This document shows, piece after piece, positions 1 to 64,000 of a DNA stretch of 64,000 nucleotides. The stretch is from Lentisphaerota bacterium (GTDB lineage Bacteria > Verrucomicrobiota > Lentisphaeria > Victivallales > Victivallaceae): assembly GCA_015061775.1 (NCBI GenBank), contig SUVY01000006.1, forward strand, positions 1-64,000. The letters run 5' to 3'. Numbering within the stretch: position 1 is the first letter of the stretch; each line of letters starts with the position of its first letter. The notes under the pieces are model-generated. The model made no database searches. It saw only the letters and a program-made list of their open reading frames with translations, and was not told where the DNA came from. The position numbers were made by a program, and so were the translations under genes.

Positions 1-16
1 TCATGTATCCAGAGGT

Positions 17-74
17 GCAGGGGACTCTCCCCTGCCGGGAGATTTTTAAGAGGCAAGCAGCCTCTTAAACTCCC
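17..74. repeat. Two adjacent hairpins at the window edge
   Basis: Two inverted repeats lie side by side. The first has a perfect 8-bp stem (17-24 with 28-35, arm GCAGGGGA). The second pairs GGGAG plus TTAAGAGGC (37-54) with GCCTCTTAAACTCCC (60-74), with three unpaired bases in the left arm. They probably end an intergenic element or a transcript that starts left of the window. No T-tract follows, so a standard terminator is not supported. Confidence 0.5.
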
Positions 75-194
75 TCACCATACGATGCTGAAACAATAAG
101 GTTTTGCCCTTTTTCCCGAACTGTACACCTTGTATTGTTATTCCGCATGATGTATATTTAGCCATCTGCAACTTTTTCAATATGAGGTATCCGG

Positions 195-2663
195 ATGAAT
201 TCTGTCAAACTGCATCTTAATGGAAATGTTCTGGCCGCTGAAAGCTCCTGCGGAGTTGCAAAACGCTTTGATTTTCCCGCAGCGGCGATCTCTGTGGATG
301 GCGTAAGAGTCGAAGCATCAACTCCCGTCGGTACTCCGCTCAAGCTGGACAACGGCGGCTGGCAGGCTCTGTTTGCAGACCGGAACTTCAACTTCAAAGT
401 GACAGTATATCCGGCTGAGCAGGGCAGCTGGTTTTTCAAGCAGGTGGAGATCACGACCGACCTTTCTCGCCCGCCGACTCCGGACTATGTGGAAGTGGAT
501 TTTCAAAAGCAGGCGGTTTCCAATCTTGAGTCACGCGGCTATATGTGCAGCGGCACAGACATTCAATCTATCGTCAACGAAGAGGAGGGGCACGGTATCG
601 TTCCGGGCTGCGGCTATCCTCTGGTCGCAGATGATATGTTTACCGGAATCGAGCACCCTGCCGCATACAACACCATTGTCTCTGAAAAAGACGGAGTTTA
701 TCAATGGTATCTCCGGCACTTCCCCGTCTGGCAGAATTCCGTTATCACCTCATGCCGCGCCGTCATCGCCCTCGGAGACGATCCGCGGACTCTGTTATTT
801 GATTATATAGACACCTTCCGGCTTCCCGTCAGAAAGACTCCTGCGGTCGCATTCAACACCTTCTGGAGCGATCCTTATCAGGGAAACTATGAATATAATG
901 TCACCCAAGAGAGCTATATCAGTCTCTTGAACGCCTTCCGGAAGCTTGATCTGCGTCCTGAGTTATACTCTCTCGACGCGGGCTGGCAGGACAGGCAAAG
1001 CATCCTGCGCGCCAAAGAGTCCTACGGCGGAGAGCAGGAGTTGATCAGCATTGCACAAAAGTTCCGCGCTGCCGGTTCCGACCTCTCTCTCTGGGTATCG
1101 CCCAACGGTCCAGTGGGTATATCCACAGACTATCTGCGCTCTCAGGGCTTTGAAGTCGGCGAAGGCAAAAGCTGTCACTACTGTTACGGCTCCTACGGAG
1201 TTCTGCTCGACAAAAAATTAGAAGACGCCTTGACCGAACGCGTCCGTGAACTCGTCTCTCAGGAGTACTCCGTGCGTCACTTCAAAGTTGACTGGGACAA
1301 TGAGTGTGCGTCAAACGACGCATTCTCCGAAAAGTATCCCACCCGTAACCATGTGCGCGAAGCGACTCTCGACATCATGGCGCGCATCAATCAGGCGGCA
1401 AGAGACATCTGTCCGGAGATCCTCACACGCAATGGCCGCTGGCCCTCTCCGTGGTATCTCGACCGCTCCAGCCACGTCTCGCTTCCCAACTGCGGAGACA
1501 GCGAATTCGCCTCTCTGCCTGCCCTCAGTCAGCGCGATGCCGGAACCAACCACCGCGATCTTATATACTGGTGTGTTTTTGTCCGCGACAAAACGATTTT
1601 TCCGCTCGACGTATTCGACAATCACGAGTTTGCCCACTCGCTTCGCAACCCGTTTCAGGAGACTCCGGGAGTCTGGAGCAACACCTGTGTCTGGGCGGTC
1701 ATGCGCGGCACATCATATCATCAGCTCGCCCTCATGCCGGAGTCCCTCGAAGATTGGCAGGCTGATATCCTCAGGCATACTCTTGCCATGCTGAGGGAAA
1801 ACACTCAGCGGATCGTAACTCCGCGCTCCCGCATGATCGGAGACAATCCTGGAAACGGCGGTATTTACGGTTTCGTCCATCCCGCTCCCGACGGCAGCTG
1901 CACCCTCGCTCTGCGCAACGCCTCCCCGCTTCCGCAGGAGTACATCCTTCCGGACGAAGCCCCCTTCTATGAGCAGAGCTACCCGGACTGCCGCCGCTTT
2001 AAAGCTGGAGAAAAGGTCCTGTTCGCTCCGCATGAAGTCAAAGTGCTCAACGGAACCATTTCCGATAAGCCGCTTTTTGCCTATTACCCCTGCCAGCTCA
2101 CCAAAGAGCCCGATGGCTCTTGCCGCTGTTTCCTTCCGGCTTCTGCACGTCCTGACGTTCTGCCTATCCACCAGATCCCGGAACTCAAACAGTGTTATTG
2201 CAACACGGATTTTAAGGAGGAGCTCACCGAATTTACCTTCGGAGTCATGGTACCGTGGCGTATGCGCGAATTCAAAGCTGTTTTCAAAATAGCCAAAGCC
2301 GACTGCACCGCCGCCGATATAGAAGTGAGAACCTCCCGCATGAAAGACTGCAGAACCAGCGCATACTCAATACCCTTTGCCGAGATTCCCTACGGAATCC
2401 CCGGAGCAGGGCAGCGCAAAAATCCCGACACTTACCCCGGGAAAAACTGCCGCTACTTCACAGCAGACCTTCCCCAGGGCGGAGAGGTTTTCTTCAGCAT
2501 CACCCTGAAAAGAAAAGATATATCACCCGGGGATATCGAACTCTGGGTCTCCGGTTACGAAGCTCCGGCACGCTCTCCGGAACTAACATCCCCCACCATC
2601 ACACCACCCCTGCTCCCCCTCCCATTCCCTCCGGGCTTCCCCCGCAGTCTGCGTTTGTTGTAA
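195..2663 (+). CDS. GH36-like alpha-galactosidase family glycosidase
   Basis: This 822-aa protein has the layout of GH36/melibiase-type glycosidases: an N-terminal beta-rich part (about residues 1-200), a TIM barrel that opens near F220 (FNTFWSDPYQG), and a C-terminal beta domain. D261-W264 (DAGW) and K364-V-D366-W-D matches the family K-x-D motif, so D366 is the likely nucleophile. The expected role is removal of alpha-galactosyl or related residues. The exact substrate cannot be read from sequence, and no clear signal peptide is seen, so the enzyme is probably cytoplasmic. The start is preceded by GAGG. The last 20 or so residues are proline-rich and read towards the flank of the hairpin element that follows, so they may be a late addition rather than part of the fold. 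Confidence 0.8.
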   Translation: MNSVKLHLNGNVLAAESSCGVAKRFDFPAAAISVDGVRVEASTPVGTPLKLDNGGWQALFADRNFNFKVTVYPAEQGSWFFKQVEITTDLSRPPTPDYVEVDFQKQAVSNLESRGYMCSGTDIQSIVNEEEGHGIVPGCGYPLVADDMFTGIEHPAAYNTIVSEKDGVYQWYLRHFPVWQNSVITSCRAVIALGDDPRTLLFDYIDTFRLPVRKTPAVAFNTFWSDPYQGNYEYNVTQESYISLLNAFRKLDLRPELYSLDAGWQDRQSILRAKESYGGEQELISIAQKFRAAGSDLSLWVSPNGPVGISTDYLRSQGFEVGEGKSCHYCYGSYGVLLDKKLEDALTERVRELVSQEYSVRHFKVDWDNECASNDAFSEKYPTRNHVREATLDIMARINQAARDICPEILTRNGRWPSPWYLDRSSHVSLPNCGDSEFASLPALSQRDAGTNHRDLIYWCVFVRDKTIFPLDVFDNHEFAHSLRNPFQETPGVWSNTCVWAVMRGTSYHQLALMPESLEDWQADILRHTLAMLRENTQRIVTPRSRMIGDNPGNGGIYGFVHPAPDGSCTLALRNASPLPQEYILPDEAPFYEQSYPDCRRFKAGEKVLFAPHEVKVLNGTISDKPLFAYYPCQLTKEPDGSCRCFLPASARPDVLPIHQIPELKQCYCNTDFKEELTEFTFGVMVPWRMREFKAVFKIAKADCTAADIEVRTSRMKDCRTSAYSIPFAEIPYGIPGAGQRKNPDTYPGKNCRYFTADLPQGGEVFFSITLKRKDISPGDIELWVSGYEAPARSPELTSPTITPPLLPLPFPPGFPRSLRLL

Positions 2664-2680
2664 GGAGAGAAAAGGGGTTG

Positions 2681-2776
2681 TTTTTTGGGCGTCGGGGAAA
2701 GGGCGAAAACTTTTTTTCGCGTGAAAAAAAGTTTTCGCCCTCTCCCCAAACCCCTCTCCCACTTTCAAAAAAAGCG
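2681..2776 (-). repeat. Type 1 palindromic element, copy A
   Basis: Stem 2694-2718 pairs with 2723-2747 (25 positions, one mismatch), loop GCGT. The inner stem of 18 bp is perfect. The right flank ends in TTTCAAAAAAAGCG, the variant form of the TTCAAGAAAAGCG end shared by the other copies. It lies just downstream of the glycosidase stop codon. Confidence 0.8.
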
Positions 2777-3150
2777 TTTTTGTGGTGTCGCGCCCTCCCG
2801 TTGGTCGGGCTTGATCGGGGGACAGCGGTCTCGTTTCCGCCCCGGCATAGATTTGCGTTGGCTGGCGTGCAGAGTAGTTTTGTATGTTTCCTAACGAACG
2901 TTCCCACCCAGTTGGTCGCCCCCGGGTATGCTGTACGCGTTTGTTTGCGGCGCGGCTTGGCGATGCCGGGCTCTTTGTGCAACGGCGATTGTTGGCGTCT
3001 TTTACTTTTCGGCTTTGTTTCCCATCCCGGGAGATAATCACGACCGCCGCGACGCAGCAGCAAGGCGCGAGATTGCACACGGGGCGACGACGTCGGTCAT
3101 CTTTCTTCACAACATTCGAGATATTAACACTTTATAAATAATAATCGTAT
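2777..3150. other. Orphan intergenic stretch with no gene
   Basis: About 370 bases between hairpin copies A and B. The open frames across it run on through the palindromes and encode Arg/Pro-rich low-complexity protein with no family resemblance, so none is called. Two similar GTTGGTCG-type words (near 2800 and 2910) and a GC-rich stretch at 2930-3090 are visible, followed by an AT-rich stretch (3115-3150). No tRNA or known RNA fold was recognised. Confidence 0.5.
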
Positions 3151-3254
3151 AAGAACTCCGCTTTTCTTGAAGTGGGAAGGGGGCGCGGGGGAAGGGAGAA
3201 ACCTCTTTTCCCGTGAAAAGAAGTTTCTCCCTTCCCCCGCATCATCTCCCCATA
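3151..3254 (+). repeat. Type 1 palindromic element, copy B
   Basis: AAGAACTCCGCTTTTCTTGA starts the element. Stem 3185-3210 pairs with 3215-3240 (26 positions, one C-A mismatch), loop CCGT. CATCATCTCCCC follows. The stem sequence is the same as in copy H except for the mismatch. It ends 9 bases from the stop codon of the minus-strand lipoprotein gene. Confidence 0.85.
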
Positions 3255-3262
3255 CCAAAAAC

Positions 3263-3832
3263 CTACTTTTTCTTGGCGCGTGCCGGAGCGGATGGGCGGA
3301 CTGTTATAGCTGAAATTTTGCTTTCTGCTGATACTGAGCGGAGATTGAGACGTGCTTTTATGAAATAGCGGCGTTCGGTTCCGGGTTTGACGATGAGGTG
3401 TTCGAGGAAGGGGAGCGGAACATCGACCGATACAAACATTTTTGCTCCGAGTTTGAGCGGATAGCGCATGACAGGGCGTTTGGGAACGACAGTATAGGTG
3501 ACCCAGCGGTCCTCTTCCGGGCCGGCCTGCTGCGGAAACCATATCTGGCAAGACACTTCGATATTGTCCGCTTCGTTGGTGAACCACTCCGGAATACTCA
3601 CAGGAGTATTGTTCAAATTCCGCAGGATAAAGGTGATTTTTTTATCTTTGCCTGCAATAAGTTCCGGAGTTCCCGATACAGCAAGCTCAAGTTTGGCTCC
3701 TTCGACCTCAGGAAAAGTCTGACGGTCAACAGCTCCGAGATGGCTTTTCATTTTTTCGACTTTTTCCACCCGGCTCTGGCATCCTGAAAGCATGAGGGCG
3801 CACAACATACTGAAGACAAAAAATATTTTCAT
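3263..3832 (-). CDS. Hypothetical lipoprotein
   Basis: 189 aa. The N-terminus is a lipoprotein signal: positively charged start, hydrophobic stretch 4-15, then L15-S-G-C18, so C18 should be lipidated after signal peptidase II cleavage. The mature part is mostly beta-like and reads like an Ig-like or DUF-type domain (residues about 45-180, with runs such as KKITFILRNLNNTPVSIPEW), but no named family was recognised. The tail is basic (RAKKK). It has its own promoter (3893-3921, minus strand) and ends against hairpin copy B, so it looks monocistronic. Its role is unknown. Confidence 0.75.
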   Translation of the reverse strand: MKIFFVFSMLCALMLSGCQSRVEKVEKMKSHLGAVDRQTFPEVEGAKLELAVSGTPELIAGKDKKITFILRNLNNTPVSIPEWFTNEADNIEVSCQIWFPQQAGPEEDRWVTYTVVPKRPVMRYPLKLGAKMFVSVDVPLPFLEHLIVKPGTERRYFIKARLNLRSVSAESKISAITVRPSAPARAKKK

Positions 3833-3892
3833 GGCAAATTTCCTCTGGATTGGATTTGTTGTATTCCTGTAACAAAGCTGCAGTACTATAAT

Positions 3893-3921
3893 AAGATACT
3901 GCTGTCAATACGATTTGTCAA
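3893..3921 (-). promoter_or_regulatory. Sigma70-type promoter of the lipoprotein gene
   Basis: On the minus strand TTGACA (3921-3916), a 17-base spacer and TATCTT (3898-3893) lie about 60 bases before the start codon of the gene at 3832. Confidence 0.55.
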
Positions 3922-4034
3922 ATATATAATGCGCTTTTTCTGTGGTTACCTCATGAAAGGAAGATACACGCTGTTCCGGGAGTTGTATGCGCTGCGGGAA
4001 AGAAAAAAACTGCGGTAAAAAATTAAATTTCTCC

Positions 4035-4063
4035 TTGAAAAAATCGTATTTTACGAATATATT
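4035..4063 (+). promoter_or_regulatory. Sigma70-type promoter of guaA
   Basis: TTGAAA (4035-4040), exactly 17 bases, then TATATT (4058-4063). The predicted transcript starts near 4070, about 30 bases before the guaA start. Confidence 0.6.
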
Positions 4064-4100
4064 TTATGATAACAAAACACTTTTTTCAAGTGAGGTTTTT

Positions 4101-5363
4101 ATGAAACAGACTCCCGAAACAGTAGTCCTTTTGAATTTCGGATGCACCGACATCCAGAAGTTCGCCCGCGCGATCCGGGACAAGCACATCTACACGATGG
4201 TAATGCCCTACACAGTCACCGCTGAGCGCGTCATGCAGGAAAATCCTGTCGGTCTGATCGTCTGTGCCGATGCCGGCACTCCTGACCGCAGCGATGCCAA
4301 AGCCAAATTTTCCGCTCTCAACCTGCCGATGCTTGACCTTGCCGGCAAAGAATTGTGCGCCGCTAAGGCGGTCGATTTCTGCGTCAACGAGTGCAAATGC
4401 TCATGCAGCTGGGTGATGGATAAATTCATCGACGAAGCAGTTGCCGACATCCGCAACCAGGTCGGAGACGCCAAAGTTGTCCTCGGACTCTCCGGAGGAG
4501 TTGACTCCTCTGTCGTAGCCGCCCTCATCCACAAGGCGATCGGAGACCAGCTCACCTGCGTCTTCGTCAATCACGGTCTGCTCCGCAAACACGAGCCCGA
4601 AATGGTTCAGGAGGTCTTTGCGCGTAACTTCAACATGAATCTCTGCTATGTCGATGCCAGCGACCGCTTCCTTGATAAGCTCAAAGGAGTCGCCGATCCC
4701 GAGCAGAAACGCAAAATCATCGGTAAAGAATTCATCGAAGTCTTTGCCGAAGCCGCCGCAAAGATCGATGCGCCCTTCCTCGGACAGGGAACCATCTACC
4801 CCGATATTCTTGAGAGCATTCCGCTCGACGGAGATCCCAACGCGGTCATCAAGAGTCACCACAACGTCGGCGGACTTCCGGAAAACATGAAGTTCAAACT
4901 CGTCGAGCCTGTCGAGAGACTTTTCAAGGATGAAGTTCGTGAAGTCGGCAGACTCCTCGGACTGCCCTCCGAGCTGCTCGACCGTCATCCCTTCCCGGGT
5001 CCCTCCCTTGGAGTCAGACACGTGGGAGCCATTGAGCGCGATACTCTCGAAATTCTCCGTAATGCCGATAATATCGTTACAGAAGAGCTCCTCAAGTCCG
5101 GCTGGTACCACAAGACCTGGCAGACCTTTGCCATCTTCGTGCCCGTCAAGACCGTCGGAATCAAAAACGGTAAACGTTCATACGATTATGTTATCGCTAT
5201 CCGCTCGATCAACAGTGTGGATGCGGTCACAGCGCAAGTCGTCCACCTTCCCTGGGAACTTCTCGATACCATGATGAGCCGCATCATCAAAGAAGTCGAT
5301 GGAGTCAACCGTGTCGTTTACGACATCACCGCCAAACCCCCGGGCACAATCGAGTGGGAATAA
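4101..5363 (+). CDS. guaA: GMP synthase with degenerate glutaminase domain
   Basis: 420 aa against about 510-525 for usual GuaA. It makes GMP from XMP and ATP in purine synthesis. The ATP-pyrophosphatase domain is complete: P-loop S131-G-G-V-D-S136, then QLTCVFVNHGLLRK, GQGTIYPD and HPFPGPSLGVR, with the C-terminal dimerisation part ending KPPGTIEWE. The N-terminal amidotransferase domain is cut to about 105 residues. Its first half still aligns (LLNFGCTDIQKFARAIR), but the GICYG nucleophile-elbow motif and the later HPEV(T)H segment with the catalytic His and Glu are gone. Glutamine hydrolysis should therefore be lost. The enzyme probably uses free NH3 or an unlinked glutaminase partner. The start at 4101 has TGAGG upstream; an in-frame extension to 3987 overlaps the promoter and is unlikely. 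Confidence 0.9.
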   Translation: MKQTPETVVLLNFGCTDIQKFARAIRDKHIYTMVMPYTVTAERVMQENPVGLIVCADAGTPDRSDAKAKFSALNLPMLDLAGKELCAAKAVDFCVNECKCSCSWVMDKFIDEAVADIRNQVGDAKVVLGLSGGVDSSVVAALIHKAIGDQLTCVFVNHGLLRKHEPEMVQEVFARNFNMNLCYVDASDRFLDKLKGVADPEQKRKIIGKEFIEVFAEAAAKIDAPFLGQGTIYPDILESIPLDGDPNAVIKSHHNVGGLPENMKFKLVEPVERLFKDEVREVGRLLGLPSELLDRHPFPGPSLGVRHVGAIERDTLEILRNADNIVTEELLKSGWYHKTWQTFAIFVPVKTVGIKNGKRSYDYVIAIRSINSVDAVTAQVVHLPWELLDTMMSRIIKEVDGVNRVVYDITAKPPGTIEWE

Positions 5364-5374
5364 TTTTCCCCTCC

Positions 5375-5414
5375 AAAAAAAATGGAAACGCCTCAAAACG
5401 TTTCCGTTTTTTTA
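5375..5414. terminator. Bidirectional intrinsic terminator after guaA
   Basis: GGAAACG (5384-5390) pairs with CGTTTCC (5399-5405), with an A-run before and GTTTTTTTA after, 12 bases past the guaA stop codon. The flanking A and T runs allow it to work in both directions. Confidence 0.8.
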
Positions 5415-5442
5415 TTGAAGAAATTGAAGGGGGATAGTTGGG

Positions 5443-5730
5443 GGAGGTTTTGTTTGCGCTTCGTGCGCTTTTTTTGCGCTGTCGCTGGGCAGCCTCGCTT
5501 GCGCTTCGCGCGCTTTTTTGCGCTGTCGCGCGGCAGCCTCGCTTGCGCTTCGCGCTCGCTCGCAACGTGCTGCGTGGGCGGTTTTGCTGGCGCAAAACTG
5601 CGCCGGAGGTTTTGTTTGCGCTTCGCGCTTTTTTTTATGTCTCGCTTTGCTGGGCAAAGCTCGGAATTGAGGAGACAACTTTGTTGTAACAAAGTTTTCC
5701 CCTCAAACTCCCTTTTCAAAGAACTTTGGG
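5443..5730 (-). repeat. Type 2 composite palindromic element, copy C
   Basis: Read on the minus strand: CCCAAAGTTCTTTGAAAAGG, then a hairpin (5669-5704, core AACTTTGTT/AACAAAGTT at 5677-5696), then GAGCTTTGC...GCAAAGCGAG (near 5642-5662), then AAGCGCGAAGCGC. The same order occurs in copy F at 31524-31665. Beyond it lie two near-identical 44-45 bp direct repeats (5456-5500 and 5501-5544) and a 21-bp direct repeat (5443-5463, 5605-5625). It fills most of the 379-base gap between guaA and the minus-strand purN-like gene. No gene is seen here. Confidence 0.75.
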
Positions 5731-5742
5731 TACTTTTGTTAT

Positions 5743-6630
5743 TTAGATCAGGCGGGGTTTCGGCGCATCGTTTTCCGGATACTCTATTGTCTCCACCGCC
5801 TCAAATTTTCCGTCGATCTCATAGTAGAGCTGATCTCCGCAAACCGCGTATTTGCCCAGCGAAAAATCCGCCACTACCTTCGGGAATATCACATGGTCTC
5901 CGTGGTATTTCAGCTCCTCAAGACTCGCATCTGCCACCTCTCTCAAGCGGTCGGTCGGCGTCACTCCCGGAATTCTTATCTCATACAGTTTTTTTAAACG
6001 GGATATTATCGCTCCATCCAGTTTGGGCGCGATCGGAGCCGATACCCCGAGAATAGGACCTGAATCCATATCGCTGTTTCCGTCTCCTGAATAGGGTTGC
6101 GCCAGTATCACGCTGCTTCTCAGTCCGGATACTCCATCGAGTATTGCCATCTCCACCGGAAGATGGTGCAGTCCTGTATAAAGTCTTCTGCCGCTCTCAT
6201 CCGTCGCTGTAAGGTCTCCGGGATGCACGTTGAGCAGCGGAAGCTTCGCCGCAAGATTCGTCAGCGGAATAAAACCTGCCAACGCTCCAAAATCCGGTGA
6301 AAACGGCTCGATAGCCTTTTCCAGTTCTGCATTCCACAGGTTTCTCAGCTCTCTTCTGCGCGGAGTATCCAGGCGGATGCTGCTCTCTCCGTTTTTGCGG
6401 TAGAAGTCGAATATATCGCACTCCACAAGAGGAAGATGGTACATCGACGCTATCTCTCGCGCCCGGCATCTCTCAGGACGGTCGGTCACCAGAGCACAGA
6501 TATTGAATGGAGAGTTTTCCATCCTCGATGCCCGGATCAGCACTTCGGCATTGCTTCCTGAGCCGCTCATCAGCACGATCACCCGAGCCTGCCGGTCGAG
6601 TTTCGGAAAAAGTCTTTTCGGTGTTGTCAT
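5743..6630 (-). CDS. PurN-like formyltransferase
   Basis: 295 aa, longer than the usual 190-215 aa of phosphoribosylglycinamide formyltransferase (PurN). S22-G-S-G-S-N27 matches the PurN nucleotide-binding start. N134-V-H136-P fits the catalytic N-x-HP motif. D189-S-G-P-I fits the D-x-G-x-I segment that carries the catalytic Asp. Between these the protein is divergent: HP is followed by GDLT instead of the usual SLLP-type loop, and there is an insertion around residues 75-100 plus a C-terminal extension with FPKVVADFSLGKYAV. The likely role is formyl transfer from formyl-tetrahydrofolate, in purine synthesis or on another amine. The start overlaps the stop of the ROK gene by 4 bases (ATGA), which suggests translational coupling. 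Confidence 0.7.
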   Translation of the reverse strand: MTTPKRLFPKLDRQARVIVLMSGSGSNAEVLIRASRMENSPFNICALVTDRPERCRAREIASMYHLPLVECDIFDFYRKNGESSIRLDTPRRRELRNLWNAELEKAIEPFSPDFGALAGFIPLTNLAAKLPLLNVHPGDLTATDESGRRLYTGLHHLPVEMAILDGVSGLRSSVILAQPYSGDGNSDMDSGPILGVSAPIAPKLDGAIISRLKKLYEIRIPGVTPTDRLREVADASLEELKYHGDHVIFPKVVADFSLGKYAVCGDQLYYEIDGKFEAVETIEYPENDAPKPRLI

Positions 6631-7619
6631 TTTATTCCGCCTTTCTTATAGTTTTCACGCGCCGCACAGAGTGCTGCAGCGTCTCCGGTACTTTCCCCCA
6701 GCTGCGCCGGAACTATTTTCACATCGCGCAGGTTATTGGAAAGTGCCTCTTTTTTCAGTATTTCTTCCATCGCCGGACGCAGAAACTCTCCGCTCCTGAC
6801 GAATATGCTGCCTATTGCTATTACTTCGGGGTTGAAGAGGTCGATTGCTATCGACAATCCCCTGCCGAGCATCTCTCCGCTCTTGCGGAATATCGCAAGT
6901 GCATCGGAATCCCCTTCACGCGCAAGCTCTCCGAGCCTTTTGGCGTCGAGCTTTGATATCGCTTCTTCATCCATTGCCCAGCTCACAGGATTCCCTGCCG
7001 CAAGCCGCTCTGACGCCAAGTTCTGCATCTGCCGCGCCAGACCTGCTCCTGAACAGAAGCCCTCAAAGGAGCCGGCTTTGCCGTACCCCACGGGTCCGTC
7101 ATCTGCGAGGGTGATGTGTCCGAGCTCTCCTGCGTTGCCGCTTGCTCCGTAGAGCAGTCTGCCGTCGATGATGACTCCTGCTCCAAGCCCGGTGCCGAAG
7201 GTGAGAAAGAGCATATTGTCAACGCCTCTGCCTGCTCCATATCTCCACTCGGCAAGAGCACCTGCGTTGGCATCGTTTTCAAGATAGCTCTCAAGCCCCG
7301 TCTGCTCAGAAGCCCAACGGCAGATTGGAATATCATCCCATCCGGGAAGATTGGGAGGTGACTGTATCAATCCGAGCTTTGAATTGAGCGGTCCGCCGCA
7401 AGATATTCCGAGGGCAGCGGGTTTTTCTCCTGTCTCTTTTATTATCTCTTCAAGCTCTCTGCCCAGACGAAAAACACACTCTCTGGCATTTTTGCACTCT
7501 GAAGTGGCAAAACGGCGTTTTTCCAATACTTTAAATTCGCGGTCATCGAGATATCCCACGAGGCTTGCGCACTTGGTTCCGCCTATATCATAAGCTGCAA
7601 AAATATTGCTGTTTTTCAT
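6627..7619 (-). CDS. ROK-family sugar kinase lacking the zinc cysteines
   Basis: 330 aa, normal for ROK kinases. D11-I-G-G-T-K16 is the ATP phosphate loop and E114-N-D116 holds the catalytic Asp. G167-H168-I keeps the zinc-ligand His, but the usual CxCGxxGC cluster is replaced: the three Cys positions are V177, Y179 and S184. The paralogue at 11612 keeps all of them. The expected reaction is ATP-dependent phosphorylation of a hexose or N-acetylhexosamine. The missing zinc site makes substrate prediction unsafe. The start ATG at 7619 lies 1 base past the kinase gene's stop codon, and the end overlaps the PurN-like gene by 4 bases, so these genes share one transcript. Confidence 0.85.
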   Translation of the reverse strand: MKNSNIFAAYDIGGTKCASLVGYLDDREFKVLEKRRFATSECKNARECVFRLGRELEEIIKETGEKPAALGISCGGPLNSKLGLIQSPPNLPGWDDIPICRWASEQTGLESYLENDANAGALAEWRYGAGRGVDNMLFLTFGTGLGAGVIIDGRLLYGASGNAGELGHITLADDGPVGYGKAGSFEGFCSGAGLARQMQNLASERLAAGNPVSWAMDEEAISKLDAKRLGELAREGDSDALAIFRKSGEMLGRGLSIAIDLFNPEVIAIGSIFVRSGEFLRPAMEEILKKEALSNNLRDVKIVPAQLGESTGDAAALCAARENYKKGGIK

Positions 7620-7620
7620 A

Positions 7621-8547
7621 TCACTCCTGCTCCAGCATCCTGAATACTGCCACCGCCTCGGGATAATCGGGACGCATATCAGGGTTGAATTCAAGCATAC
7701 TGCGCACCAGGTCTGAAGTCTCCTGTCCGAGCTCAGGAGCCATCTTGTAAAGGTCATCGAACGCCATTCGTCTGCGCTCCTCGTAGAGGTCTATGCTTTC
7801 TCCGTTCAGACTGAAGGGAAGTTTTCCTCCCAGCAGCTCGTATGCGGTGACTCCCAGACTGAAAATATCGCCTTTGAAATCCTCTCCGCCTCCGTAGAGG
7901 CGCTCGGGGCTCACGTATGCCGGACTTGCCCAGCCGCGGCATGAGGTGACCAGATCCCCGTCGTCGCGGTAGTCGGCAAGATCGAAATCCCCCAGCACCG
8001 CTTTGCCTTCCGGAGTTATAAATATATTAGATGGTTTGATATCGTGGTGGACTATTCTCTTTGTATGCGCTATATGCAGTCCTTCACCCACGTCTGCCAG
8101 CCAGTTGGCAACTATCCTCCGCTCAGGAAGCTTGCCTGCCTTCATCATGTGCTCGATGTCTCCGCCGGGAAAATACTGCATGGTGATATAGTGTATTCCG
8201 TCAATCACTCCGGCGTCATAAACCGGAACTATTCCCGGAGCTCCATCCAGAGCTTTGACCATATTGAACTCCTTGAGGTAACCCTGCTTGAGATCGGGGT
8301 CATCGCATCCGGCATCGAGTATCTTGACCGCTACGCGCCTCTCATTGAAGAGATCGACCGCGCGGTATATTTTTGACATTCCTCCCCTGCCGCAAAGTTT
8401 CTCGAGCATGAAGTGTCCGAACATTTCCGGAACCCTCAGCGTAAGTCCGCACCGGGGGCAGGAAAATGTCGAAAACGGCTCGAAGTCGCTCACATCGTAA
8501 CGCGAGCGGCAGCCTTTGCAGTTGATCTTCAGGGGAATATCTGACAT
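7621..8547 (-). CDS. Zinc-ribbon Ser/Thr protein kinase
   Basis: 308 aa. An N-terminal zinc ribbon (C10-x2-C13 and C30-x2-C33) precedes a Hanks-type kinase domain. Visible motifs are the Gly-rich loop near G53-G56, K75 in VAVKIL, H167-H-D169-I-K-P-S-N174 as catalytic loop, D187-F-D189 as metal-binding motif (DFD instead of DFG) and SPE in place of APE. The catalytic Asp, Lys and Asn are all present, so activity is expected. No transmembrane segment is seen, unlike PASTA kinases, so it is a soluble cytoplasmic kinase. It sits between a YycJ-type hydrolase and a ROK kinase with a TAATG overlap at its start. Its targets are unknown. Confidence 0.85.
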   Translation of the reverse strand: MSDIPLKINCKGCRSRYDVSDFEPFSTFSCPRCGLTLRVPEMFGHFMLEKLCGRGGMSKIYRAVDLFNERRVAVKILDAGCDDPDLKQGYLKEFNMVKALDGAPGIVPVYDAGVIDGIHYITMQYFPGGDIEHMMKAGKLPERRIVANWLADVGEGLHIAHTKRIVHHDIKPSNIFITPEGKAVLGDFDLADYRDDGDLVTSCRGWASPAYVSPERLYGGGEDFKGDIFSLGVTAYELLGGKLPFSLNGESIDLYEERRRMAFDDLYKMAPELGQETSDLVRSMLEFNPDMRPDYPEAVAVFRMLEQE

Positions 8548-9362
8548 TACAGTTCAGCTCCGCAAAAGGTGCACTCTCCTGAAGCGAGCTCGAACCTGCC
8601 CAGCGGACGATCCTGTACGATCACGTCGAACATCACATCATTGCGTTTCATCTCGTCGAGTTTTGCGCGTCCTATAGTGCGGACAAAGTCGTAGTCGTTG
8701 CACTCGCGGCTCACGTGGCTGAACAGCACCAGACGGGTGCGCCCGGTAACGAGTTTGTCCAGAGCCTCGACTGCATCGCCGTTTTCCAGGTGGCCGTTGC
8801 GCCCGGCAATGCGGCGCTTGGTGCGCTCCGGACGGTCGCAGCAGCGCAGTTTTTCCGGACAGTAATTGCACTCGAGCACCAGCACATCGCTGTCGCGCAG
8901 GCTGTGTTCAACGTTGCTGTCGAGCATTCCGAGGTCAGTGGCTATACCGATTTTTGTTCCGTCATTGGTCTGGATGGCAAAGCCTACGGGATCGACGGCA
9001 TCGTGCCGCACCGCAAAGGGGTGGATAAGCATGTCATCAAGCTCAAAAGTGTTGTCGCGCTCAAAGACCACCACCTTGTCCGGAAGTTTGTTGTTGTTTC
9101 TCAGGTAATTCACCGTTCCGCTGCTGGCGTAGAGCGGAAGGGAGTAGTTGTTGCACATCACCCGGCATCCGAGATAGTGATCTCCGTGTTCGTGGGTCAG
9201 CAGCACAGCCTTGAGTTCTTCAGGAGAAAATCCGACTGCCGCCATACGTTTTTTCAACTCTTTTCCGGAAAATCCGGCATCGACAGCTATTGTGACGCCT
9301 CCGGAAGATATTACCATACTGTTTCCGGAGCTTCCTCCTCCGAGCACACCTATTTTTACCAT
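8547..9362 (-). CDS. YycJ/WalJ-type metallo-beta-lactamase-fold hydrolase
   Basis: 271 aa. The opening KIGVLGGGSSGNS and H57-E-H59-G-D61-H62 are typical of the YycJ (WalJ) branch of metallo-beta-lactamase-fold enzymes, which bind two metals and act as nucleases or phosphodiesterases. In Firmicutes the family is tied to cell wall and DNA replication control; here only the fold is certain. The ATG at 9362 fits the family start and has an AAGAGAAG-like ribosome site. An upstream TTG at 9398, overlapping the TonB-like stop, is less likely. A CDRPERTKRR segment near residues 175-190 and an N-G-H motif are consistent with the family's active site. Confidence 0.8.
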   Translation of the reverse strand: MVKIGVLGGGSSGNSMVISSGGVTIAVDAGFSGKELKKRMAAVGFSPEELKAVLLTHEHGDHYLGCRVMCNNYSLPLYASSGTVNYLRNNNKLPDKVVVFERDNTFELDDMLIHPFAVRHDAVDPVGFAIQTNDGTKIGIATDLGMLDSNVEHSLRDSDVLVLECNYCPEKLRCCDRPERTKRRIAGRNGHLENGDAVEALDKLVTGRTRLVLFSHVSRECNDYDFVRTIGRAKLDEMKRNDVMFDVIVQDRPLGRFELASGECTFCGAEL

Positions 9363-9394
9363 AAACTTGCTTCTCTTTCTTATTACATACTTCT

Positions 9395-10333
9395 TCAATC
9401 GTCAGTCATCTGCATGAGCACCTCGAGAGTCACCCGCTTTTCAGGAGGCGACGGAACTCTTTCAAGCTGGCTGAGCATACGCTCGATGGATTGATCCATT
9501 GCATTGATTCCCGAGCGTTTTACTATACGTTTGCCGATAACTCTGCCGTCGGAAGCGATATCAAGTTCGATAAGCACTCCCGGCATCTGTCCTCCCAGCA
9601 GGCTTTTCGGGGGATAAGTCCAGCGGCTTTTGAGATAGCGCACCAGATTTTTTCCGTATTTTTCCATCGACTCGCTGGCTCCTCCTCCCGGAGATTTGTT
9701 GTCGAATTTTTTGCCGTAGGACTGGGCTGCATCGCGGCTGCCGACCGGAATTTTTGCGTTGTTCTGGCGGCTGTACCCTCTGCCGATCTCGGAGGGTTTG
9801 CTGTCAGGACGGTACACTCCGTCATCCTTCGGTTTGGCGGGACGCTTCACCGGTTTGCGATTGTTCCGTCTGGAAACCGGCTTGGCTTTGGGCTTTGCCT
9901 TCGGCTTGGCTTTCGGTTTGACTTTGGGTTTTGCCTTCGGTTTGGGCCTGGCTTTGGCTTTCGGTTTGGGCTTCACTTTGGGTTTGGGGATAGCACGCGG
10001 GCTCGGAATAGCCGGTTCCGGAGGAGCCGGAGGCTCAGGCGCAGGCGGTTCCGGCATCGGCGGCTCGGGTGCTGGAGGTTCAGGCGCAGGCGGTTCCGGC
10101 ATCGGCGGCTCAGGCGGAGCCGGCGGAGACATCGGAAGACGCTCCGGAGGTCCTACGACAGGCCCCTTGTTGAGCTGTATCTCACCGAGCTTGACCCGGA
10201 AAGGGTTCTCCTTTTTTTCCGGCTTTCTGAATGCTTCACATCCCATTATCAAAAGCGCACAGACGTGGCAGAAGAGCACCGCTGTAAAGAGCAGTACTCT
10301 TCCGGTTGATCCGCTTTTGCGTTCCTGATACAT
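9395..10333 (-). CDS. TonB/TolA-like energy transducer
   Basis: 312 aa. One membrane segment near residues 12-33 is followed by a long periplasmic spacer in two parts: a Pro/Glu-rich repeat (about 69-107, PEPPAPEPPMPEPP type) and a Lys/Pro/Ala-rich repeat (about 115-165, KPKAKPK type). A C-terminal TonB/TolA-like domain follows (about 225-312, with YPPKSLLGGQMPGVLIELDI and GRVIGKRIVKRSGI). It should pass proton-motive force from ExbB/ExbD to the outer membrane, for receptor uptake (TonB) or envelope integrity (TolA). The gene order exbB-exbD-tonB with TAATG overlaps supports one complex. The repeats leave strong compositional bias in the DNA at 9830-10140. Confidence 0.85.
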   Translation of the reverse strand: MYQERKSGSTGRVLLFTAVLFCHVCALLIMGCEAFRKPEKKENPFRVKLGEIQLNKGPVVGPPERLPMSPPAPPEPPMPEPPAPEPPAPEPPMPEPPAPEPPAPPEPAIPSPRAIPKPKVKPKPKAKARPKPKAKPKVKPKAKPKAKPKAKPVSRRNNRKPVKRPAKPKDDGVYRPDSKPSEIGRGYSRQNNAKIPVGSRDAAQSYGKKFDNKSPGGGASESMEKYGKNLVRYLKSRWTYPPKSLLGGQMPGVLIELDIASDGRVIGKRIVKRSGINAMDQSIERMLSQLERVPSPPEKRVTLEVLMQMTDD

Positions 10334-10746
10334 TACTGTTTATCCTCCGGCTGGGTGACCAGTATGACGTCGGCAAAGCCGCAGTTTCTGATGAGAGCCA
10401 TAAGTTCGATGACATCGCGGTATGAGCGGCTGCCGTCGGCGCGCAAAAGCAGTTCGTTTTTGCTTCCGGACGCCTTGAGCTGGGAGAGTTTTTCCACCAG
10501 CTGTTCTTTGGTGACCGCCTCTTTATCGAACATGATAGTTCCTTTGGCGGTGATGGTGATGCTTTTGAAATTGTTTTCCGGCAGTTTGTCGCTGTTCATC
10601 TTGGGAGCCTTGATGGAAGTGCCGTACTCCATGAGCGGCATGGTGATCATGAAGGCGATGAGCAGCAGGAACGTGAGGTCCAGCAGCGGAGTCACGTCGA
10701 TCCTGTCAAATGTCTCTGCCTGAAAACGGCGGCGTTTTCTGCGCAT
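10333..10746 (-). CDS. exbD: ExbD/TolR family protein
   Basis: 137 aa. A basic start (MRRKRRRF) precedes one membrane segment (about 22-40) that carries D23 in DLTFLLLIAFM, the conserved proton-carrying Asp of ExbD/TolR. The C-terminal periplasmic domain (about 50-137) has the usual fold, with LLLRADGSRSYRDVIELMALIRNCGFADVILVT. It forms the motor with the ExbB-like protein encoded 5 bases upstream. Its stop overlaps the TonB-like start (TAATG). ExbD and TolR cannot be told apart here. Confidence 0.9.
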   Translation of the reverse strand: MRRKRRRFQAETFDRIDVTPLLDLTFLLLIAFMITMPLMEYGTSIKAPKMNSDKLPENNFKSITITAKGTIMFDKEAVTKEQLVEKLSQLKASGSKNELLLRADGSRSYRDVIELMALIRNCGFADVILVTQPEDKQ

Positions 10747-10751
10747 GGATA

Positions 10752-11501
10752 TTACCGCCTTTCGGAGTCGATAGCAAGCTGTTCAAGTTTGAGTTCGACC
10801 ATAAACTCCTCGGTGAAGTTGTCCATCGCAACCGTCAGATTGCGGATGGTTCCGTTGAGGATGTTGTAGCCGACCAGACTCGGAATGGCGACCACCAGAC
10901 CGGCGACGGTGGTGAGCAGAGCTCCTGCGACACCGGGGGCGAGGGCGGTGAAGTCGGCTTTGCCTGCGGCGGCGATTCCGCAGAACGCCATCATAACTCC
11001 CCAGACGGTTCCGAAGAGACCGCAGAAGGGACTCAGGCTGACCAGAGTTCCGAGAAATCCGATACGTTTCTCAAGCTCCTGTATCTGGTGGGACACGGCG
11101 CGCTCGAGGACGGCTTCGATAGCTTCGAACTGGGCGGCTGAGAGTTTTACAGGCTGGGCTCCGGCTCCGCTCATATTTATCATGCCGTTGGTTCCGTTTT
11201 CGTAGAACTCGAGCAGTTTTTCCACACCCTCGGAGTAGATCGCTCCGATGGGGCCTGCGTCATGGAGACTCTCACGCATAAGGCTCTGGCTGGTAAGATA
11301 GCGGGTATTTTCCTTGAAGCGGGCGAGAAAGCGTTTCGATGCCTTGCGTGCACGGTTGAGAGAGATGGCTTTGTCCAGCATGGTAGTCCATGTTGCGACT
11401 GATCCGAGAAGCAGTATCAATACTATCGCTTTGCCGACGCTGTCGCTGTTCTGATAGGCGTAATAGACGCCGGGAACCGACGAAAATAACAGAAAAATCA
11501 T
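10752..11501 (-). CDS. exbB: ExbB/TolQ family proton channel protein
   Basis: 249 aa, the usual length. It has three membrane segments (about 21-42, 145-170 and 185-210) and the MotA/TolQ/ExbB signature: IGFLGTLVSLSPFCGLFGTVWGVM, then ALAPGVAGALLTTVAGLVVAIPSLVGYN. It is the stator of the proton-driven motor that energises the TonB-like protein. It heads a seven-gene minus-strand run that continues through the YycJ hydrolase, the kinase, the ROK protein and the PurN-like protein. A strong AAGGAGGC ribosome site lies just before the ATG. Its promoter must lie in the 110-base AT-rich gap shared with the divergent ROK gene. Confidence 0.9.
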   Translation of the reverse strand: MIFLLFSSVPGVYYAYQNSDSVGKAIVLILLLGSVATWTTMLDKAISLNRARKASKRFLARFKENTRYLTSQSLMRESLHDAGPIGAIYSEGVEKLLEFYENGTNGMINMSGAGAQPVKLSAAQFEAIEAVLERAVSHQIQELEKRIGFLGTLVSLSPFCGLFGTVWGVMMAFCGIAAAGKADFTALAPGVAGALLTTVAGLVVAIPSLVGYNILNGTIRNLTVAMDNFTEEFMVELKLEQLAIDSERR

Positions 11502-11540
11502 TTAATTTGCCTCCTTATTAAATTTATTAATAAATTTCCC

Positions 11541-11570
11541 TTGCATAAAATATAGTTGCGGTATTATATT
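11541..11570 (+). promoter_or_regulatory. Probable promoter of the ROK-ftsA-ftsZ run
   Basis: TTGCAT (11541-11546) and TATATT (11565-11570) are 18 bases apart, about 40 bases before the ROK start. The gap is shared with the divergent exbB gene. Confidence 0.45.
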
Positions 11571-11611
11571 CTACAAGTGACAAATTCAAAAAATTACGGA
11601 GATTTTTTATT

Positions 11612-12592
11612 ATGGCTGAAAAACACGTTTTGCTGGGCTTCGATGTCGGGGGTACAAAAATCGGTATCGGACTGGGTACTGAAGATGGAAAAATCCTCGG
11701 CAGCTGCCGTATTCCCAACGTTGATACCTACCCTGAAGATATCCTTCCGCAGATGGTGTCTGAGTCAAAACGTCTGGTCTCGGAAGCCGGACTTGAAATG
11801 TCTCAGGTCTCCGCGTTCGGAATATCCGTTCCCTTCCCTGCCGACGCGGTCAACGGCATCATGACAGCTCCGACCAACAACAAAAAGTGGCGCAACGTTC
11901 CCATTCTGAGCTATCTCAAAGAGGCGCTTGGAATTCCGGGATGTTTCGAGAATGACGCCAACTGCGCCGCGCTCGCTGAATGGTTCTTCGGAGCGGGCAA
12001 AGATTGCGAAAACTTTATCTACCTCACCCAGAGCACCGGTATCGGAGCAGGCATAATCGCTTCCGGCCGTCTCATCCGCGGAGGCGGTGCCCTCTCAGCC
12101 GGAGAGTGCGGACACATCTGCGTTGAACTTAACGGCAGACAGTGCAACTGCGGAATGAAGGGTTGTTATGAAGCCTACGCCGGAGGCCGTGCCATCGCCA
12201 ACCGCGTGCGGGAGGAACTCGCCAGTCATCCCGATACAGCCATCCTCAAGTTTGCGGACAATGATCCGGAAAAGATCGATATGATCGCCGTCGAAAAAGC
12301 CGTCCGCGCCAACGATGAGTACGCCTGCGCCCTCTGGGAAGAGATGAGTCTCCGCAACGCTCAGGCAATGGGTATGTTCATCAACATTTTCAATCCCGAA
12401 AAGATCATCCTCGGAACTCTCGCCTGGGCGGTCGGCGACCTCTATACTGATCCGATCAAAAAATATCTTCCGCAGTTCTGCTGGGCGGAGCCGCTCGAGA
12501 AATGCGAGATCGTTCCGAGCGCGCTGCGCCGGGATATCGGCTCCTACGCCGGAATCGCCGCCGCTCTCAACTATCTCAAAGAAAACGCCTGA
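11612..12592 (+). CDS. ROK-family glucokinase-like sugar kinase
   Basis: 326 aa. D11-V-G-G-T-K16 binds ATP phosphates, E113-N-D115 carries the catalytic base, and the zinc site is complete: H168 with C178-N-C180-G-M-K-G-C185. The expected reaction is phosphorylation of glucose or a related hexose at the inner face of the membrane. A repressor role is unlikely because there is no N-terminal helix-turn-helix. It is the first gene of a plus-strand run, 18 bases before ftsA, an unusual partner for a cell division gene. An AT-rich promoter region lies directly upstream. Confidence 0.88.
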   Translation: MAEKHVLLGFDVGGTKIGIGLGTEDGKILGSCRIPNVDTYPEDILPQMVSESKRLVSEAGLEMSQVSAFGISVPFPADAVNGIMTAPTNNKKWRNVPILSYLKEALGIPGCFENDANCAALAEWFFGAGKDCENFIYLTQSTGIGAGIIASGRLIRGGGALSAGECGHICVELNGRQCNCGMKGCYEAYAGGRAIANRVREELASHPDTAILKFADNDPEKIDMIAVEKAVRANDEYACALWEEMSLRNAQAMGMFINIFNPEKIILGTLAWAVGDLYTDPIKKYLPQFCWAEPLEKCEIVPSALRRDIGSYAGIAAALNYLKENA

Positions 12593-12610
12593 CGATACAG
12601 CGGGTGAAGT

Positions 12611-13879
12611 ATGTTCAGCAACAGCGATATAGTTTGTGCAATAGAGCTCGGCACCTCCAAGGTGTCCGCACTCGTCGGAGCAGTCTCAGCTGACGGCGGC
12701 GTGGATATCATCGGCAGAGGATGCGTTCAGTCGCAGGGCATCATCAAAGGAGAGATATCCGACGTTCAGCGGGCTGAAAACTGTCTGATCCGCGCTCTCG
12801 AAGAGGCAGAGAACTCCTGCGGCGTCCTCGCCAACTGCTGTCTGGTGACCGTTCTGGTCACCGGATGCGATATCGATTCCCAGAGCGGAACCGGCAGCAC
12901 TGTCATAAAAAACAGCATGGGACAGGTGACCATGAACGAGATCATCGAGGCGGAAGAGAATGCCGAGATCATCAACCTCGTCCATGAGCGCGAGATCATC
13001 AATAAGAGCACCTCGTATTATGAGCTCGACAACCGCCGGGTCGAAAACCCCGAAAATATGCCGGGAAGCAGACTCGATGCCCATGTCCATCTTGTCCACG
13101 GCATAAGCTCACGGATCAACAACTTCACTTCCCTCGTCCGTAATTGCGGTTTTGAAAACACTGAGATCGAAGTGATATTTTCTCCGCTCGCTTCAAGTTT
13201 CGGGATCGTTTCACACTCCGAGCGCGAAAACGGTATCCTGCTCATCGATTTCGGAATGGGCTGCACAGACTACGCTGTGGAATTCAACAACGGAACCACC
13301 GGCTCCGGAGTTCTCCAGATCGGCTTCGACCACGTGGCTAACGACCTCGCTGTCGGACTCGAACTGCCCATCGATACCTGCCGCAAGATACTTGCGTCCG
13401 GAGAGCTCTTCAAAGCCTACGAAGATAAACGCGAGACTCTCGATTTTCCGACCGGTGTCCATGGTCTGCGCCGGATTCCGAGAGTGAGCTTTGAAACCAT
13501 CATCGACCAGCGTCTCAGAGAGACTTTTGAGATAGTAAAAGCAAAACTTATCGCGTCGAAAGTTCCGCTCACCTTCGACGGAGGCGTCATCGCCACAGGC
13601 GGAGGCAGCCTCTACTATCGCACCAGAGAGATCATCGGCGAGGTGTTCAACGCCCATTGCCAGGTGCGTTCTCCTGCAGACCTGCGCGGAGCGGCAACCG
13701 GGTTGGCAAATCCGTGTTTCAGCGCCTCCTGGGGAGCACTCAAGTACGCCGCAGTCTGCCTGAAACGGCAGGGAAACGGAAACGACAATGCTTTCGACCG
13801 CCTCGTCAACGGCATCAACCGGATATTCGACAACAGCAAAATCGGACTGGGCAATATACGCAAGTCCTTGAAATTCTGA
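12611..13879 (+). CDS. ftsA: Cell division protein FtsA
   Basis: 422 aa, typical length. The actin-like fold is evident from CAIELGTSKVSALVG near the start, LLIDFGMGCTDYAVEF in the middle, and GGVIATGGGSLYYRTREI near residue 325. The short C-terminal amphipathic stretch (IGLGNIRKSLKF) fits the FtsA membrane anchor. FtsA tethers FtsZ to the membrane and recruits the divisome. It is followed after 10 bases by the FtsZ gene, whose product keeps a C-terminal FtsA-binding peptide. The protein is divergent but all main ATPase motifs are recognisable. Confidence 0.9.
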   Translation: MFSNSDIVCAIELGTSKVSALVGAVSADGGVDIIGRGCVQSQGIIKGEISDVQRAENCLIRALEEAENSCGVLANCCLVTVLVTGCDIDSQSGTGSTVIKNSMGQVTMNEIIEAEENAEIINLVHEREIINKSTSYYELDNRRVENPENMPGSRLDAHVHLVHGISSRINNFTSLVRNCGFENTEIEVIFSPLASSFGIVSHSERENGILLIDFGMGCTDYAVEFNNGTTGSGVLQIGFDHVANDLAVGLELPIDTCRKILASGELFKAYEDKRETLDFPTGVHGLRRIPRVSFETIIDQRLRETFEIVKAKLIASKVPLTFDGGVIATGGGSLYYRTREIIGEVFNAHCQVRSPADLRGAATGLANPCFSASWGALKYAAVCLKRQGNGNDNAFDRLVNGINRIFDNSKIGLGNIRKSLKF

Positions 13880-13889
13880 GGTACCCAAG

Positions 13890-15083
13890 ATGGAAAATGA
13901 TAAATTCTGCGTTATCGGCGTCGGCGGTGCCGGCTGCAAGATAATTTCGCACATATCCCGGGAACCAGGTGCTGAAAAAATACGTCTCGCCGCCATCGAC
14001 ACCGACAGGAACGATCTCGAAAAATGCAATGTTCCGGATGAAAGCCGCATCCTCGCCGGAGAACTCTGGCGAAACGGAAGAGGCACCGGAGGCAGCGTCA
14101 TCGACGGTCAGCGCGCTCTTTCGCATGAACGCAAACGCATCGAAGATATGATACAGGACTCCAAAATGGTGCTCATCTGCGCCGGTCTCGGAGGCGGAAC
14201 CGCCTCAGGAGGTATTCCCATCATTCTCTCATGCGCCTCCAAACTGCACATTCCGACGGTGGTTGTGGTGTCTCTTCCCTTTGCCATCGAAGGAGGGCTG
14301 CGCCAGCGCACCAGCGATCAGGCTATCACCAATGAGATCATCCGTATCGCGGATGCGGTCATACCGATCCCCAACGATCTGCTTTTTGCAGGGCTTGATC
14401 CTGCTACTCCGCTCGCGGAAGCGTTCCGTCTCGCCGATCTCCAGATGGCTCAGTCGGTCATGGCTCTCTCGACCATACTGCTCTCGGGCAATCTGCTCAG
14501 CGCGGGATTTTCAGACTTTTCCTCCCTGCTCTGGCAGAAAAAATCCCATTGCGCTCTCGGAATCGGCGTCGTCGATACCAATACCGGAGACGAATTTACT
14601 GCTGAAACCGCTTTTACCAGACTTCTTGAGTCTCCGCTCCTCGGAGGCGCATCAAGGCTTTGCGACGCGGACACCGTCATATTCACGCTCACAGGAGGTG
14701 AAGAACTCTCCCTCAGCGATGCCCAGAGCGTCTTTTCTCTGGCGTCAAGCCACATCGGCAAAAAGACCCAGATCATGGTGGGTGCCGCCGTCGATCCGGC
14801 TTGGAAAGGAAGATTTCAATTCACCGCCCTCGCCGTGAAATATGAGGACGAACCGATCGCTCCATCATCCTCTCAGGAACGCAGAAAAAGCAAGCGCAAA
14901 AACCGTATGGATACCGATGAAAGCGATATGTTCCAGCAGATGCTTCCGCTGTCTGAAAACGAATACAGCCGCGGAATCATGGAAAAAACAACTCCGGTCA
15001 GATGGAACGGCGAAGAGCTGGACGTCCCGACTTTCCAGAGGCGGAATCTCACTATCGACACAGGAAAACAGACAACTCCTTGA
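13890..15083 (+). CDS. ftsZ: Divergent FtsZ
   Basis: 397 aa. It polymerises into the division ring and hydrolyses GTP. The order of motifs is that of FtsZ: GVGGAGC (10-16), NGRGTGG (62-68), then the tubulin signature at 101-107, which reads GGGTASG instead of GGGTGTG. The T7 synergy loop reads S204-A-G206-F-S-D209, where bacterial FtsZ normally has N-x-D-F-x-D, so one of the two acidic residues is Gly and the Asn is Ser. D209 is kept. The C-terminal linker is basic (RRKSKRKNR) and the tail peptide D378-V-P-T-F-Q-R-R385 matches the FtsA-binding consensus. GTPase kinetics may differ from the norm. It is the only FtsZ seen in the window. Confidence 0.9.
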   Translation: MENDKFCVIGVGGAGCKIISHISREPGAEKIRLAAIDTDRNDLEKCNVPDESRILAGELWRNGRGTGGSVIDGQRALSHERKRIEDMIQDSKMVLICAGLGGGTASGGIPIILSCASKLHIPTVVVVSLPFAIEGGLRQRTSDQAITNEIIRIADAVIPIPNDLLFAGLDPATPLAEAFRLADLQMAQSVMALSTILLSGNLLSAGFSDFSSLLWQKKSHCALGIGVVDTNTGDEFTAETAFTRLLESPLLGGASRLCDADTVIFTLTGGEELSLSDAQSVFSLASSHIGKKTQIMVGAAVDPAWKGRFQFTALAVKYEDEPIAPSSSQERRKSKRKNRMDTDESDMFQQMLPLSENEYSRGIMEKTTPVRWNGEELDVPTFQRRNLTIDTGKQTTP

Positions 15084-15113
15084 ATATAACCGTTTCAGGT
15101 GGTATATTATATC

Positions 15114-16439
15114 ATGCAGAACAACGATACATCAAAACAATATAAAAACTTGAATACAGTTCCGCGGCGGTGGTTCCCGCTGTGGATACTGGATCGCTAC
15201 ATCCTGCGCGAATTCCTGATAAAATACAGTATTCTCATGCTGGTGTTCGTCATTCTGTTCATCCTGAACGACGTATTCAATGATATCCAGGAGTTCCTCG
15301 AGGCCCGCGCCGGCTGGAGAGAGATCCTGCTTTATCTGATGTGCAAACTGCCCGGAAACATCCGCTTTATCCTTCCGATATCCATGCTGCTCGGCTGCAT
15401 GTGGACTATGGCTGAGTTCGGTAAAAACCTCGAAGTCACCGCCATGCGCGCAAGCGGAGTGTCCCTCTTCAGGTGCGGAGGTCCCATCTTCGCCGTCGGT
15501 CTGGTCGTGACCTTCATCAATATCTATTTCAATGAGGCACTCATTCCCTACACTCAGAACATGGCTGAGGACATCTACAACCGCCACGCCGACCGCAGAA
15601 AAAGCGTCAAGTATCTGCTCGCCTACCGCAGCGATGACAACAAGCGGCATTGGCTCTTCAATACCTTCACGGGAGACACCGACCAGAAAGATGTCACTAT
15701 CAAAACGTTCTGGCACAAAGATATGGTGCGTCAGCTCCTCGGAGTTCCGGGAACCAAAGAGTTTTCCGACAACATCAGAAAGATTTTCCAGTCGAGAGCC
15801 GAGGCGATCCTCGCCCAGACTCCGCAGGAAATGGAGCAGACTGTCATCAAACTGCTCGACGGCAGAAAGATGGATCTTCATGCCAAACTTATAAGCTACG
15901 ACCGCAAAAACAAATGCTGGATCTTCAACGACGGCTCTTTCGTCAGCTACGACCGTACCGATGAACTGCGCTTTGAAGCAAGCCGCGGAACGTCGATCAT
16001 GCATCCGGATATGAAATTCCAGACGCTTACTTTCAGCAATGATATGATGCCGGAAACTCCGCGGGATATCATGAATTCGGTCAAAGAAAAGGATGAGCTT
16101 CCGACCGTGGTCATCGCCGAACTGGTCAGGAGAAATCCCAATATGCCTGAGCGTGTCAAAGCCATCTATATGACGGTCTTCTTCTACCGTCTGGCATTTC
16201 CGTGGGCGTGTTTCCTCTCGGTGTTCCTCGGAATTCCGCTCGCCACCAAAAATGAGCGTACCGGAAGTCTCATGGCGATTATCACCGCCGTCGGACTTAT
16301 TGTACTCTATATCGTTACTGCACAGATATTCCTCACTCTCGGCAAAGGCGGAATCATCAACCCCGTCATCGCCGGACTTGCCCCGACCCTGGCATTTATA
16401 GGCGCAGGAGCATGGAGACTTTTGAGCGACCGCTCCTGA
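15114..16439 (+). CDS. LptF/LptG-type lipopolysaccharide export permease
   Basis: 441 aa with the LptF/LptG (YjgP/YjgQ) layout: membrane segments near residues 30-55, 75-95 and 110-130, a large periplasmic beta-jellyroll part (about 150-340), and three more membrane segments near the C-terminus. Family cues are the start LDRYILREFLIKY, MRASGVSLFRCGGP, and FPWACFLSVFLGIPLATKNERTG. LptF and LptG form the inner-membrane part of the LPS transporter with LptB and LptC. Only one such gene is here, so LptF and LptG cannot be separated. The ATG at 15114 has AGGTGG upstream; a GTG at 15099 is the alternative. It sits 30 bases after ftsZ and 7 before tatD. Confidence 0.85.
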   Translation: MQNNDTSKQYKNLNTVPRRWFPLWILDRYILREFLIKYSILMLVFVILFILNDVFNDIQEFLEARAGWREILLYLMCKLPGNIRFILPISMLLGCMWTMAEFGKNLEVTAMRASGVSLFRCGGPIFAVGLVVTFINIYFNEALIPYTQNMAEDIYNRHADRRKSVKYLLAYRSDDNKRHWLFNTFTGDTDQKDVTIKTFWHKDMVRQLLGVPGTKEFSDNIRKIFQSRAEAILAQTPQEMEQTVIKLLDGRKMDLHAKLISYDRKNKCWIFNDGSFVSYDRTDELRFEASRGTSIMHPDMKFQTLTFSNDMMPETPRDIMNSVKEKDELPTVVIAELVRRNPNMPERVKAIYMTVFFYRLAFPWACFLSVFLGIPLATKNERTGSLMAIITAVGLIVLYIVTAQIFLTLGKGGIINPVIAGLAPTLAFIGAGAWRLLSDRS

Positions 16440-16446
16440 TATTGCC

Positions 16447-17244
16447 ATGCAGCTATTTGATACCCACTTTCATTTTTACGGCGATGTCACTCCGCAGGAG
16501 TACTGTTCCAATATCAAACTCGCCATAGAGCAGTCGCAAACAGATGTGGAACGCCTCTTTCTCAATGCGGTCGGAGCAAATTTCGGTGAGAGTCTGAAAG
16601 CTCAGAGTTTTGCTTCAGCGACAGACGACTGCATATTTTCCTGCGGAGTGCATCCCCACAGCGCAGAGGAGTATCTCGCGGATAGAGCAGATTTCAGCGT
16701 ATTCAGAAACGACTCCAAACTCGCCGCCGTCGGAGAGCTGGGGCTGGATTACTTCTATGATTACAGCGACAAACGCGCCCAGATCAGCGTGTTTGAGGAG
16801 TTTCTCGCTCTTGCCCTCGACTGGAAACTTCCGGCAATAGTGCATATAAGAGATAAAGAATCAGTCTTTGACGCTTACAGCGACGCCTATCAGATACTGA
16901 GCGATTTCTCAGCTTCCGGAGGCCGTTTTGTTGTTCACTGCTTTGCCGGAAATCCCTTCTGGGCAGAAAAATTCCTCGCCCTCGGAGCTTTTTGCGGAGT
17001 GACCGGAATGGTAACTTTCAAAAAAGCGGAAAACATCCGTGAAAACCTCAAGACCATACCGCTCGATCGCTTGCTCATAGAAACAGACAGTCCATATCTT
17101 GCTCCGATTCCCCACCGCGGAAAGGAAAACCATCCCGGTTACCTCGTTTACGTCGCGCGTGAGGCGGCAAAACAGTATGGTGTTTCCACCGAAGACCTCG
17201 CCCAAACCACCACCGCCAACGGCAGAAAGCTCTTCAGCTTTTGA
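16447..17244 (+). CDS. tatD: TatD family metal-dependent hydrolase
   Basis: 265 aa, normal for TatD. H7-F-H9 near the start, E97 in AVGELGLDY, the IVHIRD and VVHCFAG segments, and LLIETDSPYLAPIPHRGKEN supply the metal ligands and the active-site Asp. Family members are 3'-5' exonucleases or deoxyribonucleases acting in DNA repair and RNA or DNA turnover. It is the last gene of the ROK-ftsA-ftsZ-lptF/G run. Its stop codon is followed by hairpin copy D. Confidence 0.9.
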   Translation: MQLFDTHFHFYGDVTPQEYCSNIKLAIEQSQTDVERLFLNAVGANFGESLKAQSFASATDDCIFSCGVHPHSAEEYLADRADFSVFRNDSKLAAVGELGLDYFYDYSDKRAQISVFEEFLALALDWKLPAIVHIRDKESVFDAYSDAYQILSDFSASGGRFVVHCFAGNPFWAEKFLALGAFCGVTGMVTFKKAENIRENLKTIPLDRLLIETDSPYLAPIPHRGKENHPGYLVYVAREAAKQYGVSTEDLAQTTTANGRKLFSF

Positions 17245-17260
17245 TAAGGTTGGAGTATTT

Positions 17261-17357
17261 GGAGTTGGGGAGAGAGCGGAAACTTCTTTTTCCGAAAAAA
17301 GAAGTTTCCGCTCTCCCCCCAAGCCCCCCTCTCACCTTCAAGAAAAACGGAGTTCTT
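17261..17357 (-). repeat. Type 1 palindromic element, copy D
   Basis: Stem 17267-17291 pairs with 17296-17320 (25 positions, one A-C mismatch), loop CCGA. The distal end is TTCAAGAAAAACGGAGTTCT, the reverse complement of the start of copy B. It lies 16 bases past the tatD stop codon. Confidence 0.85.
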
Positions 17358-17414
17358 ATACTGTTATAAATTATAAAGTGGTTTTATTATCTTCCATCGC
17401 AGGGAGCAAAGCCT

Positions 17415-17451
17415 AAAAAAAGAGTCTCTGTCCCCGGTAAGGGCAGAGACT
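17415..17451 (-). terminator. Intrinsic terminator of the DUF4434 gene
   Basis: Read on the minus strand: AGTCTCTGCCC pairs with GGG(A)CAGAGACT, followed by a T-run (17421-17415). It lies 24 bases past the DUF4434 stop codon. Confidence 0.75.
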
Positions 17452-17474
17452 GTGAAATGGGCGAAACTTCGGCT

Positions 17475-18383
17475 TCAGAGTTCCTGAATGTATTCCATAT
17501 AGCGGTCAAACAATCCATGCGCCGAGGAGTACATACTGTGCGGGCTCATAAAGTGTGAAAATTCAAAGGTTATAGCCTTGTCAACCTGAGCCTTGCGCGC
17601 CGCTTCCAGCTTCAAGCGCATTTTTTCCCATTTAATCGGCAGGAAATTGATGGGCATATCGCGGTCGAAACTTTCGCAATTAGTCCAGCTTTTCATATTG
17701 TAACGATCAGCCAGTTCCTTATTGAGGTAGAGGTAATCGAGCAGCTCCTCGTAATCGCAATGGCCATCCTGGAACGCCAGAATATCAACCGCTCCCTTGA
17801 TACCTGAAAGTATTTCGTCCCAATCCTTCTCATGCTGAGCTATCGTTATCGGATTGTCAGGAAATGCCTTGACTCCCGCGATATACGGGGAAATCATGGT
17901 CGGAAGTCCGCCTGAAAGCTCTTTGACGAACTGTCCCAGTCCGGCATAAAGGGGAATGATTCCCGTATATGCACGGGACACTTCGCAATTCAAATACCAG
18001 CCTCCGAAACTGGAGTATTTTCCATAACGTTTATACACCTCTTCAGCAACAAACTTGGATATATCCAGCTCTTTGCGGCAGTCGTTCTGCATCCAGTATT
18101 TGCCTGAATCATACAATCCGAAGTAAAAAGTCATGCCGTATTTTTCCGCCAGACGCAGAAACATATCCACCAGATCCACCGGAGGACAGTAGCAGTTCAT
18201 TGTTTTCATGAGATATTCGGAGGGATAGGTCATAAAACGTTTATGACCGCAGCGAATCAATATAACTGTATCGATTTGCGCCTCTTTCATGGCTATAAAG
18301 TCGCGTTCCCACTCTTTTTCTCCCCAGTTCTGGTGAGGAATATCGTGGCTGATTTCGTCGAGAAATGTTCCTGTAATTTTCAT
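17475..18383 (-). CDS. DUF4434-like TIM-barrel protein
   Basis: 302 aa. The pattern (ITGTFLDEISHDIPHQNWGEKEWERDFIAMKEAQIDTVI, then YGMTFYFGLYDSGKYW, GGWYLNCEVSRAY and DILAFQDGH) matches DUF4434 proteins, a TIM-barrel family related to glycoside hydrolases and common beside carbohydrate genes. E144-type acidic residues at strand ends (NCEVS, FQDGH, NCESF) could be catalytic, but no activity is established for the family. There is no signal peptide. The gene follows the GH38 mannosidase gene after 45 bases and ends at a clear terminator, so it likely works in the same glycan pathway. Confidence 0.7.
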   Translation of the reverse strand: MKITGTFLDEISHDIPHQNWGEKEWERDFIAMKEAQIDTVILIRCGHKRFMTYPSEYLMKTMNCYCPPVDLVDMFLRLAEKYGMTFYFGLYDSGKYWMQNDCRKELDISKFVAEEVYKRYGKYSSFGGWYLNCEVSRAYTGIIPLYAGLGQFVKELSGGLPTMISPYIAGVKAFPDNPITIAQHEKDWDEILSGIKGAVDILAFQDGHCDYEELLDYLYLNKELADRYNMKSWTNCESFDRDMPINFLPIKWEKMRLKLEAARKAQVDKAITFEFSHFMSPHSMYSSAHGLFDRYMEYIQEL

Positions 18384-18428
18384 AATGAAGCATTTGAAAG
18401 TTGGTGTTGATATTATATCGTTCTTTGT

Positions 18429-20513
18429 TTAAAACTCTTCATATTTGCTTTTGCATCCGAGGGTAACTTCGCTGAAAAATATCGGACTTGCGTTTTCATT
18501 CCGCAGCTGCATGATGTTTTGGGCATCGAAGCTGTCAAGCAGGGAGACTTTCAGGCGGTACTCATTTACTCCTGTGCCGCTTACGTTATATATGTGATTG
18601 GCAGGTATCACCTTGGGGTCGTGATGAGAGTATATGGGAGTCCGCAGCAGGGTCAGACGGATTTTGCCATCCGGCTGAACGTCACAGGCAGAGAAGTTTC
18701 CTGTAATCGCCAGACATTTGCCTGATTTGAGTGTCAGGACTGTTGCCCCCTGAACAGGGTACTCTTTGCCGTTGCAGCTCCGCTGGATAAATGCTCCGGG
18801 AACGGCATCCTGTCTTGCTGAGACTGGCTCAGAAGGAGTGAATTCGAGCTTTATCAACTGCTGCTGGGCGAGCCAGTTTATGCGGATGAAAAGATCGGTC
18901 TGATTGATATCGGCATAGTTGCGGCAGATCTCCTGAATCCTTCCCTCTTTGGAAGAGAAAGTTTTGACCGTATCCTGAAAAAGATGACCGCTGTTTGTGA
19001 CAAAAGTGTTATCCAGCTCAGGCTCGCTGCCTCCCTGCGACGGATAACGGTCAACGCTGTGGCTCCAGGTGTCGGTAAGATCCTGATAGACCATATAGCG
19101 GTGAGATGCTCCGGCAAAGGCGGGAGTTGTAAATTCTCCGTTGCCCTCTTTGCACTCCCTGATGGTTATTATTCTACTCTGACGTGAAGGAATATCAAGT
19201 TTAAGAGCGAAGCGGCGCAGGGACATGGCGCACTCGCAAGCTATTTCCTGACTTGGAACGCGTATGTTGTTTTCATCATAGAACTCGTATTTTCTGCCCA
19301 GAGCGGGAGTCCAGTTGTATCCCAGCCACGGCTCACACTCAACAAAACCTCTGAAATCCAAATCAGACAGGTTATCAAATACCAGCTGCTGATATTTGCA
19401 GGGGGCTATTGAGTTGTTTCTCTGTTTGATGATCGGCTCTATGATTTCATTTGCGGTACTGCGGCAGGCTCCGAGGTCATCGAAGATATCCTGATACGCC
19501 GACTTGACCGAGGTTCCGGGAAGAACATCGTGGAATGTTGCCAAAAAGAGCTTTTCCCAGCAGCTGCTGAGCTTAATTTTCTCCTCTTTCACATCGGCAT
19601 AAGAGCTGTAAGTATCGAGGCAGTTTTCGGCATATTTGAGCAGATTTTCGCTTGTACGCACTCCCTCTTTGATCTCTCTTATCGCGGAGTAGCATCCGAC
19701 GGCGTGGTGCTGCAACTCATTGTTCCAAACCGGCTTTTCGACATCTTTTACAGCCTCAAAGTAATCATCAGGAGTACTGAATTTGAGTTTGCATCCCGGG
19801 ATGATATCAGGATTATCCAGCAGAAACTCTATCTCTTTTGCCACCGGGCCGCCGCCGTGGTTTCCCACGCCTGCAAATCCCATGAGGTGCTGCATACCGG
19901 GAGCAGTTTCTCCGAGGCTCTCTTCAAAATTGCGTTTTATTCCTTCTCTGAGATCCGGACCAACTGAACAGTATGCTCCTGTGAGGCGATAGGTGTTGAG
20001 CTTGCCGCCATTGGCACCGTGCCACTCGAAGAGGTTGCCGGGCAGAGGCAGGACGGCGTTTTCCGGTCTTGACATAACGTAGTTTTCCATTCCGCAGGCG
20101 TTCCAGATGTCAGGAATGGTTGCCGCATGGCCGAAGCTGTCAAGGTTGAATCCGGTCTTAACACGGAATCCGAAACGTTTTTCAAAGTAGTTCTGGGCAA
20201 ACTCTCCCTGACGGAGGAGGGTTTCCGCTTGCGGAAGGTTGCAGTCGGGCTGGATGTAGAAGCCTCCTGTAACGTGCCAACGGCGGTTTTCAATATGCTT
20301 TGCTACCCTGCGGAATACTTCAGGAGCACATTTTTCGATGGTTTGATAGAACCACGCCTCTCCGCGGGTGATGAGGATTTCAGGGTAACGGTCAAGCAGG
20401 TCGCATCCGGTGCGTGCGGTCGCTATTACTTCATCTATTCCCTGCGTTCTTCGCCATGACCAAACAGGATCAAGGTGTGAGTTGAGGATTATATGTATAG
20501 TCTTTTCAGTCAT
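18429..20513 (-). CDS. GH38 alpha-mannosidase
   Basis: 694 aa from the ATG at 20513; an upstream TTG start would add 17 residues and is less likely. The zinc site opens with H13-L-D15-P-V-W, and D125 in FNLDSFGHA is the probable nucleophile, as in GH38 (canonical P-D-x-F-G). LATFHDVLPGTS in the middle is also typical. A C-terminal beta domain completes the family layout. The enzyme should remove terminal alpha-mannose from N-glycan-like or mannan fragments. No signal peptide, so it acts on imported oligosaccharides. It is next to a DUF4434 gene, and a sialidase-like gene lies 2.5 kb upstream on the same strand. Confidence 0.88.
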   Translation of the reverse strand: MTEKTIHIILNSHLDPVWSWRRTQGIDEVIATARTGCDLLDRYPEILITRGEAWFYQTIEKCAPEVFRRVAKHIENRRWHVTGGFYIQPDCNLPQAETLLRQGEFAQNYFEKRFGFRVKTGFNLDSFGHAATIPDIWNACGMENYVMSRPENAVLPLPGNLFEWHGANGGKLNTYRLTGAYCSVGPDLREGIKRNFEESLGETAPGMQHLMGFAGVGNHGGGPVAKEIEFLLDNPDIIPGCKLKFSTPDDYFEAVKDVEKPVWNNELQHHAVGCYSAIREIKEGVRTSENLLKYAENCLDTYSSYADVKEEKIKLSSCWEKLFLATFHDVLPGTSVKSAYQDIFDDLGACRSTANEIIEPIIKQRNNSIAPCKYQQLVFDNLSDLDFRGFVECEPWLGYNWTPALGRKYEFYDENNIRVPSQEIACECAMSLRRFALKLDIPSRQSRIITIRECKEGNGEFTTPAFAGASHRYMVYQDLTDTWSHSVDRYPSQGGSEPELDNTFVTNSGHLFQDTVKTFSSKEGRIQEICRNYADINQTDLFIRINWLAQQQLIKLEFTPSEPVSARQDAVPGAFIQRSCNGKEYPVQGATVLTLKSGKCLAITGNFSACDVQPDGKIRLTLLRTPIYSHHDPKVIPANHIYNVSGTGVNEYRLKVSLLDSFDAQNIMQLRNENASPIFFSEVTLGCKSKYEEF

Positions 20514-20605
20514 GGTTTCGCTTATCCGGATAATTATTGGGAGTATTGCTGCTTGAGATGTCAATCATTCAGGCGGTGCGTGCCTGAATGAGAAAACAGT
20601 TGATT

Positions 20606-21679
20606 TCAACCCAGAAACGGAACTTTCACGATTCCGGGAAGCCGTGCGAAAGAGTCGGCATCGTGCGAGATGAATTCATTTCTTATAAAGCTGTGGAAAC
20701 CGATTCCGGCGACCATGGCGGCGTTATCTGTGCAGTATTTGGGCGGAGCGATACGCACTTTGACTCCTTTGGGAGCTTTTTCTGTGATAAGCTGTCTCAG
20801 GAGCTTGTTGCATGCGACTCCTCCGGCGAGGACAATCTGTTTTACGTTGAAGTCCTTCGCGGCGAGCATGGTCTTGCGGGTGAGAGTATCGACGACCGCC
20901 ATCTGATAGGAGGCGACAGTATCATAAAGCAGGGAGTCTTTGATGTTTTTGACTCCGCCGAGCCTCTGGGTGTGGTAGAGCAGCGCGGTTTTGATTCCGC
21001 TGAAGCTGAAGTTGTAACGGTGTTCTGGGGCGAGGGGTTTGCCTGCGCCTCCGGTGAGGGGGCGCGGAAAATTGTAGGCTTCGGGATCTCCGTTTTCCGC
21101 GACTTTGGAGATGATGGGACCTCCGGGATATCCGAGATCGAGCAGTTTGCTGCCTTTGTCGAGGGCCTCTCCGGCGGCATCGTCGATGGTGCATCCGAGC
21201 TGCCGGGCGGTTCCGTCCTCGCTGACGAGAACGAGGGAGGTGTGGCCTCCTGAAACGACCAGAGCGAGCAAGGGATAGCCTGCGGGATCGGTGAGTTCCT
21301 CAGCTGTTCCGTCGAGGAAAGCTCCGTAGATATGCGCCATAAAGTGGTTCACACCGACCAGCGGAACGTTGAGGTTTGAAGCAAGTCCCTTGGCATACGA
21401 CAGGCCGACCAGGAGCGCGGGAATAAGTCCCGGCCCCTGAGTTACGGCGACACAGTCGATATCAGACGCGGAAACTCCAGCCTGGTCAAGAGCCTGAGAC
21501 ACAACGGGATCGAGAGCTTTCAAATGCTCCCTTGCCGCGAGCTCAGGAACCACTCCGCCGAGTTTGGCATGGATGGCGATCTGGCTTGCAACGGCAGATG
21601 AGAGGACTTCAAAACCGTCTTTGACGATGGCGCATGCGGTCTCGTCACAGCTGCTTTCAATTCCGAGTATCAGGCTCAT
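20606..21679 (-). CDS. tsaD: tRNA N6-threonylcarbamoyltransferase TsaD
   Basis: 357 aa. It attaches the threonylcarbamoyl group to A37 of ANN-reading tRNAs with TsaB, TsaE and TsaC. H112-F-M-A-H116 is the metal-binding pair (H111/H115 in E. coli). The start LGIESSCDETACAIV, VVSGGHTSLV, and QIVLAGGVACNKLLR are all family motifs. Length and order are normal. It is 17 bases downstream of the DUF1015 gene, so likely co-transcribed with it. The gap of 92 bases to the GH38 gene may hold the next promoter. Confidence 0.95.
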   Translation of the reverse strand: MSLILGIESSCDETACAIVKDGFEVLSSAVASQIAIHAKLGGVVPELAAREHLKALDPVVSQALDQAGVSASDIDCVAVTQGPGLIPALLVGLSYAKGLASNLNVPLVGVNHFMAHIYGAFLDGTAEELTDPAGYPLLALVVSGGHTSLVLVSEDGTARQLGCTIDDAAGEALDKGSKLLDLGYPGGPIISKVAENGDPEAYNFPRPLTGGAGKPLAPEHRYNFSFSGIKTALLYHTQRLGGVKNIKDSLLYDTVASYQMAVVDTLTRKTMLAAKDFNVKQIVLAGGVACNKLLRQLITEKAPKGVKVRIAPPKYCTDNAAMVAGIGFHSFIRNEFISHDADSFARLPGIVKVPFLG

Positions 21680-21696
21680 GGTGTATCAGATTCCGT

Positions 21697-22929
21697 TCAG
21701 AAGTTGTGTGAAACGAGTCCGTCGCGGAGTTTGGGCTCGAACCAGGTGGATTTGGGAGGCATGATCTCTCCGGCATCTGCGATAGCCATAAGCTGATCGA
21801 CGGTGACGGCGGGCATGGAAAACGCTACGGCGTACTTTCCGGAGTTGACCAGTTTTTCAAGTTCCTGAGTTCCGCGGATACCGCCGATAAAGTCGATATC
21901 CTTGCTGGTGCGGGGGTCGGCGATGTTGAGCATGGGAGCGAGGACGAATTCCTGGAGATAGCTGACATCGAGACTTCCGATGACTCCGAGTGCGGCTATA
22001 TCGAATTTGGGAACAGCCTTTTTCCAGACTCCGGAGAGATAGAACTTGAACTCTCCGGGAGCGTATGCGTATGCGTCATCAGTTGAGGTGATCTCGAACT
22101 TCTCGCTGAGCTTGGAAACAAACTCCTCTTCGCTCATACCGTTGAGGCTCTTTACCACGCGGTTGTAGGGCATGATGGCGAGCTGCTTGGCGGGAAACGC
22201 CACGGCGAGGAAGAAGTTGTAGTCCTCTTTTCCGGTATGGGCGGGATTTTTGGGAGCGCACTCTTTGGCAGTACGCGCCGCCGCCGCGCTGCGGTGGTGA
22301 CCGTCTGCGATGTAGAAGACGGGAACCTCGGTGCTGAAAAGTTCAGAGAGTTCGCAGCTCTTTGCCTCATCGACTCTCCAGAGAGTGTGACGGATGCCGT
22401 CCGGAGCGACAAAGTTGAAGAGCGGAGCGTTCTTTGTCTCGGACTCCACGAGGGCGTCGATCTTGTTTGAGTCGCGGTAGGTGAAGAAGGCGGGGCCGGT
22501 ATGGGAGCGCAGAGTCATGACGTGACGGGTGCGGTCATCCTCTTTGTCGGCGCGGGTCTTCTCATGTTTCTTGATGATGCCTGCCTGATATTCGGAAGCG
22601 GAAGCGGCTCCGATGACTCCGGTCTGGACGCGGCCGTTCATCTCGAGCTGATAGATATAGAGGTGCTCTTTCTCATCGAGCTTGAGCGGAGCCTCAGCGC
22701 AGAGTTTGTCGAAAGCAGTTTTTGCCTGAGCGTAAACGCTGTCATCGTGCAGGTCTATTCCGGGAGTCATATCGATTTCCGGGCGGGAGACGTGCAGGAA
22801 GCTCAGGGGATTGCCCTTGGCGAGCTCGGCAGCCTCTTCGGTGTTGACTACATCGTAAGGAACAGCTGAGACCAGAGCCGCCTTTTCGGGCTCGGGAAGC
22901 AGACCGTGAAACGCAAGAAATTGTGCCAT
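21697..22929 (-). CDS. DUF1015 family protein
   Basis: 410 aa. It matches DUF1015 proteins: PYDVVNTEEA near residue 24, IKKHEKTRADKEDDRTRH near 120, and YIADGHHRSAAA near 205, which are the most conserved blocks. The combination of K-x-x-x-K/R and D-G-H-H-R resembles the SerK/ParB-like nucleotide-binding fold, so a kinase or nucleotide-dependent activity is possible. That is inference, because no function is settled. It has an AAAGGAG ribosome site and heads a tsaD-containing pair. Confidence 0.8.
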   Translation of the reverse strand: MAQFLAFHGLLPEPEKAALVSAVPYDVVNTEEAAELAKGNPLSFLHVSRPEIDMTPGIDLHDDSVYAQAKTAFDKLCAEAPLKLDEKEHLYIYQLEMNGRVQTGVIGAASASEYQAGIIKKHEKTRADKEDDRTRHVMTLRSHTGPAFFTYRDSNKIDALVESETKNAPLFNFVAPDGIRHTLWRVDEAKSCELSELFSTEVPVFYIADGHHRSAAAARTAKECAPKNPAHTGKEDYNFFLAVAFPAKQLAIMPYNRVVKSLNGMSEEEFVSKLSEKFEITSTDDAYAYAPGEFKFYLSGVWKKAVPKFDIAALGVIGSLDVSYLQEFVLAPMLNIADPRTSKDIDFIGGIRGTQELEKLVNSGKYAVAFSMPAVTVDQLMAIADAGEIMPPKSTWFEPKLRDGLVSHNF

Positions 22930-22988
22930 AATAAAAAACTCCTTTAAAAAGTTATGTTGTTCTGCAATAATATATCACCAAATTGGCG

Positions 22989-24296
22989 TCAAGGCAAATG
23001 AACTGTTATCTTGCGGCAGAGAATACTTTTGCGTTTTACTCCTGCGGAGTCCGGATAGTAGAAGTCGCTGTAAAAAAGCATTGCGGAGTTGTCATCGAGC
23101 ATGAGCAGTTCAGGATTGTTGCAGGCTCCGTCCCACTGGTGGAAAGTCGGAGTGTCGATTTTTATATTCGCAAGGTGGCTGCGGTCTTCCGGAGTCATCA
23201 CTACGACGGGATCGCTCCAGACGCTTCCTGATTTGTCGCATGAGCCCTGGATAAAGATTCCGGGGCGGGCGTAGCAGATGAGAGTTGCTCCGCAGGCGAG
23301 GCGGCAGAGGCGCGGAAGTATTCCGGTATGGGCGAATACGGCGGGCTTGCTCCAAGTCCTGCCCATATCAGTTGAGCGCGACATATACATCGGAGCCCAC
23401 TCCCAGGTGGTCGAACCGTACCATGCGGAGCGGAAAAACCATACCATCGAGCCGTCTGGCATAAATTCAAAGTCGCTGTCGCTGAAACCTCCGCTCAGGT
23501 AGGGGTATTCGTCTCCGTCGGCGGGGTATTCCATGTGCGCGTGGAGCATCCAATTCATGCCCTCATCGTCCGAGCGGAACATCTCTGCCGAGTAATATGG
23601 ACTGTATTGACCGTTTTTGGGGTTGAGGTGCCCCTCTCCGGAGTAAGTTGAGAGCCACAAAGCTCCGTCCGGGCCGCGTTTGACAGGACCGCGCGGAAAG
23701 ATTGGTTTGAGTATATTGTCGAACTTTTTGCTGCTGAATACGACGCGCGTGAGATACGGCCAATTTACGTTGACGAATATCTCTTCCGGAGTGTCTGCCC
23801 CCGCCTTGATGAGCTTGGCTCTCCATACTTTTGCCGCAAGGCTCGGAGGAAGCCGGTCGGCGTTGTAGGCTTTTATAGTGGTGCTGCCTCCCCACCACGC
23901 GGTTATTCCGTCAGGCAGCGGAAGCGTTCCCTCTTCGGCGCGCTTTGATGTGTCGTAGCCGGGAGTGCGCATAGCAAAGGGAGGCTCTTTGTAATTGCTG
24001 ACTGAAAACCCCGACTCCGGAGGAAAATAGAGCCGGTCGCCATTGGCGAGAAGCGTTCCGCACTCAGCGTCGATCGAGGGGTCGGTTTCGGAGAAACTTT
24101 CTCCGTTATCTGAGCTCACGAACCAGCGGTTTGTGTTGCCGAAGCTTTTGATATCGTCGGCGGAGACATGCACCGCTACGGCTATTCTTCCGTCCGCGAG
24201 GCGGTAGGGGTGCGGAAATTGATATGCTCCCCAGGGATCCTCCTCAGGAGTCATTCCCTGAACGATGAGCAGCTCTTTTCCGACTTCGATTTTCAT
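22989..24296 (-). CDS. Sialidase-like (BNR repeat) protein
   Basis: 435 aa. Three Asp-box motifs (SSDNGESF, SDDEGMNW and STDMGRTW) mark a six-bladed sialidase/neuraminidase-type beta-propeller. The protein has no signal peptide, and the arginine triad of true sialidases was not mapped with confidence, so it could be a sialidase, another propeller hydrolase or a binding protein. The C-terminal half carries QWDGACNNPELL and a Tyr-rich strand (MLFYSDFYYPDS), compatible with an active-site Tyr. It starts 4 bases after the mraY stop codon, which is an unusual neighbour for a peptidoglycan gene. Confidence 0.75.
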   Translation of the reverse strand: MKIEVGKELLIVQGMTPEEDPWGAYQFPHPYRLADGRIAVAVHVSADDIKSFGNTNRWFVSSDNGESFSETDPSIDAECGTLLANGDRLYFPPESGFSVSNYKEPPFAMRTPGYDTSKRAEEGTLPLPDGITAWWGGSTTIKAYNADRLPPSLAAKVWRAKLIKAGADTPEEIFVNVNWPYLTRVVFSSKKFDNILKPIFPRGPVKRGPDGALWLSTYSGEGHLNPKNGQYSPYYSAEMFRSDDEGMNWMLHAHMEYPADGDEYPYLSGGFSDSDFEFMPDGSMVWFFRSAWYGSTTWEWAPMYMSRSTDMGRTWSKPAVFAHTGILPRLCRLACGATLICYARPGIFIQGSCDKSGSVWSDPVVVMTPEDRSHLANIKIDTPTFHQWDGACNNPELLMLDDNSAMLFYSDFYYPDSAGVKRKSILCRKITVHLP

Positions 24297-24300
24297 TGCG

Positions 24301-25392
24301 TTACCTGAGCTTCAATGTCGCAAGTGCCAAGAGAGCGCAGACTCCGGAAATGATCCAGAAACGGACCACTATCTGGGTCTCCGTCCAGTTGAGACGCTCG
24401 AAGTGGTGGTGGATCGGAGTGCAGAGGAAAACCCGCTTGCCGAAGAGACGGAAACTTGCCACCTGGATCATGACGCTGACGGCTTCGATAACGAACACGC
24501 TTCCGACCAGAAGCAGCAGGAGCTCCTGACGGGTGATGACTGCGAGCATACCGAGCGCGCCTCCGAGAGCGAGACTTCCGGTATCGCCCATAAACATCGA
24601 GGCAGGGTGGCAGTTGTGCCAGAGAAAACCGATGCAGGCGCCTCCGAGAGCGGCTGAGAAGACCACAGCTTCAGAGATATCCGGAACATAGGGGATATTG
24701 AGGTAATTGGCGAATATCTTGTGGCCCATAAGGTAGGCGAAAGTCGCATAAGTGAGAGCCGAAAAGATGGTGCAGCCTGAGGCAAGTCCGTCTTTGCCGT
24801 CGGTGAGGTTCACGGCGTTGCTCGCTCCGACGATGACCAGGAGCTCAAAAATCAGTACCCACCAGCCGCGGCAGACCGGAGTCTTGGCGAAAGGAACCAT
24901 GAAATCCAGCAGGCTTTCACGCAGGTGCGGAACCTGCATGAGCGACGCAAGAACCAGAGCCGCAACAATGGTTTGAAGAATCAGTTTGCAGCGTCCGGAT
25001 ATTCCGTCGCGGTTCTTTTTGACCACTTTGCAGTAGTCGTCGATAAATCCAATGGCGCAGAAGAGAAACACTCCCATAAGCAGAGAGAGGGAGATGCCGG
25101 AAGAGAGGTCGTTCCAGAGCAGACCTGAAATGATGATCGCTCCGACAATCAGGATGCCGCCCATACAGGGAGTGCGGGACTTCTCTTTGTCGATGAACTC
25201 CACAGGAACCAGCCCCTCAAGACGCTCGGCTGAACGGACGTTGAGGTTGCTCAGATAGCGCGCAAACTGCTTGCCGAACAGAAGGACGATGAGAAATGCC
25301 GTCAGAGCCGCTCCGCCAGCACGGAACGTAACATAGTCAAACAAACGCAGAACACCTACGGAATACTTCAACTCCGACAACAAATACAACAT
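24301..25392 (-). CDS. mraY: Phospho-N-acetylmuramoyl-pentapeptide transferase MraY
   Basis: 363 aa, normal length, about ten membrane segments. It makes lipid I at the inner membrane, the first membrane step of peptidoglycan synthesis. Family motifs are TPCMGGI (75-81), GFIDD (115-119), N195-L-T-D-G-K-D-G-L-A with the catalytic acidic residues D198 and D201, and CTPIHHHFE near the C-terminus. Instead of sitting in a full mra-mur cluster it lies alone, followed by a sialidase-like gene. It has a strong AGGAGGTG ribosome site, and hairpin copy E lies about 50 bases upstream. Confidence 0.95.
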   Translation of the reverse strand: MLYLLSELKYSVGVLRLFDYVTFRAGGAALTAFLIVLLFGKQFARYLSNLNVRSAERLEGLVPVEFIDKEKSRTPCMGGILIVGAIIISGLLWNDLSSGISLSLLMGVFLFCAIGFIDDYCKVVKKNRDGISGRCKLILQTIVAALVLASLMQVPHLRESLLDFMVPFAKTPVCRGWWVLIFELLVIVGASNAVNLTDGKDGLASGCTIFSALTYATFAYLMGHKIFANYLNIPYVPDISEAVVFSAALGGACIGFLWHNCHPASMFMGDTGSLALGGALGMLAVITRQELLLLLVGSVFVIEAVSVMIQVASFRLFGKRVFLCTPIHHHFERLNWTETQIVVRFWIISGVCALLALATLKLR

Positions 25393-25442
25393 CGCAACAC
25401 CTCCTGTTATTTAAAATTGTTAGAATTCTTTTTGCTTGTGAT

Positions 25443-25535
25443 AAGGGGATTGTTTCTTGGGGATGGGGAAAACTTCTTTTCACGGGAAAAGAAGTTTTCC
25501 CCTTCCCCAAACCCCAACCCTTTTCAAGAAAAGCG
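25443..25535 (-). repeat. Type 1 palindromic element, copy E
   Basis: Stem 25459-25481 pairs with 25486-25508 (23 positions, one T-T mismatch), loop ACGG. The distal flank TTTTCAAGAAAAGCG matches the other copies. Unlike them it lies upstream of the gene beside it (mraY). Confidence 0.85.
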
Positions 25536-25876
25536 GGATACTTTTTTTCCCTCGGTGGGGTGGTTAGTCCCATCCGGGAAAAGCGGGATACTTAGCTGGT
25601 GCTGCTCTGCGCGGGAAAGTGACGGATAATGACGGAAAACGGCGTCACTTCCGCGTGGAAACAACTGTTGCGGCAAAAAGCAAAAGCACCAGAAAAAAGC
25701 AGCGGTACACAAGTGTACCGCAGATAAGTTGTAATATACTTATCCCTGTGACAGGGAAAAAGTTGTGTGTGTCCGGCATCTGACTTTCCGGCTGACTTAT
25801 ATATCTGCGCCGATCATCGGCGTTTTCTCAGTCAGCCATTCCGTTGAATGCCACGCCCCGACTGTCTGTGCTTTTC
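25536..25876. other. Gene-free stretch with several small repeats
   Basis: No gene is supported. It holds a 15-bp direct repeat (GAAAAGCGGGATACT at 25528-25542, spanning the element border, and at 25578-25592), a 9-bp palindrome GCGGTACAC-AA-GTGTACCGC (25702-25721), a 7-bp palindrome (25808-25822, CGCCGAT-C-ATCGGCG), and a 49-bp tandem shift of the lipoprotein 3' end (see 25823-25897). Confidence 0.6.
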
Positions 25877-25897
25877 TCAGTTAGCCATTCCGCTGAA
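25823..25897. repeat. Tandem duplication of a lipoprotein gene 3' end
   Basis: The 26-base block at 25823-25848 matches 25872-25897 at 24 of 26 positions. The second block contains the last codons and stop of the 51-aa lipoprotein gene; the first lies 49 bases further downstream of it. It looks like a short tandem duplication outside the reading frame. Confidence 0.65.
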
Positions 25898-26032
25898 CGG
25901 AGACATCTCCCAGCTCGCCGGAGCGTTTTGAGGAATCGCGCTGTATCCCATCCGTTCGCGTTCGGTGCAGCCTGAAATGATAACAGCAGCGGCGGCAGCG
26001 GCGAACAGTAAGACAGAGATCTTCTTAGCCAT
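25877..26032 (-). CDS. Small 51-aa lipoprotein
   Basis: 51 aa, found by reading the minus strand. It has a complete lipoprotein signal: MAKKISVLLF, then six Ala, then V-I-I-S-G-C22, so C22 should be lipidated. The mature peptide is about 30 residues, with TERERMGYSAI and SWEMSPFSGMAN. No family is recognised. Its SD (TAAGG) overlaps the stop of the 42-aa gene, so the two are probably co-translated. It is the last of three genes (coiled coil, membrane peptide, lipoprotein), which suggests that the three act together at the envelope. The ending is duplicated just downstream. Confidence 0.75.
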   Translation of the reverse strand: MAKKISVLLFAAAAAAVIISGCTERERMGYSAIPQNAPASWEMSPFSGMAN

Positions 26033-26044
26033 GAAGAACAGACC

Positions 26045-26173
26045 TTACTTGGTCATGCGCTCTATAATGGTGTTGAAGAGATCGTATTCCTGCATCTCGA
26101 TCGCATTGAAGACCACTCCTGCGGCGAGCAGCGCGCAGGTGACAGCCATGATGATCACAAAGTATTTTTTCAT
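26045..26173 (-). CDS. 42-aa single-pass membrane peptide
   Basis: 42 aa. It begins MKKYFVIIMAVTCALLAAGVVF, a short charged start plus one membrane span or uncleaved signal, then a tail NAIEMQEYDLFNTIIERMTK that could form an amphipathic helix. An AAGGAG ribosome site lies 9 bases before the ATG, and the spacing to the upstream coiled-coil gene is 21 bases. No family is recognised. The strong ribosome site and the position inside a three-gene run support a real gene despite its size. Confidence 0.65.
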   Translation of the reverse strand: MKKYFVIIMAVTCALLAAGVVFNAIEMQEYDLFNTIIERMTK

Positions 26174-26194
26174 AATTCAGCGCTCCTTGCTATA

Positions 26195-27400
26195 TTATTT
26201 GGAGACGGGGATCCAGTAAACTTTGTAACCGACTTTGATTTCCGGGTTTTCGGGAGGGATGTTGGCGGTGACGCAATTTGCACCGACCTCATCGACCTTG
26301 ACGCTGGCAATTCTCTTGGCGGTCTTATCGGTGAGAGATCCTTCGACGATGACGAGTTCAAGACCTTTGACGATCTGGGGATCGACTTCGACGGAGCGAT
26401 TTCCGGCTTTTTGGATCACGCGGGTATCTTTGCCGAGGTCGATGACAACATAACCATAATCGGCATTGACTTCGATAACTTTGCCTTCGAGCTGCTTGCG
26501 GGCATCATCTGAACCATTTTTCCAGATGGCGAATTCTTTTGTGGTATCAAGTCCGAGAGCCTTCTTGAGATCGCGGATCTCAGCATCGCGTTTGCTGATG
26601 GTGGCGTTCTTTCTGCTGATTTCCTGCTTGTTGTTCTGGATCTGACGGTCTCTGTTGCGGATATCGTTCTGAGCTTTTTTCAGCTGGGCATTGGCGGTGG
26701 CGAGCTGCCTGCGCTGGGCGTTGACACCGGCAACGATCTTGCTGACAGAGCTGCTGTAATTTCTGGAATCGAATCTGACTCCGACGGTGTTGCCGACGGA
26801 ACGGAAAGAGCTTTCGTATTTCTTGCTGCGGGTGTCGATCTCTTTGAGAGCAGTCTCGACCTTCTGCATCGGACTGTTGCTGCCGCTCTTGAGAGCCTCG
26901 ACATCGATATCGACTTTGAGGTAGTTTCTGGCGAAAGTTTTGAGGTTTCTGAACTGTCTGTCGCGGTTGTTGATCGCATCGCTGAATGCACCGAGAACGG
27001 CATCCTTGCTCGCGTCGAACTTGTTGAGTCCCCACGGATTCTCTTTGGCGGGAGCAAGTTTGGCTCCGACGTTCTCACCGATGGTATTCAAAGCTCCGGC
27101 GAGCAGAGAGCGGGACTTGGAAACTTCCTCAGCGCGCTGGTAAAGTTTGGGAAGCAGTTTATCGAGATCCGCATAATTCTTATGGGAGAGTTTGTCCGCG
27201 GAAAGATCTTTGGCTATGCTTTCGATTCCGCTGTCTTTGTCGAGGGCGACGGCGGTCTTGTTGACGGTATCAGCCATTTTTGCCCATCCATCAACGAACT
27301 GGCTGCGTTTCTCAAAGAGGAAGTAAGAGAAAACAGCACTTACGGCGGCGAAAATAAAGATAAGAATACTGAGAATTACGTTGGCAACTTTCATAGCCAT
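26195..27400 (-). CDS. Membrane-anchored coiled-coil protein
   Basis: 401 aa from the ATG at 27400 (GGAG 7 bases upstream; a TTG at 27409 is less likely). One N-terminal membrane segment (about 5-27) is followed by a long charged helical region. Residues about 225-285 form a coiled coil rich in Gln, Arg and Lys (QLKKAQNDIRNRDRQIQNNKQEISRKN type). The C-terminal part (about 305-401) is beta-rich (LEGKVIEVNADYGYVVIDLG), which resembles an OB-like or SH3-like domain. No family is recognised. It heads a run with the 42-aa peptide and 51-aa lipoprotein, so a complex spanning inner membrane to outer membrane is a reasonable guess. Confidence 0.75.
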   Translation of the reverse strand: MAMKVANVILSILIFIFAAVSAVFSYFLFEKRSQFVDGWAKMADTVNKTAVALDKDSGIESIAKDLSADKLSHKNYADLDKLLPKLYQRAEEVSKSRSLLAGALNTIGENVGAKLAPAKENPWGLNKFDASKDAVLGAFSDAINNRDRQFRNLKTFARNYLKVDIDVEALKSGSNSPMQKVETALKEIDTRSKKYESSFRSVGNTVGVRFDSRNYSSSVSKIVAGVNAQRRQLATANAQLKKAQNDIRNRDRQIQNNKQEISRKNATISKRDAEIRDLKKALGLDTTKEFAIWKNGSDDARKQLEGKVIEVNADYGYVVIDLGKDTRVIQKAGNRSVEVDPQIVKGLELVIVEGSLTDKTAKRIASVKVDEVGANCVTANIPPENPEIKVGYKVYWIPVSK

Positions 27401-27523
27401 AAACTCCAAAAAATATGTTAAACTTTTAATATTGTGACATACACTTGATAAACTTTATCACCACATGACGGATTTTTCAAATGATTTTTGCAAAAATTAC
27501 ACAATTTTATTGAAAATCACTCA

Positions 27524-27787
27524 TTATATGAGCATTTTGACGCCATCGACGGCGGCGAGAGCGTCAGAAACAGCTTTCAGTATATTGCGGTCTTCGATGT
27601 GGCAAACGGCGCGCAGAGTGATGTATTTACCGCCTTTGGATTCGAGCCCCCTCGCTATGGTAGCGCGGGGATCTGTTCTGTGGAGTATTCCAAGACAGGT
27701 CGGCTGGACACGGTCGATGACATCAGCCATTGAGACGATGCGGAACTCCCAGTCGAGCGGGAACGTTATTTCCGGCTGCTGATTCAT
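27524..27787 (-). CDS. DUF493/YbeD-like protein
   Basis: 87 aa. FPLDWEFRIVSMADVIDRVQ, SKGGKYITLRAVCHIEDRNIL and LAAVDGVKMLI match the ferredoxin-like DUF493 family (YbeD in E. coli), which is small, cytoplasmic and of unclear role, often placed next to lipoate genes. Here it follows the cysteine desulfurase gene with a 4-base ATGA overlap. That fits a link to sulfur transfer, but this is inference. Confidence 0.8.
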   Translation of the reverse strand: MNQQPEITFPLDWEFRIVSMADVIDRVQPTCLGILHRTDPRATIARGLESKGGKYITLRAVCHIEDRNILKAVSDALAAVDGVKMLI

Positions 27788-28977
27788 TTGTCGCGGTTCT
27801 CCCAGTAAGGTGATATCTCTCTCAATCTTGCGATGATGGGAGGCAGCACATCTGCGACCCGGTCGATCTCCTCCATCGTATTGCAGCGCGAAAGGCTGAA
27901 TCTGATGGTTCCGTGCGCTGCGGTGTAGGGAATATCCATAGCGCGCAGAACGTGCGAGGGCTCGAGACTTCCTGTGGTGCACGCGCTTCCGCTGGAGGCG
28001 CAGATATTGTGCATATCAAGGAACATCAGGATGGACTCACCTTCGATGTACTCAAAACTTATGCTGCTGGTGTTGGGCAGACGGTTTGCGAGGTCACCGT
28101 TGATCCTGATGCAGGGGATCTCTGCGGAGACACGCTTTTCGAGATGGTCTCTGAGGCTTGCAAGATAGAGCTGCTCGGCTGCGAGATTGGCTTTGGCGAG
28201 TTCGCAGGCTTTTCCGAGAGCGATGATGGAAGCGACGTTTTCTGTGCCTCCGCGGCGGAGACGCTCCTGATGACCACCGAGGATGGTGGGCATGAAGCGG
28301 ATCTGGCGTTTGACATAGAGGACTCCGACGCCCTTTGGAGCGTGCAGTTTGTGTCCGGATATGCTGAGGAAATCGACATCGGTATCCACGACATCGATAT
28401 CGATTTTTCCCGCCGCCTGGACAGCGTCAGTATGGAAAAGTGCTCCTTTGCTGTGGGCGATGGCGGCACACTCTTTGATGGGGAAAATGGTTCCGGTCTC
28501 ATTGTTTGCCCACATGATGGTGACCAGACAGGTGTTTTCATCGACTTCGCGTTTGAGGCACTCCATGTCGAGCTGTCCCAGATGGTTGACCGGGATCTTC
28601 ACGACTTCGATGCCCTTGCGCTCCCAGTTTTTGAGACAGCTGAGGATTCCGGGATGCTCGACCGCGCTGGTGACGATCTTGCGGCGTTCCGGAAGTGTGG
28701 CTATGGCGGAGTTGATGGCGGCGTTATCGCTCTCAGTTCCGCAGCTGGTGAAGATGATCTCGGTGGCGATACCGTCTTTGTCGCGGGCGGTAGCTCCGAG
28801 GAGTTCAGCGACTTTGCAGCGGGCGTTTTCGATATCGGCAGCCACTGAGCCGCCGAACCGGTGGATGCTTGAGGGGTTTCCGTACCGCTCGCAGAAGTAC
28901 GGAGCCATCGCCTCGAAAACTTCAGGAAGAACCTGAGTCGTGGCGTTGTTGTCAAAATATATAACCTTGTTTTCCAT
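27784..28977 (-). CDS. nifS: Cysteine desulfurase (NifS/IscS type)
   Basis: 397 aa. It takes sulfur from cysteine via a PLP Schiff base, for Fe-S clusters and tRNA thiolation. Motifs are YFDNNATTQ near the start, TSCGTESDN, H209-K210 in SISGHKLHAPKG (PLP lysine), RRGGTENVAS, and A327-S-S-G-S-A-C333-T-T-G-S, where C333 is the persulfide Cys in a NifS-type active loop. The length fits the class. It is the first gene of the run that continues into DUF493 and lies divergent to the IMP dehydrogenase gene. A weak promoter (TTGACT-N17-TTAATT, 29044-29016 on the minus strand) is visible. Confidence 0.93.
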   Translation of the reverse strand: MENKVIYFDNNATTQVLPEVFEAMAPYFCERYGNPSSIHRFGGSVAADIENARCKVAELLGATARDKDGIATEIIFTSCGTESDNAAINSAIATLPERRKIVTSAVEHPGILSCLKNWERKGIEVVKIPVNHLGQLDMECLKREVDENTCLVTIMWANNETGTIFPIKECAAIAHSKGALFHTDAVQAAGKIDIDVVDTDVDFLSISGHKLHAPKGVGVLYVKRQIRFMPTILGGHQERLRRGGTENVASIIALGKACELAKANLAAEQLYLASLRDHLEKRVSAEIPCIRINGDLANRLPNTSSISFEYIEGESILMFLDMHNICASSGSACTTGSLEPSHVLRAMDIPYTAAHGTIRFSLSRCNTMEEIDRVADVLPPIIARLREISPYWENRDK

Positions 28978-29094
28978 AATAAAAATACCGTGAAAAGTTA
29001 TTGTGTCATCATATTAATTAAATGCCGTTTGCCCCAAAAGTCAAGCAAAGGAGACAAACTTTTTTATCTTTTCAATACCTGAGGTCGATTTTTC

Positions 29095-29123
29095 TTGAAT
29101 TTTACATCAAACGTGTGTATATT
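29095..29123 (+). promoter_or_regulatory. Sigma70-type promoter of guaB
   Basis: TTGAAT (29095-29100), a 17-base spacer and TATATT (29118-29123), about 70 bases before the ATG. Confidence 0.6.
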
Positions 29124-29199
29124 AAATTAATTTTATAGAAAAAGCAAAACAACAGCTTTGCGAAACAGCGGAGCGATAAAAGAAAAGGAGCTTGATATC

Positions 29200-30696
29200 A
29201 TGGCTTTTTATTATGATGAACCGTCACACACTTTCAGCGAATATCTGCTTGTACCGGGATATTCAAGTGCGGAGTGCATTCCGACAGCGGTCTCATTGAA
29301 GACTCCGGTGGTGAAATTCCGCAAGGGCGAGGAGCCCGCGCTGTCGATGAATATTCCGCTGGTGTCGGCGATCATGCAGGCGGTCTCTGATGACCGCATG
29401 GCAGTCGCGCTGGCGAAAGAGGGCGGAATATCCTTCATCCACGGAAACCAGACCATCGAAAACCAGGCGGCGATGATCCGCAGGGTGAAAAACTATAAGG
29501 CGGGATTTGTTCCGTCTGATTCCAACATCCGTCCTGACGGAACGCTCGCCGAGATCCTCGAGCTCAAGGAGCGCAACGGACACTCCACTATCGCCGTGAC
29601 CGATGACGGAAGCGCCCACGGAAAGCTGCTGGGTATCGTGACCAGCCGCGATTACCGGGTGGGACATACCGCGGCAGATACTCCGTGCTGCGAATTTATG
29701 ACTCCGATCGAGAAGCTCATCACCTGCAAGGAGGGAATAACTCTGGCGCAGGCTTATGATGTGATCTGGGATAACAAACTCAATTCACTTCCTGTGATAG
29801 ACGCCAAGGGAAATCTGGTGGCGTTCGTGTTCCGCAAGGACTACGACCAGCACAAGGAAAATCCGCTTGAGCTGCTGGACGCCAACCACCGCTTCGTGGT
29901 GGGAGCAGGAATCAATACCCGCGACTTCGCAGAGCGTATTCCGGCATTGGTCGAGGCAGGAGCAGATATCCTCTGCATCGACTCGAGCGAGGGATACACC
30001 GAGTGGCAGAAGATCACGATCGCCTTTGTCCGCGAGAAATACGGAGACACCGTCAAGATCGGAGCCGGAAACGTGGTTGACCGCGATGGATTCAGATTCC
30101 TGGCGGAGTCCGGAGCTGATTTCGTCAAAGTCGGTATCGGCGGAGGCTCGATCTGCATCACCCGTGAGACCAAAGGAATCGGCAGAGGACAGGCGACTGC
30201 GGTGATCGACGTGGCGAAAGCCAGAGACGAATACTTCGAAGAGACCGGAGTCTATGTTCCGATCTGCTCTGACGGAGGAATCGTCCACGACTACCATATC
30301 ACCCTCGCACTTGCGATGGGTTCAGATTTCTGTATGCTCGGACGCTATTTCTCACGTTTCGAGGAGAGCCCGACCAACAAAGTGATGATCAACGGTTCAT
30401 TCATGAAGGAGTACTGGGGAGAGGGCAGCGCACGCGCCCGCAACTGGCAGAGATACGATATGGGAGGCAAAAAGAAACTCTCATTCGTTGAGGGAGTGGA
30501 CAGCTATGTTCCCTACGCCGGACTGCTGCACGACAACCTTGAGATAACTCTGAGCAAGATCCGTTCAACGATGTGCAACTGCGGAGCGTTGACGATCCCG
30601 GAGCTCCAGGAGAAGGCGAAACTGACTCTGGTGAGCGGAGTGAGTCTGGTCGAGGGCGGAGCGCACGACGTGCTGGTCAAAGACAAAGTCAACTGA
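29200..30696 (+). CDS. guaB: IMP dehydrogenase, Tritrichomonas foetus type
   Basis: 498 aa. It oxidises IMP to XMP with NAD+, feeding GMP synthase. The catalytic loop reads GIGGGSI with C319, followed by [16 protein letters not shown], and the flap has R418-Y419 in NWQRYD. C319, R418 and Y419 carry the same numbers as in the structurally studied T. foetus enzyme, and long blocks around them ([34 protein letters not shown]) also match my recollection of that protein. A CBS subdomain spans about 102-220. AAAAGGAG lies 9 bases before the ATG at 29200. It is followed by dapB after 21 bases. The T. foetus gene is widely thought to come from bacteria, and this branch looks like the donor side. Confidence 0.95.
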
Positions 30697-30717
30697 TAAA
30701 GAGCGGGGACGGTACCG

Positions 30718-31518
30718 ATGATCAAGACAGTGGTAGCCGGAGCGGCTGGCAGAATGGGCCGCCGCCTGGTGGACAATATAATCAACTCAGAAGACATGCA
30801 GCTGGTCGGAGCGTTTGAGGTTCCGGGCTGCCCGCTGATGGGAAGCGACGCCGGAAGTGTGGCGTGCGGCCAGGAGTGCGGAGTAAAAATCACAACCGCT
30901 GAAGAGGGACTTCCGGAGGGAACCGATGCGGTGATAACCTTTGCGACCGGCGGAGTGATCGAGCTTGCGCGCGAGGCTGCTGCGAAGGGAGCTTCGATCG
31001 TTATCGGAACGACTGCGCTGCCGAAAGAGGTGCTTGCGGAGCTTGAAGAGCTTGCGGCGAAGGGGGCGCGTATCGTTCAGGCGGGCAATATGAGTGTCGG
31101 AGCGAACCTGCTGATGAGCCTTGCGAAGAAGGCGGCGGGCTTGCTTGGAGACAACTGTGATATCGAAATAACCGAGATGCACCACAACCAGAAGAAGGAT
31201 GCTCCTTCGGGAACGGCGATGATGCTGGCGAAAGCGGTATGTGAGGCAAAAGGTTGGAACGAAGAGGTGATCCGTCACGGACGTGAGGGGGTTATCGGAG
31301 CGAGACCCGGCAAAGAGATAGGCATGCACAGTTTGCGTGGAGGAGACGTGGTGGGAGACCATACGGTGATCTTTGCGATGAATGGGGAGCGTATAGAGCT
31401 GACGCATAAGGCGTCGAGCAGGGATATGTTTTCCAACGGAGCGTTGAGGGCGGTGAGGTTTCTGGCGACGGCGGAGCCGGGCAAATACGACATGCAGGAC
31501 GTCCTGAACCTCAAATAA
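30718..31518 (+). CDS. dapB: 4-hydroxy-tetrahydrodipicolinate reductase DapB
   Basis: 266 aa, typical. It reduces HTPA with NAD(P)H in lysine and meso-DAP synthesis. V6-A-G-A-A-G-R-M-G-R is the nucleotide-binding start, and EMHHNQKKDAPSGTA carries the catalytic His and Lys. VIFAMNGERIELTHKASSRDMF closes the fold. The usual DFT-type segment reads FATGG, a mild deviation. It lies 21 bases after guaB and ends against composite repeat F. Confidence 0.93.
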   Translation: MIKTVVAGAAGRMGRRLVDNIINSEDMQLVGAFEVPGCPLMGSDAGSVACGQECGVKITTAEEGLPEGTDAVITFATGGVIELAREAAAKGASIVIGTTALPKEVLAELEELAAKGARIVQAGNMSVGANLLMSLAKKAAGLLGDNCDIEITEMHHNQKKDAPSGTAMMLAKAVCEAKGWNEEVIRHGREGVIGARPGKEIGMHSLRGGDVVGDHTVIFAMNGERIELTHKASSRDMFSNGALRAVRFLATAEPGKYDMQDVLNLK

Positions 31519-31523
31519 GAACT

Positions 31524-31665
31524 CAAAGTTCTTTGGAAAGGGGGCTTGGGGGGAGAACCTTTGTTTCAACAAAGGTTTCCCACCAAAAACGAGCTTGCAC
31601 CGCAAGCGAGACCGAAAAATCGAGCTTTGCACCGCAAAGCGAGACCCAAAACAAGCGCGAAGCGC
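31524..31665 (+). repeat. Type 2 composite palindromic element, copy F
   Basis: AAAGTTCTTTGG (31525 on), then a hairpin (core CCTTTGTT/AACAAAGG, 31558-31575), then two tandem units, CGAGCTTGCACCGCAAGCGA (31590 on) and CGAGCTTTGCACCGCAAAGC (31621 on), each itself an inverted repeat, then AAGCGCGAAGCGC. The order is that of copy C. It starts 6 bases past the dapB stop codon; the rest of the 376-base gap is A-rich (31666-31739) and then hairpin copy G. No gene is seen. Confidence 0.75.
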
Positions 31666-31739
31666 AAAAAAAAATAAAAAAAATAAAAATAAAAGGCTCT
31701 GTTCCCAACAAAGGTAGGTAAAAGTAAATAAAAAAGTTT

Positions 31740-31841
31740 TTCCGCTTTTCTTGAAAGGGTGAGAGGGGCGCGGGGAGAGAGGGAAAACTTCTTTTCTCGT
31801 GAAAAGAAGTTTTCCCTCTTTCCCCGCATAATCTCCCCATA
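31740..31841 (+). repeat. Type 1 palindromic element, copy G
   Basis: Begins TTCCGCTTTTCTTGAAAG. Stem 31770-31796 pairs with 31801-31827 (27 positions, one G-T wobble), loop TCGT. ATAATCTCCCC follows, as in copy B. It is the longest stem of the family. Confidence 0.85.
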
Positions 31842-31894
31842 TCGGGAACAAAAATAAAAAAAACACTAACCACCCACCAAACAAAACAACAAAA

Positions 31895-32824
31895 ATGGGC
31901 AACTTCGACAGCAACTACATAATATATATACGGGAAAGCGACGGCCGCCGGACGATGTTTTCCGCCGGAGAGCTGCGTGACCGCCTGACGGAGTGTTTGG
32001 AGGGAGACGGAACGACAGCGGACGATATAACGCTTGCGGTGGAATACTCACTGCTGAACCGTCAAAGCGACAATAACGAGTCGCTTTATGACCGCGGAGA
32101 GATAGACGCGGCGGTGGTGAAGCTGCTGGAAGAGACAGGTTTCACCTGGGCGGCGGAGAGATACCGGGCTTCCGGAGAGGTTGAGGAAAACGACATAACG
32201 ACGAGCCATACAGCGATCTACGGTCTGCTTTACCGCCATCTGGGCTGTCCTGAAAACAAACTTATGCAGTTGACCGAGTACGTGGTGGCGGCGGCGCGCA
32301 AACTTGAAATAAGCCGCGGCTCGATGCACCTTTACCTTGAGCTGGCGAGACACTACCTGAAAAACATGACTCCGGAAGATATGCCGGATATCGGAGAGCT
32401 TCCGCGGGTGGATGACCGCAAGATAGAGCAGCTCGGGAGCCTGCTGAGCGGCAGGTCTGCCGAGCTTTACCGGTCGGGAGTGTTCAGTATAGAGGGAATG
32501 ACGGCGATCTTTCCGTGCGTGAGATTTCATGTGAGCATGGAAAAGTTCAGCAGCTTCTATGCGGTAGAGTACCCGGTGACGGAGCTGGTGGTCGAGCCGC
32601 AGGCAGGAGAGGTGGGTTCCGCGATAGAGGAGTGCCGTTTGAAACTGCAGATGGAAGGCAACGGAAGACTTCCATGTACGCTTACGGTGCACGATCTGCA
32701 GAGATTTGTGCGCGACGGCTTTGACTGCACTGACGAGACACAGCTCAACGAGATAGCTTTGGAGCTCGCGGAGATTTTTTCCGGAAGTACCGGGAAAAAT
32801 CTTTTCAAACTGGACTTTGATTGA
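31895..32824 (+). CDS. ATP-cone-like protein of unknown function
   Basis: 309 aa. The first 95 or so residues (IIYIRESDGRRTMFSAGELRDRL, EYSLLNRQSD, TGFTWAAERYR) look like a divergent ATP-cone domain, the nucleotide-sensing module of NrdR and ribonucleotide reductases. The rest (about 100-309) has no recognised family and ends in an amphipathic helix (ELAEIFSGSTGKNLFKLD). No membrane segment is seen. No Shine-Dalgarno sequence is visible before the ATG; the upstream 50 bases are A-rich. A regulatory nucleotide-binding role is inference only. Confidence 0.55.
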   Translation: MGNFDSNYIIYIRESDGRRTMFSAGELRDRLTECLEGDGTTADDITLAVEYSLLNRQSDNNESLYDRGEIDAAVVKLLEETGFTWAAERYRASGEVEENDITTSHTAIYGLLYRHLGCPENKLMQLTEYVVAAARKLEISRGSMHLYLELARHYLKNMTPEDMPDIGELPRVDDRKIEQLGSLLSGRSAELYRSGVFSIEGMTAIFPCVRFHVSMEKFSSFYAVEYPVTELVVEPQAGEVGSAIEECRLKLQMEGNGRLPCTLTVHDLQRFVRDGFDCTDETQLNEIALELAEIFSGSTGKNLFKLDFD

Positions 32825-32834
32825 TATAAAATAT

Positions 32835-32863
32835 TTGTAAAAACCCGATACAGGTGTTATACT
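32835..32863 (+). promoter_or_regulatory. Sigma70-type promoter of the HPr gene
   Basis: TTGTAA (32835-32840), a 17-base spacer and TATACT (32858-32863), about 44 bases before the ATG. Confidence 0.55.
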
Positions 32864-32906
32864 TTAAACAAACACTTCAAAATAAAAAAACAGAGCAGGT
32901 GAAGAG

Positions 32907-33185
32907 ATGGAAAAACGAGAAATATGTGTGCGTAACCACGCCGGAATACATTGCCGTCCGGCAAGCGTGATCCTGAATGCGGTGAACCAGGATTTTCCTG
33001 AGACCCGCATCTGCCTGATTTCCGAAGGAGAGGAAGTGGAGCTGAAGAGCATCCTTTCGCTGATCTCCCTCGGGCTCTGCTGCGGAGCAAAGGCGGAACT
33101 GCTCACCGAAGGAAAAGATGAGGAGAAGGCGGTCAAGGTCATCGGAGATTTGTTTGAAAAAGAGTTTGATTTTCCGCCGCGCTGA
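32907..33185 (+). CDS. HPr-family phosphocarrier protein
   Basis: 92 aa. N10-H-A-G-I-H15-C-R17-P-A holds the phosphorylated His15 and Arg17 of HPr. LKS48-ILSLISLGLCCG matches the regulatory Ser region and the KSIMGLMSLG block. Length is normal. HPr passes phosphate from enzyme I to PTS sugar transporters or acts as a regulator. No enzyme I, PTS permease or HPr kinase is in the window, so the role here is open (a nitrogen-PTS-like or Crh-like role is possible). It has its own promoter. Confidence 0.85.
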   Translation: MEKREICVRNHAGIHCRPASVILNAVNQDFPETRICLISEGEEVELKSILSLISLGLCCGAKAELLTEGKDEEKAVKVIGDLFEKEFDFPPR

Positions 33186-33260
33186 ATGAGAGCTTGAAAA
33201 GCTGTGTTTGATAATATAAATTGTAATACAGAGAGATATCAACAGAAAGCAGACAACACA

Positions 33261-34082
33261 ATGGATAAAAAACTTTTGACAATACAGGATATATCCTGTT
33301 TCGGACAATGCTCGCTCACGGTCGCACTTCCTGTAATATCGGCGTGCGGAATAGAGACGGTGATCCTTCCGTCGGCGGTGCTTTCGACCCATACTGCGGG
33401 ATTTACCGGATATACGTTCCGCGATCTTACGGGCGATATGGCGGACATAGAGAAGAGCTGGATAGCCAACAATCTCAAATTTGATGCGTTCTACACCGGC
33501 TATGTCTGCGAGAGCCAGATAGATCCGATACTGCATATAATGGAAAGCTGCGCGGCAGACGGAGCCCTGAGAATAGTCGATCCCGTAATGGCGGATCACG
33601 GAAAAATGTATCCGGGATTCGGAGATGATTTCCCGAAACAGATGCGTCGGCTGTGCAATGGAGCGGATTATCTGCTTCCCAACCTGACCGAAGCAGCGTT
33701 CCTGCTCGGAGAGGAGTGCAGACTCGAGGGCTACGACCGCGCCTACATCGAGGGACTTGTGGAGCGTCTTCACTCCACCGGAGCCAAAAATATCGTGCTT
33801 ACCGGAGTCTCCTATGAGCCCGGCCTGCTCGGCTGCGCCGTGAGCGACGGAAACAAGATCGAGTACGACTTCAATAAACGCCTCACCCGCAGCTCCCACG
33901 GAACCGGCGACCTCTTCGCCAGCGTTTTCGCCGGAGCTCTCATGCGCGGAAAAAGCGGTCTTGAGTCCGCGGCGATCGCAGCCGATGCGGTCTGCCTTGC
34001 CATCGAGGCTACTCCGGACGAACATTGGTACGGAGTCTGTTTTGAAAAGATAATTCCCGAGTTGACAACTCTTTTGAAGTAA
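33261..34082 (+). CDS. Pyridoxal kinase-like protein
   Basis: 273 aa. It matches the PdxK/PdxY branch of the ribokinase superfamily: DISCFGQCSLTVALPVISACGIET near the start, LSTHTAGFTGY, DPVMADHGKMYPGF, NLTEAAFLLG, and the anion hole HGTGDLFASVFAGAL near residue 220 with the catalytic Asp. It should phosphorylate pyridoxal or a related vitamin B6 form, supplying PLP to enzymes such as the cysteine desulfurase upstream. The ATG at 33261 gives the family start; a GTG at 33204 is an unlikely alternative. The ribosome site is weak. Confidence 0.85.
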   Translation: MDKKLLTIQDISCFGQCSLTVALPVISACGIETVILPSAVLSTHTAGFTGYTFRDLTGDMADIEKSWIANNLKFDAFYTGYVCESQIDPILHIMESCAADGALRIVDPVMADHGKMYPGFGDDFPKQMRRLCNGADYLLPNLTEAAFLLGEECRLEGYDRAYIEGLVERLHSTGAKNIVLTGVSYEPGLLGCAVSDGNKIEYDFNKRLTRSSHGTGDLFASVFAGALMRGKSGLESAAIAADAVCLAIEATPDEHWYGVCFEKIIPELTTLLK

Positions 34083-34095
34083 AAGGAAAATGATC

Positions 34096-34890
34096 ATGCG
34101 CGCAATAAGATTTTTTTATCCCGAGGGAAAAAAATGCACTCTCACTATGAGTTATGATGACGGTAAAGATGCAGATTACCGTCTGGTGGAGATTTTCAAT
34201 AAATACGGTATCCGCGGTTCATTCCACCTCAACTCCGGAAATCTGGATAAAGAGGGCTGGGTGAAGTCTTCCGACGTGAAGAAGCTTTACGCCAACCATG
34301 AAGTATCCTGCCACACCGTGACCCATCCGTTCCTCGAGCGCGTCAGCCACGGCAGGATCATCGACGAAGTCTGGGAGGACAGACGCAACCTCGAACGCCT
34401 CTGCCAGTACCCCGTTACCGGAATGTCTTACCCCATGGGAAGTTTCAACCAGGATATCGTCAACCGTCTCGATGCGATGTGCATTGAATATTGCCGTACT
34501 ACGGTCAGCACCGAGAAATTGTCGATTCCGGACAACTTTCTGATGTGGCATCCGACCTGCCATCACAACAACCCGAAACTCATGCAGCTTGCCGATCAGT
34601 TCCTGAATTTCAGGTTCCACATGGCGCTCTTCTACGTCTGGGGACACAGCTTCGAGTTCAATTTCAACGACAACTGGGATGTCATGGAGGAGTTCTGCAA
34701 AAAGGTTTCCAACTATAAGGAAGTCTGGTATGCCACCAACATTGAGATCGTGCGCTACTTCAAGGCGATGCGCAATCTGGTCTTCGACGTGGACAACGGA
34801 ATGGTTTACAATCCGTCGGCACAGCCGGTGTGGTTCACCTGCGACGAAAAGATGCACGTTGCATATCCGGGAGTCGTGACCAACTTTTGA
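34096..34890 (+). CDS. Polysaccharide deacetylase family protein
   Basis: 264 aa. The NodB-type motifs are TMSYDDG (motif 1, catalytic and metal Asp pair), SCHTVTHPF (motif 2, metal-binding His pair), YPMGSFN (motif 3) and a WGHSFEF segment near 190. It should remove N- or O-acetyl groups from a glycan. No signal peptide is seen, so the substrate is probably cytoplasmic or the enzyme belongs to the soluble branch. The ATG at 34096 has AAAAGG at a good distance; the ATG at 34090 is only 3 bases from it. It follows the pyridoxal kinase gene closely. Confidence 0.85.
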   Translation: MRAIRFFYPEGKKCTLTMSYDDGKDADYRLVEIFNKYGIRGSFHLNSGNLDKEGWVKSSDVKKLYANHEVSCHTVTHPFLERVSHGRIIDEVWEDRRNLERLCQYPVTGMSYPMGSFNQDIVNRLDAMCIEYCRTTVSTEKLSIPDNFLMWHPTCHHNNPKLMQLADQFLNFRFHMALFYVWGHSFEFNFNDNWDVMEEFCKKVSNYKEVWYATNIEIVRYFKAMRNLVFDVDNGMVYNPSAQPVWFTCDEKMHVAYPGVVTNF

Positions 34891-34904
34891 TGCCGGGGGA
34901 GAGG

Positions 34905-35459
34905 ATGAAGAGAACAGTTTTTCAGATATTGTTTGCGGCGGCGGCTGCGGTGATGTCCGGCTGCGTGTTTATGGGTGAGGAGTATATTGCTCCGGCGACC
35001 TATGATTTGGAACGATCTGAAAAAACATCCCAAGTGCAGGTCAGCCGCATCCGGGTCAGAAACAGTTCCGGAGCGGATCGCCGCTTTTTGTACCGCGGCC
35101 GCAGCAACCGCATGAGGTTCGATGAGTACAATCTGTGGCTGCTCGATCCCGAGCTGCTGCTCGGAAGAGCTCTCAACGGATTTTTTGCTTCCCGCTCGGA
35201 GTCCGGAGTTGAGATGCTCTGCACAATAGAGGCATTTGAGTTCGACCTTGTCCGCAAGACCGCCCGTCTCAAACTTTCCATCGAGTTCGCCAGAGATGGA
35301 AAAACAACTTTTTACAGCCGCAGCTGGAGCTCCTCCTTCGATGCCGAGCGCGGAAGTTCCGCCGCCGAGGCGATGAACAAATGCGTCAGAGCTGCGATGG
35401 AAGATATCGAGAAACAATGCGGGGGAAAAACCGTTTCCGCAACCGGAGATAAAAAATGA
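34905..35459 (+). CDS. PqiC-like (ABC transport auxiliary) lipoprotein
   Basis: 184 aa. The signal peptide ends in A-V-M-S-G-C20, a lipobox. The mature part (YIAPATYDLERSE, VQVSRIRVRNSSGADRRFLYRG, YNLWLLDPELLLGRALNGFF) resembles ABC-type transport auxiliary lipoproteins of the PqiC family, which work with MCE-type lipid transporters between membranes. No MCE gene is in the window, so the assignment is moderate. The ATG at 34905 follows GGGGGAGAGG. The stop codon overlaps the next lipoprotein gene (ATGA), so they are translated together. Confidence 0.65.
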   Translation: MKRTVFQILFAAAAAVMSGCVFMGEEYIAPATYDLERSEKTSQVQVSRIRVRNSSGADRRFLYRGRSNRMRFDEYNLWLLDPELLLGRALNGFFASRSESGVEMLCTIEAFEFDLVRKTARLKLSIEFARDGKTTFYSRSWSSSFDAERGSSAAEAMNKCVRAAMEDIEKQCGGKTVSATGDKK

Positions 35460-35860
35460 AAAGATTACTGCTGTTTCTGCCCGCGCTGCTTCTGCTCTGC
35501 GGCTGCGCCGTGACTTCAACGGTGAAACATACCAATGCTGCTCCCGGAGACGTCTCTGCGAGCGGCAAACGCGCTGTCGCCCATCTCGAAGGAATGAATT
35601 CCGGAGGCTATCTTTTTTACTATATACCGCTCTGGAGCGGCAAAGAGAACCGTCCGAACCGCAGAGACTACGACACTTTCGAGCACCATCTGCGTCCCCG
35701 CGATATGCGTAAAATGCTCAAGCTTTACGCGAAGAGGCTCGGAGCCGATGATGTCGAAGATATCAAAATCAGCACCGCTTCAACCGGAGTATGGACGCTG
35801 TGGATATTCTGGAAAAGATCCATCCATGCTACCGGAACTGCCGTTAAATCAAAGAAATAA
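35456..35860 (+). CDS. Hypothetical lipoprotein
   Basis: 134 aa. The lipobox is L-L-C-G-C17 after a hydrophobic stretch. The mature part has GGYLFYYIPLWSGKENRPNRRDY and YAKRLGADDVEDIKIS, with WTLWIFWKRSIHATGTAV near the end. Family unknown. It overlaps the PqiC-like gene by 4 bases, so an envelope role with that lipoprotein is likely but not shown. Confidence 0.7.
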   Translation: MKRLLLFLPALLLLCGCAVTSTVKHTNAAPGDVSASGKRAVAHLEGMNSGGYLFYYIPLWSGKENRPNRRDYDTFEHHLRPRDMRKMLKLYAKRLGADDVEDIKISTASTGVWTLWIFWKRSIHATGTAVKSKK

Positions 35861-35882
35861 TGGCGAGATTCCGCCGTTTCAC

Positions 35883-35911
35883 TTGCAAAATTGCCAAAAG
35901 TGTGCTATTTT
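35883..35911 (+). promoter_or_regulatory. Sigma70-type promoter of tpiA
   Basis: TTGCAA (35883-35888), a 17-base spacer and TATTTT (35906-35911), about 97 bases before the tpiA start. Confidence 0.5.
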
Positions 35912-36007
35912 GTGAACGTATTTTTTTCGGATTTTTAAAAAGCCGGTCCGGAAATAGATAATATAAGTTGTTTTAACAGACAAAATACAAGATAAAGGAA
36001 AAGAAAA

Positions 36008-36772
36008 ATGAGCAGAAAAGTAATCATCGCCGGAAACTGGAAGATGAACAAAAACGCTTCCGAGGGACGCGCCCTCGTCGAGGCATTGAAAGCCCAGACT
36101 GCGGCTCTCGAGAACGTTGAGATCGTAGTTTGCCCTCCGTTCACCACCATCGGTGCCGCCGTTGAGGCAGCTGCCGGCAGCAACATCGGAGTCGGAGCCC
36201 AGAACATCCATTGGGCAGAGAGCGGTGCTTTCACCGGTGAGATCTCCGCAGATATGCTCAAGACCAGCGGCGTCAAATATGTCATCATCGGTCACAGCGA
36301 GCGTCGCCAGTACTTCGGCGAGACCGACGAGACCGTGAACAAGCGTCTTGCCGCCGCCCTCGCAGCCGGACTTATTCCGATCGTCTGCATCGGTGAGCTG
36401 CTCGAGGAGCGCGAAGCCGGAAAGACCGAGGAAGTGCTCTCCACCCAGATCCGCGGCGGACTTGCCAACGTCAGCGCAGAAGATGCCGCCAAGATCGTCA
36501 TCGCCTACGAGCCCGTCTGGGCGATCGGAACCGGCAAGACCGCCACTCCTGAGATGGCGCAGGCCGCCCACTCCTTCATCCGCGCCGAGCTCGCCGCGAT
36601 GTTCGGAACCGAGACCGCAGAAGCCATGCGCATCCAGTACGGCGGCAGCATGAAGCCCGCCAACGCCCGCGAGCTGGTCGCCCAGAAAGACATCGACGGA
36701 GGCCTCATCGGAGGCGCCGCTCTCGATGCCGAGAGCTTCCTCTCACTCATCCGCGAAGCTATGGGATGCTAA
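36008..36772 (+). CDS. tpiA: Triosephosphate isomerase
   Basis: 254 aa, normal length. It interconverts dihydroxyacetone phosphate and glyceraldehyde 3-phosphate in glycolysis. GNWKMNK (K12), VIIGHSERR (catalytic His), AYEPVWAIGTGKTA (catalytic Glu and the flexible loop) and QYGGSMKPANA are all present. The ribosome site AAAGGAAAAG precedes the ATG. secG follows after 22 bases. Confidence 0.97.
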   Translation: MSRKVIIAGNWKMNKNASEGRALVEALKAQTAALENVEIVVCPPFTTIGAAVEAAAGSNIGVGAQNIHWAESGAFTGEISADMLKTSGVKYVIIGHSERRQYFGETDETVNKRLAAALAAGLIPIVCIGELLEEREAGKTEEVLSTQIRGGLANVSAEDAAKIVIAYEPVWAIGTGKTATPEMAQAAHSFIRAELAAMFGTETAEAMRIQYGGSMKPANARELVAQKDIDGGLIGGAALDAESFLSLIREAMGC

Positions 36773-36794
36773 CTCCAAAAGAGGATAAGTCATA

Positions 36795-37193
36795 ATGTTA
36801 CTGGTTTTTCTCTATGCACTTGTAGTGGTGGTTTCGCTCCTGCTGATCGGACTCATCCTCATCCAGCCCGCCAAATCCGGCGGAATGGGTGCCGCTTTCG
36901 GCGGAGTCGGTGAGTCTGTCTTCGGCGGAAAAGCCGGCAGCCACCTCACCAAAGCCACCGTCTGGATGACCGCACTCTTCTTCGTGCTGTGTCTCGCCCT
37001 CGCGGTGCTTATCGGACACGGCTTCAAGGTCGAAAGCGGAGACGCCGGACTCGAAAAAGAGCTGTCAGCCAAGAAGGTCGAAACCGTCGAAACCAAAGCC
37101 GCCGAAACCAAGGTCGAGGCGAAAAAGGCGGAAGCAAAAGCGCAGACCAAAGCTCCCGCAGCCAAACCGGCAGCAAAGAAAGCGGCCAAGTGA
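36795..37193 (+). CDS. secG: Preprotein translocase subunit SecG
   Basis: 132 aa. Two membrane segments (about 3-23 and 55-75) flank the SecG loop (LIQPAKSGGMGAAFGGVGESVFGGKAGSHLTKAT), with a Lys/Ala/Glu-rich tail (85-132) that is longer than in most SecG proteins. It supports SecYE in protein export. The tpiA-secG order is common in bacteria. An AAGAGGATAAG ribosome site precedes the ATG. Confidence 0.93.
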   Translation: MLLVFLYALVVVVSLLLIGLILIQPAKSGGMGAAFGGVGESVFGGKAGSHLTKATVWMTALFFVLCLALAVLIGHGFKVESGDAGLEKELSAKKVETVETKAAETKVEAKKAEAKAQTKAPAAKPAAKKAAK

Positions 37194-37210
37194 CCGGGAA
37201 ATCCTGAGTT

Positions 37211-37981
37211 ATGAAGGTTGCGAAGCGCGTTTTACTTCTGATATTATCCGGAGCGGCTCTGATGCTTTACGGCAGAGAGCCCTCCTTCGGAGATATCAAA
37301 GTGAAACTCAGCTTTGAACATGCTCCGACCTACCGGACACGAACCGGAGGCGTGATAAACGGCAGTTCCCTGTTCGACAACGAACAGTATCTCGCGGTCG
37401 AAGCAATATACAATCCCGGAGTGGTCACCGAAAACGTGGTGAACCGCAAAGGGAAACAGATATCATCTCCGCAGGCAGCTTCCAACGCCTGGCTGGACGG
37501 AGTTGAGATGAAAGTGCTGGTCGCTTATCCTGAAGTAACAGGAAGGACCCGCAAAGAGACGGTTTACGGTCTGTTCAGCGGAAAGACCACGTTCTGGTCG
37601 ATCCGCCTGGATGGAAAAAAACATACGGCAACCATGTTTGTTCCTCCGCAGCTTCTTGCGCGCTATACTAATATACGCGCCCGCTCACCGCGCAAGAGCG
37701 ACGGCAAGATCCCGCGGAGCAGCTACCGGTTGTCAACCCGCGATTTTTTCGTTGAGGTGATCTTTACGACGCGGGATGGAAAAGAGCTGGGCAGAGGTTA
37801 TTGCCACGTTGACGCAGCGCGAACAGTCAACGAAAAAGATGCTGTTTTCCGGCATTTGGAGTCCCGCTTGGGCAGCAGGATCGTGGAGGGAGCCGTATTA
37901 TCACGCGATCTTTCGCCGTGGGCATTGATAAATCCTGAACGGTACGACTTTATAAGTCCTCCGGGAGGAACAAAAAAGTGA
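37211..37981 (+). CDS. Exported protein, Amuc_1102-like
   Basis: 256 aa. It begins with a signal peptide (KVAKRVLLLILSGAALMLYG, cleavage near residue 22). The mature part is beta-rich (DIKVKLSFEHAPTYRTRTGG, WLDGVEMKVLVAYP, VEVIFTTRDGKELGRGY). It lies directly upstream of the PilM-like gene, as Amuc_1102 does in Akkermansia (transcript order 1102-1098), and the general features resemble that pilus-like protein. The link is by position and general sequence feel, so moderate. A hairpin with no strong T-tract (37987-38020) lies between it and the next gene. Confidence 0.6.
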   Translation: MKVAKRVLLLILSGAALMLYGREPSFGDIKVKLSFEHAPTYRTRTGGVINGSSLFDNEQYLAVEAIYNPGVVTENVVNRKGKQISSPQAASNAWLDGVEMKVLVAYPEVTGRTRKETVYGLFSGKTTFWSIRLDGKKHTATMFVPPQLLARYTNIRARSPRKSDGKIPRSSYRLSTRDFFVEVIFTTRDGKELGRGYCHVDAARTVNEKDAVFRHLESRLGSRIVEGAVLSRDLSPWALINPERYDFISPPGGTKK

Positions 37982-37986
37982 TTTTC

Positions 37987-38020
37987 AGCCGCAACGCGGG
38001 TCAAAAACCTGCGAGCGGCT
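37987..38020 (+). terminator. Hairpin between the Amuc_1102-like and PilM-like genes
   Basis: AGCCGC (37987-37992) pairs with GCGGCT (38015-38020), then CGCGGG with CCTGCG inside an internal loop. Only TTTA follows, so it may attenuate rather than stop transcription. Confidence 0.4.
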
Positions 38021-38072
38021 TTATGCAGTTTTATAAGTTTAGATAATATACAAAGTAAAACAGGGAAATCTT

Positions 38073-39887
38073 ATGGCTAAGGAAAACAGAGTTCTGGCGA
38101 TAGATGTGGGCGCAGACAGTCTGAAAATGGCTGAGTTCACTTATACCGCAAACGGCGGTATGGTGATGGATAAGTTTGCGTTCCGCCGCATCGATGTTCC
38201 GATCGAAGGAGAGGAAGAGCCTCCGACATTTGCAGAGATCTACAACTCCATGCTTGCAGAGTATGGTTTTACCGCAAAGAGCGTGCGTCTGTCGCTGTCG
38301 GTGCAGTCGGCGTTTCTGCGTCTTTCCAAGCTGCCGGCGATCATGGGCAGCACCGGAGCGATCGCCAAAGTCGTCGAATATGAGGCAAAGCAGACCGTTC
38401 CGTATGCGATGAACGAGATCGAGTGGGATTATCAGCTTCTGCTCCATCAGTGGGAAGAGAGCCGCGATGTGACCGATGCCGACGGCAACATTGAGCGTGT
38501 TACCGAGAGCAAAGAGGAGTACGAAGCGCTTTTCACTGCGATGAAGACAGATAACATCACTCCTTACACTGATGCCGTTCTCGACTCAGGCAAGCGCGTG
38601 GAGTCAGTCACCATCGCTCCTGTGGCACTCTACAACGCCGCGAGCGCATCCAACCAGATCAACGGAGAAGAGTGTGTCATGCTGCTCAATATCGGCAGCC
38701 GCGCGACCAGTCTTATCATCGCCGACGGAAAACGTGTGTTTCTCCGCAGTATTCCGATCGCGGGATACACCATCACCAGCCAGATCGCCAAAGAGTTCAG
38801 CATCAAGATCAGCGAGGCTGAGGATCTCAAACGCCGCTACGGTTTCGTCGCTCTCGGAGGAGCTTATGAAGAGCCCGAGTCCGAGCTTGCAGCGATGATT
38901 TCAAAGATATCCCGTAACGTCATGACCCGTCTCCACGGAGAGATCAGCCGCTCCATCAACGTCTGGCGCTCCACCCACGGCGGACGTCAGCCCGGCCGCG
39001 TGCTTCTTGCCGGAGGAGGTTCGACTATGACTTACGTTCCCGAGTTCTTCAATGAGAAACTCAGGATCGATGTCCAGTACCTCAACACCTTCGCCGTGAC
39101 CGCTATCGGTTCCGGAGTCGAAAAAGATGAGCTTCAGAGCACCGCGCTCACCGTGCAGGAGCTGCTTGGTACTGCGCTCGAAGCCATGCCCAATCTGCCA
39201 GTTTCGATCTCACTTCTTCCGCGAGCGATCCGCAAGCAGCACGAACTTGACCGCCGCAAACCGTATCTCTATGCTTCCAGCGCGATCCTGATCGTCTGTC
39301 TGCTCTTTACCGCGGTCGCCATCAGAAGCCTGCGCGGCTTCAACGAGGAGCGCGTCAAGCGAGTTCAGGCAGAGGTGTCAAAGGCCGAAGCCAAACAGCG
39401 CGAGATCAATGCGCTTATGGGAGAGCTCAACTCCAACAAGGGCGGATACGAGAGTCTCCGCAATTACATCACCCAGCGCAACCAGTGGGGAGTGGTGATG
39501 AACGAGCTCAACCGTCTTACTCCCGACACCATGTGGTACACGATGATCGAGGGATTGGCAGAGCCGCCTCCGGCTCCCAACGCGGACGGAAGTTCTCCTG
39601 ATGAGCAAAACTCCAACTCCGGCAGCGGGGACGGAGAGTCCCGCGACGGCGTCCAAGCTCAGCTCACCAAGGTCTCCGCTATCAGCGAGATCAAATATCT
39701 GCGTCTGCGCGGATGCACACTTATTCTCGCCCCCAATGCAACGCTCCAGGAGCAGGGGTTCAAAGAGAGTCTCAAGGATAACCCGATATTTGAGTCCGCG
39801 GACTTCCGCGACAGACGTGTTGTACCGGGTACAAACCTCACCGGATTTGACATGATCGTCAAACTGCGTAATCCGATCAAGAAGTAA
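38073..39887 (+). CDS. PilM-like pilus protein with PilN-like C-terminus
   Basis: 604 aa. Residues 1-350 form a PilM/FtsA-type actin-like domain (VLAIDVGADSLKMAEF at the start, LLNIGSRATSLIIADGKRVF, RVLLAGGGSTMTYVPEF). A membrane segment near 396-417 follows, then a periplasmic coiled coil and a PilN-like domain with a low-complexity Pro/Ser/Gly linker (about 495-530). Fusion of PilM and PilN is the pattern of Amuc_1101 in Akkermansia. It should be the cytoplasmic and inner-membrane part of a type IV pilus-like alignment complex that joins the secretins downstream. Confidence 0.8.
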   Translation: MAKENRVLAIDVGADSLKMAEFTYTANGGMVMDKFAFRRIDVPIEGEEEPPTFAEIYNSMLAEYGFTAKSVRLSLSVQSAFLRLSKLPAIMGSTGAIAKVVEYEAKQTVPYAMNEIEWDYQLLLHQWEESRDVTDADGNIERVTESKEEYEALFTAMKTDNITPYTDAVLDSGKRVESVTIAPVALYNAASASNQINGEECVMLLNIGSRATSLIIADGKRVFLRSIPIAGYTITSQIAKEFSIKISEAEDLKRRYGFVALGGAYEEPESELAAMISKISRNVMTRLHGEISRSINVWRSTHGGRQPGRVLLAGGGSTMTYVPEFFNEKLRIDVQYLNTFAVTAIGSGVEKDELQSTALTVQELLGTALEAMPNLPVSISLLPRAIRKQHELDRRKPYLYASSAILIVCLLFTAVAIRSLRGFNEERVKRVQAEVSKAEAKQREINALMGELNSNKGGYESLRNYITQRNQWGVVMNELNRLTPDTMWYTMIEGLAEPPPAPNADGSSPDEQNSNSGSGDGESRDGVQAQLTKVSAISEIKYLRLRGCTLILAPNATLQEQGFKESLKDNPIFESADFRDRRVVPGTNLTGFDMIVKLRNPIKK

Positions 39888-39908
39888 GGCAGGGGAGGAA
39901 CTGAAGAA

Positions 39909-41288
39909 ATGAACCGTTTTGTAAAAGACAACTTGATTTTGGTTATCTCCATCGGTCTGACCGCGGTGGTGGCACTTGCGCTGCTGATCTACGGAATAAT
40001 CGAGTGGGCGCACATCGACAGTCTCATGGACGAGACAGAGAAACTGCGCGGCAAGATCTCATCGATCATCCGCGTCAAACCCGCTCCGGTGGACGGAAAC
40101 AAAGAGCCCATCACCAAAGATACTCAGGAGTATGCCAAACTCTACAAGAGTATTTCCGGTGTATTTGATACTCCGATGCGTCCCGCCAGGAACGCCTTCC
40201 TGAAGGTTCTCTACAACATGAAGGACGGAGACGACTACGAAGAGAAAGCCAGAGAGTTTCTCGATAAATATAACGAGCGCGTCAAGAGCGATGCTCCGGT
40301 AGTCGAGCAGCGTATGGCGTGGGAGAGACTGCGTCTGGAATTCAAAAACTGGGATGCCGCTGTTGCCGCATTCTGCAAGGCCTCCGCCGGAGACCCCTTC
40401 CTGAATTTGAACAACACCGCCGAGAGTCTCGAGGTCGAGCAGGCATTTATTCCGTCTTACCGCAACGATACTGTGCTGCAGGAGCTCAATATTCTGCGCA
40501 ATCCCGGAGAAGACAAAGAGATCAGCGGTTTCCTGCATAACGTCCGCACCTATCTCGAGAGCCGCCTGGGCGACCGCCTGAATACTCTGGAAGGCAACAG
40601 CAGCTCAGACAGATCATTGTACCACTTCGGATTTTCCGCCAGCGGAGACTCTTCCGGAGAGGGAGCAAAGACCGGCTATACCAAAGCTGATTTCCCGATC
40701 ATCGCCCGTCATGCGGCGATCCTGTGCGACGTCATCGGACGCATCGCCGACTCCAAGGTGGAAAGCTTCAACGGAATCGCCATCCGCGGAGCCGCTCCCG
40801 AGGGGCTCGGGTCGAGTTTCACCGAAGAGAACGGATGTCATATCGCCCACTACACCTTCATGGTGCACGGTTCACTTGACTCCATCCGTGAGCTTGCCGC
40901 AAGCTTTGACCGCGCCCGTCAGGATCAGCGTTTCTACATAGTCCGCAGCGTATTCCTCTATGAAGACAAAACCGCCAAGAGCATAAAAACACTTCTGGCG
41001 TCCGAAAGCGACGCAAGCAATGCGCAGAGCAATAACGCGCAGGTCTCTCAGGAGAGCGGAGGTCTCTTCGGAGGCGGACGCCGTGCCCGTCTCGCCCGCC
41101 AGCGCAAAGCCGAAGAGGAGCAGCGCGAGAGCGAGCAGGAGAGAATGCGCAAGGCCGAAGAGGAAGAGATCAGAAAGAAAGAGGCGAGTCTCGAGCCTCA
41201 CGAGCGTACCGGCTATGCTGATCCCGTCATTGAGGGCGGAAACAGCGTCAAAGCGATCTTTGATATTGATTACATTGAGCGAAGATAA
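39909..41288 (+). CDS. Amuc_1100-like pilus-associated membrane protein
   Basis: 459 aa. A single N-terminal membrane segment (about 9-31) is followed by a coiled coil (about 35-55) and two ferredoxin-like lobes typical of PilN/PilO proteins, ending in a charged tail of KAEEEQRESEQERMRKAEEEE type (about 390-430). The order PilM, this gene, a Zn/Ca protein and a secretin matches Amuc_1101, 1100, 1099 and 1098. Amuc_1100 is the Akkermansia protein known for its TLR2 activity; whether that property carries over cannot be judged. A GGGGAGG ribosome site precedes the ATG. Confidence 0.65.
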   Translation: MNRFVKDNLILVISIGLTAVVALALLIYGIIEWAHIDSLMDETEKLRGKISSIIRVKPAPVDGNKEPITKDTQEYAKLYKSISGVFDTPMRPARNAFLKVLYNMKDGDDYEEKAREFLDKYNERVKSDAPVVEQRMAWERLRLEFKNWDAAVAAFCKASAGDPFLNLNNTAESLEVEQAFIPSYRNDTVLQELNILRNPGEDKEISGFLHNVRTYLESRLGDRLNTLEGNSSSDRSLYHFGFSASGDSSGEGAKTGYTKADFPIIARHAAILCDVIGRIADSKVESFNGIAIRGAAPEGLGSSFTEENGCHIAHYTFMVHGSLDSIRELAASFDRARQDQRFYIVRSVFLYEDKTAKSIKTLLASESDASNAQSNNAQVSQESGGLFGGGRRARLARQRKAEEEQRESEQERMRKAEEEEIRKKEASLEPHERTGYADPVIEGGNSVKAIFDIDYIERR

Positions 41289-41299
41289 GGGGTGATAAA

Positions 41300-42628
41300 G
41301 TGGATTTCATCAACAAACATTACGAAAAACTCATTCTGCTTGCAGTACTGATAATATTTGTTATCGGAATGGTCTTCGTTCTCGGAACCCTTGACAAGAC
41401 CAGCGAAGTCAAAGACACCGACTTGAAAATACCGACCCGCAGCGCGGATTACGAGGGAACTGCATCAAAAGAACCCAAGAGCGAAGATGTCTGGAAATCC
41501 AGCAACTTTGCGTGGCATCGTGCCCAGGCGCGTAAAGCTGCCAATGCAGAGGTGTGTTACAGCGATCTTGTGACATTTGATTCGGTCGCGCTCTGCCCGT
41601 TCTGCAACAAGCTTGTGCCCATCGCGGCATTCAACGACAAAAAGTGTCCCAATGCCGGATGCAACAATATACTCAAAAAGGCTCCGGACCGTCCCAAGTT
41701 CCGCCGCAACATCATTACCGCCGATGACTCCGACGGAGACGGAATGAAGGACCTCGATGAGAGCAAATACGGCCTCGATAAAGGAGATCCCAAAGATGCT
41801 CTGTACGATAAGGACGGAGACGGATTTTCCAACTACTTTGAGATCGTTTCCGGAACCAATCCCGACAACTTCCGCAGCCATCCTCCGCTTTGGACGAGAT
41901 TGCGCGTCGTGGATATGAGAACTGTCGAGCTGCCGATAAGCTTCAGAGCGGTCAGCGATAACGGAAGCAATAAGCCCGAGGATTGGGATTGTCAGTTCAA
42001 CATCACCAATATCGACCGCAAGACCGGTAAGGTAAGACTCCACCGCCGCACCAAGAAGCCGCTGGTATCGACCCGTATGATCCGTATCAATGAAACCATG
42101 GATATCGAGGGTACTGAGTTCCGTCTGGTCAAGATCGACCGCATAATCAAGACCAGAACAGAAAAAGCCGATGCCAAAAAGAACAGCACCGGAAACGAGA
42201 AGGACAAACTGATCGACGAGTCTATCGCCTACTTCACCAAGGTAACTCCGCGCGGAGACAAGTTCGACAACCTCACCATGCAGGTAGGCAAGCCGGCGTA
42301 CTCACCTGATGTGCGTCCGATATTTGCCGACGACGGATTGCTTCCTGACGAGCGCAAGAAGCCTGAAAACTTCATGTGTTTTGCCGAGGGTCAGCGTTTC
42401 CAGCTCGGAAGAGGCAGAAACATCGAGAGATACGTTGTCATCTCCTTTGATGAGAAGAGCAAAACCGTCGTTCTGCATCGCGACAGGGTCCCTGCAAAAC
42501 AGGATCCGAAGGTCGATGTGAACGGCAAGGAAATGAAGGTCACAGCCGAGGGCGGAATTCCGGAAGATTCACGTATTGTTCCGGTTGAAGCCAAGGCTGG
42601 CAACGCCGGCAATTTTTCTGAAAATTGA
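41300..42628 (+). CDS. Amuc_1099-like protein with zinc ribbon and calcium loops
   Basis: 442 aa from a GTG start with an AAGGGGTG ribosome site. An N-terminal membrane segment (about 10-30) is followed by a zinc ribbon CPFC...CPNAGC (about 98-120) and two calcium-loop motifs, DDSDGDGMKD and DKDGDGFSNYFE (about 146-185), like thrombospondin type 3 or dockerin-type loops. The rest is beta-rich and unassigned. By position it matches Amuc_1099, a periplasmic component of the same pilus-like system. The mix of zinc and calcium sites is unusual for a pilus assembly protein. Confidence 0.65.
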   Translation: MDFINKHYEKLILLAVLIIFVIGMVFVLGTLDKTSEVKDTDLKIPTRSADYEGTASKEPKSEDVWKSSNFAWHRAQARKAANAEVCYSDLVTFDSVALCPFCNKLVPIAAFNDKKCPNAGCNNILKKAPDRPKFRRNIITADDSDGDGMKDLDESKYGLDKGDPKDALYDKDGDGFSNYFEIVSGTNPDNFRSHPPLWTRLRVVDMRTVELPISFRAVSDNGSNKPEDWDCQFNITNIDRKTGKVRLHRRTKKPLVSTRMIRINETMDIEGTEFRLVKIDRIIKTRTEKADAKKNSTGNEKDKLIDESIAYFTKVTPRGDKFDNLTMQVGKPAYSPDVRPIFADDGLLPDERKKPENFMCFAEGQRFQLGRGRNIERYVVISFDEKSKTVVLHRDRVPAKQDPKVDVNGKEMKVTAEGGIPEDSRIVPVEAKAGNAGNFSEN

Positions 42629-42733
42629 CAAAAAAGCGCTCTTTTTCAGGAAAATTGCAAAAAAAATGCGTAAAAACGGATGTTTTTGCTTGAAGCTGAA
42701 GCAATCCGGTGATACAGTATGACGAATGACTCT

Positions 42734-42755
42734 GGACGCACTGTGCCGTGCGTCC
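42734..42755 (+). other. Hairpin in the leader of the secretin genes
   Basis: GGACGCA (42734-42740) pairs with TGCGTCC (42749-42755). It lies in a 257-base gap that also holds a direct repeat GAAAAAGCGTT (42770-42780, 42793-42803). No coding frame is supported. It may be an attenuator or a stem protecting the secretin transcript. Confidence 0.4.
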
Positions 42756-42885
42756 GTGGTTATTTGTTTGAAAAAGCGTTTCAGCAGGCGCCGAAAAAGC
42801 GTTCTGTGATGAGGGAAACGCCGGATTGGTATGAACAAAAAAGCATAGTTATATAAGAAAGTATAATAAAGGAAAGGTACAGCAA

Positions 42886-45486
42886 ATGGGATCGGTGACA
42901 AATACGCCGCGCAGCGTACTTGCTGCAGTGCTGGCTGCCGGATTGTTTGCGGCATTTTCCGGTGAAGCGGCTCCGGCTGAGAAAAAAGCCGGGGCATCGC
43001 AGTATCCGGTGAGCAACAAACACCGCAGCAAGAACTTGAAGAACTACGCCGAACAGGACAGTATCCTTGCCAAGGCTCGTGAAGCTCTCAAAAATGAGAA
43101 ATTTGCGAATGCAGTGGAGGGTTATGAAGAGGTTAAATCCATTCTTGAGCTCGAGATCAAAGAGGTCGATTCGGCTATTTCCAAGGCCCGCTACAAGCAG
43201 GTGCAGGAAGAGTTGTTCCGCGCGAAACGCCTCTGGGGAGCAAGTCTCATGCGTATTGCCCGCCTTGCCGCTGCCGATAAACGTTACGATGATGCTATCC
43301 GTATCGCTTCTGAGGCTGGTGCACGTGACCCCTATGGAAAGGCTGAGCAGGAGCAGTTCATCGATTACTGCGAAGGCATGAAGAAGAATATCCAGCTTGA
43401 GCAGGACAGAAGCATATCCCAGTACAGCGAGGAGCTTAAAGCAAGAGACGAGCGTATCAAGCGTTATCTTGCCAACGCGCGTTCTTTCTATAAGGCACGC
43501 GATTATATGGCTGCCATCACCGAAGTCGAGAAAATCTACTTGCTCGATCCCACAAATGTAGATGCTATCGACCTTTCCGGAAAAGCCTACCGCAAGCTCT
43601 ATTATGTCGCCGATCAGCGCGGACGTATGAATTCCGCGAGAGCCGTTGCCGTTTCAAGCTGGCAGTGGGTCGAGCCCGTGTTCAGTGTCACCGGAACCGA
43701 AAAAGCTCCCCAGTCCGCCGCGAAGAAGGGCGAGAACTCCGGAGCTGAGCGTCTTGAGCAGATCATTTTCCCGTCAGTTGAGCTGGATGAGGCTTCTCTG
43801 CAGGACGTCATCAGCTTTATCCAGGATCGCAGCAAGAGATATGCCAAGGACGGTCTCGGCGGAGTTGTGATCGAAAGCAACCTGCCTGCCGGTGCAAACG
43901 AAGTCACCGTGTCTATGGCACTCAAGAACGTTCCGCTCAGCACCATCCTGCGCGTGCTCTGCCTCAAAGCAGGTGCGTGGAGCGAAGTGTTCCGCGATGG
44001 AGTCAAATATACCGTCGGCGACGAAGGCCGCCGTATCACCCTTACTTCCGGAAGTGCCCAGGGCGGAATGAGTGAAAAGATCTTCTCCGTTCCGGATGTG
44101 CTCTACCGTATGGTTTCCGGCGAGGCGGAGGGCGGAGCATCCGCCGCAGTTGATATTGCGTCTGAGGCTCCTGCCGCACCTGCTGACGGCGAAGGCGGCG
44201 GAGATGAAGGCAGCGGAGAAGAGGGCAGCGGAGACGGCGGTGCTCAGGCAGCGCTTTCTAACGTTGCATCATCGTCCGCTTCAAGCGGTGGACAGCAGAC
44301 CCTGTCCGGAGACAAGTGGAAAGATTGTTTCAGAAACTGGCTGGTTCCCTTCCCCGAAGGTTCATCAGTTTATCACCACGCTGCGCGCGGCGAGATCATT
44401 GTCCGCAACACTCCTGAAAACCTGCAGCTGCTGGAAGTCATCATCGGACAGATCCAGAGCATGACCGACCCGCTGGTCATGATCGAAGTCAAGGCCGTTG
44501 AGATCAGTGAGAGCGATTATCAGGAGCTCGGATTCGACTGGTCGATCGCCAACGTCGGAATATACAATACGCAGTCCGGAGAAAGCACCGGAGCCAACGC
44601 CATCCTCGGAGCCACCAACAAGAACAGCCAGTGGTTCCTTGAGCAGGGTGTCAACACTCTGCTCGGCGGAACACTCTCTCCGACCCGCAGTCTCAGCACT
44701 CCGATCGTCAAGAATTGGAACATCTTCTCAAGTCTCTTCGGAACTCAGACTCCGTTCGGATCAGATATTCCGTTCACCGTCAATTTGACCATCAACGCTC
44801 TGTGTCAGAACAACCGCACCGAGACGGTCAGCGCTCCGAAAATCATCACCAAAGCCACTCCCGGAAAGGGCGACGACAACCGCGCGATCGTCAACATGGG
44901 TAAGAGCTACTACTTCCCCGAGAGCTGGGATGAGCTTGAAGTCGATATCGAATCGACCGAGAACATCACCAACGTCACGATCACTCCTCCGCAGCCCGAC
45001 TTCGGAGACTCTACCTTCGTCGGTATGCAGTTCAACGTCAAACCCCGTCTGCTCTCTGACAACAAGACCCTTGAAGTTCAGCTCAAGGTCAATGCCAGCA
45101 GCTATGCGGTTCTCGAAGGCTCCGAGGAGATGCCTGAGGATAAGTGGAACCTGCACGTCATCGGAACCCGTGACGGCAAGGCTTTCGACTGGGTTTACCC
45201 GATCTTCATGCCCCGCTTCTACAAACGTAATCTGGATATCATCACCCATATCATCGACGGCGAGACCATCGTAGTCGGAGGAATGGTTGAGGCTCAGACT
45301 CAGGCAGTCAATGATAAGATCCCGTTCCTCGGCGACCTGCCGCTTGTCGGAAGACTCTTCCAGAGCCAGAGCGAGACCCAGAAGCGCACTAATATGCTGA
45401 TCTTCCTCTCAGCCCGCCTGATGAAGAATGACGGCACTCCGCTTAACAGCAGCAAACCGACCGGCATGCCGGACTTCAACCGTTGA
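42886..45486 (+). CDS. Secretin, Amuc_1098-like type IV pilus outer-membrane protein
   Basis: 866 aa. It starts with a signal peptide (residues 1-28), then a helical TPR-like region (about 45-260), N-domains (about 290-530, interrupted by a Gly/Glu/Ser-rich linker of EGGGDEGSGEEGSGD type near 425-445), and a secretin barrel (about 540-850). LGDLPLVGRLF and QKRTNMLIFLSARL near the end are the secretin signature. It forms the outer-membrane pore. An AAAGGAAAGG ribosome site precedes the ATG. The next gene encodes a second secretin. Confidence 0.8.
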   Translation: MGSVTNTPRSVLAAVLAAGLFAAFSGEAAPAEKKAGASQYPVSNKHRSKNLKNYAEQDSILAKAREALKNEKFANAVEGYEEVKSILELEIKEVDSAISKARYKQVQEELFRAKRLWGASLMRIARLAAADKRYDDAIRIASEAGARDPYGKAEQEQFIDYCEGMKKNIQLEQDRSISQYSEELKARDERIKRYLANARSFYKARDYMAAITEVEKIYLLDPTNVDAIDLSGKAYRKLYYVADQRGRMNSARAVAVSSWQWVEPVFSVTGTEKAPQSAAKKGENSGAERLEQIIFPSVELDEASLQDVISFIQDRSKRYAKDGLGGVVIESNLPAGANEVTVSMALKNVPLSTILRVLCLKAGAWSEVFRDGVKYTVGDEGRRITLTSGSAQGGMSEKIFSVPDVLYRMVSGEAEGGASAAVDIASEAPAAPADGEGGGDEGSGEEGSGDGGAQAALSNVASSSASSGGQQTLSGDKWKDCFRNWLVPFPEGSSVYHHAARGEIIVRNTPENLQLLEVIIGQIQSMTDPLVMIEVKAVEISESDYQELGFDWSIANVGIYNTQSGESTGANAILGATNKNSQWFLEQGVNTLLGGTLSPTRSLSTPIVKNWNIFSSLFGTQTPFGSDIPFTVNLTINALCQNNRTETVSAPKIITKATPGKGDDNRAIVNMGKSYYFPESWDELEVDIESTENITNVTITPPQPDFGDSTFVGMQFNVKPRLLSDNKTLEVQLKVNASSYAVLEGSEEMPEDKWNLHVIGTRDGKAFDWVYPIFMPRFYKRNLDIITHIIDGETIVVGGMVEAQTQAVNDKIPFLGDLPLVGRLFQSQSETQKRTNMLIFLSARLMKNDGTPLNSSKPTGMPDFNR

Positions 45487-45502
45487 TGAGGAGTTTTGAA
45501 AT

Positions 45503-47962
45503 ATGAGAAAAATCAATAAATGCACTGTGATACTCCTCGCCGGTTCAGCATTCCTTGCAGTTTCGGCAAAGGAGAATAAGAGTTCATGGGATAAGAGCGT
45601 TGATAAACAGATCGCAAACGCTCCTGCGCAGTCTGCGCTCACTGAGAGCGATCTGCGCGCCACCCGCAACCGCACGGATATCGGCCGTCAGGAGGTCATC
45701 CAGCGCGGAGATGCCTGGGTCAAACAGGCAAATGCGGCTTTCCAGCGCGGAGAGTTCCATGAGGCTGTAAAACTTTACATCAAGGCGAAACAGGAGTTCT
45801 CCAAGTTCAGTTCTCCGGTGTTTGTACGTCAGATCTCTTTCTGCCAGCGCAGCATCGACAGCTGCTACAACGAGCAGGCTGTGCGCGATATGGCTGAGGC
45901 AGACCGCGTAGCTTCCAACAACGATTTTGAGACTGCTATCAAGATCTGCAAAGAGGCTATCAAATTCTGTCCGGAGCGTGCGGAAGAGCTCGAGGAAAAA
46001 ATCGCTTTCTTCGAGAAGCGCAAAGCCGCTTTCGACTTCGAGCACTCAACTTCGATCGACGTCCTCAATCCCAACAAGAAGGACCAGGACTATCAGATAC
46101 AGATCCTGCTTGAGCAGGGCCGCAAACTGATAACCCAGAGAGAGTATGCCAAGGCTATCGCCAAATTCAACAGCGTTCTTCTTATCGATCCCTACAATGA
46201 CGACGCCAACCAGAACCTGCTCGCCTGCTACAACCGCGTGACCGATCAGGGCAATCAGCGCCGTTACAATACCCGTTACCGTCTGATGAGTGAAGCGGCG
46301 TGGAAATTCTCCTCTCCGGTTCTTCCTGAAGTCAACCAGCCGACCCGCAACCTGCTGGGAACTGCCGGACGACTCAAAGATGGCAGCAAAGTCAGGAGCC
46401 CGCTCGAGGAAAAACTTTCAAAAATCGTGATCAAGTCTCTGGAGCTTCCTGAGATGAGCATCGCCGATGCGATCGCTACCATCAGAAATCAGAGTGTTTC
46501 CAATGATCCCGAGCGTCAGGGAATCAACATCGTCTATCTCGAACCCAAGCAGGCATCCGGAGATACCGCTGCCAAGCCCGCCGCGAACAACGCGGACGGA
46601 GAGGCGGCTCCGGCAGCCAACGATAATGCTGCCGAGGAAGAGGATGCAGGCAAGACCATTCCTCAGATGAACTTCTCCAACCGTACTTTGAAGGAAGTTC
46701 TGGAAGAGATTTGCAAAGCCGCCAAGCTGAGTTCTCCGCGCATTGAGCACGATATCGTGGTGATTTCTCACAAAGAGATTCCAAGCGTGGATCTTGAGAC
46801 CAAGCTTTTCCGCACCGAAATTCCGAACTACCGCGATCCTGTGACATTGCAGAAGCAGTTTGAGAAAGAGTGGAACATTCCGTTCCCGAAGGGAGCTGAG
46901 CTTTACTACCATCCCAACATCTGTACTCTGGTGGTGAAAAACACCCGCCGCAACCTCGATCTTATCGGTGCTGCGCTGGAGAAGTACTACACCGGCAGCG
47001 AAAGCACTCCGATGGTTCAGATCCGACTCAAAGTCATCGAGATCAGCCAGAACGACCTCAACGAGCTCGCGTTCAACTGGTCCTACGGAGTCAATACTGT
47101 TAAGACCTCCAGCACTTCCGAGCAGGATCGTCTCACCAGCAAGACCACTCAGATCGCTGAAAACAATCAGCTTCTGCGTCACTACTTCGATGCCAACAAC
47201 GGCTCCAATGATCCGATCGCCGACCAGACCCTCGGATTCAGCTGGAGCAACAGCGACGGAACCTATTTCAGAGCTTCGATGTACGCCCTCAACCAGGCGG
47301 ACAGCGCAGATACCCTCTATTCACCCCAGGTGACCACTCTGGTCGGAGTTCCTGCGACGGTTTCGATGCAGACTCAGCGTACCTTCCCTGAGGACTGGGA
47401 GCTGATCGACTACGAGACCAGCAGCGAGGGCAACACTCAGATCATCTCAGTGACTCCGTTCCCGAACCTCGACAACGTGCAGAATCTCGGAATGAACTTC
47501 TCTATCACTCCGCGTCTCATCAACAGCACTTCCGGAGAGGGTTCAGAGGGCCGCAAGCTGATCGAGATCAATGCAGACTTCGTCAAGAATCCGATCAAGA
47601 CTTTCAGCGGATGGTACCGTTACGATGCCCGTTACGCCGAGGATGACTCAATCGACGGAGAGTATTACCAGATGCCGATCTTCAACGAGCGTCAGTTCAA
47701 GACTCTGGTCACTCTCTATGATGGAGAGACTGTGCTGCTGACCGGTATGGCAGTCGATACCAACGAGATCGTCCATGACAAGATTCCGATTCTGGGAGAC
47801 ATTCCCTTCATCGGACGCTTCTTCCAGTCTCGCTACACCAAAGCGACCAAGAGCAATCTGCTGGTGTTCGCCACCTGCCGTTTGGTCAAGGCTGACGGAA
47901 CTCCGCTCTATCCGTCATCACAGTCACCCCACGGTGAGTTTGATTTCGGAAGAAATTACTGA
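45503..47962 (+). CDS. Second secretin in tandem
   Basis: 819 aa with the same layout as the gene before it: signal peptide, TPR-like helical region (about 70-260), N-domains (320-500, with an Ala/Asn/Glu-rich linker near 360-385) and a secretin barrel (510-800). LGDIPFIGRFFQSRYTKATKSNLLVF gives the secretin end. Overall identity to the first secretin looks low, so this is an old duplication or a functional partner rather than a recent copy. The gap is 16 bases with GAGGAG upstream. A strong terminator follows. Confidence 0.8.
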   Translation: MRKINKCTVILLAGSAFLAVSAKENKSSWDKSVDKQIANAPAQSALTESDLRATRNRTDIGRQEVIQRGDAWVKQANAAFQRGEFHEAVKLYIKAKQEFSKFSSPVFVRQISFCQRSIDSCYNEQAVRDMAEADRVASNNDFETAIKICKEAIKFCPERAEELEEKIAFFEKRKAAFDFEHSTSIDVLNPNKKDQDYQIQILLEQGRKLITQREYAKAIAKFNSVLLIDPYNDDANQNLLACYNRVTDQGNQRRYNTRYRLMSEAAWKFSSPVLPEVNQPTRNLLGTAGRLKDGSKVRSPLEEKLSKIVIKSLELPEMSIADAIATIRNQSVSNDPERQGINIVYLEPKQASGDTAAKPAANNADGEAAPAANDNAAEEEDAGKTIPQMNFSNRTLKEVLEEICKAAKLSSPRIEHDIVVISHKEIPSVDLETKLFRTEIPNYRDPVTLQKQFEKEWNIPFPKGAELYYHPNICTLVVKNTRRNLDLIGAALEKYYTGSESTPMVQIRLKVIEISQNDLNELAFNWSYGVNTVKTSSTSEQDRLTSKTTQIAENNQLLRHYFDANNGSNDPIADQTLGFSWSNSDGTYFRASMYALNQADSADTLYSPQVTTLVGVPATVSMQTQRTFPEDWELIDYETSSEGNTQIISVTPFPNLDNVQNLGMNFSITPRLINSTSGEGSEGRKLIEINADFVKNPIKTFSGWYRYDARYAEDDSIDGEYYQMPIFNERQFKTLVTLYDGETVLLTGMAVDTNEIVHDKIPILGDIPFIGRFFQSRYTKATKSNLLVFATCRLVKADGTPLYPSSQSPHGEFDFGRNY

Positions 47963-48007
47963 TGATTTTCCGCAGCTGCCAATAGGGAGCAGCGGATAAA
48001 GAGAAAG

Positions 48008-48041
48008 CCCGGAAGCCTTGATTTGAGGTTCCGGGTTTTTT
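48008..48041 (+). terminator. Intrinsic terminator of the pilus-like operon
   Basis: CCCGGAA (48008-48014) pairs with TTCCGGG (48029-48035) and six T follow. It lies 45 bases past the second secretin. The rest of the 311-base gap holds an AT-rich promoter region. Confidence 0.85.
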
Positions 48042-48120
48042 ATTCATTGTGTTAATGTCTCAAATGTTGTGAAGAAAAATGACCGGCGATCCACCGGGGC
48101 AAACAAGCGTATGGCGTATG

Positions 48121-48158
48121 TTGACAAAATATAACGAATGTGCTATATTTAAGCACAT
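48121..48158 (+). promoter_or_regulatory. Promoter with operator-like palindrome (aldo/keto reductase)
   Basis: TTGACA (48121-48126), a 17-base spacer and TATATT (48144-48149) form a near-consensus promoter. ATGTGCT (48138-48144) and AGCACAT (48152-48158) form a perfect 7-bp inverted repeat that covers the -10 box, a typical repressor-site position. The leader to the ATG is about 115 bases. Confidence 0.65.
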
Positions 48159-48273
48159 ATCAAATAACGTTTGTCATCAATTTAAAAATTTTTCACAAAA
48201 ATTGGGACAACATCTATTCATTTGAAATATAGTACAATCAACTGACATCTGTTTCAGTGAGAAGGAGGGTATT

Positions 48274-49269
48274 ATGAGTGATTACACCGCATCCCAAGAC
48301 CGTTACGAGAAACTTGCCGCGCGGCGTTGCGGAAAGAGCGGACTTATACTTCCTGAGGTATCCCTCGGATTGTGGCACAATTTCGGAAGCATCGATGATT
48401 ACTCCAATGCCCGCAATATGCTCAGGACAGCCTTTGATCTCGGAGTTTTCCACTTTGATCTTGCCAATAATTACGGTCCTGAGCCGGGTTCAGCAGAGGA
48501 AAATTTCGGAAAAATATTTACCTCAGACTTCAAAAAATACCGCGATGAGCTCATCCTTTCGACAAAAGCCGGCTACCGCATGTGGAACGGTCCGTTTGGA
48601 GAGTGGGGTTCGCGCAAAAGTCTTATAGCCAGCTGTGACCAGAGTCTCAAGCGTATGCAGGTCGATTATGTGGATATCTTTTACCATCACCGCCCCGACC
48701 CTGATACTCCGATAGAGGAGAGTATGCTCGCGCTCGACCACATCGTCCGCAGCGGAAGGGCTCTCTACGTTGGATTATCCAACTATGAACCGGCAGCCGC
48801 TGAGCAGGCTTTCTCCATTTTGAGCGAGCTGAAAACTCCGGCAGTCATCTATCAGGGGCGGTATAATATGCTGGGACGCAACTGGGAGAGCAACGGCATG
48901 TTCGATATGCTGCGGCGCACTCATAAAGGGGCGATCTGCTTCTCTCCGCTGGCGCAGGGAATATTGAGTTCGCGTTATTTGCATGGAATTCCTGAAAACT
49001 CCCGCGCTGTTCGCAACCACTTTCTCAAGGAGTCATCTATCACTCCTGAATTGCTCGCCAAACTCAACTTGCTTGCCGGAATCGCGCGCCAGAGGGGGCA
49101 GACCCTCTCACAGATGGCCCTTGCGTGGATTTTAAGCCGCAAGGAGGTCACTTCGGTGCTCTGCGGGGCAAGCAGTCCGGAACAGATAGCCGAGACGGTG
49201 AAAGCTCCTTTAAATACGCATTTTACTTCCGATGAGTTGGAGCGCATCGACGCGATCGTCATCGGATGA
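48274..49269 (+). CDS. Aldo/keto reductase, YghZ-like
   Basis: 331 aa. The catalytic tetrad is D62, Y67, K98 and H139 (FDLANNYGPEPGSAEENFGK, STKAGYRMW, IFYHHRPD). The PGSAEENFG segment and length fit the YghZ/L-glyceraldehyde 3-phosphate reductase branch of AKR14, an NADPH-dependent detoxification or sugar-phosphate enzyme. GAAGGAGG precedes the ATG. It is driven by a strong promoter with an operator-like palindrome, so it is probably repressed until some stress or substrate appears. It ends 3 bases from the convergent transporter gene, with no terminator seen between. Confidence 0.88.
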   Translation: MSDYTASQDRYEKLAARRCGKSGLILPEVSLGLWHNFGSIDDYSNARNMLRTAFDLGVFHFDLANNYGPEPGSAEENFGKIFTSDFKKYRDELILSTKAGYRMWNGPFGEWGSRKSLIASCDQSLKRMQVDYVDIFYHHRPDPDTPIEESMLALDHIVRSGRALYVGLSNYEPAAAEQAFSILSELKTPAVIYQGRYNMLGRNWESNGMFDMLRRTHKGAICFSPLAQGILSSRYLHGIPENSRAVRNHFLKESSITPELLAKLNLLAGIARQRGQTLSQMALAWILSRKEVTSVLCGASSPEQIAETVKAPLNTHFTSDELERIDAIVIG

Positions 49270-49272
49270 GCT

Positions 49273-50451
49273 TCAAACGTAGCTCTGGACAAATTTTATT
49301 TCGAGTTTGAGTCCGCTCTGATAGACACTCATGCGGCTTTCGAGAGCCGAGGTGATCTCAGCTTCGCTCAGGATGTAGTTGTGCGGGATAAGCATGTGGA
49401 AAGACAATGCCGTCACTTTGCCGTCACTGTCACGTAACAGCCTGAAATCGTAGAGTTTAAATTCTCCGTCAAACATCGACACCACGTTCTCCATCTTGCT
49501 GCGCCATCCGATGACTTCGGGGTTGGTCTTATTGTAGGGGTCTCCGTGGAGCAGCAGATGGACAGGCAGATGTTTGCCGACTTCTATTTCGGCGTTTTCC
49601 AGAATATCGTGGGCTGAGAAGCGGTCACCATCGCTGGATATTTCAGCGTGGGCGGTGACGTAGTAGGAGCTCTCTCCGTAGTTGTGTATCATGATGTCGT
49701 GCACTCCGTCGATGCCCGGAGAGCTGAGGATGATCCGTTTGATGTCTTCGACCAGAGTGGCGTCCGGAGGTTCTCCCAGAAGTTTGCTTACCGTCTCTTT
49801 CAACACATTCACTCCGCCCCAGAGGATCATCAGTGAGACGATGATACCTGCGTAACCGTCGAGGTGTATTCCGGTGTATCTGGAAATGACAAGAGCCGAG
49901 GTGACCAGCAGAGTTCCGGCGCAGTCGCTGAGGCTGTCTATGGCGGCGGCGCGGATGACGCTCGAGTTGATGAGTTTTGCCACATGGCGGTAAAAGAAAA
50001 AGAGCCAGCATTTTACCAGAGTAGTGGCGAAGAAAAAGATTATAGTTATCAGATTGTAGTTGAGTTTGCGCGGAGTTATCAGAGAGCAGACTGCATCTTT
50101 GAGGAAGGTTATTCCGAGTCCGACGATAAGCAGAGATACTACGAGTCCCGCGACATATTCAGTTCTTCCATGACCGAAGGGATGCTCGGCGTCCGGAGGA
50201 CGGCTCGATATGCGGAAACCTGCTATGGTAATGACTCCTGAACCTGCATCCGAAAGGTTGTTGATGGCGTCGGCGGCGACTGCGATACTGCCGGAGAGGA
50301 TGGCGAGAGTGATTTTGACTATCACCAGCAGGATATTGCAGGCTATTCCGACAACTCCGCTGACGATGCCGCATCGGGTGCGGACTTCACGGCTGAGGCT
50401 TTTCCCGTAAATCCCGGGAACGGCATACTTGAGTATAAGTCTGGTCAACAT
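49273..50451 (-). CDS. Cation diffusion facilitator family transporter
   Basis: 392 aa. It has six membrane segments and the CDF motifs DAINNLSDAGSGVITI and AEHPFGHGRTEYV, which carry the Zn/Mn-binding Asp and His residues. A second pair, DSLSDCAGT, lies in the fifth segment. A C-terminal cytoplasmic domain (about 225-300) plus an extra 90-residue tail is present. It exports a divalent metal against the proton gradient. Its ribosome site overlaps the stop codon of the glycosyltransferase-TPR gene, 9 bases upstream. Confidence 0.88.
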   Translation of the reverse strand: MLTRLILKYAVPGIYGKSLSREVRTRCGIVSGVVGIACNILLVIVKITLAILSGSIAVAADAINNLSDAGSGVITIAGFRISSRPPDAEHPFGHGRTEYVAGLVVSLLIVGLGITFLKDAVCSLITPRKLNYNLITIIFFFATTLVKCWLFFFYRHVAKLINSSVIRAAAIDSLSDCAGTLLVTSALVISRYTGIHLDGYAGIIVSLMILWGGVNVLKETVSKLLGEPPDATLVEDIKRIILSSPGIDGVHDIMIHNYGESSYYVTAHAEISSDGDRFSAHDILENAEIEVGKHLPVHLLLHGDPYNKTNPEVIGWRSKMENVVSMFDGEFKLYDFRLLRDSDGKVTALSFHMLIPHNYILSEAEITSALESRMSVYQSGLKLEIKFVQSYV

Positions 50452-50460
50452 ATATTATAT

Positions 50461-52344
50461 TTACCTCGGGTTGTTTTTCCGGAGCATCATCTGCTGACGC
50501 ATCCGGAGGCGTTTTTGTAACTCATTTTTCATTATTTCGGCGTTGCGCCGGTAATTCATATTTGACGGGTCAAGCCGCGAAGCTCCCTCAAATGCGTCGG
50601 CGGCGAGCCGTATGCGGTTGTTGTACGCGTAGGCGACGGCGAGGGTGTTCCATGCATCCGGCGCATCCGGAAGCAGATTGACTCCGCTTTTAGCCATCTC
50701 AAGGGCATCCTGAAGTCTGCCGCAGCGCAGGAGAAATTTTGCGTAGTTCACCCTGAGCAGTCCTGAGTCGTTTGCGCGTTTGAGAGCCTCTCGGAACAGT
50801 GCATCTGCCGCCTGCGACTGCGGAGTTATCTGAGCAAGGTTCATATAGGCTTCATAACGTTCAGGCTCAAATTTTATTGCGTTGCGGTAACACGCGGCTG
50901 CGTTTGCCGTATCGCCGCGTTTTTCATATATCGCTCCCAGCATGTTATCCACTCCGGAGGGATCATCGTTGCGGCTCTTGACCGATGAGAGCAGATCGAG
51001 GGCCTTGTTGAATTCCCCTTTGCGGTACGCGGCTTCTCCCAGTATGCGGACGGATTCGTGGTCGAGGGAGATCCCGCTCAGCAGAAAGGCTCCTGCTGCT
51101 GCCGATATGACGGCAAATGCCGCCGTCAATTTTTTGGGAAGCAGTACAGTTGAGCAGGCGGCGAAGAGAAAGAGTGACGGATAAGCCGCCAGCCGGTAAC
51201 GTCCGGAAGTGACGGTAATGACGTTTACCGCAAGAACGCTGATAAACAGCAGCCAGAAGAGCGGAGGTATATAATTGAGTTTTTTTCTTACCGCCCATGC
51301 AGCTCCTGCCAGAGCCGAGAGCATGATGAATAAAGTGACGAAGGCTCCGGCTCTGACGGTGAAAGTGCGGTAGAGCAGACCTGCCGGATCAGCGCCTGCG
51401 ATCAACTCTTTGAAGTGAAAAAACATCACCGCCCTGCGGAAAAATCCCGAAATGAAACTGACGGGTTTATCCGTCATATAATTAAAACTTCTGCTGAGGA
51501 ATACGCGGTCGGGAGAAACTCCTTTCTGCTCCGCCTCGCGCTCTGCTTCAAGGTGGAGTTTTCTCCATTGCATTCCCGGACGTATCCGGCAGGTGCCGTC
51601 AGCTCCCTCAGAGTTGCCGAGATAGAAGTTGAAGGCTCCGTTTTCCTGCACGAAACAGAATTTTCCGTAGTGGACACTTTTTGCTGTGATGAACACTCCG
51701 GAAACCGCAACGAAGGCTGCGAGAAATACCGCCGCCTCTCTTTTGCACTTTATTTTAAATAAATAAGCCGCACAGAGCAGTGAAAATATCAGCATTGCTC
51801 CGTGGGTCAGGAGTGCGAATGAGCAAAATACTCCGGCAAGGGCAGAGTAGAAACAGGCCTTCTCTTTGCGTTCCAGGGCAAAATATATCGAGTACATGAC
51901 CGCGGTTGCAAGGGGGATGAGCAGGGTCTCTGATATCAGCTCCGAGGAGTGGAAAAAGAGTATGGGATAGAGTGCGGCAAAACCGAAAAACACGTTTCTT
52001 ATCTTCTGCGGCACATGGTATTTGCCGAGCAGGATATATAGTGCAGCAAACGCTCCGAGGTTGAGTGCGCTCTGAAGTATCCTCAGGAGTGGAATGCTTT
52101 TGAATACCGCAAGGAACGGAGATATAAAGAGCGGATAAAACACTCCGTGGATATCCGGTTTCTCCGGAAATATCCTGCCTGAAATGATTTCCGCTGCGCG
52201 GTCGAAATACTCTCTTACATCTGCTCCTGACGCGATATCGAAGTTGATGAAGTTGGAGTATTCCCACAGATAGAGTATGCGCAAAATCACGCCTGCGCCC
52301 AGCAGAATGAAAAATGTTCTGTGATTTTCAAATATTTTACGCAT
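50461..52344 (-). CDS. Glycosyltransferase-39-like membrane protein with TPR domain
   Basis: 627 aa from the ATG at 52344. The N-terminal 400 residues have about ten membrane segments and the pattern of dolichyl-mannosyltransferase-like (GT39/PMT) proteins (D-I-A-S-G-A-D loop near residue 35). The C-terminal 220 residues are TPR repeats (LGAIYEKRGDTANAAACYRNAIKFEPERYEAYMNLA type). Such fusions transfer sugars from a lipid carrier to proteins or lipids outside the membrane. The acceptor is unknown. It overlaps the CCA gene by 8 bases. Confidence 0.75.
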   Translation of the reverse strand: MRKIFENHRTFFILLGAGVILRILYLWEYSNFINFDIASGADVREYFDRAAEIISGRIFPEKPDIHGVFYPLFISPFLAVFKSIPLLRILQSALNLGAFAALYILLGKYHVPQKIRNVFFGFAALYPILFFHSSELISETLLIPLATAVMYSIYFALERKEKACFYSALAGVFCSFALLTHGAMLIFSLLCAAYLFKIKCKREAAVFLAAFVAVSGVFITAKSVHYGKFCFVQENGAFNFYLGNSEGADGTCRIRPGMQWRKLHLEAEREAEQKGVSPDRVFLSRSFNYMTDKPVSFISGFFRRAVMFFHFKELIAGADPAGLLYRTFTVRAGAFVTLFIMLSALAGAAWAVRKKLNYIPPLFWLLFISVLAVNVITVTSGRYRLAAYPSLFLFAACSTVLLPKKLTAAFAVISAAAGAFLLSGISLDHESVRILGEAAYRKGEFNKALDLLSSVKSRNDDPSGVDNMLGAIYEKRGDTANAAACYRNAIKFEPERYEAYMNLAQITPQSQAADALFREALKRANDSGLLRVNYAKFLLRCGRLQDALEMAKSGVNLLPDAPDAWNTLAVAYAYNNRIRLAADAFEGASRLDPSNMNYRRNAEIMKNELQKRLRMRQQMMLRKNNPR

Positions 52345-53665
52345 GGTATTTATCCAGCAGTTGTTTTGCCGCGGAGACGGCGGAGTTTTTATCAGGAAAC
52401 TCTCCGGCAAGCTGACGGTCGAAGAGTTCATTGAGCAGTTTTTTGAATATCGGGGAGGGCTTTGCTCCGAGTGATATCAGATCCGCGCCGGTGACCAAAG
52501 GCTTCTGTTTGAGCACTTCGAGCGGAGTTGAAACAAGCTGGTCGATGAGAAAGAGCCAGCACTCCATAAACTTGTGGCTCGATATGCAGTCGAGACGGTG
52601 CAGCTCAAGTTCAAGCGGAAAATTCTCATCGCAGATAAGCCTTTTGAGTTTCGCCGTCCTCATATCCCTCACGTGTGCCATCCTCATGTGATTTCTCACC
52701 GCCGCCACCACCGCGTCGCGCTGCCGGACAGAAAATTTGAGTCTCATGGCAATATCGTATGCCATATCCGCTCCCTTCTCTTCGTGGCCGAAGGCGCGTA
52801 TGCGGCCGTTGCTGTCGGTGAAGGTGGTGACCGCTTTGCCGATGTCGTGAAGCAGTACGCTCCAGGCGAGGGCGGGGTCGGGAATAGCCATGCGTTCAAG
52901 CATGATCGCGGTGTGGGTGAAAACATCTCCCTCCGGGTGGAACTCTTTTTCCTGTTCCACCCCTTTCAGGGCGTCAACTTCAGGAAGCAGCTCCTTCAGG
53001 AGACCTGTTTCGCTCATCACATTGAGCGCGTACACTCTTCCCGGAGAGGTGAATATGCGGTCGAGTTCGCTTTTTACTCTCTCAGCTGCCAGCAGTTTGA
53101 CGGTATGGGAGAGTTTCTTTATGGCAAGCAGGGTGTTCTCTTCGAGTGTAAATCCGCGCATCGAGGCGAACCTTACTGCCCGCAGCATACGCAGGGCATC
53201 TTCTGAAAACCGCACTTCGGGGTCTCCGACAGTACGGATGATGCCCTTTTTCAAATCCTCCACTCCTCCGGAGAAGTCAGTCACTTCGAGGGAGAAGGGA
53301 TCGCACAGCAGGGCGTTGACGGTGAAATCTCTCCTTACGACATCGCTTTTGAGATCGCGGGAAAACTTTATCTCTTCCGGGTGCCTGCCGTCAAGATAAG
53401 TTCTTTCAAGACGGGACGAGGCAAGTTCAAAGGTAAAGTTTCCGCGTTTGAGCAGGGATACTCCGAAGCTTCTTCCAGCCCAGCGGATATCGGGAAAAAT
53501 CTCTTCAAGTTCATCCGGAAAGGCGGTAGTCACCATATCCAGATCTTTAGGGTCTTTGCCCATGAGCATATCGCGCACAGCTCCGCCGACAATCCGGCAG
53601 TCAAAGCCGGCATCTCTTATCTGCTGCGCTATTGAACGCGCCTCTTTGAGCATGGACTTAAACAT
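52337..53665 (-). CDS. cca: CCA tRNA nucleotidyltransferase with HD domain
   Basis: 442 aa. The nucleotidyltransferase motif RIVGGAVRDMLMGKDPKDLDM carries the catalytic D-x-D. VVRRDFTVNAL and EDALRMLRAVRFAS are also typical. An HD domain (FHPEGDVFTHTAIM and VLLHDIGKAV) follows at about 240-340, as in bifunctional CCA or poly(A) polymerase proteins. It adds or repairs the 3' CCA of tRNA. The start at 53665 has a promoter upstream (53765-53737, minus strand). Distinguishing CCA-adding from poly(A) polymerase by sequence alone is not certain. Confidence 0.88.
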   Translation of the reverse strand: MFKSMLKEARSIAQQIRDAGFDCRIVGGAVRDMLMGKDPKDLDMVTTAFPDELEEIFPDIRWAGRSFGVSLLKRGNFTFELASSRLERTYLDGRHPEEIKFSRDLKSDVVRRDFTVNALLCDPFSLEVTDFSGGVEDLKKGIIRTVGDPEVRFSEDALRMLRAVRFASMRGFTLEENTLLAIKKLSHTVKLLAAERVKSELDRIFTSPGRVYALNVMSETGLLKELLPEVDALKGVEQEKEFHPEGDVFTHTAIMLERMAIPDPALAWSVLLHDIGKAVTTFTDSNGRIRAFGHEEKGADMAYDIAMRLKFSVRQRDAVVAAVRNHMRMAHVRDMRTAKLKRLICDENFPLELELHRLDCISSHKFMECWLFLIDQLVSTPLEVLKQKPLVTGADLISLGAKPSPIFKKLLNELFDRQLAGEFPDKNSAVSAAKQLLDKYHA

Positions 53666-53736
53666 AATTTATACTAATTCCTGAAAAAGCGGTGATATCA
53701 AAATATTGAATTACAGTATTTGATTAAACGCGTTAG

Positions 53737-53765
53737 AATATAACGCTAAGCTTATGATTTGTCAA
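53737..53765 (-). promoter_or_regulatory. Sigma70-type promoter of cca
   Basis: On the minus strand TTGACA (53765-53760), 17 bases and TATATT (53742-53737), 71 bases before the ATG. Confidence 0.65.
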
Positions 53766-53821
53766 ATATATGAAACAGTTTGTTTATACCGATGGATACT
53801 GCCGACAGGATAAAAAGTATT

Positions 53822-53918
53822 TCGCTTTTCTTGAAGAGGGATGGGGGCGCGGGGGAAGGGAGAAACTTCTTTTCTCGTGAAAAGAAGTTTCTCCCTTCCC
53901 CCGCATAACATACTCCCA
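53822..53918 (+). repeat. Type 1 palindromic element, copy H
   Basis: Starts TCGCTTTTCTTGAAGAGGG. The stem 53849-53874 with 53879-53904 is perfect over 26 bp, loop TCGT. It ends 6 bases from the signal peptidase stop codon on the minus strand. It is the cleanest copy of the family. Confidence 0.9.
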
Positions 53919-53923
53919 CATCA

Positions 53924-54466
53924 TCAAAAAAGCGGAGAACCTGCTATTCTCGCCGCCCTCACCTGTCCGAACTTATGGACTCTGACATGCTGACTGCGGT
54001 TGTCTCCAACGGCGAAGTAGTGCCCGGGTTTGACGATGGTGCGCGGAGTGTTCCAATAACTGATATAGTGGACATAAGGCTCCTTTACCGCCTTGCCGTT
54101 GCGGAAGAGGATGCCGTCACGGAAAAATATCTCATCTCCCGGAACTCCGACGATGCGTTTGAGAAAATATACTCCGTCCGAGTATCTGATGATGACGACG
54201 TCGCCGTACTGCGGCTCTGAAAAGAGATATCTCAGTTTCCAGCAGAAGGTGAACCCTTTGCGCGGAAAGGTCGGCATCATGCTTTCCCCCTCTATAAAGC
54301 AGGGGATAAGCAGGAATTTAAAGACGATGAACGCCAGCAGCGCGACAGCTCCCATGCGGATGAAGAACGCCCTGCCCGGTTTGGGAAAAAAGAACTCTTT
54401 GACTTCGGCGCGTCCCGTGCTGTCACCGCTGCGGTGCGCCGACAGAATACGGTTCCAGAGAGACAT
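53924..54466 (-). CDS. lepB: Signal peptidase I
   Basis: 180 aa, at the short end for the family. One membrane segment (about 37-58) is followed by G60-E-S62-M-M-P-T with the nucleophile Ser62, then K103 (YFLKRIVGVPGD) as general base, and the VGDNRS block. The last box is degenerate (QHVRVHKFGQVRAARIAGSP). It cleaves signal peptides of exported proteins. It shares a TAATG overlap with the PilT gene upstream and is the last gene of that run; hairpin copy H follows. Confidence 0.9.
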   Translation of the reverse strand: MSLWNRILSAHRSGDSTGRAEVKEFFFPKPGRAFFIRMGAVALLAFIVFKFLLIPCFIEGESMMPTFPRKGFTFCWKLRYLFSEPQYGDVVIIRYSDGVYFLKRIVGVPGDEIFFRDGILFRNGKAVKEPYVHYISYWNTPRTIVKPGHYFAVGDNRSQHVRVHKFGQVRAARIAGSPLF

Positions 54467-55605
54467 TACCAGAGTTTCTTCTTCTTTTTGACCGTGGCGG
54501 GATCAATACCCTGAGCCCGCAGACGGCGTTCTTCTTCTTCCGCTTCCATCTGGTGGACGAAGCGTGTCTTGTCGCTCGCCTTCATGTACGCCTCTTCTGC
54601 GGAGATGTTTCCGGCGTCATACTGGATCTGGATGGAGTTATCCATTGACTGCATTCCTTTACCGCCTCCGGCGTCGATGATGGTGCGGATATTGGATATC
54701 TGACCCTCGCGGATGGTGTTGGGCAGACCTTCGGTCCAGAGCAGGATCTCGTGGACGGCGACACGTCCTCCGGACAGTTTACGGCAGAGCAGCTGACTTA
54801 CGATACCCTTGAGACAGGACGCGAGCATGGTGCGGATCTGCGCCTGTTCATCCGACGGAAAGGCATCGATGATACGGTCGATGGTCTTGGGAGCGTTGTT
54901 GGTGTGCAGCGTGGCAAAGACCAGCATACCCATGGTGGCGCAGGTGAGTCCGAGACGGATGGTTTCGTTGTCACGCATCTCACCGAGCAGGATGATATCG
55001 GGGTCTGAGCGCATCGCTCCGCGCAGGGCGTCTGGAAAGCTGCGGCTGTGGACTCCGACTTCGCGGTGGACGATGGTGCAGTTCTTGTTCTGATGAACGA
55101 ACTCGATCGGGTCCTCGATGGTGATGATGTGTTTGCTGGTATTGTTGTTGATGTAGTCGATCATGGCGGCGAGGGTGGTGGATTTACCGCTTCCGGTAGG
55201 GCCGGTCACCAGAACAAGTCCGCTGTGATAGGTGCATATCTCCTTGAGGATCTCGGGAAGTTTCAGTTCTTCGATAGTGAGGATCTTTGAGGGGATCTGA
55301 CGCAGAACTGCGCCCATTCCGTGATAGTTGTAGAGGTAGTTGCAGCGGAAACGGGCAAATCCGGGGATCTCATGCGCGAAGTCGAGGTCGCGTTTGTTCA
55401 TGAATTCATCCCATCTCCACACGGGGAGACAGATCTCGCGGAGCATGTACTCCATCTTTTCCGGAGTTATCGGTTCTTCTTCGAGGTTCTGGATATTTCC
55501 ATGGATACGTGCTCTTGCTGGCAGGTTGATCGAGAGGTGAAGGTCCGAGCCGCCCATCGAGAGCATCTGCCGGAGATATCCGTTGATCATCGGTTCGTCG
55601 TTCAT
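54466..55605 (-). CDS. pilT: PilT-like twitching ATPase
   Basis: 379 aa. G135-P-T-G-S-G-K-S-T is the Walker A motif, followed by Asp box (ITIEDPIEFVH), Walker B (DPDIILLGEMRD) and His box (TCATMGMLVFATLHTN). PNTIREGQISNIRTIIDAG is the PilT signature of retraction ATPases. It should power type IV pilus retraction. It lies 14 bases after the second PilT-type gene. The pilus-like gene cluster is about 6.5 kb away on the other strand. Confidence 0.9.
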   Translation of the reverse strand: MNDEPMINGYLRQMLSMGGSDLHLSINLPARARIHGNIQNLEEEPITPEKMEYMLREICLPVWRWDEFMNKRDLDFAHEIPGFARFRCNYLYNYHGMGAVLRQIPSKILTIEELKLPEILKEICTYHSGLVLVTGPTGSGKSTTLAAMIDYINNNTSKHIITIEDPIEFVHQNKNCTIVHREVGVHSRSFPDALRGAMRSDPDIILLGEMRDNETIRLGLTCATMGMLVFATLHTNNAPKTIDRIIDAFPSDEQAQIRTMLASCLKGIVSQLLCRKLSGGRVAVHEILLWTEGLPNTIREGQISNIRTIIDAGGGKGMQSMDNSIQIQYDAGNISAEEAYMKASDKTRFVHQMEAEEEERRLRAQGIDPATVKKKKKLW

Positions 55606-55619
55606 AATGATATACTTCC

Positions 55620-57191
55620 TTACTTTTTGGCTGCGGCGAGTTTCTTGGCTTCTCTGGTTGCGTGCAGCTGTTCCATCTGAGAGATGGCGACTGAGTCAAC
55701 CATGTGCGGACGTCCCGCTTCGTAGGTGATGAGCCCCTGGGTGTATTTTTCGAGGATGCACTGGTCCATGGTGCACATTCCCTGCTTGATACCGACCGAC
55801 ATGGTGGATTTGAGCTGGAATGCTTTGCCTTCAGAGATGATGTTGCTGACCGCCATGGTGTTGAGCATTATCTCATAGACGAGTGTGAGGCCTCCGAAAC
55901 CGTCCGGAATAAGTTTCTGACAGATGATTCCGCGCATTGAACCTGCGGTCATCGCACGGATCTGGGGCTGCTGCGCCGGAGGAAACACATCGAGCAGACG
56001 GTTCAGCGTGTTGGGAGCGTCACCGGTGTGCATGGTTCCGATGACCAAGTGTCCGGTTTCAGCGGCGGTGATGGCGTTTTCGATGGTCTCGAGGTCGTGC
56101 ATTTCACCGATGACGATGACGTCCGGGTCTTCACGCAGCGCGGCTTTGAGGGCGCGTGAGTAGCTTGCGGTGTGCTGTCCGACTTCGCGCTGGGTGACCT
56201 GGCAGCCCTTGGACAGCTGGAGTATCTCGATAGGATCTTCGACGGTGATGACGTGATCCTGGCGTTTGGAGTTGACGATATCGACCAGACTTGCCAGGGT
56301 GGTGGTTTTTCCGGCTCCGATGGGGCCTGTGACCAGAACGAGACCGTTGGTGTAGTCGAGCAGACGCGCGATGGTCGGAATATCTTTTTCCATATATCCG
56401 AGCTCAGCGAGAGAACAGATGTGGTCAGGAACCAGACGGTAGCTGCCCGCGGTTCCGTCTTTTTCCTGCATCAGACAGACGCGGAAACGGTTGATTCCGA
56501 CTTCGAGAGCGTATCCCATATCCTGATCATTGACGAACTGCTCTTTGCTGGCGGCTGAGAGCAGCGAGGTGTTGAGCCTGAAAGAGTCCTCAGCGGTGAG
56601 GACATAACTGTCTATGCGTTCGATTTGAAGGCTGCGGCGCACAAAAGGCATGGAGCCTCCTGATATATGCAGATCGCTGCATCCCAGATGGCGCAGACAG
56701 CTCAGGAGATAGATCATTCTTCCTGCGAGCTCTTCGTCCGAGAGATTGGAAGTATCCGAAAAACTGGGCAGGTCGGCATAGCTGTTGATTTGTGAATAGT
56801 CGATATCAAAGGGCTCAAAGTGGAGTGCCGCCTGATCCTGAACGGTCTTTTCAAAATTTCCTGAGCCGGAGTTCTGCGGAGAAGAAGAGTATTCCTCTTC
56901 ATACTCCTCATCGTAATCTTCCTCAATGTCATCAAACGGCGGAAGCTCTCCGGTCTGAGCCTGTTCGACGGCGTAGTCTGCGAGGGTCTGTATCTGTTCG
57001 AGCAGTTCGGCAGCCTCCTCTTCTGAGGCGTCTCCTGCCATGCGGTCAAGGACGTTCTGGGCGTACTCGGCAAGTCCGCTGCCTTCGGGCAGTTTGTGGA
57101 AAAGTTTGAATCCGTCTGAGGCATCCAGCGCGCCGTTGTCTGCCAGCGCGTAGATGAACCATTGGATTTCAGCTGGGGTGGTGTCCGGCAT
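55620..57191 (-). CDS. Second PilT/PilU-type ATPase with acidic N-terminus
   Basis: 523 aa. The first 160 residues are a non-ATPase extension, with an acidic stretch (DDIEEDYDEEYEEEYSSSP, about 104-122). The PilT-type ATPase domain follows: GPIGAGKTTT (Walker A), ITVEDPIEI, Walker B DPDVIVIGEMHD and ITAAETGHLVIGTMHT. The remainder (AVSNIISEGKAFQLKS) resembles the PilT-like C-terminus. It could be a PilU-type accessory retraction ATPase or an adapted paralogue. The acidic N-terminus may mediate protein interaction. It is the first gene of the three-gene pilT-lepB run. Confidence 0.8.
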   Translation of the reverse strand: MPDTTPAEIQWFIYALADNGALDASDGFKLFHKLPEGSGLAEYAQNVLDRMAGDASEEEAAELLEQIQTLADYAVEQAQTGELPPFDDIEEDYDEEYEEEYSSSPQNSGSGNFEKTVQDQAALHFEPFDIDYSQINSYADLPSFSDTSNLSDEELAGRMIYLLSCLRHLGCSDLHISGGSMPFVRRSLQIERIDSYVLTAEDSFRLNTSLLSAASKEQFVNDQDMGYALEVGINRFRVCLMQEKDGTAGSYRLVPDHICSLAELGYMEKDIPTIARLLDYTNGLVLVTGPIGAGKTTTLASLVDIVNSKRQDHVITVEDPIEILQLSKGCQVTQREVGQHTASYSRALKAALREDPDVIVIGEMHDLETIENAITAAETGHLVIGTMHTGDAPNTLNRLLDVFPPAQQPQIRAMTAGSMRGIICQKLIPDGFGGLTLVYEIMLNTMAVSNIISEGKAFQLKSTMSVGIKQGMCTMDQCILEKYTQGLITYEAGRPHMVDSVAISQMEQLHATREAKKLAAAKK

Positions 57192-57260
57192 TTTCCGTTG
57201 TTCCTTTGCTAATGAATAGTATTATTTGTTACATTATGTTTGTCCGGAAATTACAATAAC

Positions 57261-58694
57261 TCATTGAGTTTGTTTTGTCAAGCTGAAGCGTTGATCTTTC
57301 AGCAAAAATTCCATAGTTTGAAAGTGCTTGGTGATGAAGTATTGCGCCTTCAGGTAGCGGAAGCACTCATTTTTTCCATAGTGCGCGATGAGTTTGCGCG
57401 TGAGAAGCGAGTCCGGAGCAGTCTCATAACTCCATGCCAGCAGATTGCTCATAAAGGTGCTTCTGATGGTGCGGGTGAAGTGTCCGGGAGGGCTCCTGTG
57501 CCCTTCAAATGCCACGCACATAGGCTCATAAGCTCCGACAAATGCCGGAACCAATCCGATGACTCCGAGGGTGACCGCCGCCGCAGTGAGGCGGGTGCTT
57601 TTGCGGCTGAGGACATAACGGAACGTATAGTACATCAGCAGCGGAATTATGCATATCAGATATCTGAAACCGTAGGAAAATCCTCCGAATTCATTGGTTA
57701 TGGTGATGTATATGGCAATTACAGCTCCCGCAGACAGCAGCATGATGATATCGTTGACAGGCAGTTTTTTCCGCAGATGCCAGATCGCCGGGAATATCAG
57801 CAGCAGTACCGGCTGGTAGCTGAACAGTCCGCGGTTGGTGAAGAGCGTTTCAAGGAGATAGATGATATGATTTTTCTGGTCTGTTCCGGGGGAGTAGGTT
57901 CCTCCTGATACGATGTAGAGCGGAAGCATTGTTCCGTAAGCTATATAGTTGAGCCAAACGGATAAGAGGACAACACCTCCTCCGGCAGCTCCGCAGAGCA
58001 CGGCGTTTTTCCACCGCTTCTCTTTTTCTGAAGTGAGCAGGACAGAGAGAGCCGAGGTTGCGAGAAAGACAGCTCCTGCGACCATGTCGAGCGTGAAGAG
58101 GACTCCGGAGGCAAATCCTGCCCAGACGGCGGCTCTTACATCCTGTTTGCGGCGGTATTTGTCGAGAGATATCATGACTCCCGTGACGGCGAGCGCGGCA
58201 GGAACGTGGTTGTTGAAGATGGTCATGAAGCTGAACATCCAGCTTCCGCAGCAGCAGAGCAGCGCGAAGAGGAGTTTCAACCGCATACTTCCCCGAACAG
58301 TGCGGCACAGGTGGCGGAATATCCATACGAAGCAGAGTGCGTTGACCGCACAGCCGAAGATCATGTTCATCATATAGATCATAAAGCTGTAGCTGTTGGA
58401 AAAATTCTTTCCGGAAATCAGCGTGATGACCTTGCTGACCTGCGCCGCGCACCATGAAAGAGCTATCGGTTTATCCGAGTAGATATGATTATTACGTATG
58501 ATTTTGTCAACCGTCTTGAAGTGGGTTTTTTCGATATGGAAAACTCCCTGATCGGCGACGGCTTCGACGACCGCGAGACGGCTGGCTTCCATGCCTGCCA
58601 TGGATACTTCCATCTTGCAGACGAGGGAGCCGGCAATAAGTATCAGCAGTGCTCCGAAGAGAGCGAGCTTGTGATCTTTTTTATCTCTTCTCAC
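57261..58694 (-). CDS. Multi-pass membrane protein, glycosyltransferase-like
   Basis: 477 aa from a GTG start. It has about 11 membrane segments, and the first periplasmic loop has an E-A-S-R-L-A-V-V-E-A-V motif with acidic residues in the position typical of GT-C transferases. The pattern resembles PMT/GT39-like or ArnT-like proteins, but no family is certain. It starts 1 base past the dxr stop codon, which suggests co-transcription with dxr, but a functional link is not evident. Confidence 0.6.
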   Translation of the reverse strand: MRRDKKDHKLALFGALLILIAGSLVCKMEVSMAGMEASRLAVVEAVADQGVFHIEKTHFKTVDKIIRNNHIYSDKPIALSWCAAQVSKVITLISGKNFSNSYSFMIYMMNMIFGCAVNALCFVWIFRHLCRTVRGSMRLKLLFALLCCCGSWMFSFMTIFNNHVPAALAVTGVMISLDKYRRKQDVRAAVWAGFASGVLFTLDMVAGAVFLATSALSVLLTSEKEKRWKNAVLCGAAGGGVVLLSVWLNYIAYGTMLPLYIVSGGTYSPGTDQKNHIIYLLETLFTNRGLFSYQPVLLLIFPAIWHLRKKLPVNDIIMLLSAGAVIAIYITITNEFGGFSYGFRYLICIIPLLMYYTFRYVLSRKSTRLTAAAVTLGVIGLVPAFVGAYEPMCVAFEGHRSPPGHFTRTIRSTFMSNLLAWSYETAPDSLLTRKLIAHYGKNECFRYLKAQYFITKHFQTMEFLLKDQRFSLTKQTQ

Positions 58695-58695
58695 T

Positions 58696-59856
58696 TCAAA
58701 GCTCCACTGCGGTCGCAGCGAGCCGCGCCTCGGCGTCGATCTGCATTATGCGCTCAAGGTTGTCCGGATGCTCGACCGTGTGGCTGTCGAGGACGGTGCG
58801 GATGATGTGCCAGATCCCCGGAAGGGGTATTTCGCCCTTCATAAATCTTGAAACGGCGATATCGTTGGCGGCGTTGAGGACGCATGGTGCGCTTCCTCCG
58901 AGCGAGAGAGCCTGCCGCGCAAGCTGTATGGAGGGGAAACGGTCGTCATCTATCTCTTCAAACTCAAGTTTGCCGAGTTTTGCCAGGTCGAGGCGCGGAA
59001 CAGATCCCGGAAGCCGCTCAGGATAACTCAGAGCATACCTGATGGCAAGACGCATATCCGGAGTCGAGAGCTGGCTGATGATGCTTCCGTCATTGAGTTC
59101 GGCGAAAGCGTGCATGACGCTCGACGGATTGATGACCGCGCCGATCTTTTCCTGCGGGACTCCGAAGAGATAACTTGCTTCGATGACTTCGAGGGCTTTG
59201 TTCATCATGGTCGCCGAGTCGATGGTGATCTTCTGTCCCATGCTCCATGTCGGATGCTTGAGGGCGTCGGCACAGGTGGCTTTTTCGAGTTCCTCTTTGC
59301 TCCATTTGCGGAAAGGACCTCCGGAGGCGGTGAGCCAGATTTTCGATATCTCATCAGGGCGTCTTCCGGCGAGGCATTGGAAAACTCCGGAGTGTTCGCT
59401 GTCCACGGGGACGATTTTCCCTCCGGGGCTTTTGCGGGCCTCTTCCATGACCAGTTCTCCTGCGAGACAGAGCACCTCTTTGCTTGCCAGGGCCACAGTT
59501 TTTCCGCATCTCAAGGCGGATATGACCGGGCGTATTCCGGCTACTCCGATGATGGCGCACAGGAGTATATCCACGTCATCGCGTTCAGCGATACGGACGA
59601 GTTCCGCCTCACCTGCTCCGCAGCTGATGCCGCTGCCGTCGAGGGCGCGGGCAAGGTCAGGTTCAAGAGAAGGGTCTCCGGTAACGGCGGTGTCGGCTCC
59701 GAGGAGTTTTGCCGCCTGGGCGAGCTTATCTATACTTTTATTTGCCGCCACTGCGACGGTGCGGAATTTGTGAGGATTTTCCAGCAGCTCAATGGTTGCG
59801 CTGCTGCCGATGGAGCCGGTGACTCCCAGTACCGCGACGTTCTTGATGTCAGCCAT
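58696..59856 (-). CDS. dxr: 1-deoxy-D-xylulose 5-phosphate reductoisomerase
   Basis: 386 aa, normal. It turns DXP into MEP with NADPH in the non-mevalonate isoprenoid path. VLGVTGSIGSSATIELL is the NADPH-binding start, VDSEHSGVFQCLAG carries the metal ligands, and KITIDSATMMNKALEVIEA is the family signature. WLTASGGPF is also present. It lies 2 bases past the stop codon of the small coiled-coil membrane gene and 1 base before the membrane glycosyltransferase start. Confidence 0.97.
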   Translation of the reverse strand: MADIKNVAVLGVTGSIGSSATIELLENPHKFRTVAVAANKSIDKLAQAAKLLGADTAVTGDPSLEPDLARALDGSGISCGAGEAELVRIAERDDVDILLCAIIGVAGIRPVISALRCGKTVALASKEVLCLAGELVMEEARKSPGGKIVPVDSEHSGVFQCLAGRRPDEISKIWLTASGGPFRKWSKEELEKATCADALKHPTWSMGQKITIDSATMMNKALEVIEASYLFGVPQEKIGAVINPSSVMHAFAELNDGSIISQLSTPDMRLAIRYALSYPERLPGSVPRLDLAKLGKLEFEEIDDDRFPSIQLARQALSLGGSAPCVLNAANDIAVSRFMKGEIPLPGIWHIIRTVLDSHTVEHPDNLERIMQIDAEARLAATAVEL

Positions 59857-59858
59857 TT

Positions 59859-60215
59859 TCAGAGAGTGATGAGAGCGCGTTTCTTTGCCTGCGGAGCAGT
59901 GATTTCGGGTTCAGCGACAGTTATCGGAGCGGGGATCTCCTCTTCGATGACTTCAAAGTCTCCGGTCATCTCGGCGTGCTTGAGCTGGAGAAGTTCCTGC
60001 TGGACGCGTATCTGGCGTCTCTGCTCACCGAGCTGTTCGTTCATGGTTCCGTGCATCTTCTGCAGGGCGTTGAAGAGAGCGATGGTGCGCTCTTCGTTTT
60101 CGCGTACAGCGGCGCGGAAATAGGCAAGCGTGCGGATGATAAGCAGCAGGAGCAATATCATAAGTATAAGCATTACTACCTGGACGACTGCGAGAAATTG
60201 GGGGTCTGCTAACAT
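59859..60215 (-). CDS. Small membrane-anchored coiled-coil protein
   Basis: 118 aa. One N-terminal membrane segment (about 8-30, LAVVQVVMLILMILLLLLII) is followed by a charged coiled coil (about 33-85, ENEERTIALFNALQKMHGTMNEQL) and a Pro/Ala-rich tail. It has no recognised family. It is 2 bases from dxr and 31 bases past the nadE stop codon. It might act as a scaffold at the membrane. Confidence 0.7.
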   Translation of the reverse strand: MLADPQFLAVVQVVMLILMILLLLLIIRTLAYFRAAVRENEERTIALFNALQKMHGTMNEQLGEQRRQIRVQQELLQLKHAEMTGDFEVIEEEIPAPITVAEPEITAPQAKKRALITL

Positions 60216-60246
60216 AGTTGGAATTCCTTTCTGTTTTTTCTATAGT

Positions 60247-61977
60247 TTAAAGTTGTTTTTTCAAAATTTCTATTTCATCGTTCCACACCTTTCCGCTTGC
60301 GTCGGAGGGCATGCTGAACGAAGAGAGGTTTATTCCTGTGACATCCGGAGAGTCTGGCATCGCGCTGCGTTTGAACTGTGATACAAAGAAGCGTCTGAAA
60401 AACACTTCAAGCGCGGAAAGTATCTGTCCGGGAGCATAATCATCTTTGAATGCCCTGCATGCCATCTGATAAACCTTTGCCGGAGCAGCTCCGTATTTGA
60501 TGAACCAGTAGATAAAGAAGTCGTGCAGGTCATAGCTGCCGATGATCTCTTCGGTGAACTGTTTTCCCGGAACCAGCTCAGGAGAGACGGGAGTATCGCA
60601 GATATCGATAAGTTTCTCTGCGAGTTTTCCGCTCTGCTTTTCGGCGTAGCAGCTGATGACTTTGCGCATGAGGGTCTTGGGAATGGAGGCGTTGACGGCA
60701 TACATCGACATCTGGTCTCCGTTGTAAGTGCACCATCCGAGGGCTATTTCGCTGAGATCACCGGTTCCGATGACGATGCCTCCGCATCCGTTGGCAATAT
60801 CCATGAGTATCTGGGTGCGTTCACGTGCCTGACTGTTTTCATATACTACGTCGGTGTTGGCTGGATCGTGTCCGATATCTTCAAAGTGCTGAGTGACGGC
60901 GGAGGATATCGGAATATATTTGAGTTCAACTCCGAACTCTTCTGCGATAGCGAGCGAGTTGTCTCTTGTGCGGTCGCTGGTTCCGAACCCCGGCATGGAG
61001 ACGGCGACGATACTCTTTTCTGATACTCCCATCATGCGGCAGCATTCGACGCAGGTGATGAGTGCCATCGTGGAGTCAAGACCTCCGGAAACGCCCAGCA
61101 CCATAGTCTTTGAGCGACTGGTGATCATGCGGTTGGCAAGTGCCGCGGCGGAGGTGAGGATGATGGAGTCGGAATACTCTTTTATATCCTCTTCCGGAAT
61201 GAAGGGGTACTTGGAAACCGTACAGTATTCGAGCTCTTTTATCTGCGGAATATTGACGTGCACTCCTGCCATATCCTCATGCCAGAAGCGCAGATCACGA
61301 TTGAAAAAGGTCTCGGCTTCCTCTATATCTATGTCGCTGTAAAGGATTTGCGACTTGCGTTCAAATTGACGGTTTTCTGCCGTCACTTTTCCGTCAAATG
61401 CGACGAGTGCGTGCCCGGCGCATACTCCGGCGGAAGTGGAGTTGGATGCTCCGGCTCCGCAGGCGGCGCAGAAACACTTGAGAGAGCGGCTCAGCGCAGA
61501 GTAGTCGGTGCGGCGCTCTTTTACCGTGTGATAAGTGTCGAATTGAGCGTAGGGGAAAAGCATGAGATGCACTCTGCGGTTACGCCCGGCTGGAGCAAAA
61601 GCTTCGCGTTCCGGAGAGACTGCGAAACGCAAGTCTCCGTTGGTAAACACGGTATCGCGGCTGTCGGCGATATCGAAAGAGCCATTTGATGCGACGATGA
61701 TGTTTCCGTCGGAGTCGGTCAATACGGCGATCGTTTCATATTTGGCAGTTTCCCGGGCGAGCTGTTCAACAGCCTCCGCCTCCTTGCGGGCAAAAAGCGG
61801 AAAGTGCGGAAGCTCTCCGCAGGCGAAACCGCTGACCGCTTCTGAGGGAAAGAGCACGATCGAGGCTTTGTTTTGGGCTGCTTCAGTATAGAGTTTTATC
61901 ATCTCGCCGATATTAAAGGAAATATCTGCTGTGCGGCACTCCGGAACAGCGCAGGCTATACGGTAAAAGTTGTTCAC
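60247..61977 (-). CDS. nadE: NAD+ synthetase with degenerate glutaminase domain
   Basis: 576 aa from a GTG at 61977, with AGGAGG 9 bases upstream at the mutS stop codon; a TTG at 62001 is an unlikely alternative. Usual long-form NadE is about 640-680 aa. The synthetase domain is complete: SGGLDS (297-302), GTSDRTRDNSL, GTGDLSEIALGWCTYNGD. The N-terminal nitrilase-like domain is altered: F43-P44-S45-E46 stands where FPEL is expected, so the catalytic Glu position is Ser. There is no Cys between 53 and 168, where the nucleophile should lie. The stretch with the catalytic Lys is also shortened. Glutamine hydrolysis is probably lost and NH3 used directly. Confidence 0.85.
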   Translation of the reverse strand: MNNFYRIACAVPECRTADISFNIGEMIKLYTEAAQNKASIVLFPSEAVSGFACGELPHFPLFARKEAEAVEQLARETAKYETIAVLTDSDGNIIVASNGSFDIADSRDTVFTNGDLRFAVSPEREAFAPAGRNRRVHLMLFPYAQFDTYHTVKERRTDYSALSRSLKCFCAACGAGASNSTSAGVCAGHALVAFDGKVTAENRQFERKSQILYSDIDIEEAETFFNRDLRFWHEDMAGVHVNIPQIKELEYCTVSKYPFIPEEDIKEYSDSIILTSAAALANRMITSRSKTMVLGVSGGLDSTMALITCVECCRMMGVSEKSIVAVSMPGFGTSDRTRDNSLAIAEEFGVELKYIPISSAVTQHFEDIGHDPANTDVVYENSQARERTQILMDIANGCGGIVIGTGDLSEIALGWCTYNGDQMSMYAVNASIPKTLMRKVISCYAEKQSGKLAEKLIDICDTPVSPELVPGKQFTEEIIGSYDLHDFFIYWFIKYGAAPAKVYQMACRAFKDDYAPGQILSALEVFFRRFFVSQFKRSAMPDSPDVTGINLSSFSMPSDASGKVWNDEIEILKKQL

Positions 61978-61993
61978 TTCAAGTATCCTCCTC

Positions 61994-64000
61994 TTATTCA
62001 AAGTTGAGACTCATGGTGTCATCGTTGATTTTTTTGCGTTTTTTTCGCGGAGGGGTGTACTCTTCGCGCGGAAGTACGGTCATCACTTCTTTAGTGTTGC
62101 TCTTGGTCTGTTCAAGTTTTTCCAGCACGTTGTTGGCGCGGTCGAGCACCTCTTCGGGAACTCCGGCGAGCCTCGCCACGTGGATGCCGTAACTGCGGTC
62201 GCTCGCTCCCGGAAGGATACGGCGCAGGAAGATGATATCTTTACCGTACTCTTTCACCGCCACATTGAAGTTGCCTATTCCCCTGCAGCTGCGGGCGAGC
62301 TGGGTAAGTTCATGATAGTGTGTGGCAAAGAGCGAGCGGCATTGGATATCATTGTGCAGATACTCTGCGACGCTCCAGGCGATGGATAAGCCGTCGTATG
62401 TGCTGGTTCCTCTGCCGATCTCATCGAGGATGACCAGACTTTTGGGAGTGGCATTGCAGAGGATATTGGCGGTTTCCACCATCTCGACCATAAAGGTACT
62501 CTGGTTGCGGGTGAGGTCATCTCCGGCTCCGATACGGGTGAATATGCGGTCAACAAGTCCGATCTCGGCGTATTCCGCCGGAATAAAGCTGCCCATCTGA
62601 GCCATGATGACCAGAAGTGCATTCTGGCGGATATAGGTGCTCTTGCCCGCCATGTTTGGACCGGTAATGAGCATCATGCGCAGATTGTGTTCTCCGTGGT
62701 TGAGACAGGTGTCGTTGGGAACGAATTTACCTGCATCCATGGTCACGTCCAGCACCGGATGGCGTCCGGAGTGGATGACCAGACGGTCGTCGTTGAATAT
62801 GTTGGGTTTGACGTAGTTGTTTATGCGTGCACACTCCGCGAGACCTGCGAGGGCGTCGATATCTCCGAGGGCGTCGGCGGACTTGCGGATAGCTTCGGTG
62901 TAGCCGAGAGAAAACTCTCTCAGTTCGTTGAAGAGTTTTATTTCGAGGGCTTTGGCGCGCTCTTCGGCTCCGAGGATGGTGTCTTCGAGCTCCTTGAGTT
63001 CCGGAGTGATGAACCTCTCGGCATTGACCAGGGTCTGTTTGCGGATATAATCCTCAGGAACCGCACCGAGATTGGCTTTGCTCACTTCGATATAGTAGCC
63101 GAAAACATTGTTGTATTTGACTTTGAGAGTTTTTATTCCGGTGCGTTCGACTTCGCGCTGCTGGATATCCGCGAGCATGCTTTTGCCGTTTCCGGACATA
63201 TTTCTCAGAGTGTCGAGGTCGGCGAAAAATCCTTCGCGGATAACTCCTCCGTCGGTGATGTGCATGGGAGGCTCATCGCTGATGGTCGCGTTTATGCGCT
63301 CGACAAGTCCGCTGAACTCAGGAAGTTCCTTGGCGCATGATACGGTCAACTCTGCGCTGAAACTCTCAAGCAGACTGCGTATTCCGGGAACCGCATCGAG
63401 ACTGACCGCAAGCGCGATATAGTCGCGCGGAGAGGCGTTGCCGACACTTATTCTCGCGGATATGCGTTCGAGGTCGCGGATCATTCCGAGCGTTTCGCGC
63501 AGTTCGGTGAGGGTCAGCGGATCGCGGACGAACTCTTCGACGGCATCGAGGCGTTTGACTATGGGGTCATAGTCGCGCAGCGGGCGCAGCAGCCAGTTTC
63601 TGAGATGGCGCGAACCGATGGCGGTCGAAGTCTTGTCGAGCACCGAGAGCAGAGAGCCGTTTTTGCTGCCGTCGATGCGCGAAGAGATGAGTTCAAGATT
63701 GCGAATGGATATCGGATCGAGCTCAAGATAACGGTCGAAATGGTGACGTTTTATGCTGTTGAGATAGGAGGCGTCACATCTGAGATTTTCCTGAGCGTAG
63801 CGCAGCACAGCTCCTGCGGCGCGGACGGAATCATGATCGTCGCGCATTCCGAAACCGTCGAGAGTAGAAGTTCCGAAGTGCTCTTTGAGATATTTTTCAC
63901 AGTCCTCAAAGACAAAGTCTGCGTCGTCAAGTTCGGTCCACATGATTTTGTGGCCCGGGTCAGGAAGTTTATCGGCGAGGCGCAGAGCTTCAAGTGCCGC
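61994..64000 (-). CDS. mutS: DNA mismatch repair protein MutS (5' part cut by window edge)
   Basis: 668 codons are visible; the frame stays open to the window end, so the N-terminal mismatch-binding domain lies outside. From the edge: connector end, lever and clamp regions, then an ATPase domain with GPNMAGKST (Walker A), ILDEIGRGTSTYDGL (Walker B and D-loop) and FATHYHELTQLARSC. The C-terminal dimer helix-turn-helix is present and the tail is basic (PPRKKRKKI). It starts mismatch repair. Its stop codon overlaps the ribosome site of nadE. Confidence 0.95.
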   Translation of the reverse strand, partial: AALEALRLADKLPDPGHKIMWTELDDADFVFEDCEKYLKEHFGTSTLDGFGMRDDHDSVRAAGAVLRYAQENLRCDASYLNSIKRHHFDRYLELDPISIRNLELISSRIDGSKNGSLLSVLDKTSTAIGSRHLRNWLLRPLRDYDPIVKRLDAVEEFVRDPLTLTELRETLGMIRDLERISARISVGNASPRDYIALAVSLDAVPGIRSLLESFSAELTVSCAKELPEFSGLVERINATISDEPPMHITDGGVIREGFFADLDTLRNMSGNGKSMLADIQQREVERTGIKTLKVKYNNVFGYYIEVSKANLGAVPEDYIRKQTLVNAERFITPELKELEDTILGAEERAKALEIKLFNELREFSLGYTEAIRKSADALGDIDALAGLAECARINNYVKPNIFNDDRLVIHSGRHPVLDVTMDAGKFVPNDTCLNHGEHNLRMMLITGPNMAGKSTYIRQNALLVIMAQMGSFIPAEYAEIGLVDRIFTRIGAGDDLTRNQSTFMVEMVETANILCNATPKSLVILDEIGRGTSTYDGLSIAWSVAEYLHNDIQCRSLFATHYHELTQLARSCRGIGNFNVAVKEYGKDIIFLRRILPGASDRSYGIHVARLAGVPEEVLDRANNVLEKLEQTKSNTKEVMTVLPREEYTPPRKKRKKINDDTMSLNFE

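Follow-up and report, generated by a model that had tools for sequence, protein, structure and literature searches.

Paralogous secretins paired in a MUL2-type pilus cluster of Victivallales, possibly two subunits of one machine

We describe a gene cluster of the Amuc_1098-1102 (MUL2) type that ends in two paralogous secretin genes, and we propose, with a probability of roughly 0.45, that it encodes a type IV pilus-like machine in which a single inner-membrane platform is served by two obligately kept secretins that share one mixed channel. The cluster occupies positions 37211-47962 of the window (the whole 64,000-nucleotide stretch that was analysed), which is part of contig C27 in a 2.70 Mb, 98% complete metagenome-assembled genome of a gut-dwelling relative of Victivallis in the family Victivallaceae.

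The pilus cluster and its genome

The open reading frame list and family searches resolve this region into six consecutive plus-strand genes that keep the MUL2-type order 1102-1101-1100-1099-1098 and add a second secretin at the end, in agreement with the first-pass annotation, which had read the series exported protein, PilM-PilN, PilO-like protein, Zn/Ca protein and secretin as Akkermansia-like. The first gene (37211..37981) encodes an exported Amuc_1102/MUL2A-like protein whose Akkermansia counterpart is pilin-like (profile A4 of relatives vs. PDB 7DSZ, E=2e-16). It is followed by a PilM-PilN fusion homologous to the Amuc_1101 family (38073..39887; NF045709 402 bits, PF11104 93 bits), a PilO-like membrane protein homologous to Amuc_1100 (39909..41288; profile A5 of relatives vs. 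6LAD, E=6.5e-40) and an Amuc_1099-like protein with a zinc ribbon and a TSP3 repeat (41300..42628; PF18884). The fusion scores below the NF045709 equivalog cut-off (at least 650 bits), which 0 Victivallaceae genomes pass, the PilO-like protein falls below that of NF038287, the Amuc_1100 family (34.7 vs. at least 180 bits), and the Amuc_1099-like protein is a borderline member of NF042425 (50.0 bits at a cut-off of 50). A possible terminator or attenuator hairpin, a consensus match only, lies on the plus strand at 42733..42756, between the Amuc_1099-like gene and the first secretin. Upstream on the same strand are tpiA (triose-phosphate isomerase, 36008..36772), which adjoins the cluster in most Victivallales loci, and secG (36795..37193), which lies 17 bp ahead of the cluster and is kept in 45 fetched loci; this arrangement (36008-37193) links the pilus operon with the gene for a subunit of the Sec translocon.

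The two secretins, Sec1 (42886..45486, plus strand, 866 aa) and Sec2 (45503..47962, plus strand, 819 aa), are full length and diverged (24% identity), as had been annotated. Both carry the full secretin core (PF00263 82.8 and 77.7 bits, respectively, vs. a cut-off of 27.5) and match NF042912 (Amuc_1098) best among families, at 239.6 and 225.8 bits, scores that fall short of its equivalog cut-off (at least 750 bits) and mark them as homologues, not equivalogs. AlphaFold2 models (mean pLDDT 73 for Sec1 and 72 for Sec2), read for domain layout only in view of their low pTM, share a helical TPR part (residues 44-259 in Sec1 and 52-269 in Sec2), periplasmic N domains (285-528 and 300-502) and a secretin core (~530-846 and ~504-795), with Vibrio PilQ (6w6m) as the top Foldseek match of each. 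The genes are 16 bp apart, a GAGGAG ribosome site precedes Sec2, and a scan of the junction found no terminator-like site on the plus strand. Both secretins are under purifying selection and neither is a pseudogene (dN/dS 0.19 for Sec1 and 0.21 for Sec2, compared with 0.17 for PilM); core and C-terminal tail are retained in each, with neither core decayed.

A PilT retraction ATPase (54466..55605, TIGR01420 422 bits) and a second PilT-family ATPase with an N-terminal extension (55620..57191, 353 bits) are encoded on the minus strand, about 6.5 kb from the cluster as annotated earlier, and family searches of the window found neither PilB nor an N_methyl pilin, again in line with that reading. 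Elsewhere in the genome, two different PilB-type ATPases stand side by side on contig C92, followed by PilC (L028:4970-8398), and the 2.7 Mb encode 61 proteins with N_methyl prepilin signals (e.g., C27:74434-74496). The genes for PilB, PilC, PilT and prepilins are thus all present, with a putative functional link to the Amuc_1098-1102-like cluster.

The same genome holds a type II secretion system (T2SS)-like cluster with its own GspD on contig C46 and a Tad-like set on contigs C54 and C73. On C54, a 728-aa protein that fuses two PilT-type ATPase domains in tandem adjoins CpaB/RcpC and FHA-TadA (L029:4794-6980), and similar-sized frames with PilT matches were found across the class. Two more tandem pairs of short secretin-like genes (~515-690 aa), from another subfamily, lie on contigs C31 (L009:10391-13686, the two genes overlapping by 4 bp) and C99 (L010:797-4438); their first members are 35% identical to each other and their second members 38%, compared with ~23% between first and second, which brings the genome to three tandem pairs of secretin genes, belonging to two kinds. 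We also observed a dispersed, self-complementary intergenic repeat of ~100 bp in the window (3151-3261, 17265-17392, 25459-25550, 31731-31841 and 53808-53937) and at the ends of several contigs.

Distribution and origin of the secretin pairs

Surveying the family, we found Amuc_1098-type secretins in 57/60 Victivallaceae genomes, nearly always as two adjacent open reading frames; the closest named relative, the sheep-colon Lentisphaeria MAG RGIG5525, is 69-74% identical in both secretins. An NF045709 PilM was likewise found in 57/60 of these genomes, with exactly one wherever present. The order from exported protein through PilM, PilO and 1099 to Sec1 and Sec2 recurs in the opened Victivallaceae and order-level clusters, contig permitting, with Sec1-Sec2 spacings of -7 to +69 nt in the Victivallales loci examined, and no loss of either secretin was seen in well-assembled Victivallaceae clusters.

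Comparing single with double secretins across Verrucomicrobiota and Lentisphaerota, as the first-pass annotation had suggested, gives two throughout the order and mostly one in other Lentisphaeria, Kiritimatiellae and Opitutia; single-secretin versions of the same cluster occur in class families f8, f9, f12, f13, f57, f64 and f65 and in Oligosphaera ethanolica. Tandem pairs were also found in families f10 (inferred to be Lentisphaera-like) and f60, in Chthoniobacterales/Spartobacteria and in one Methylacidiphilales MAG, with recurrent ATGA overlaps between the paired genes in Chthoniobacterales and Methylacidiphilales. Two f10 genomes, G233 and G265, carry three tandem Amuc_1098-type secretins (L058:1-7058 with L090:11455-13911; L074:4819-12422). 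A fused double secretin suggested by a 1954-aa frame in another genome (G122) was rejected, as the locus holds two separate open reading frames. The locus labelled Methylacidiphilales (L135) encodes PilM, a 1099-like protein and two secretins, whereas the study that described MUL2 synteny reported MUL2 as not detected in that order (PMC13174399); the mismatch may reflect divergence beyond that study's search, or MAG labelling. Searches of an open-access library turned up no description of paired Amuc_1098-type secretins.

In the trees, Sec1 and Sec2 form reciprocally monophyletic clades that mirror the species, each a starred clade, i.e., two sets of orthologues. Judged from these sequences, the doubling is old and kept in all well-sampled relatives, and traces back to a single duplication at the root of the order Victivallales. 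AU tests were run on a reduced set of 29 rows under a simple model (LG+G4), with the groups defined only once the first trees had been inspected. They rejected a common origin of the first copies for the three major groups taken together (p = 2e-7) and likewise for three pairings: Victivallales and Chthoniobacterales (9e-5), Methylacidiphilales-type and Chthoniobacterales (6e-7), and Victivallales and f10 (0.002). Since shared origins are rejected by these tests, the phylogeny indicates at least four independent tandem doublings in the phylum, with the shallow f60 pair probably a fifth.

One platform and two secretins

One Amuc_1101-type PilM per genome, together with paired PilB also in single-secretin families, argues for one machine. 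The PilB pair occurs throughout the class, often with PilT behind it; because it also accompanies single secretins, it does not signal a second full machine. For the same reason, and with PilT copy number following no clear pattern, we rejected a co-doubling of motor and secretins, and PilB doubling is unrelated to secretin doubling.

That two subunits share this platform is favoured by the single PilM, by the tight operon and by the co-variation of Sec1 with Sec2. Correlating distance matrices across 29 genomes, with PilM, PilO and 1099 distances partialled out, we obtained a partial r of 0.57 between Sec1 and Sec2 (jackknife 0.51-0.64), compared with only 0.14 and 0.09 between these secretins and the T2SS GspD of the same genome. 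Split by domain, the two secretins co-vary like with like, and their N domains behave as one module (0.63-0.73), a pattern that holds under jackknife and with uncorrected distances, although this domain-level signal comes partly from a few lineages (lineage-specific rate shifts) and weakens within g1, a genus in which the N domain of Sec1 also tracks GspD. Gene conversion of the N domains was rejected, with identity at 0.238 both within and between genomes. Partial correlations of PilO with Sec1 (0.39) and of 1099 with Sec2 (0.25) did not clearly reappear when sampling was widened to the order and were set aside.

The best reading of these sequence patterns is a channel made of, or alternating between, two paralogous subunits of one machine. 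Sec1 and Sec2 would be produced together and would most likely build one heteromeric outer-membrane channel between them; its periplasmic N-domain rings would hold both subunits and dock on a single platform of PilM-N, the PilO-like protein and the Amuc_1099-like protein. Through this channel a filament would be extended by the PilB paralogues and retracted by the window's PilT, and the doubling would have turned a symmetric homomeric ring into a ring with two distinct subunit surfaces. More tentatively, and at somewhat less than even odds, we suggest that such a natural hetero-oligomeric secretin on a single pilus platform was reached several times in Verrucomicrobiota by tandem duplication, with up to three subunits in Lentisphaera-like genomes.

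To our knowledge, all solved secretins are symmetric homo-oligomeric rings, which counts against a mixed ring. Nor did we find Sec1 and Sec2 losing ancestral residues in a complementary fashion, which also counts against it: over the 114 positions that single secretins conserve, losses in the two were positively, not negatively, associated, and complementary degeneration was rejected with no signal of subfunctionalisation. Two separate homomeric pores could instead stand on the one platform, one serving the pilus and the other a different filament, substrate or condition, much as XqhA and XcpQ do in the Pseudomonas Xcp system, for which a hybrid form with PaQa as an alternative subunit is documented (PMC6567927). 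We regard this as a serious possibility, if an appreciably less than even one: both proteins have complete secretin architecture, the second Akkermansia copy is an orphan gene far from its cluster, in E. coli around half of the homomers that underwent duplication remain separate homomers (PMC7480870), and domain-level co-variation could stem from two pores facing the same partners. Against it stand the tight, invariant operon pairing without losses in well-assembled Victivallaceae clusters, and a co-variation of Sec1 with Sec2 that exceeds that with the non-partner GspD. Sequence evidence slightly favours the mixed ring, and compared with the first-pass option of a pilus pore beside a pore for a separate secretion system, a pair of subunits on a single platform is favoured.

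It is unlikely that only one paralogue makes the membrane pore while its partner builds a stacked or accessory ring in the periplasm; the pair has diverged, with ancestral residues lost at different sites (13 of the 114 only in Sec1 and 17 only in Sec2), but core, C-terminal tail and purifying selection persist in both. That the second secretin belongs to a separate T2SS or is a decaying copy is highly improbable even though a T2SS-like cluster exists in the genome, because that cluster has its own GspD, three congeners without detectable GspD (G015, G035 and G044) keep both secretins, dN/dS is ~0.2, and, across the Victivallales loci that were examined, the second gene is part of the pilus operon. 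The earlier annotation had set against its proposal the case of relatives with one secretin, the second being a pseudogene or T2SS part; instead, the pair runs through the whole order, evolves under purifying selection and persists where GspD is undetectable.

Comparison with known systems

If two subunits do share one channel, a platform that repeatedly gained a second, obligately kept secretin would offer a tractable system for studying how an outer-membrane pore evolves from homomer to heteromer, with relevance to Akkermansia, where a second, orphan Amuc_1098-family copy exists beside a single PilM. The window shares with the Akkermansia MUL2 cluster its gene order and homologous 1102-like, PilM (1101), 1100, 1099 and secretin (1098) genes (PMC4960237, PMC13174399), and Amuc_1098, treated as PilQ, is more abundant than any other outer-membrane protein in A. 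muciniphila (PMC4960237). The window differs in its two tandem, diverged secretins, whereas Akkermansia-type genomes (single PilM in 40/40) have one in the cluster and a second, dispersed family gene distant from it (L056), and in that most proteins of its cluster fall under NCBIfam equivalog cut-offs. With PilQ (6w6m from Vibrio, 6ve2 from Pseudomonas), among the best Foldseek and HMM matches, the window secretins share the core and N domain, but they have an N-terminal TPR part, no AMIN match in Pfam and two paralogues per machine. The Pseudomonas Xcp T2SS, with XcpQ and XphA/XqhA (PMC6567927), likewise combines one platform with two usable secretins; its second pair, however, is encoded away from the locus and regulated differently, whereas the pair described here is ancient and forms one operon.
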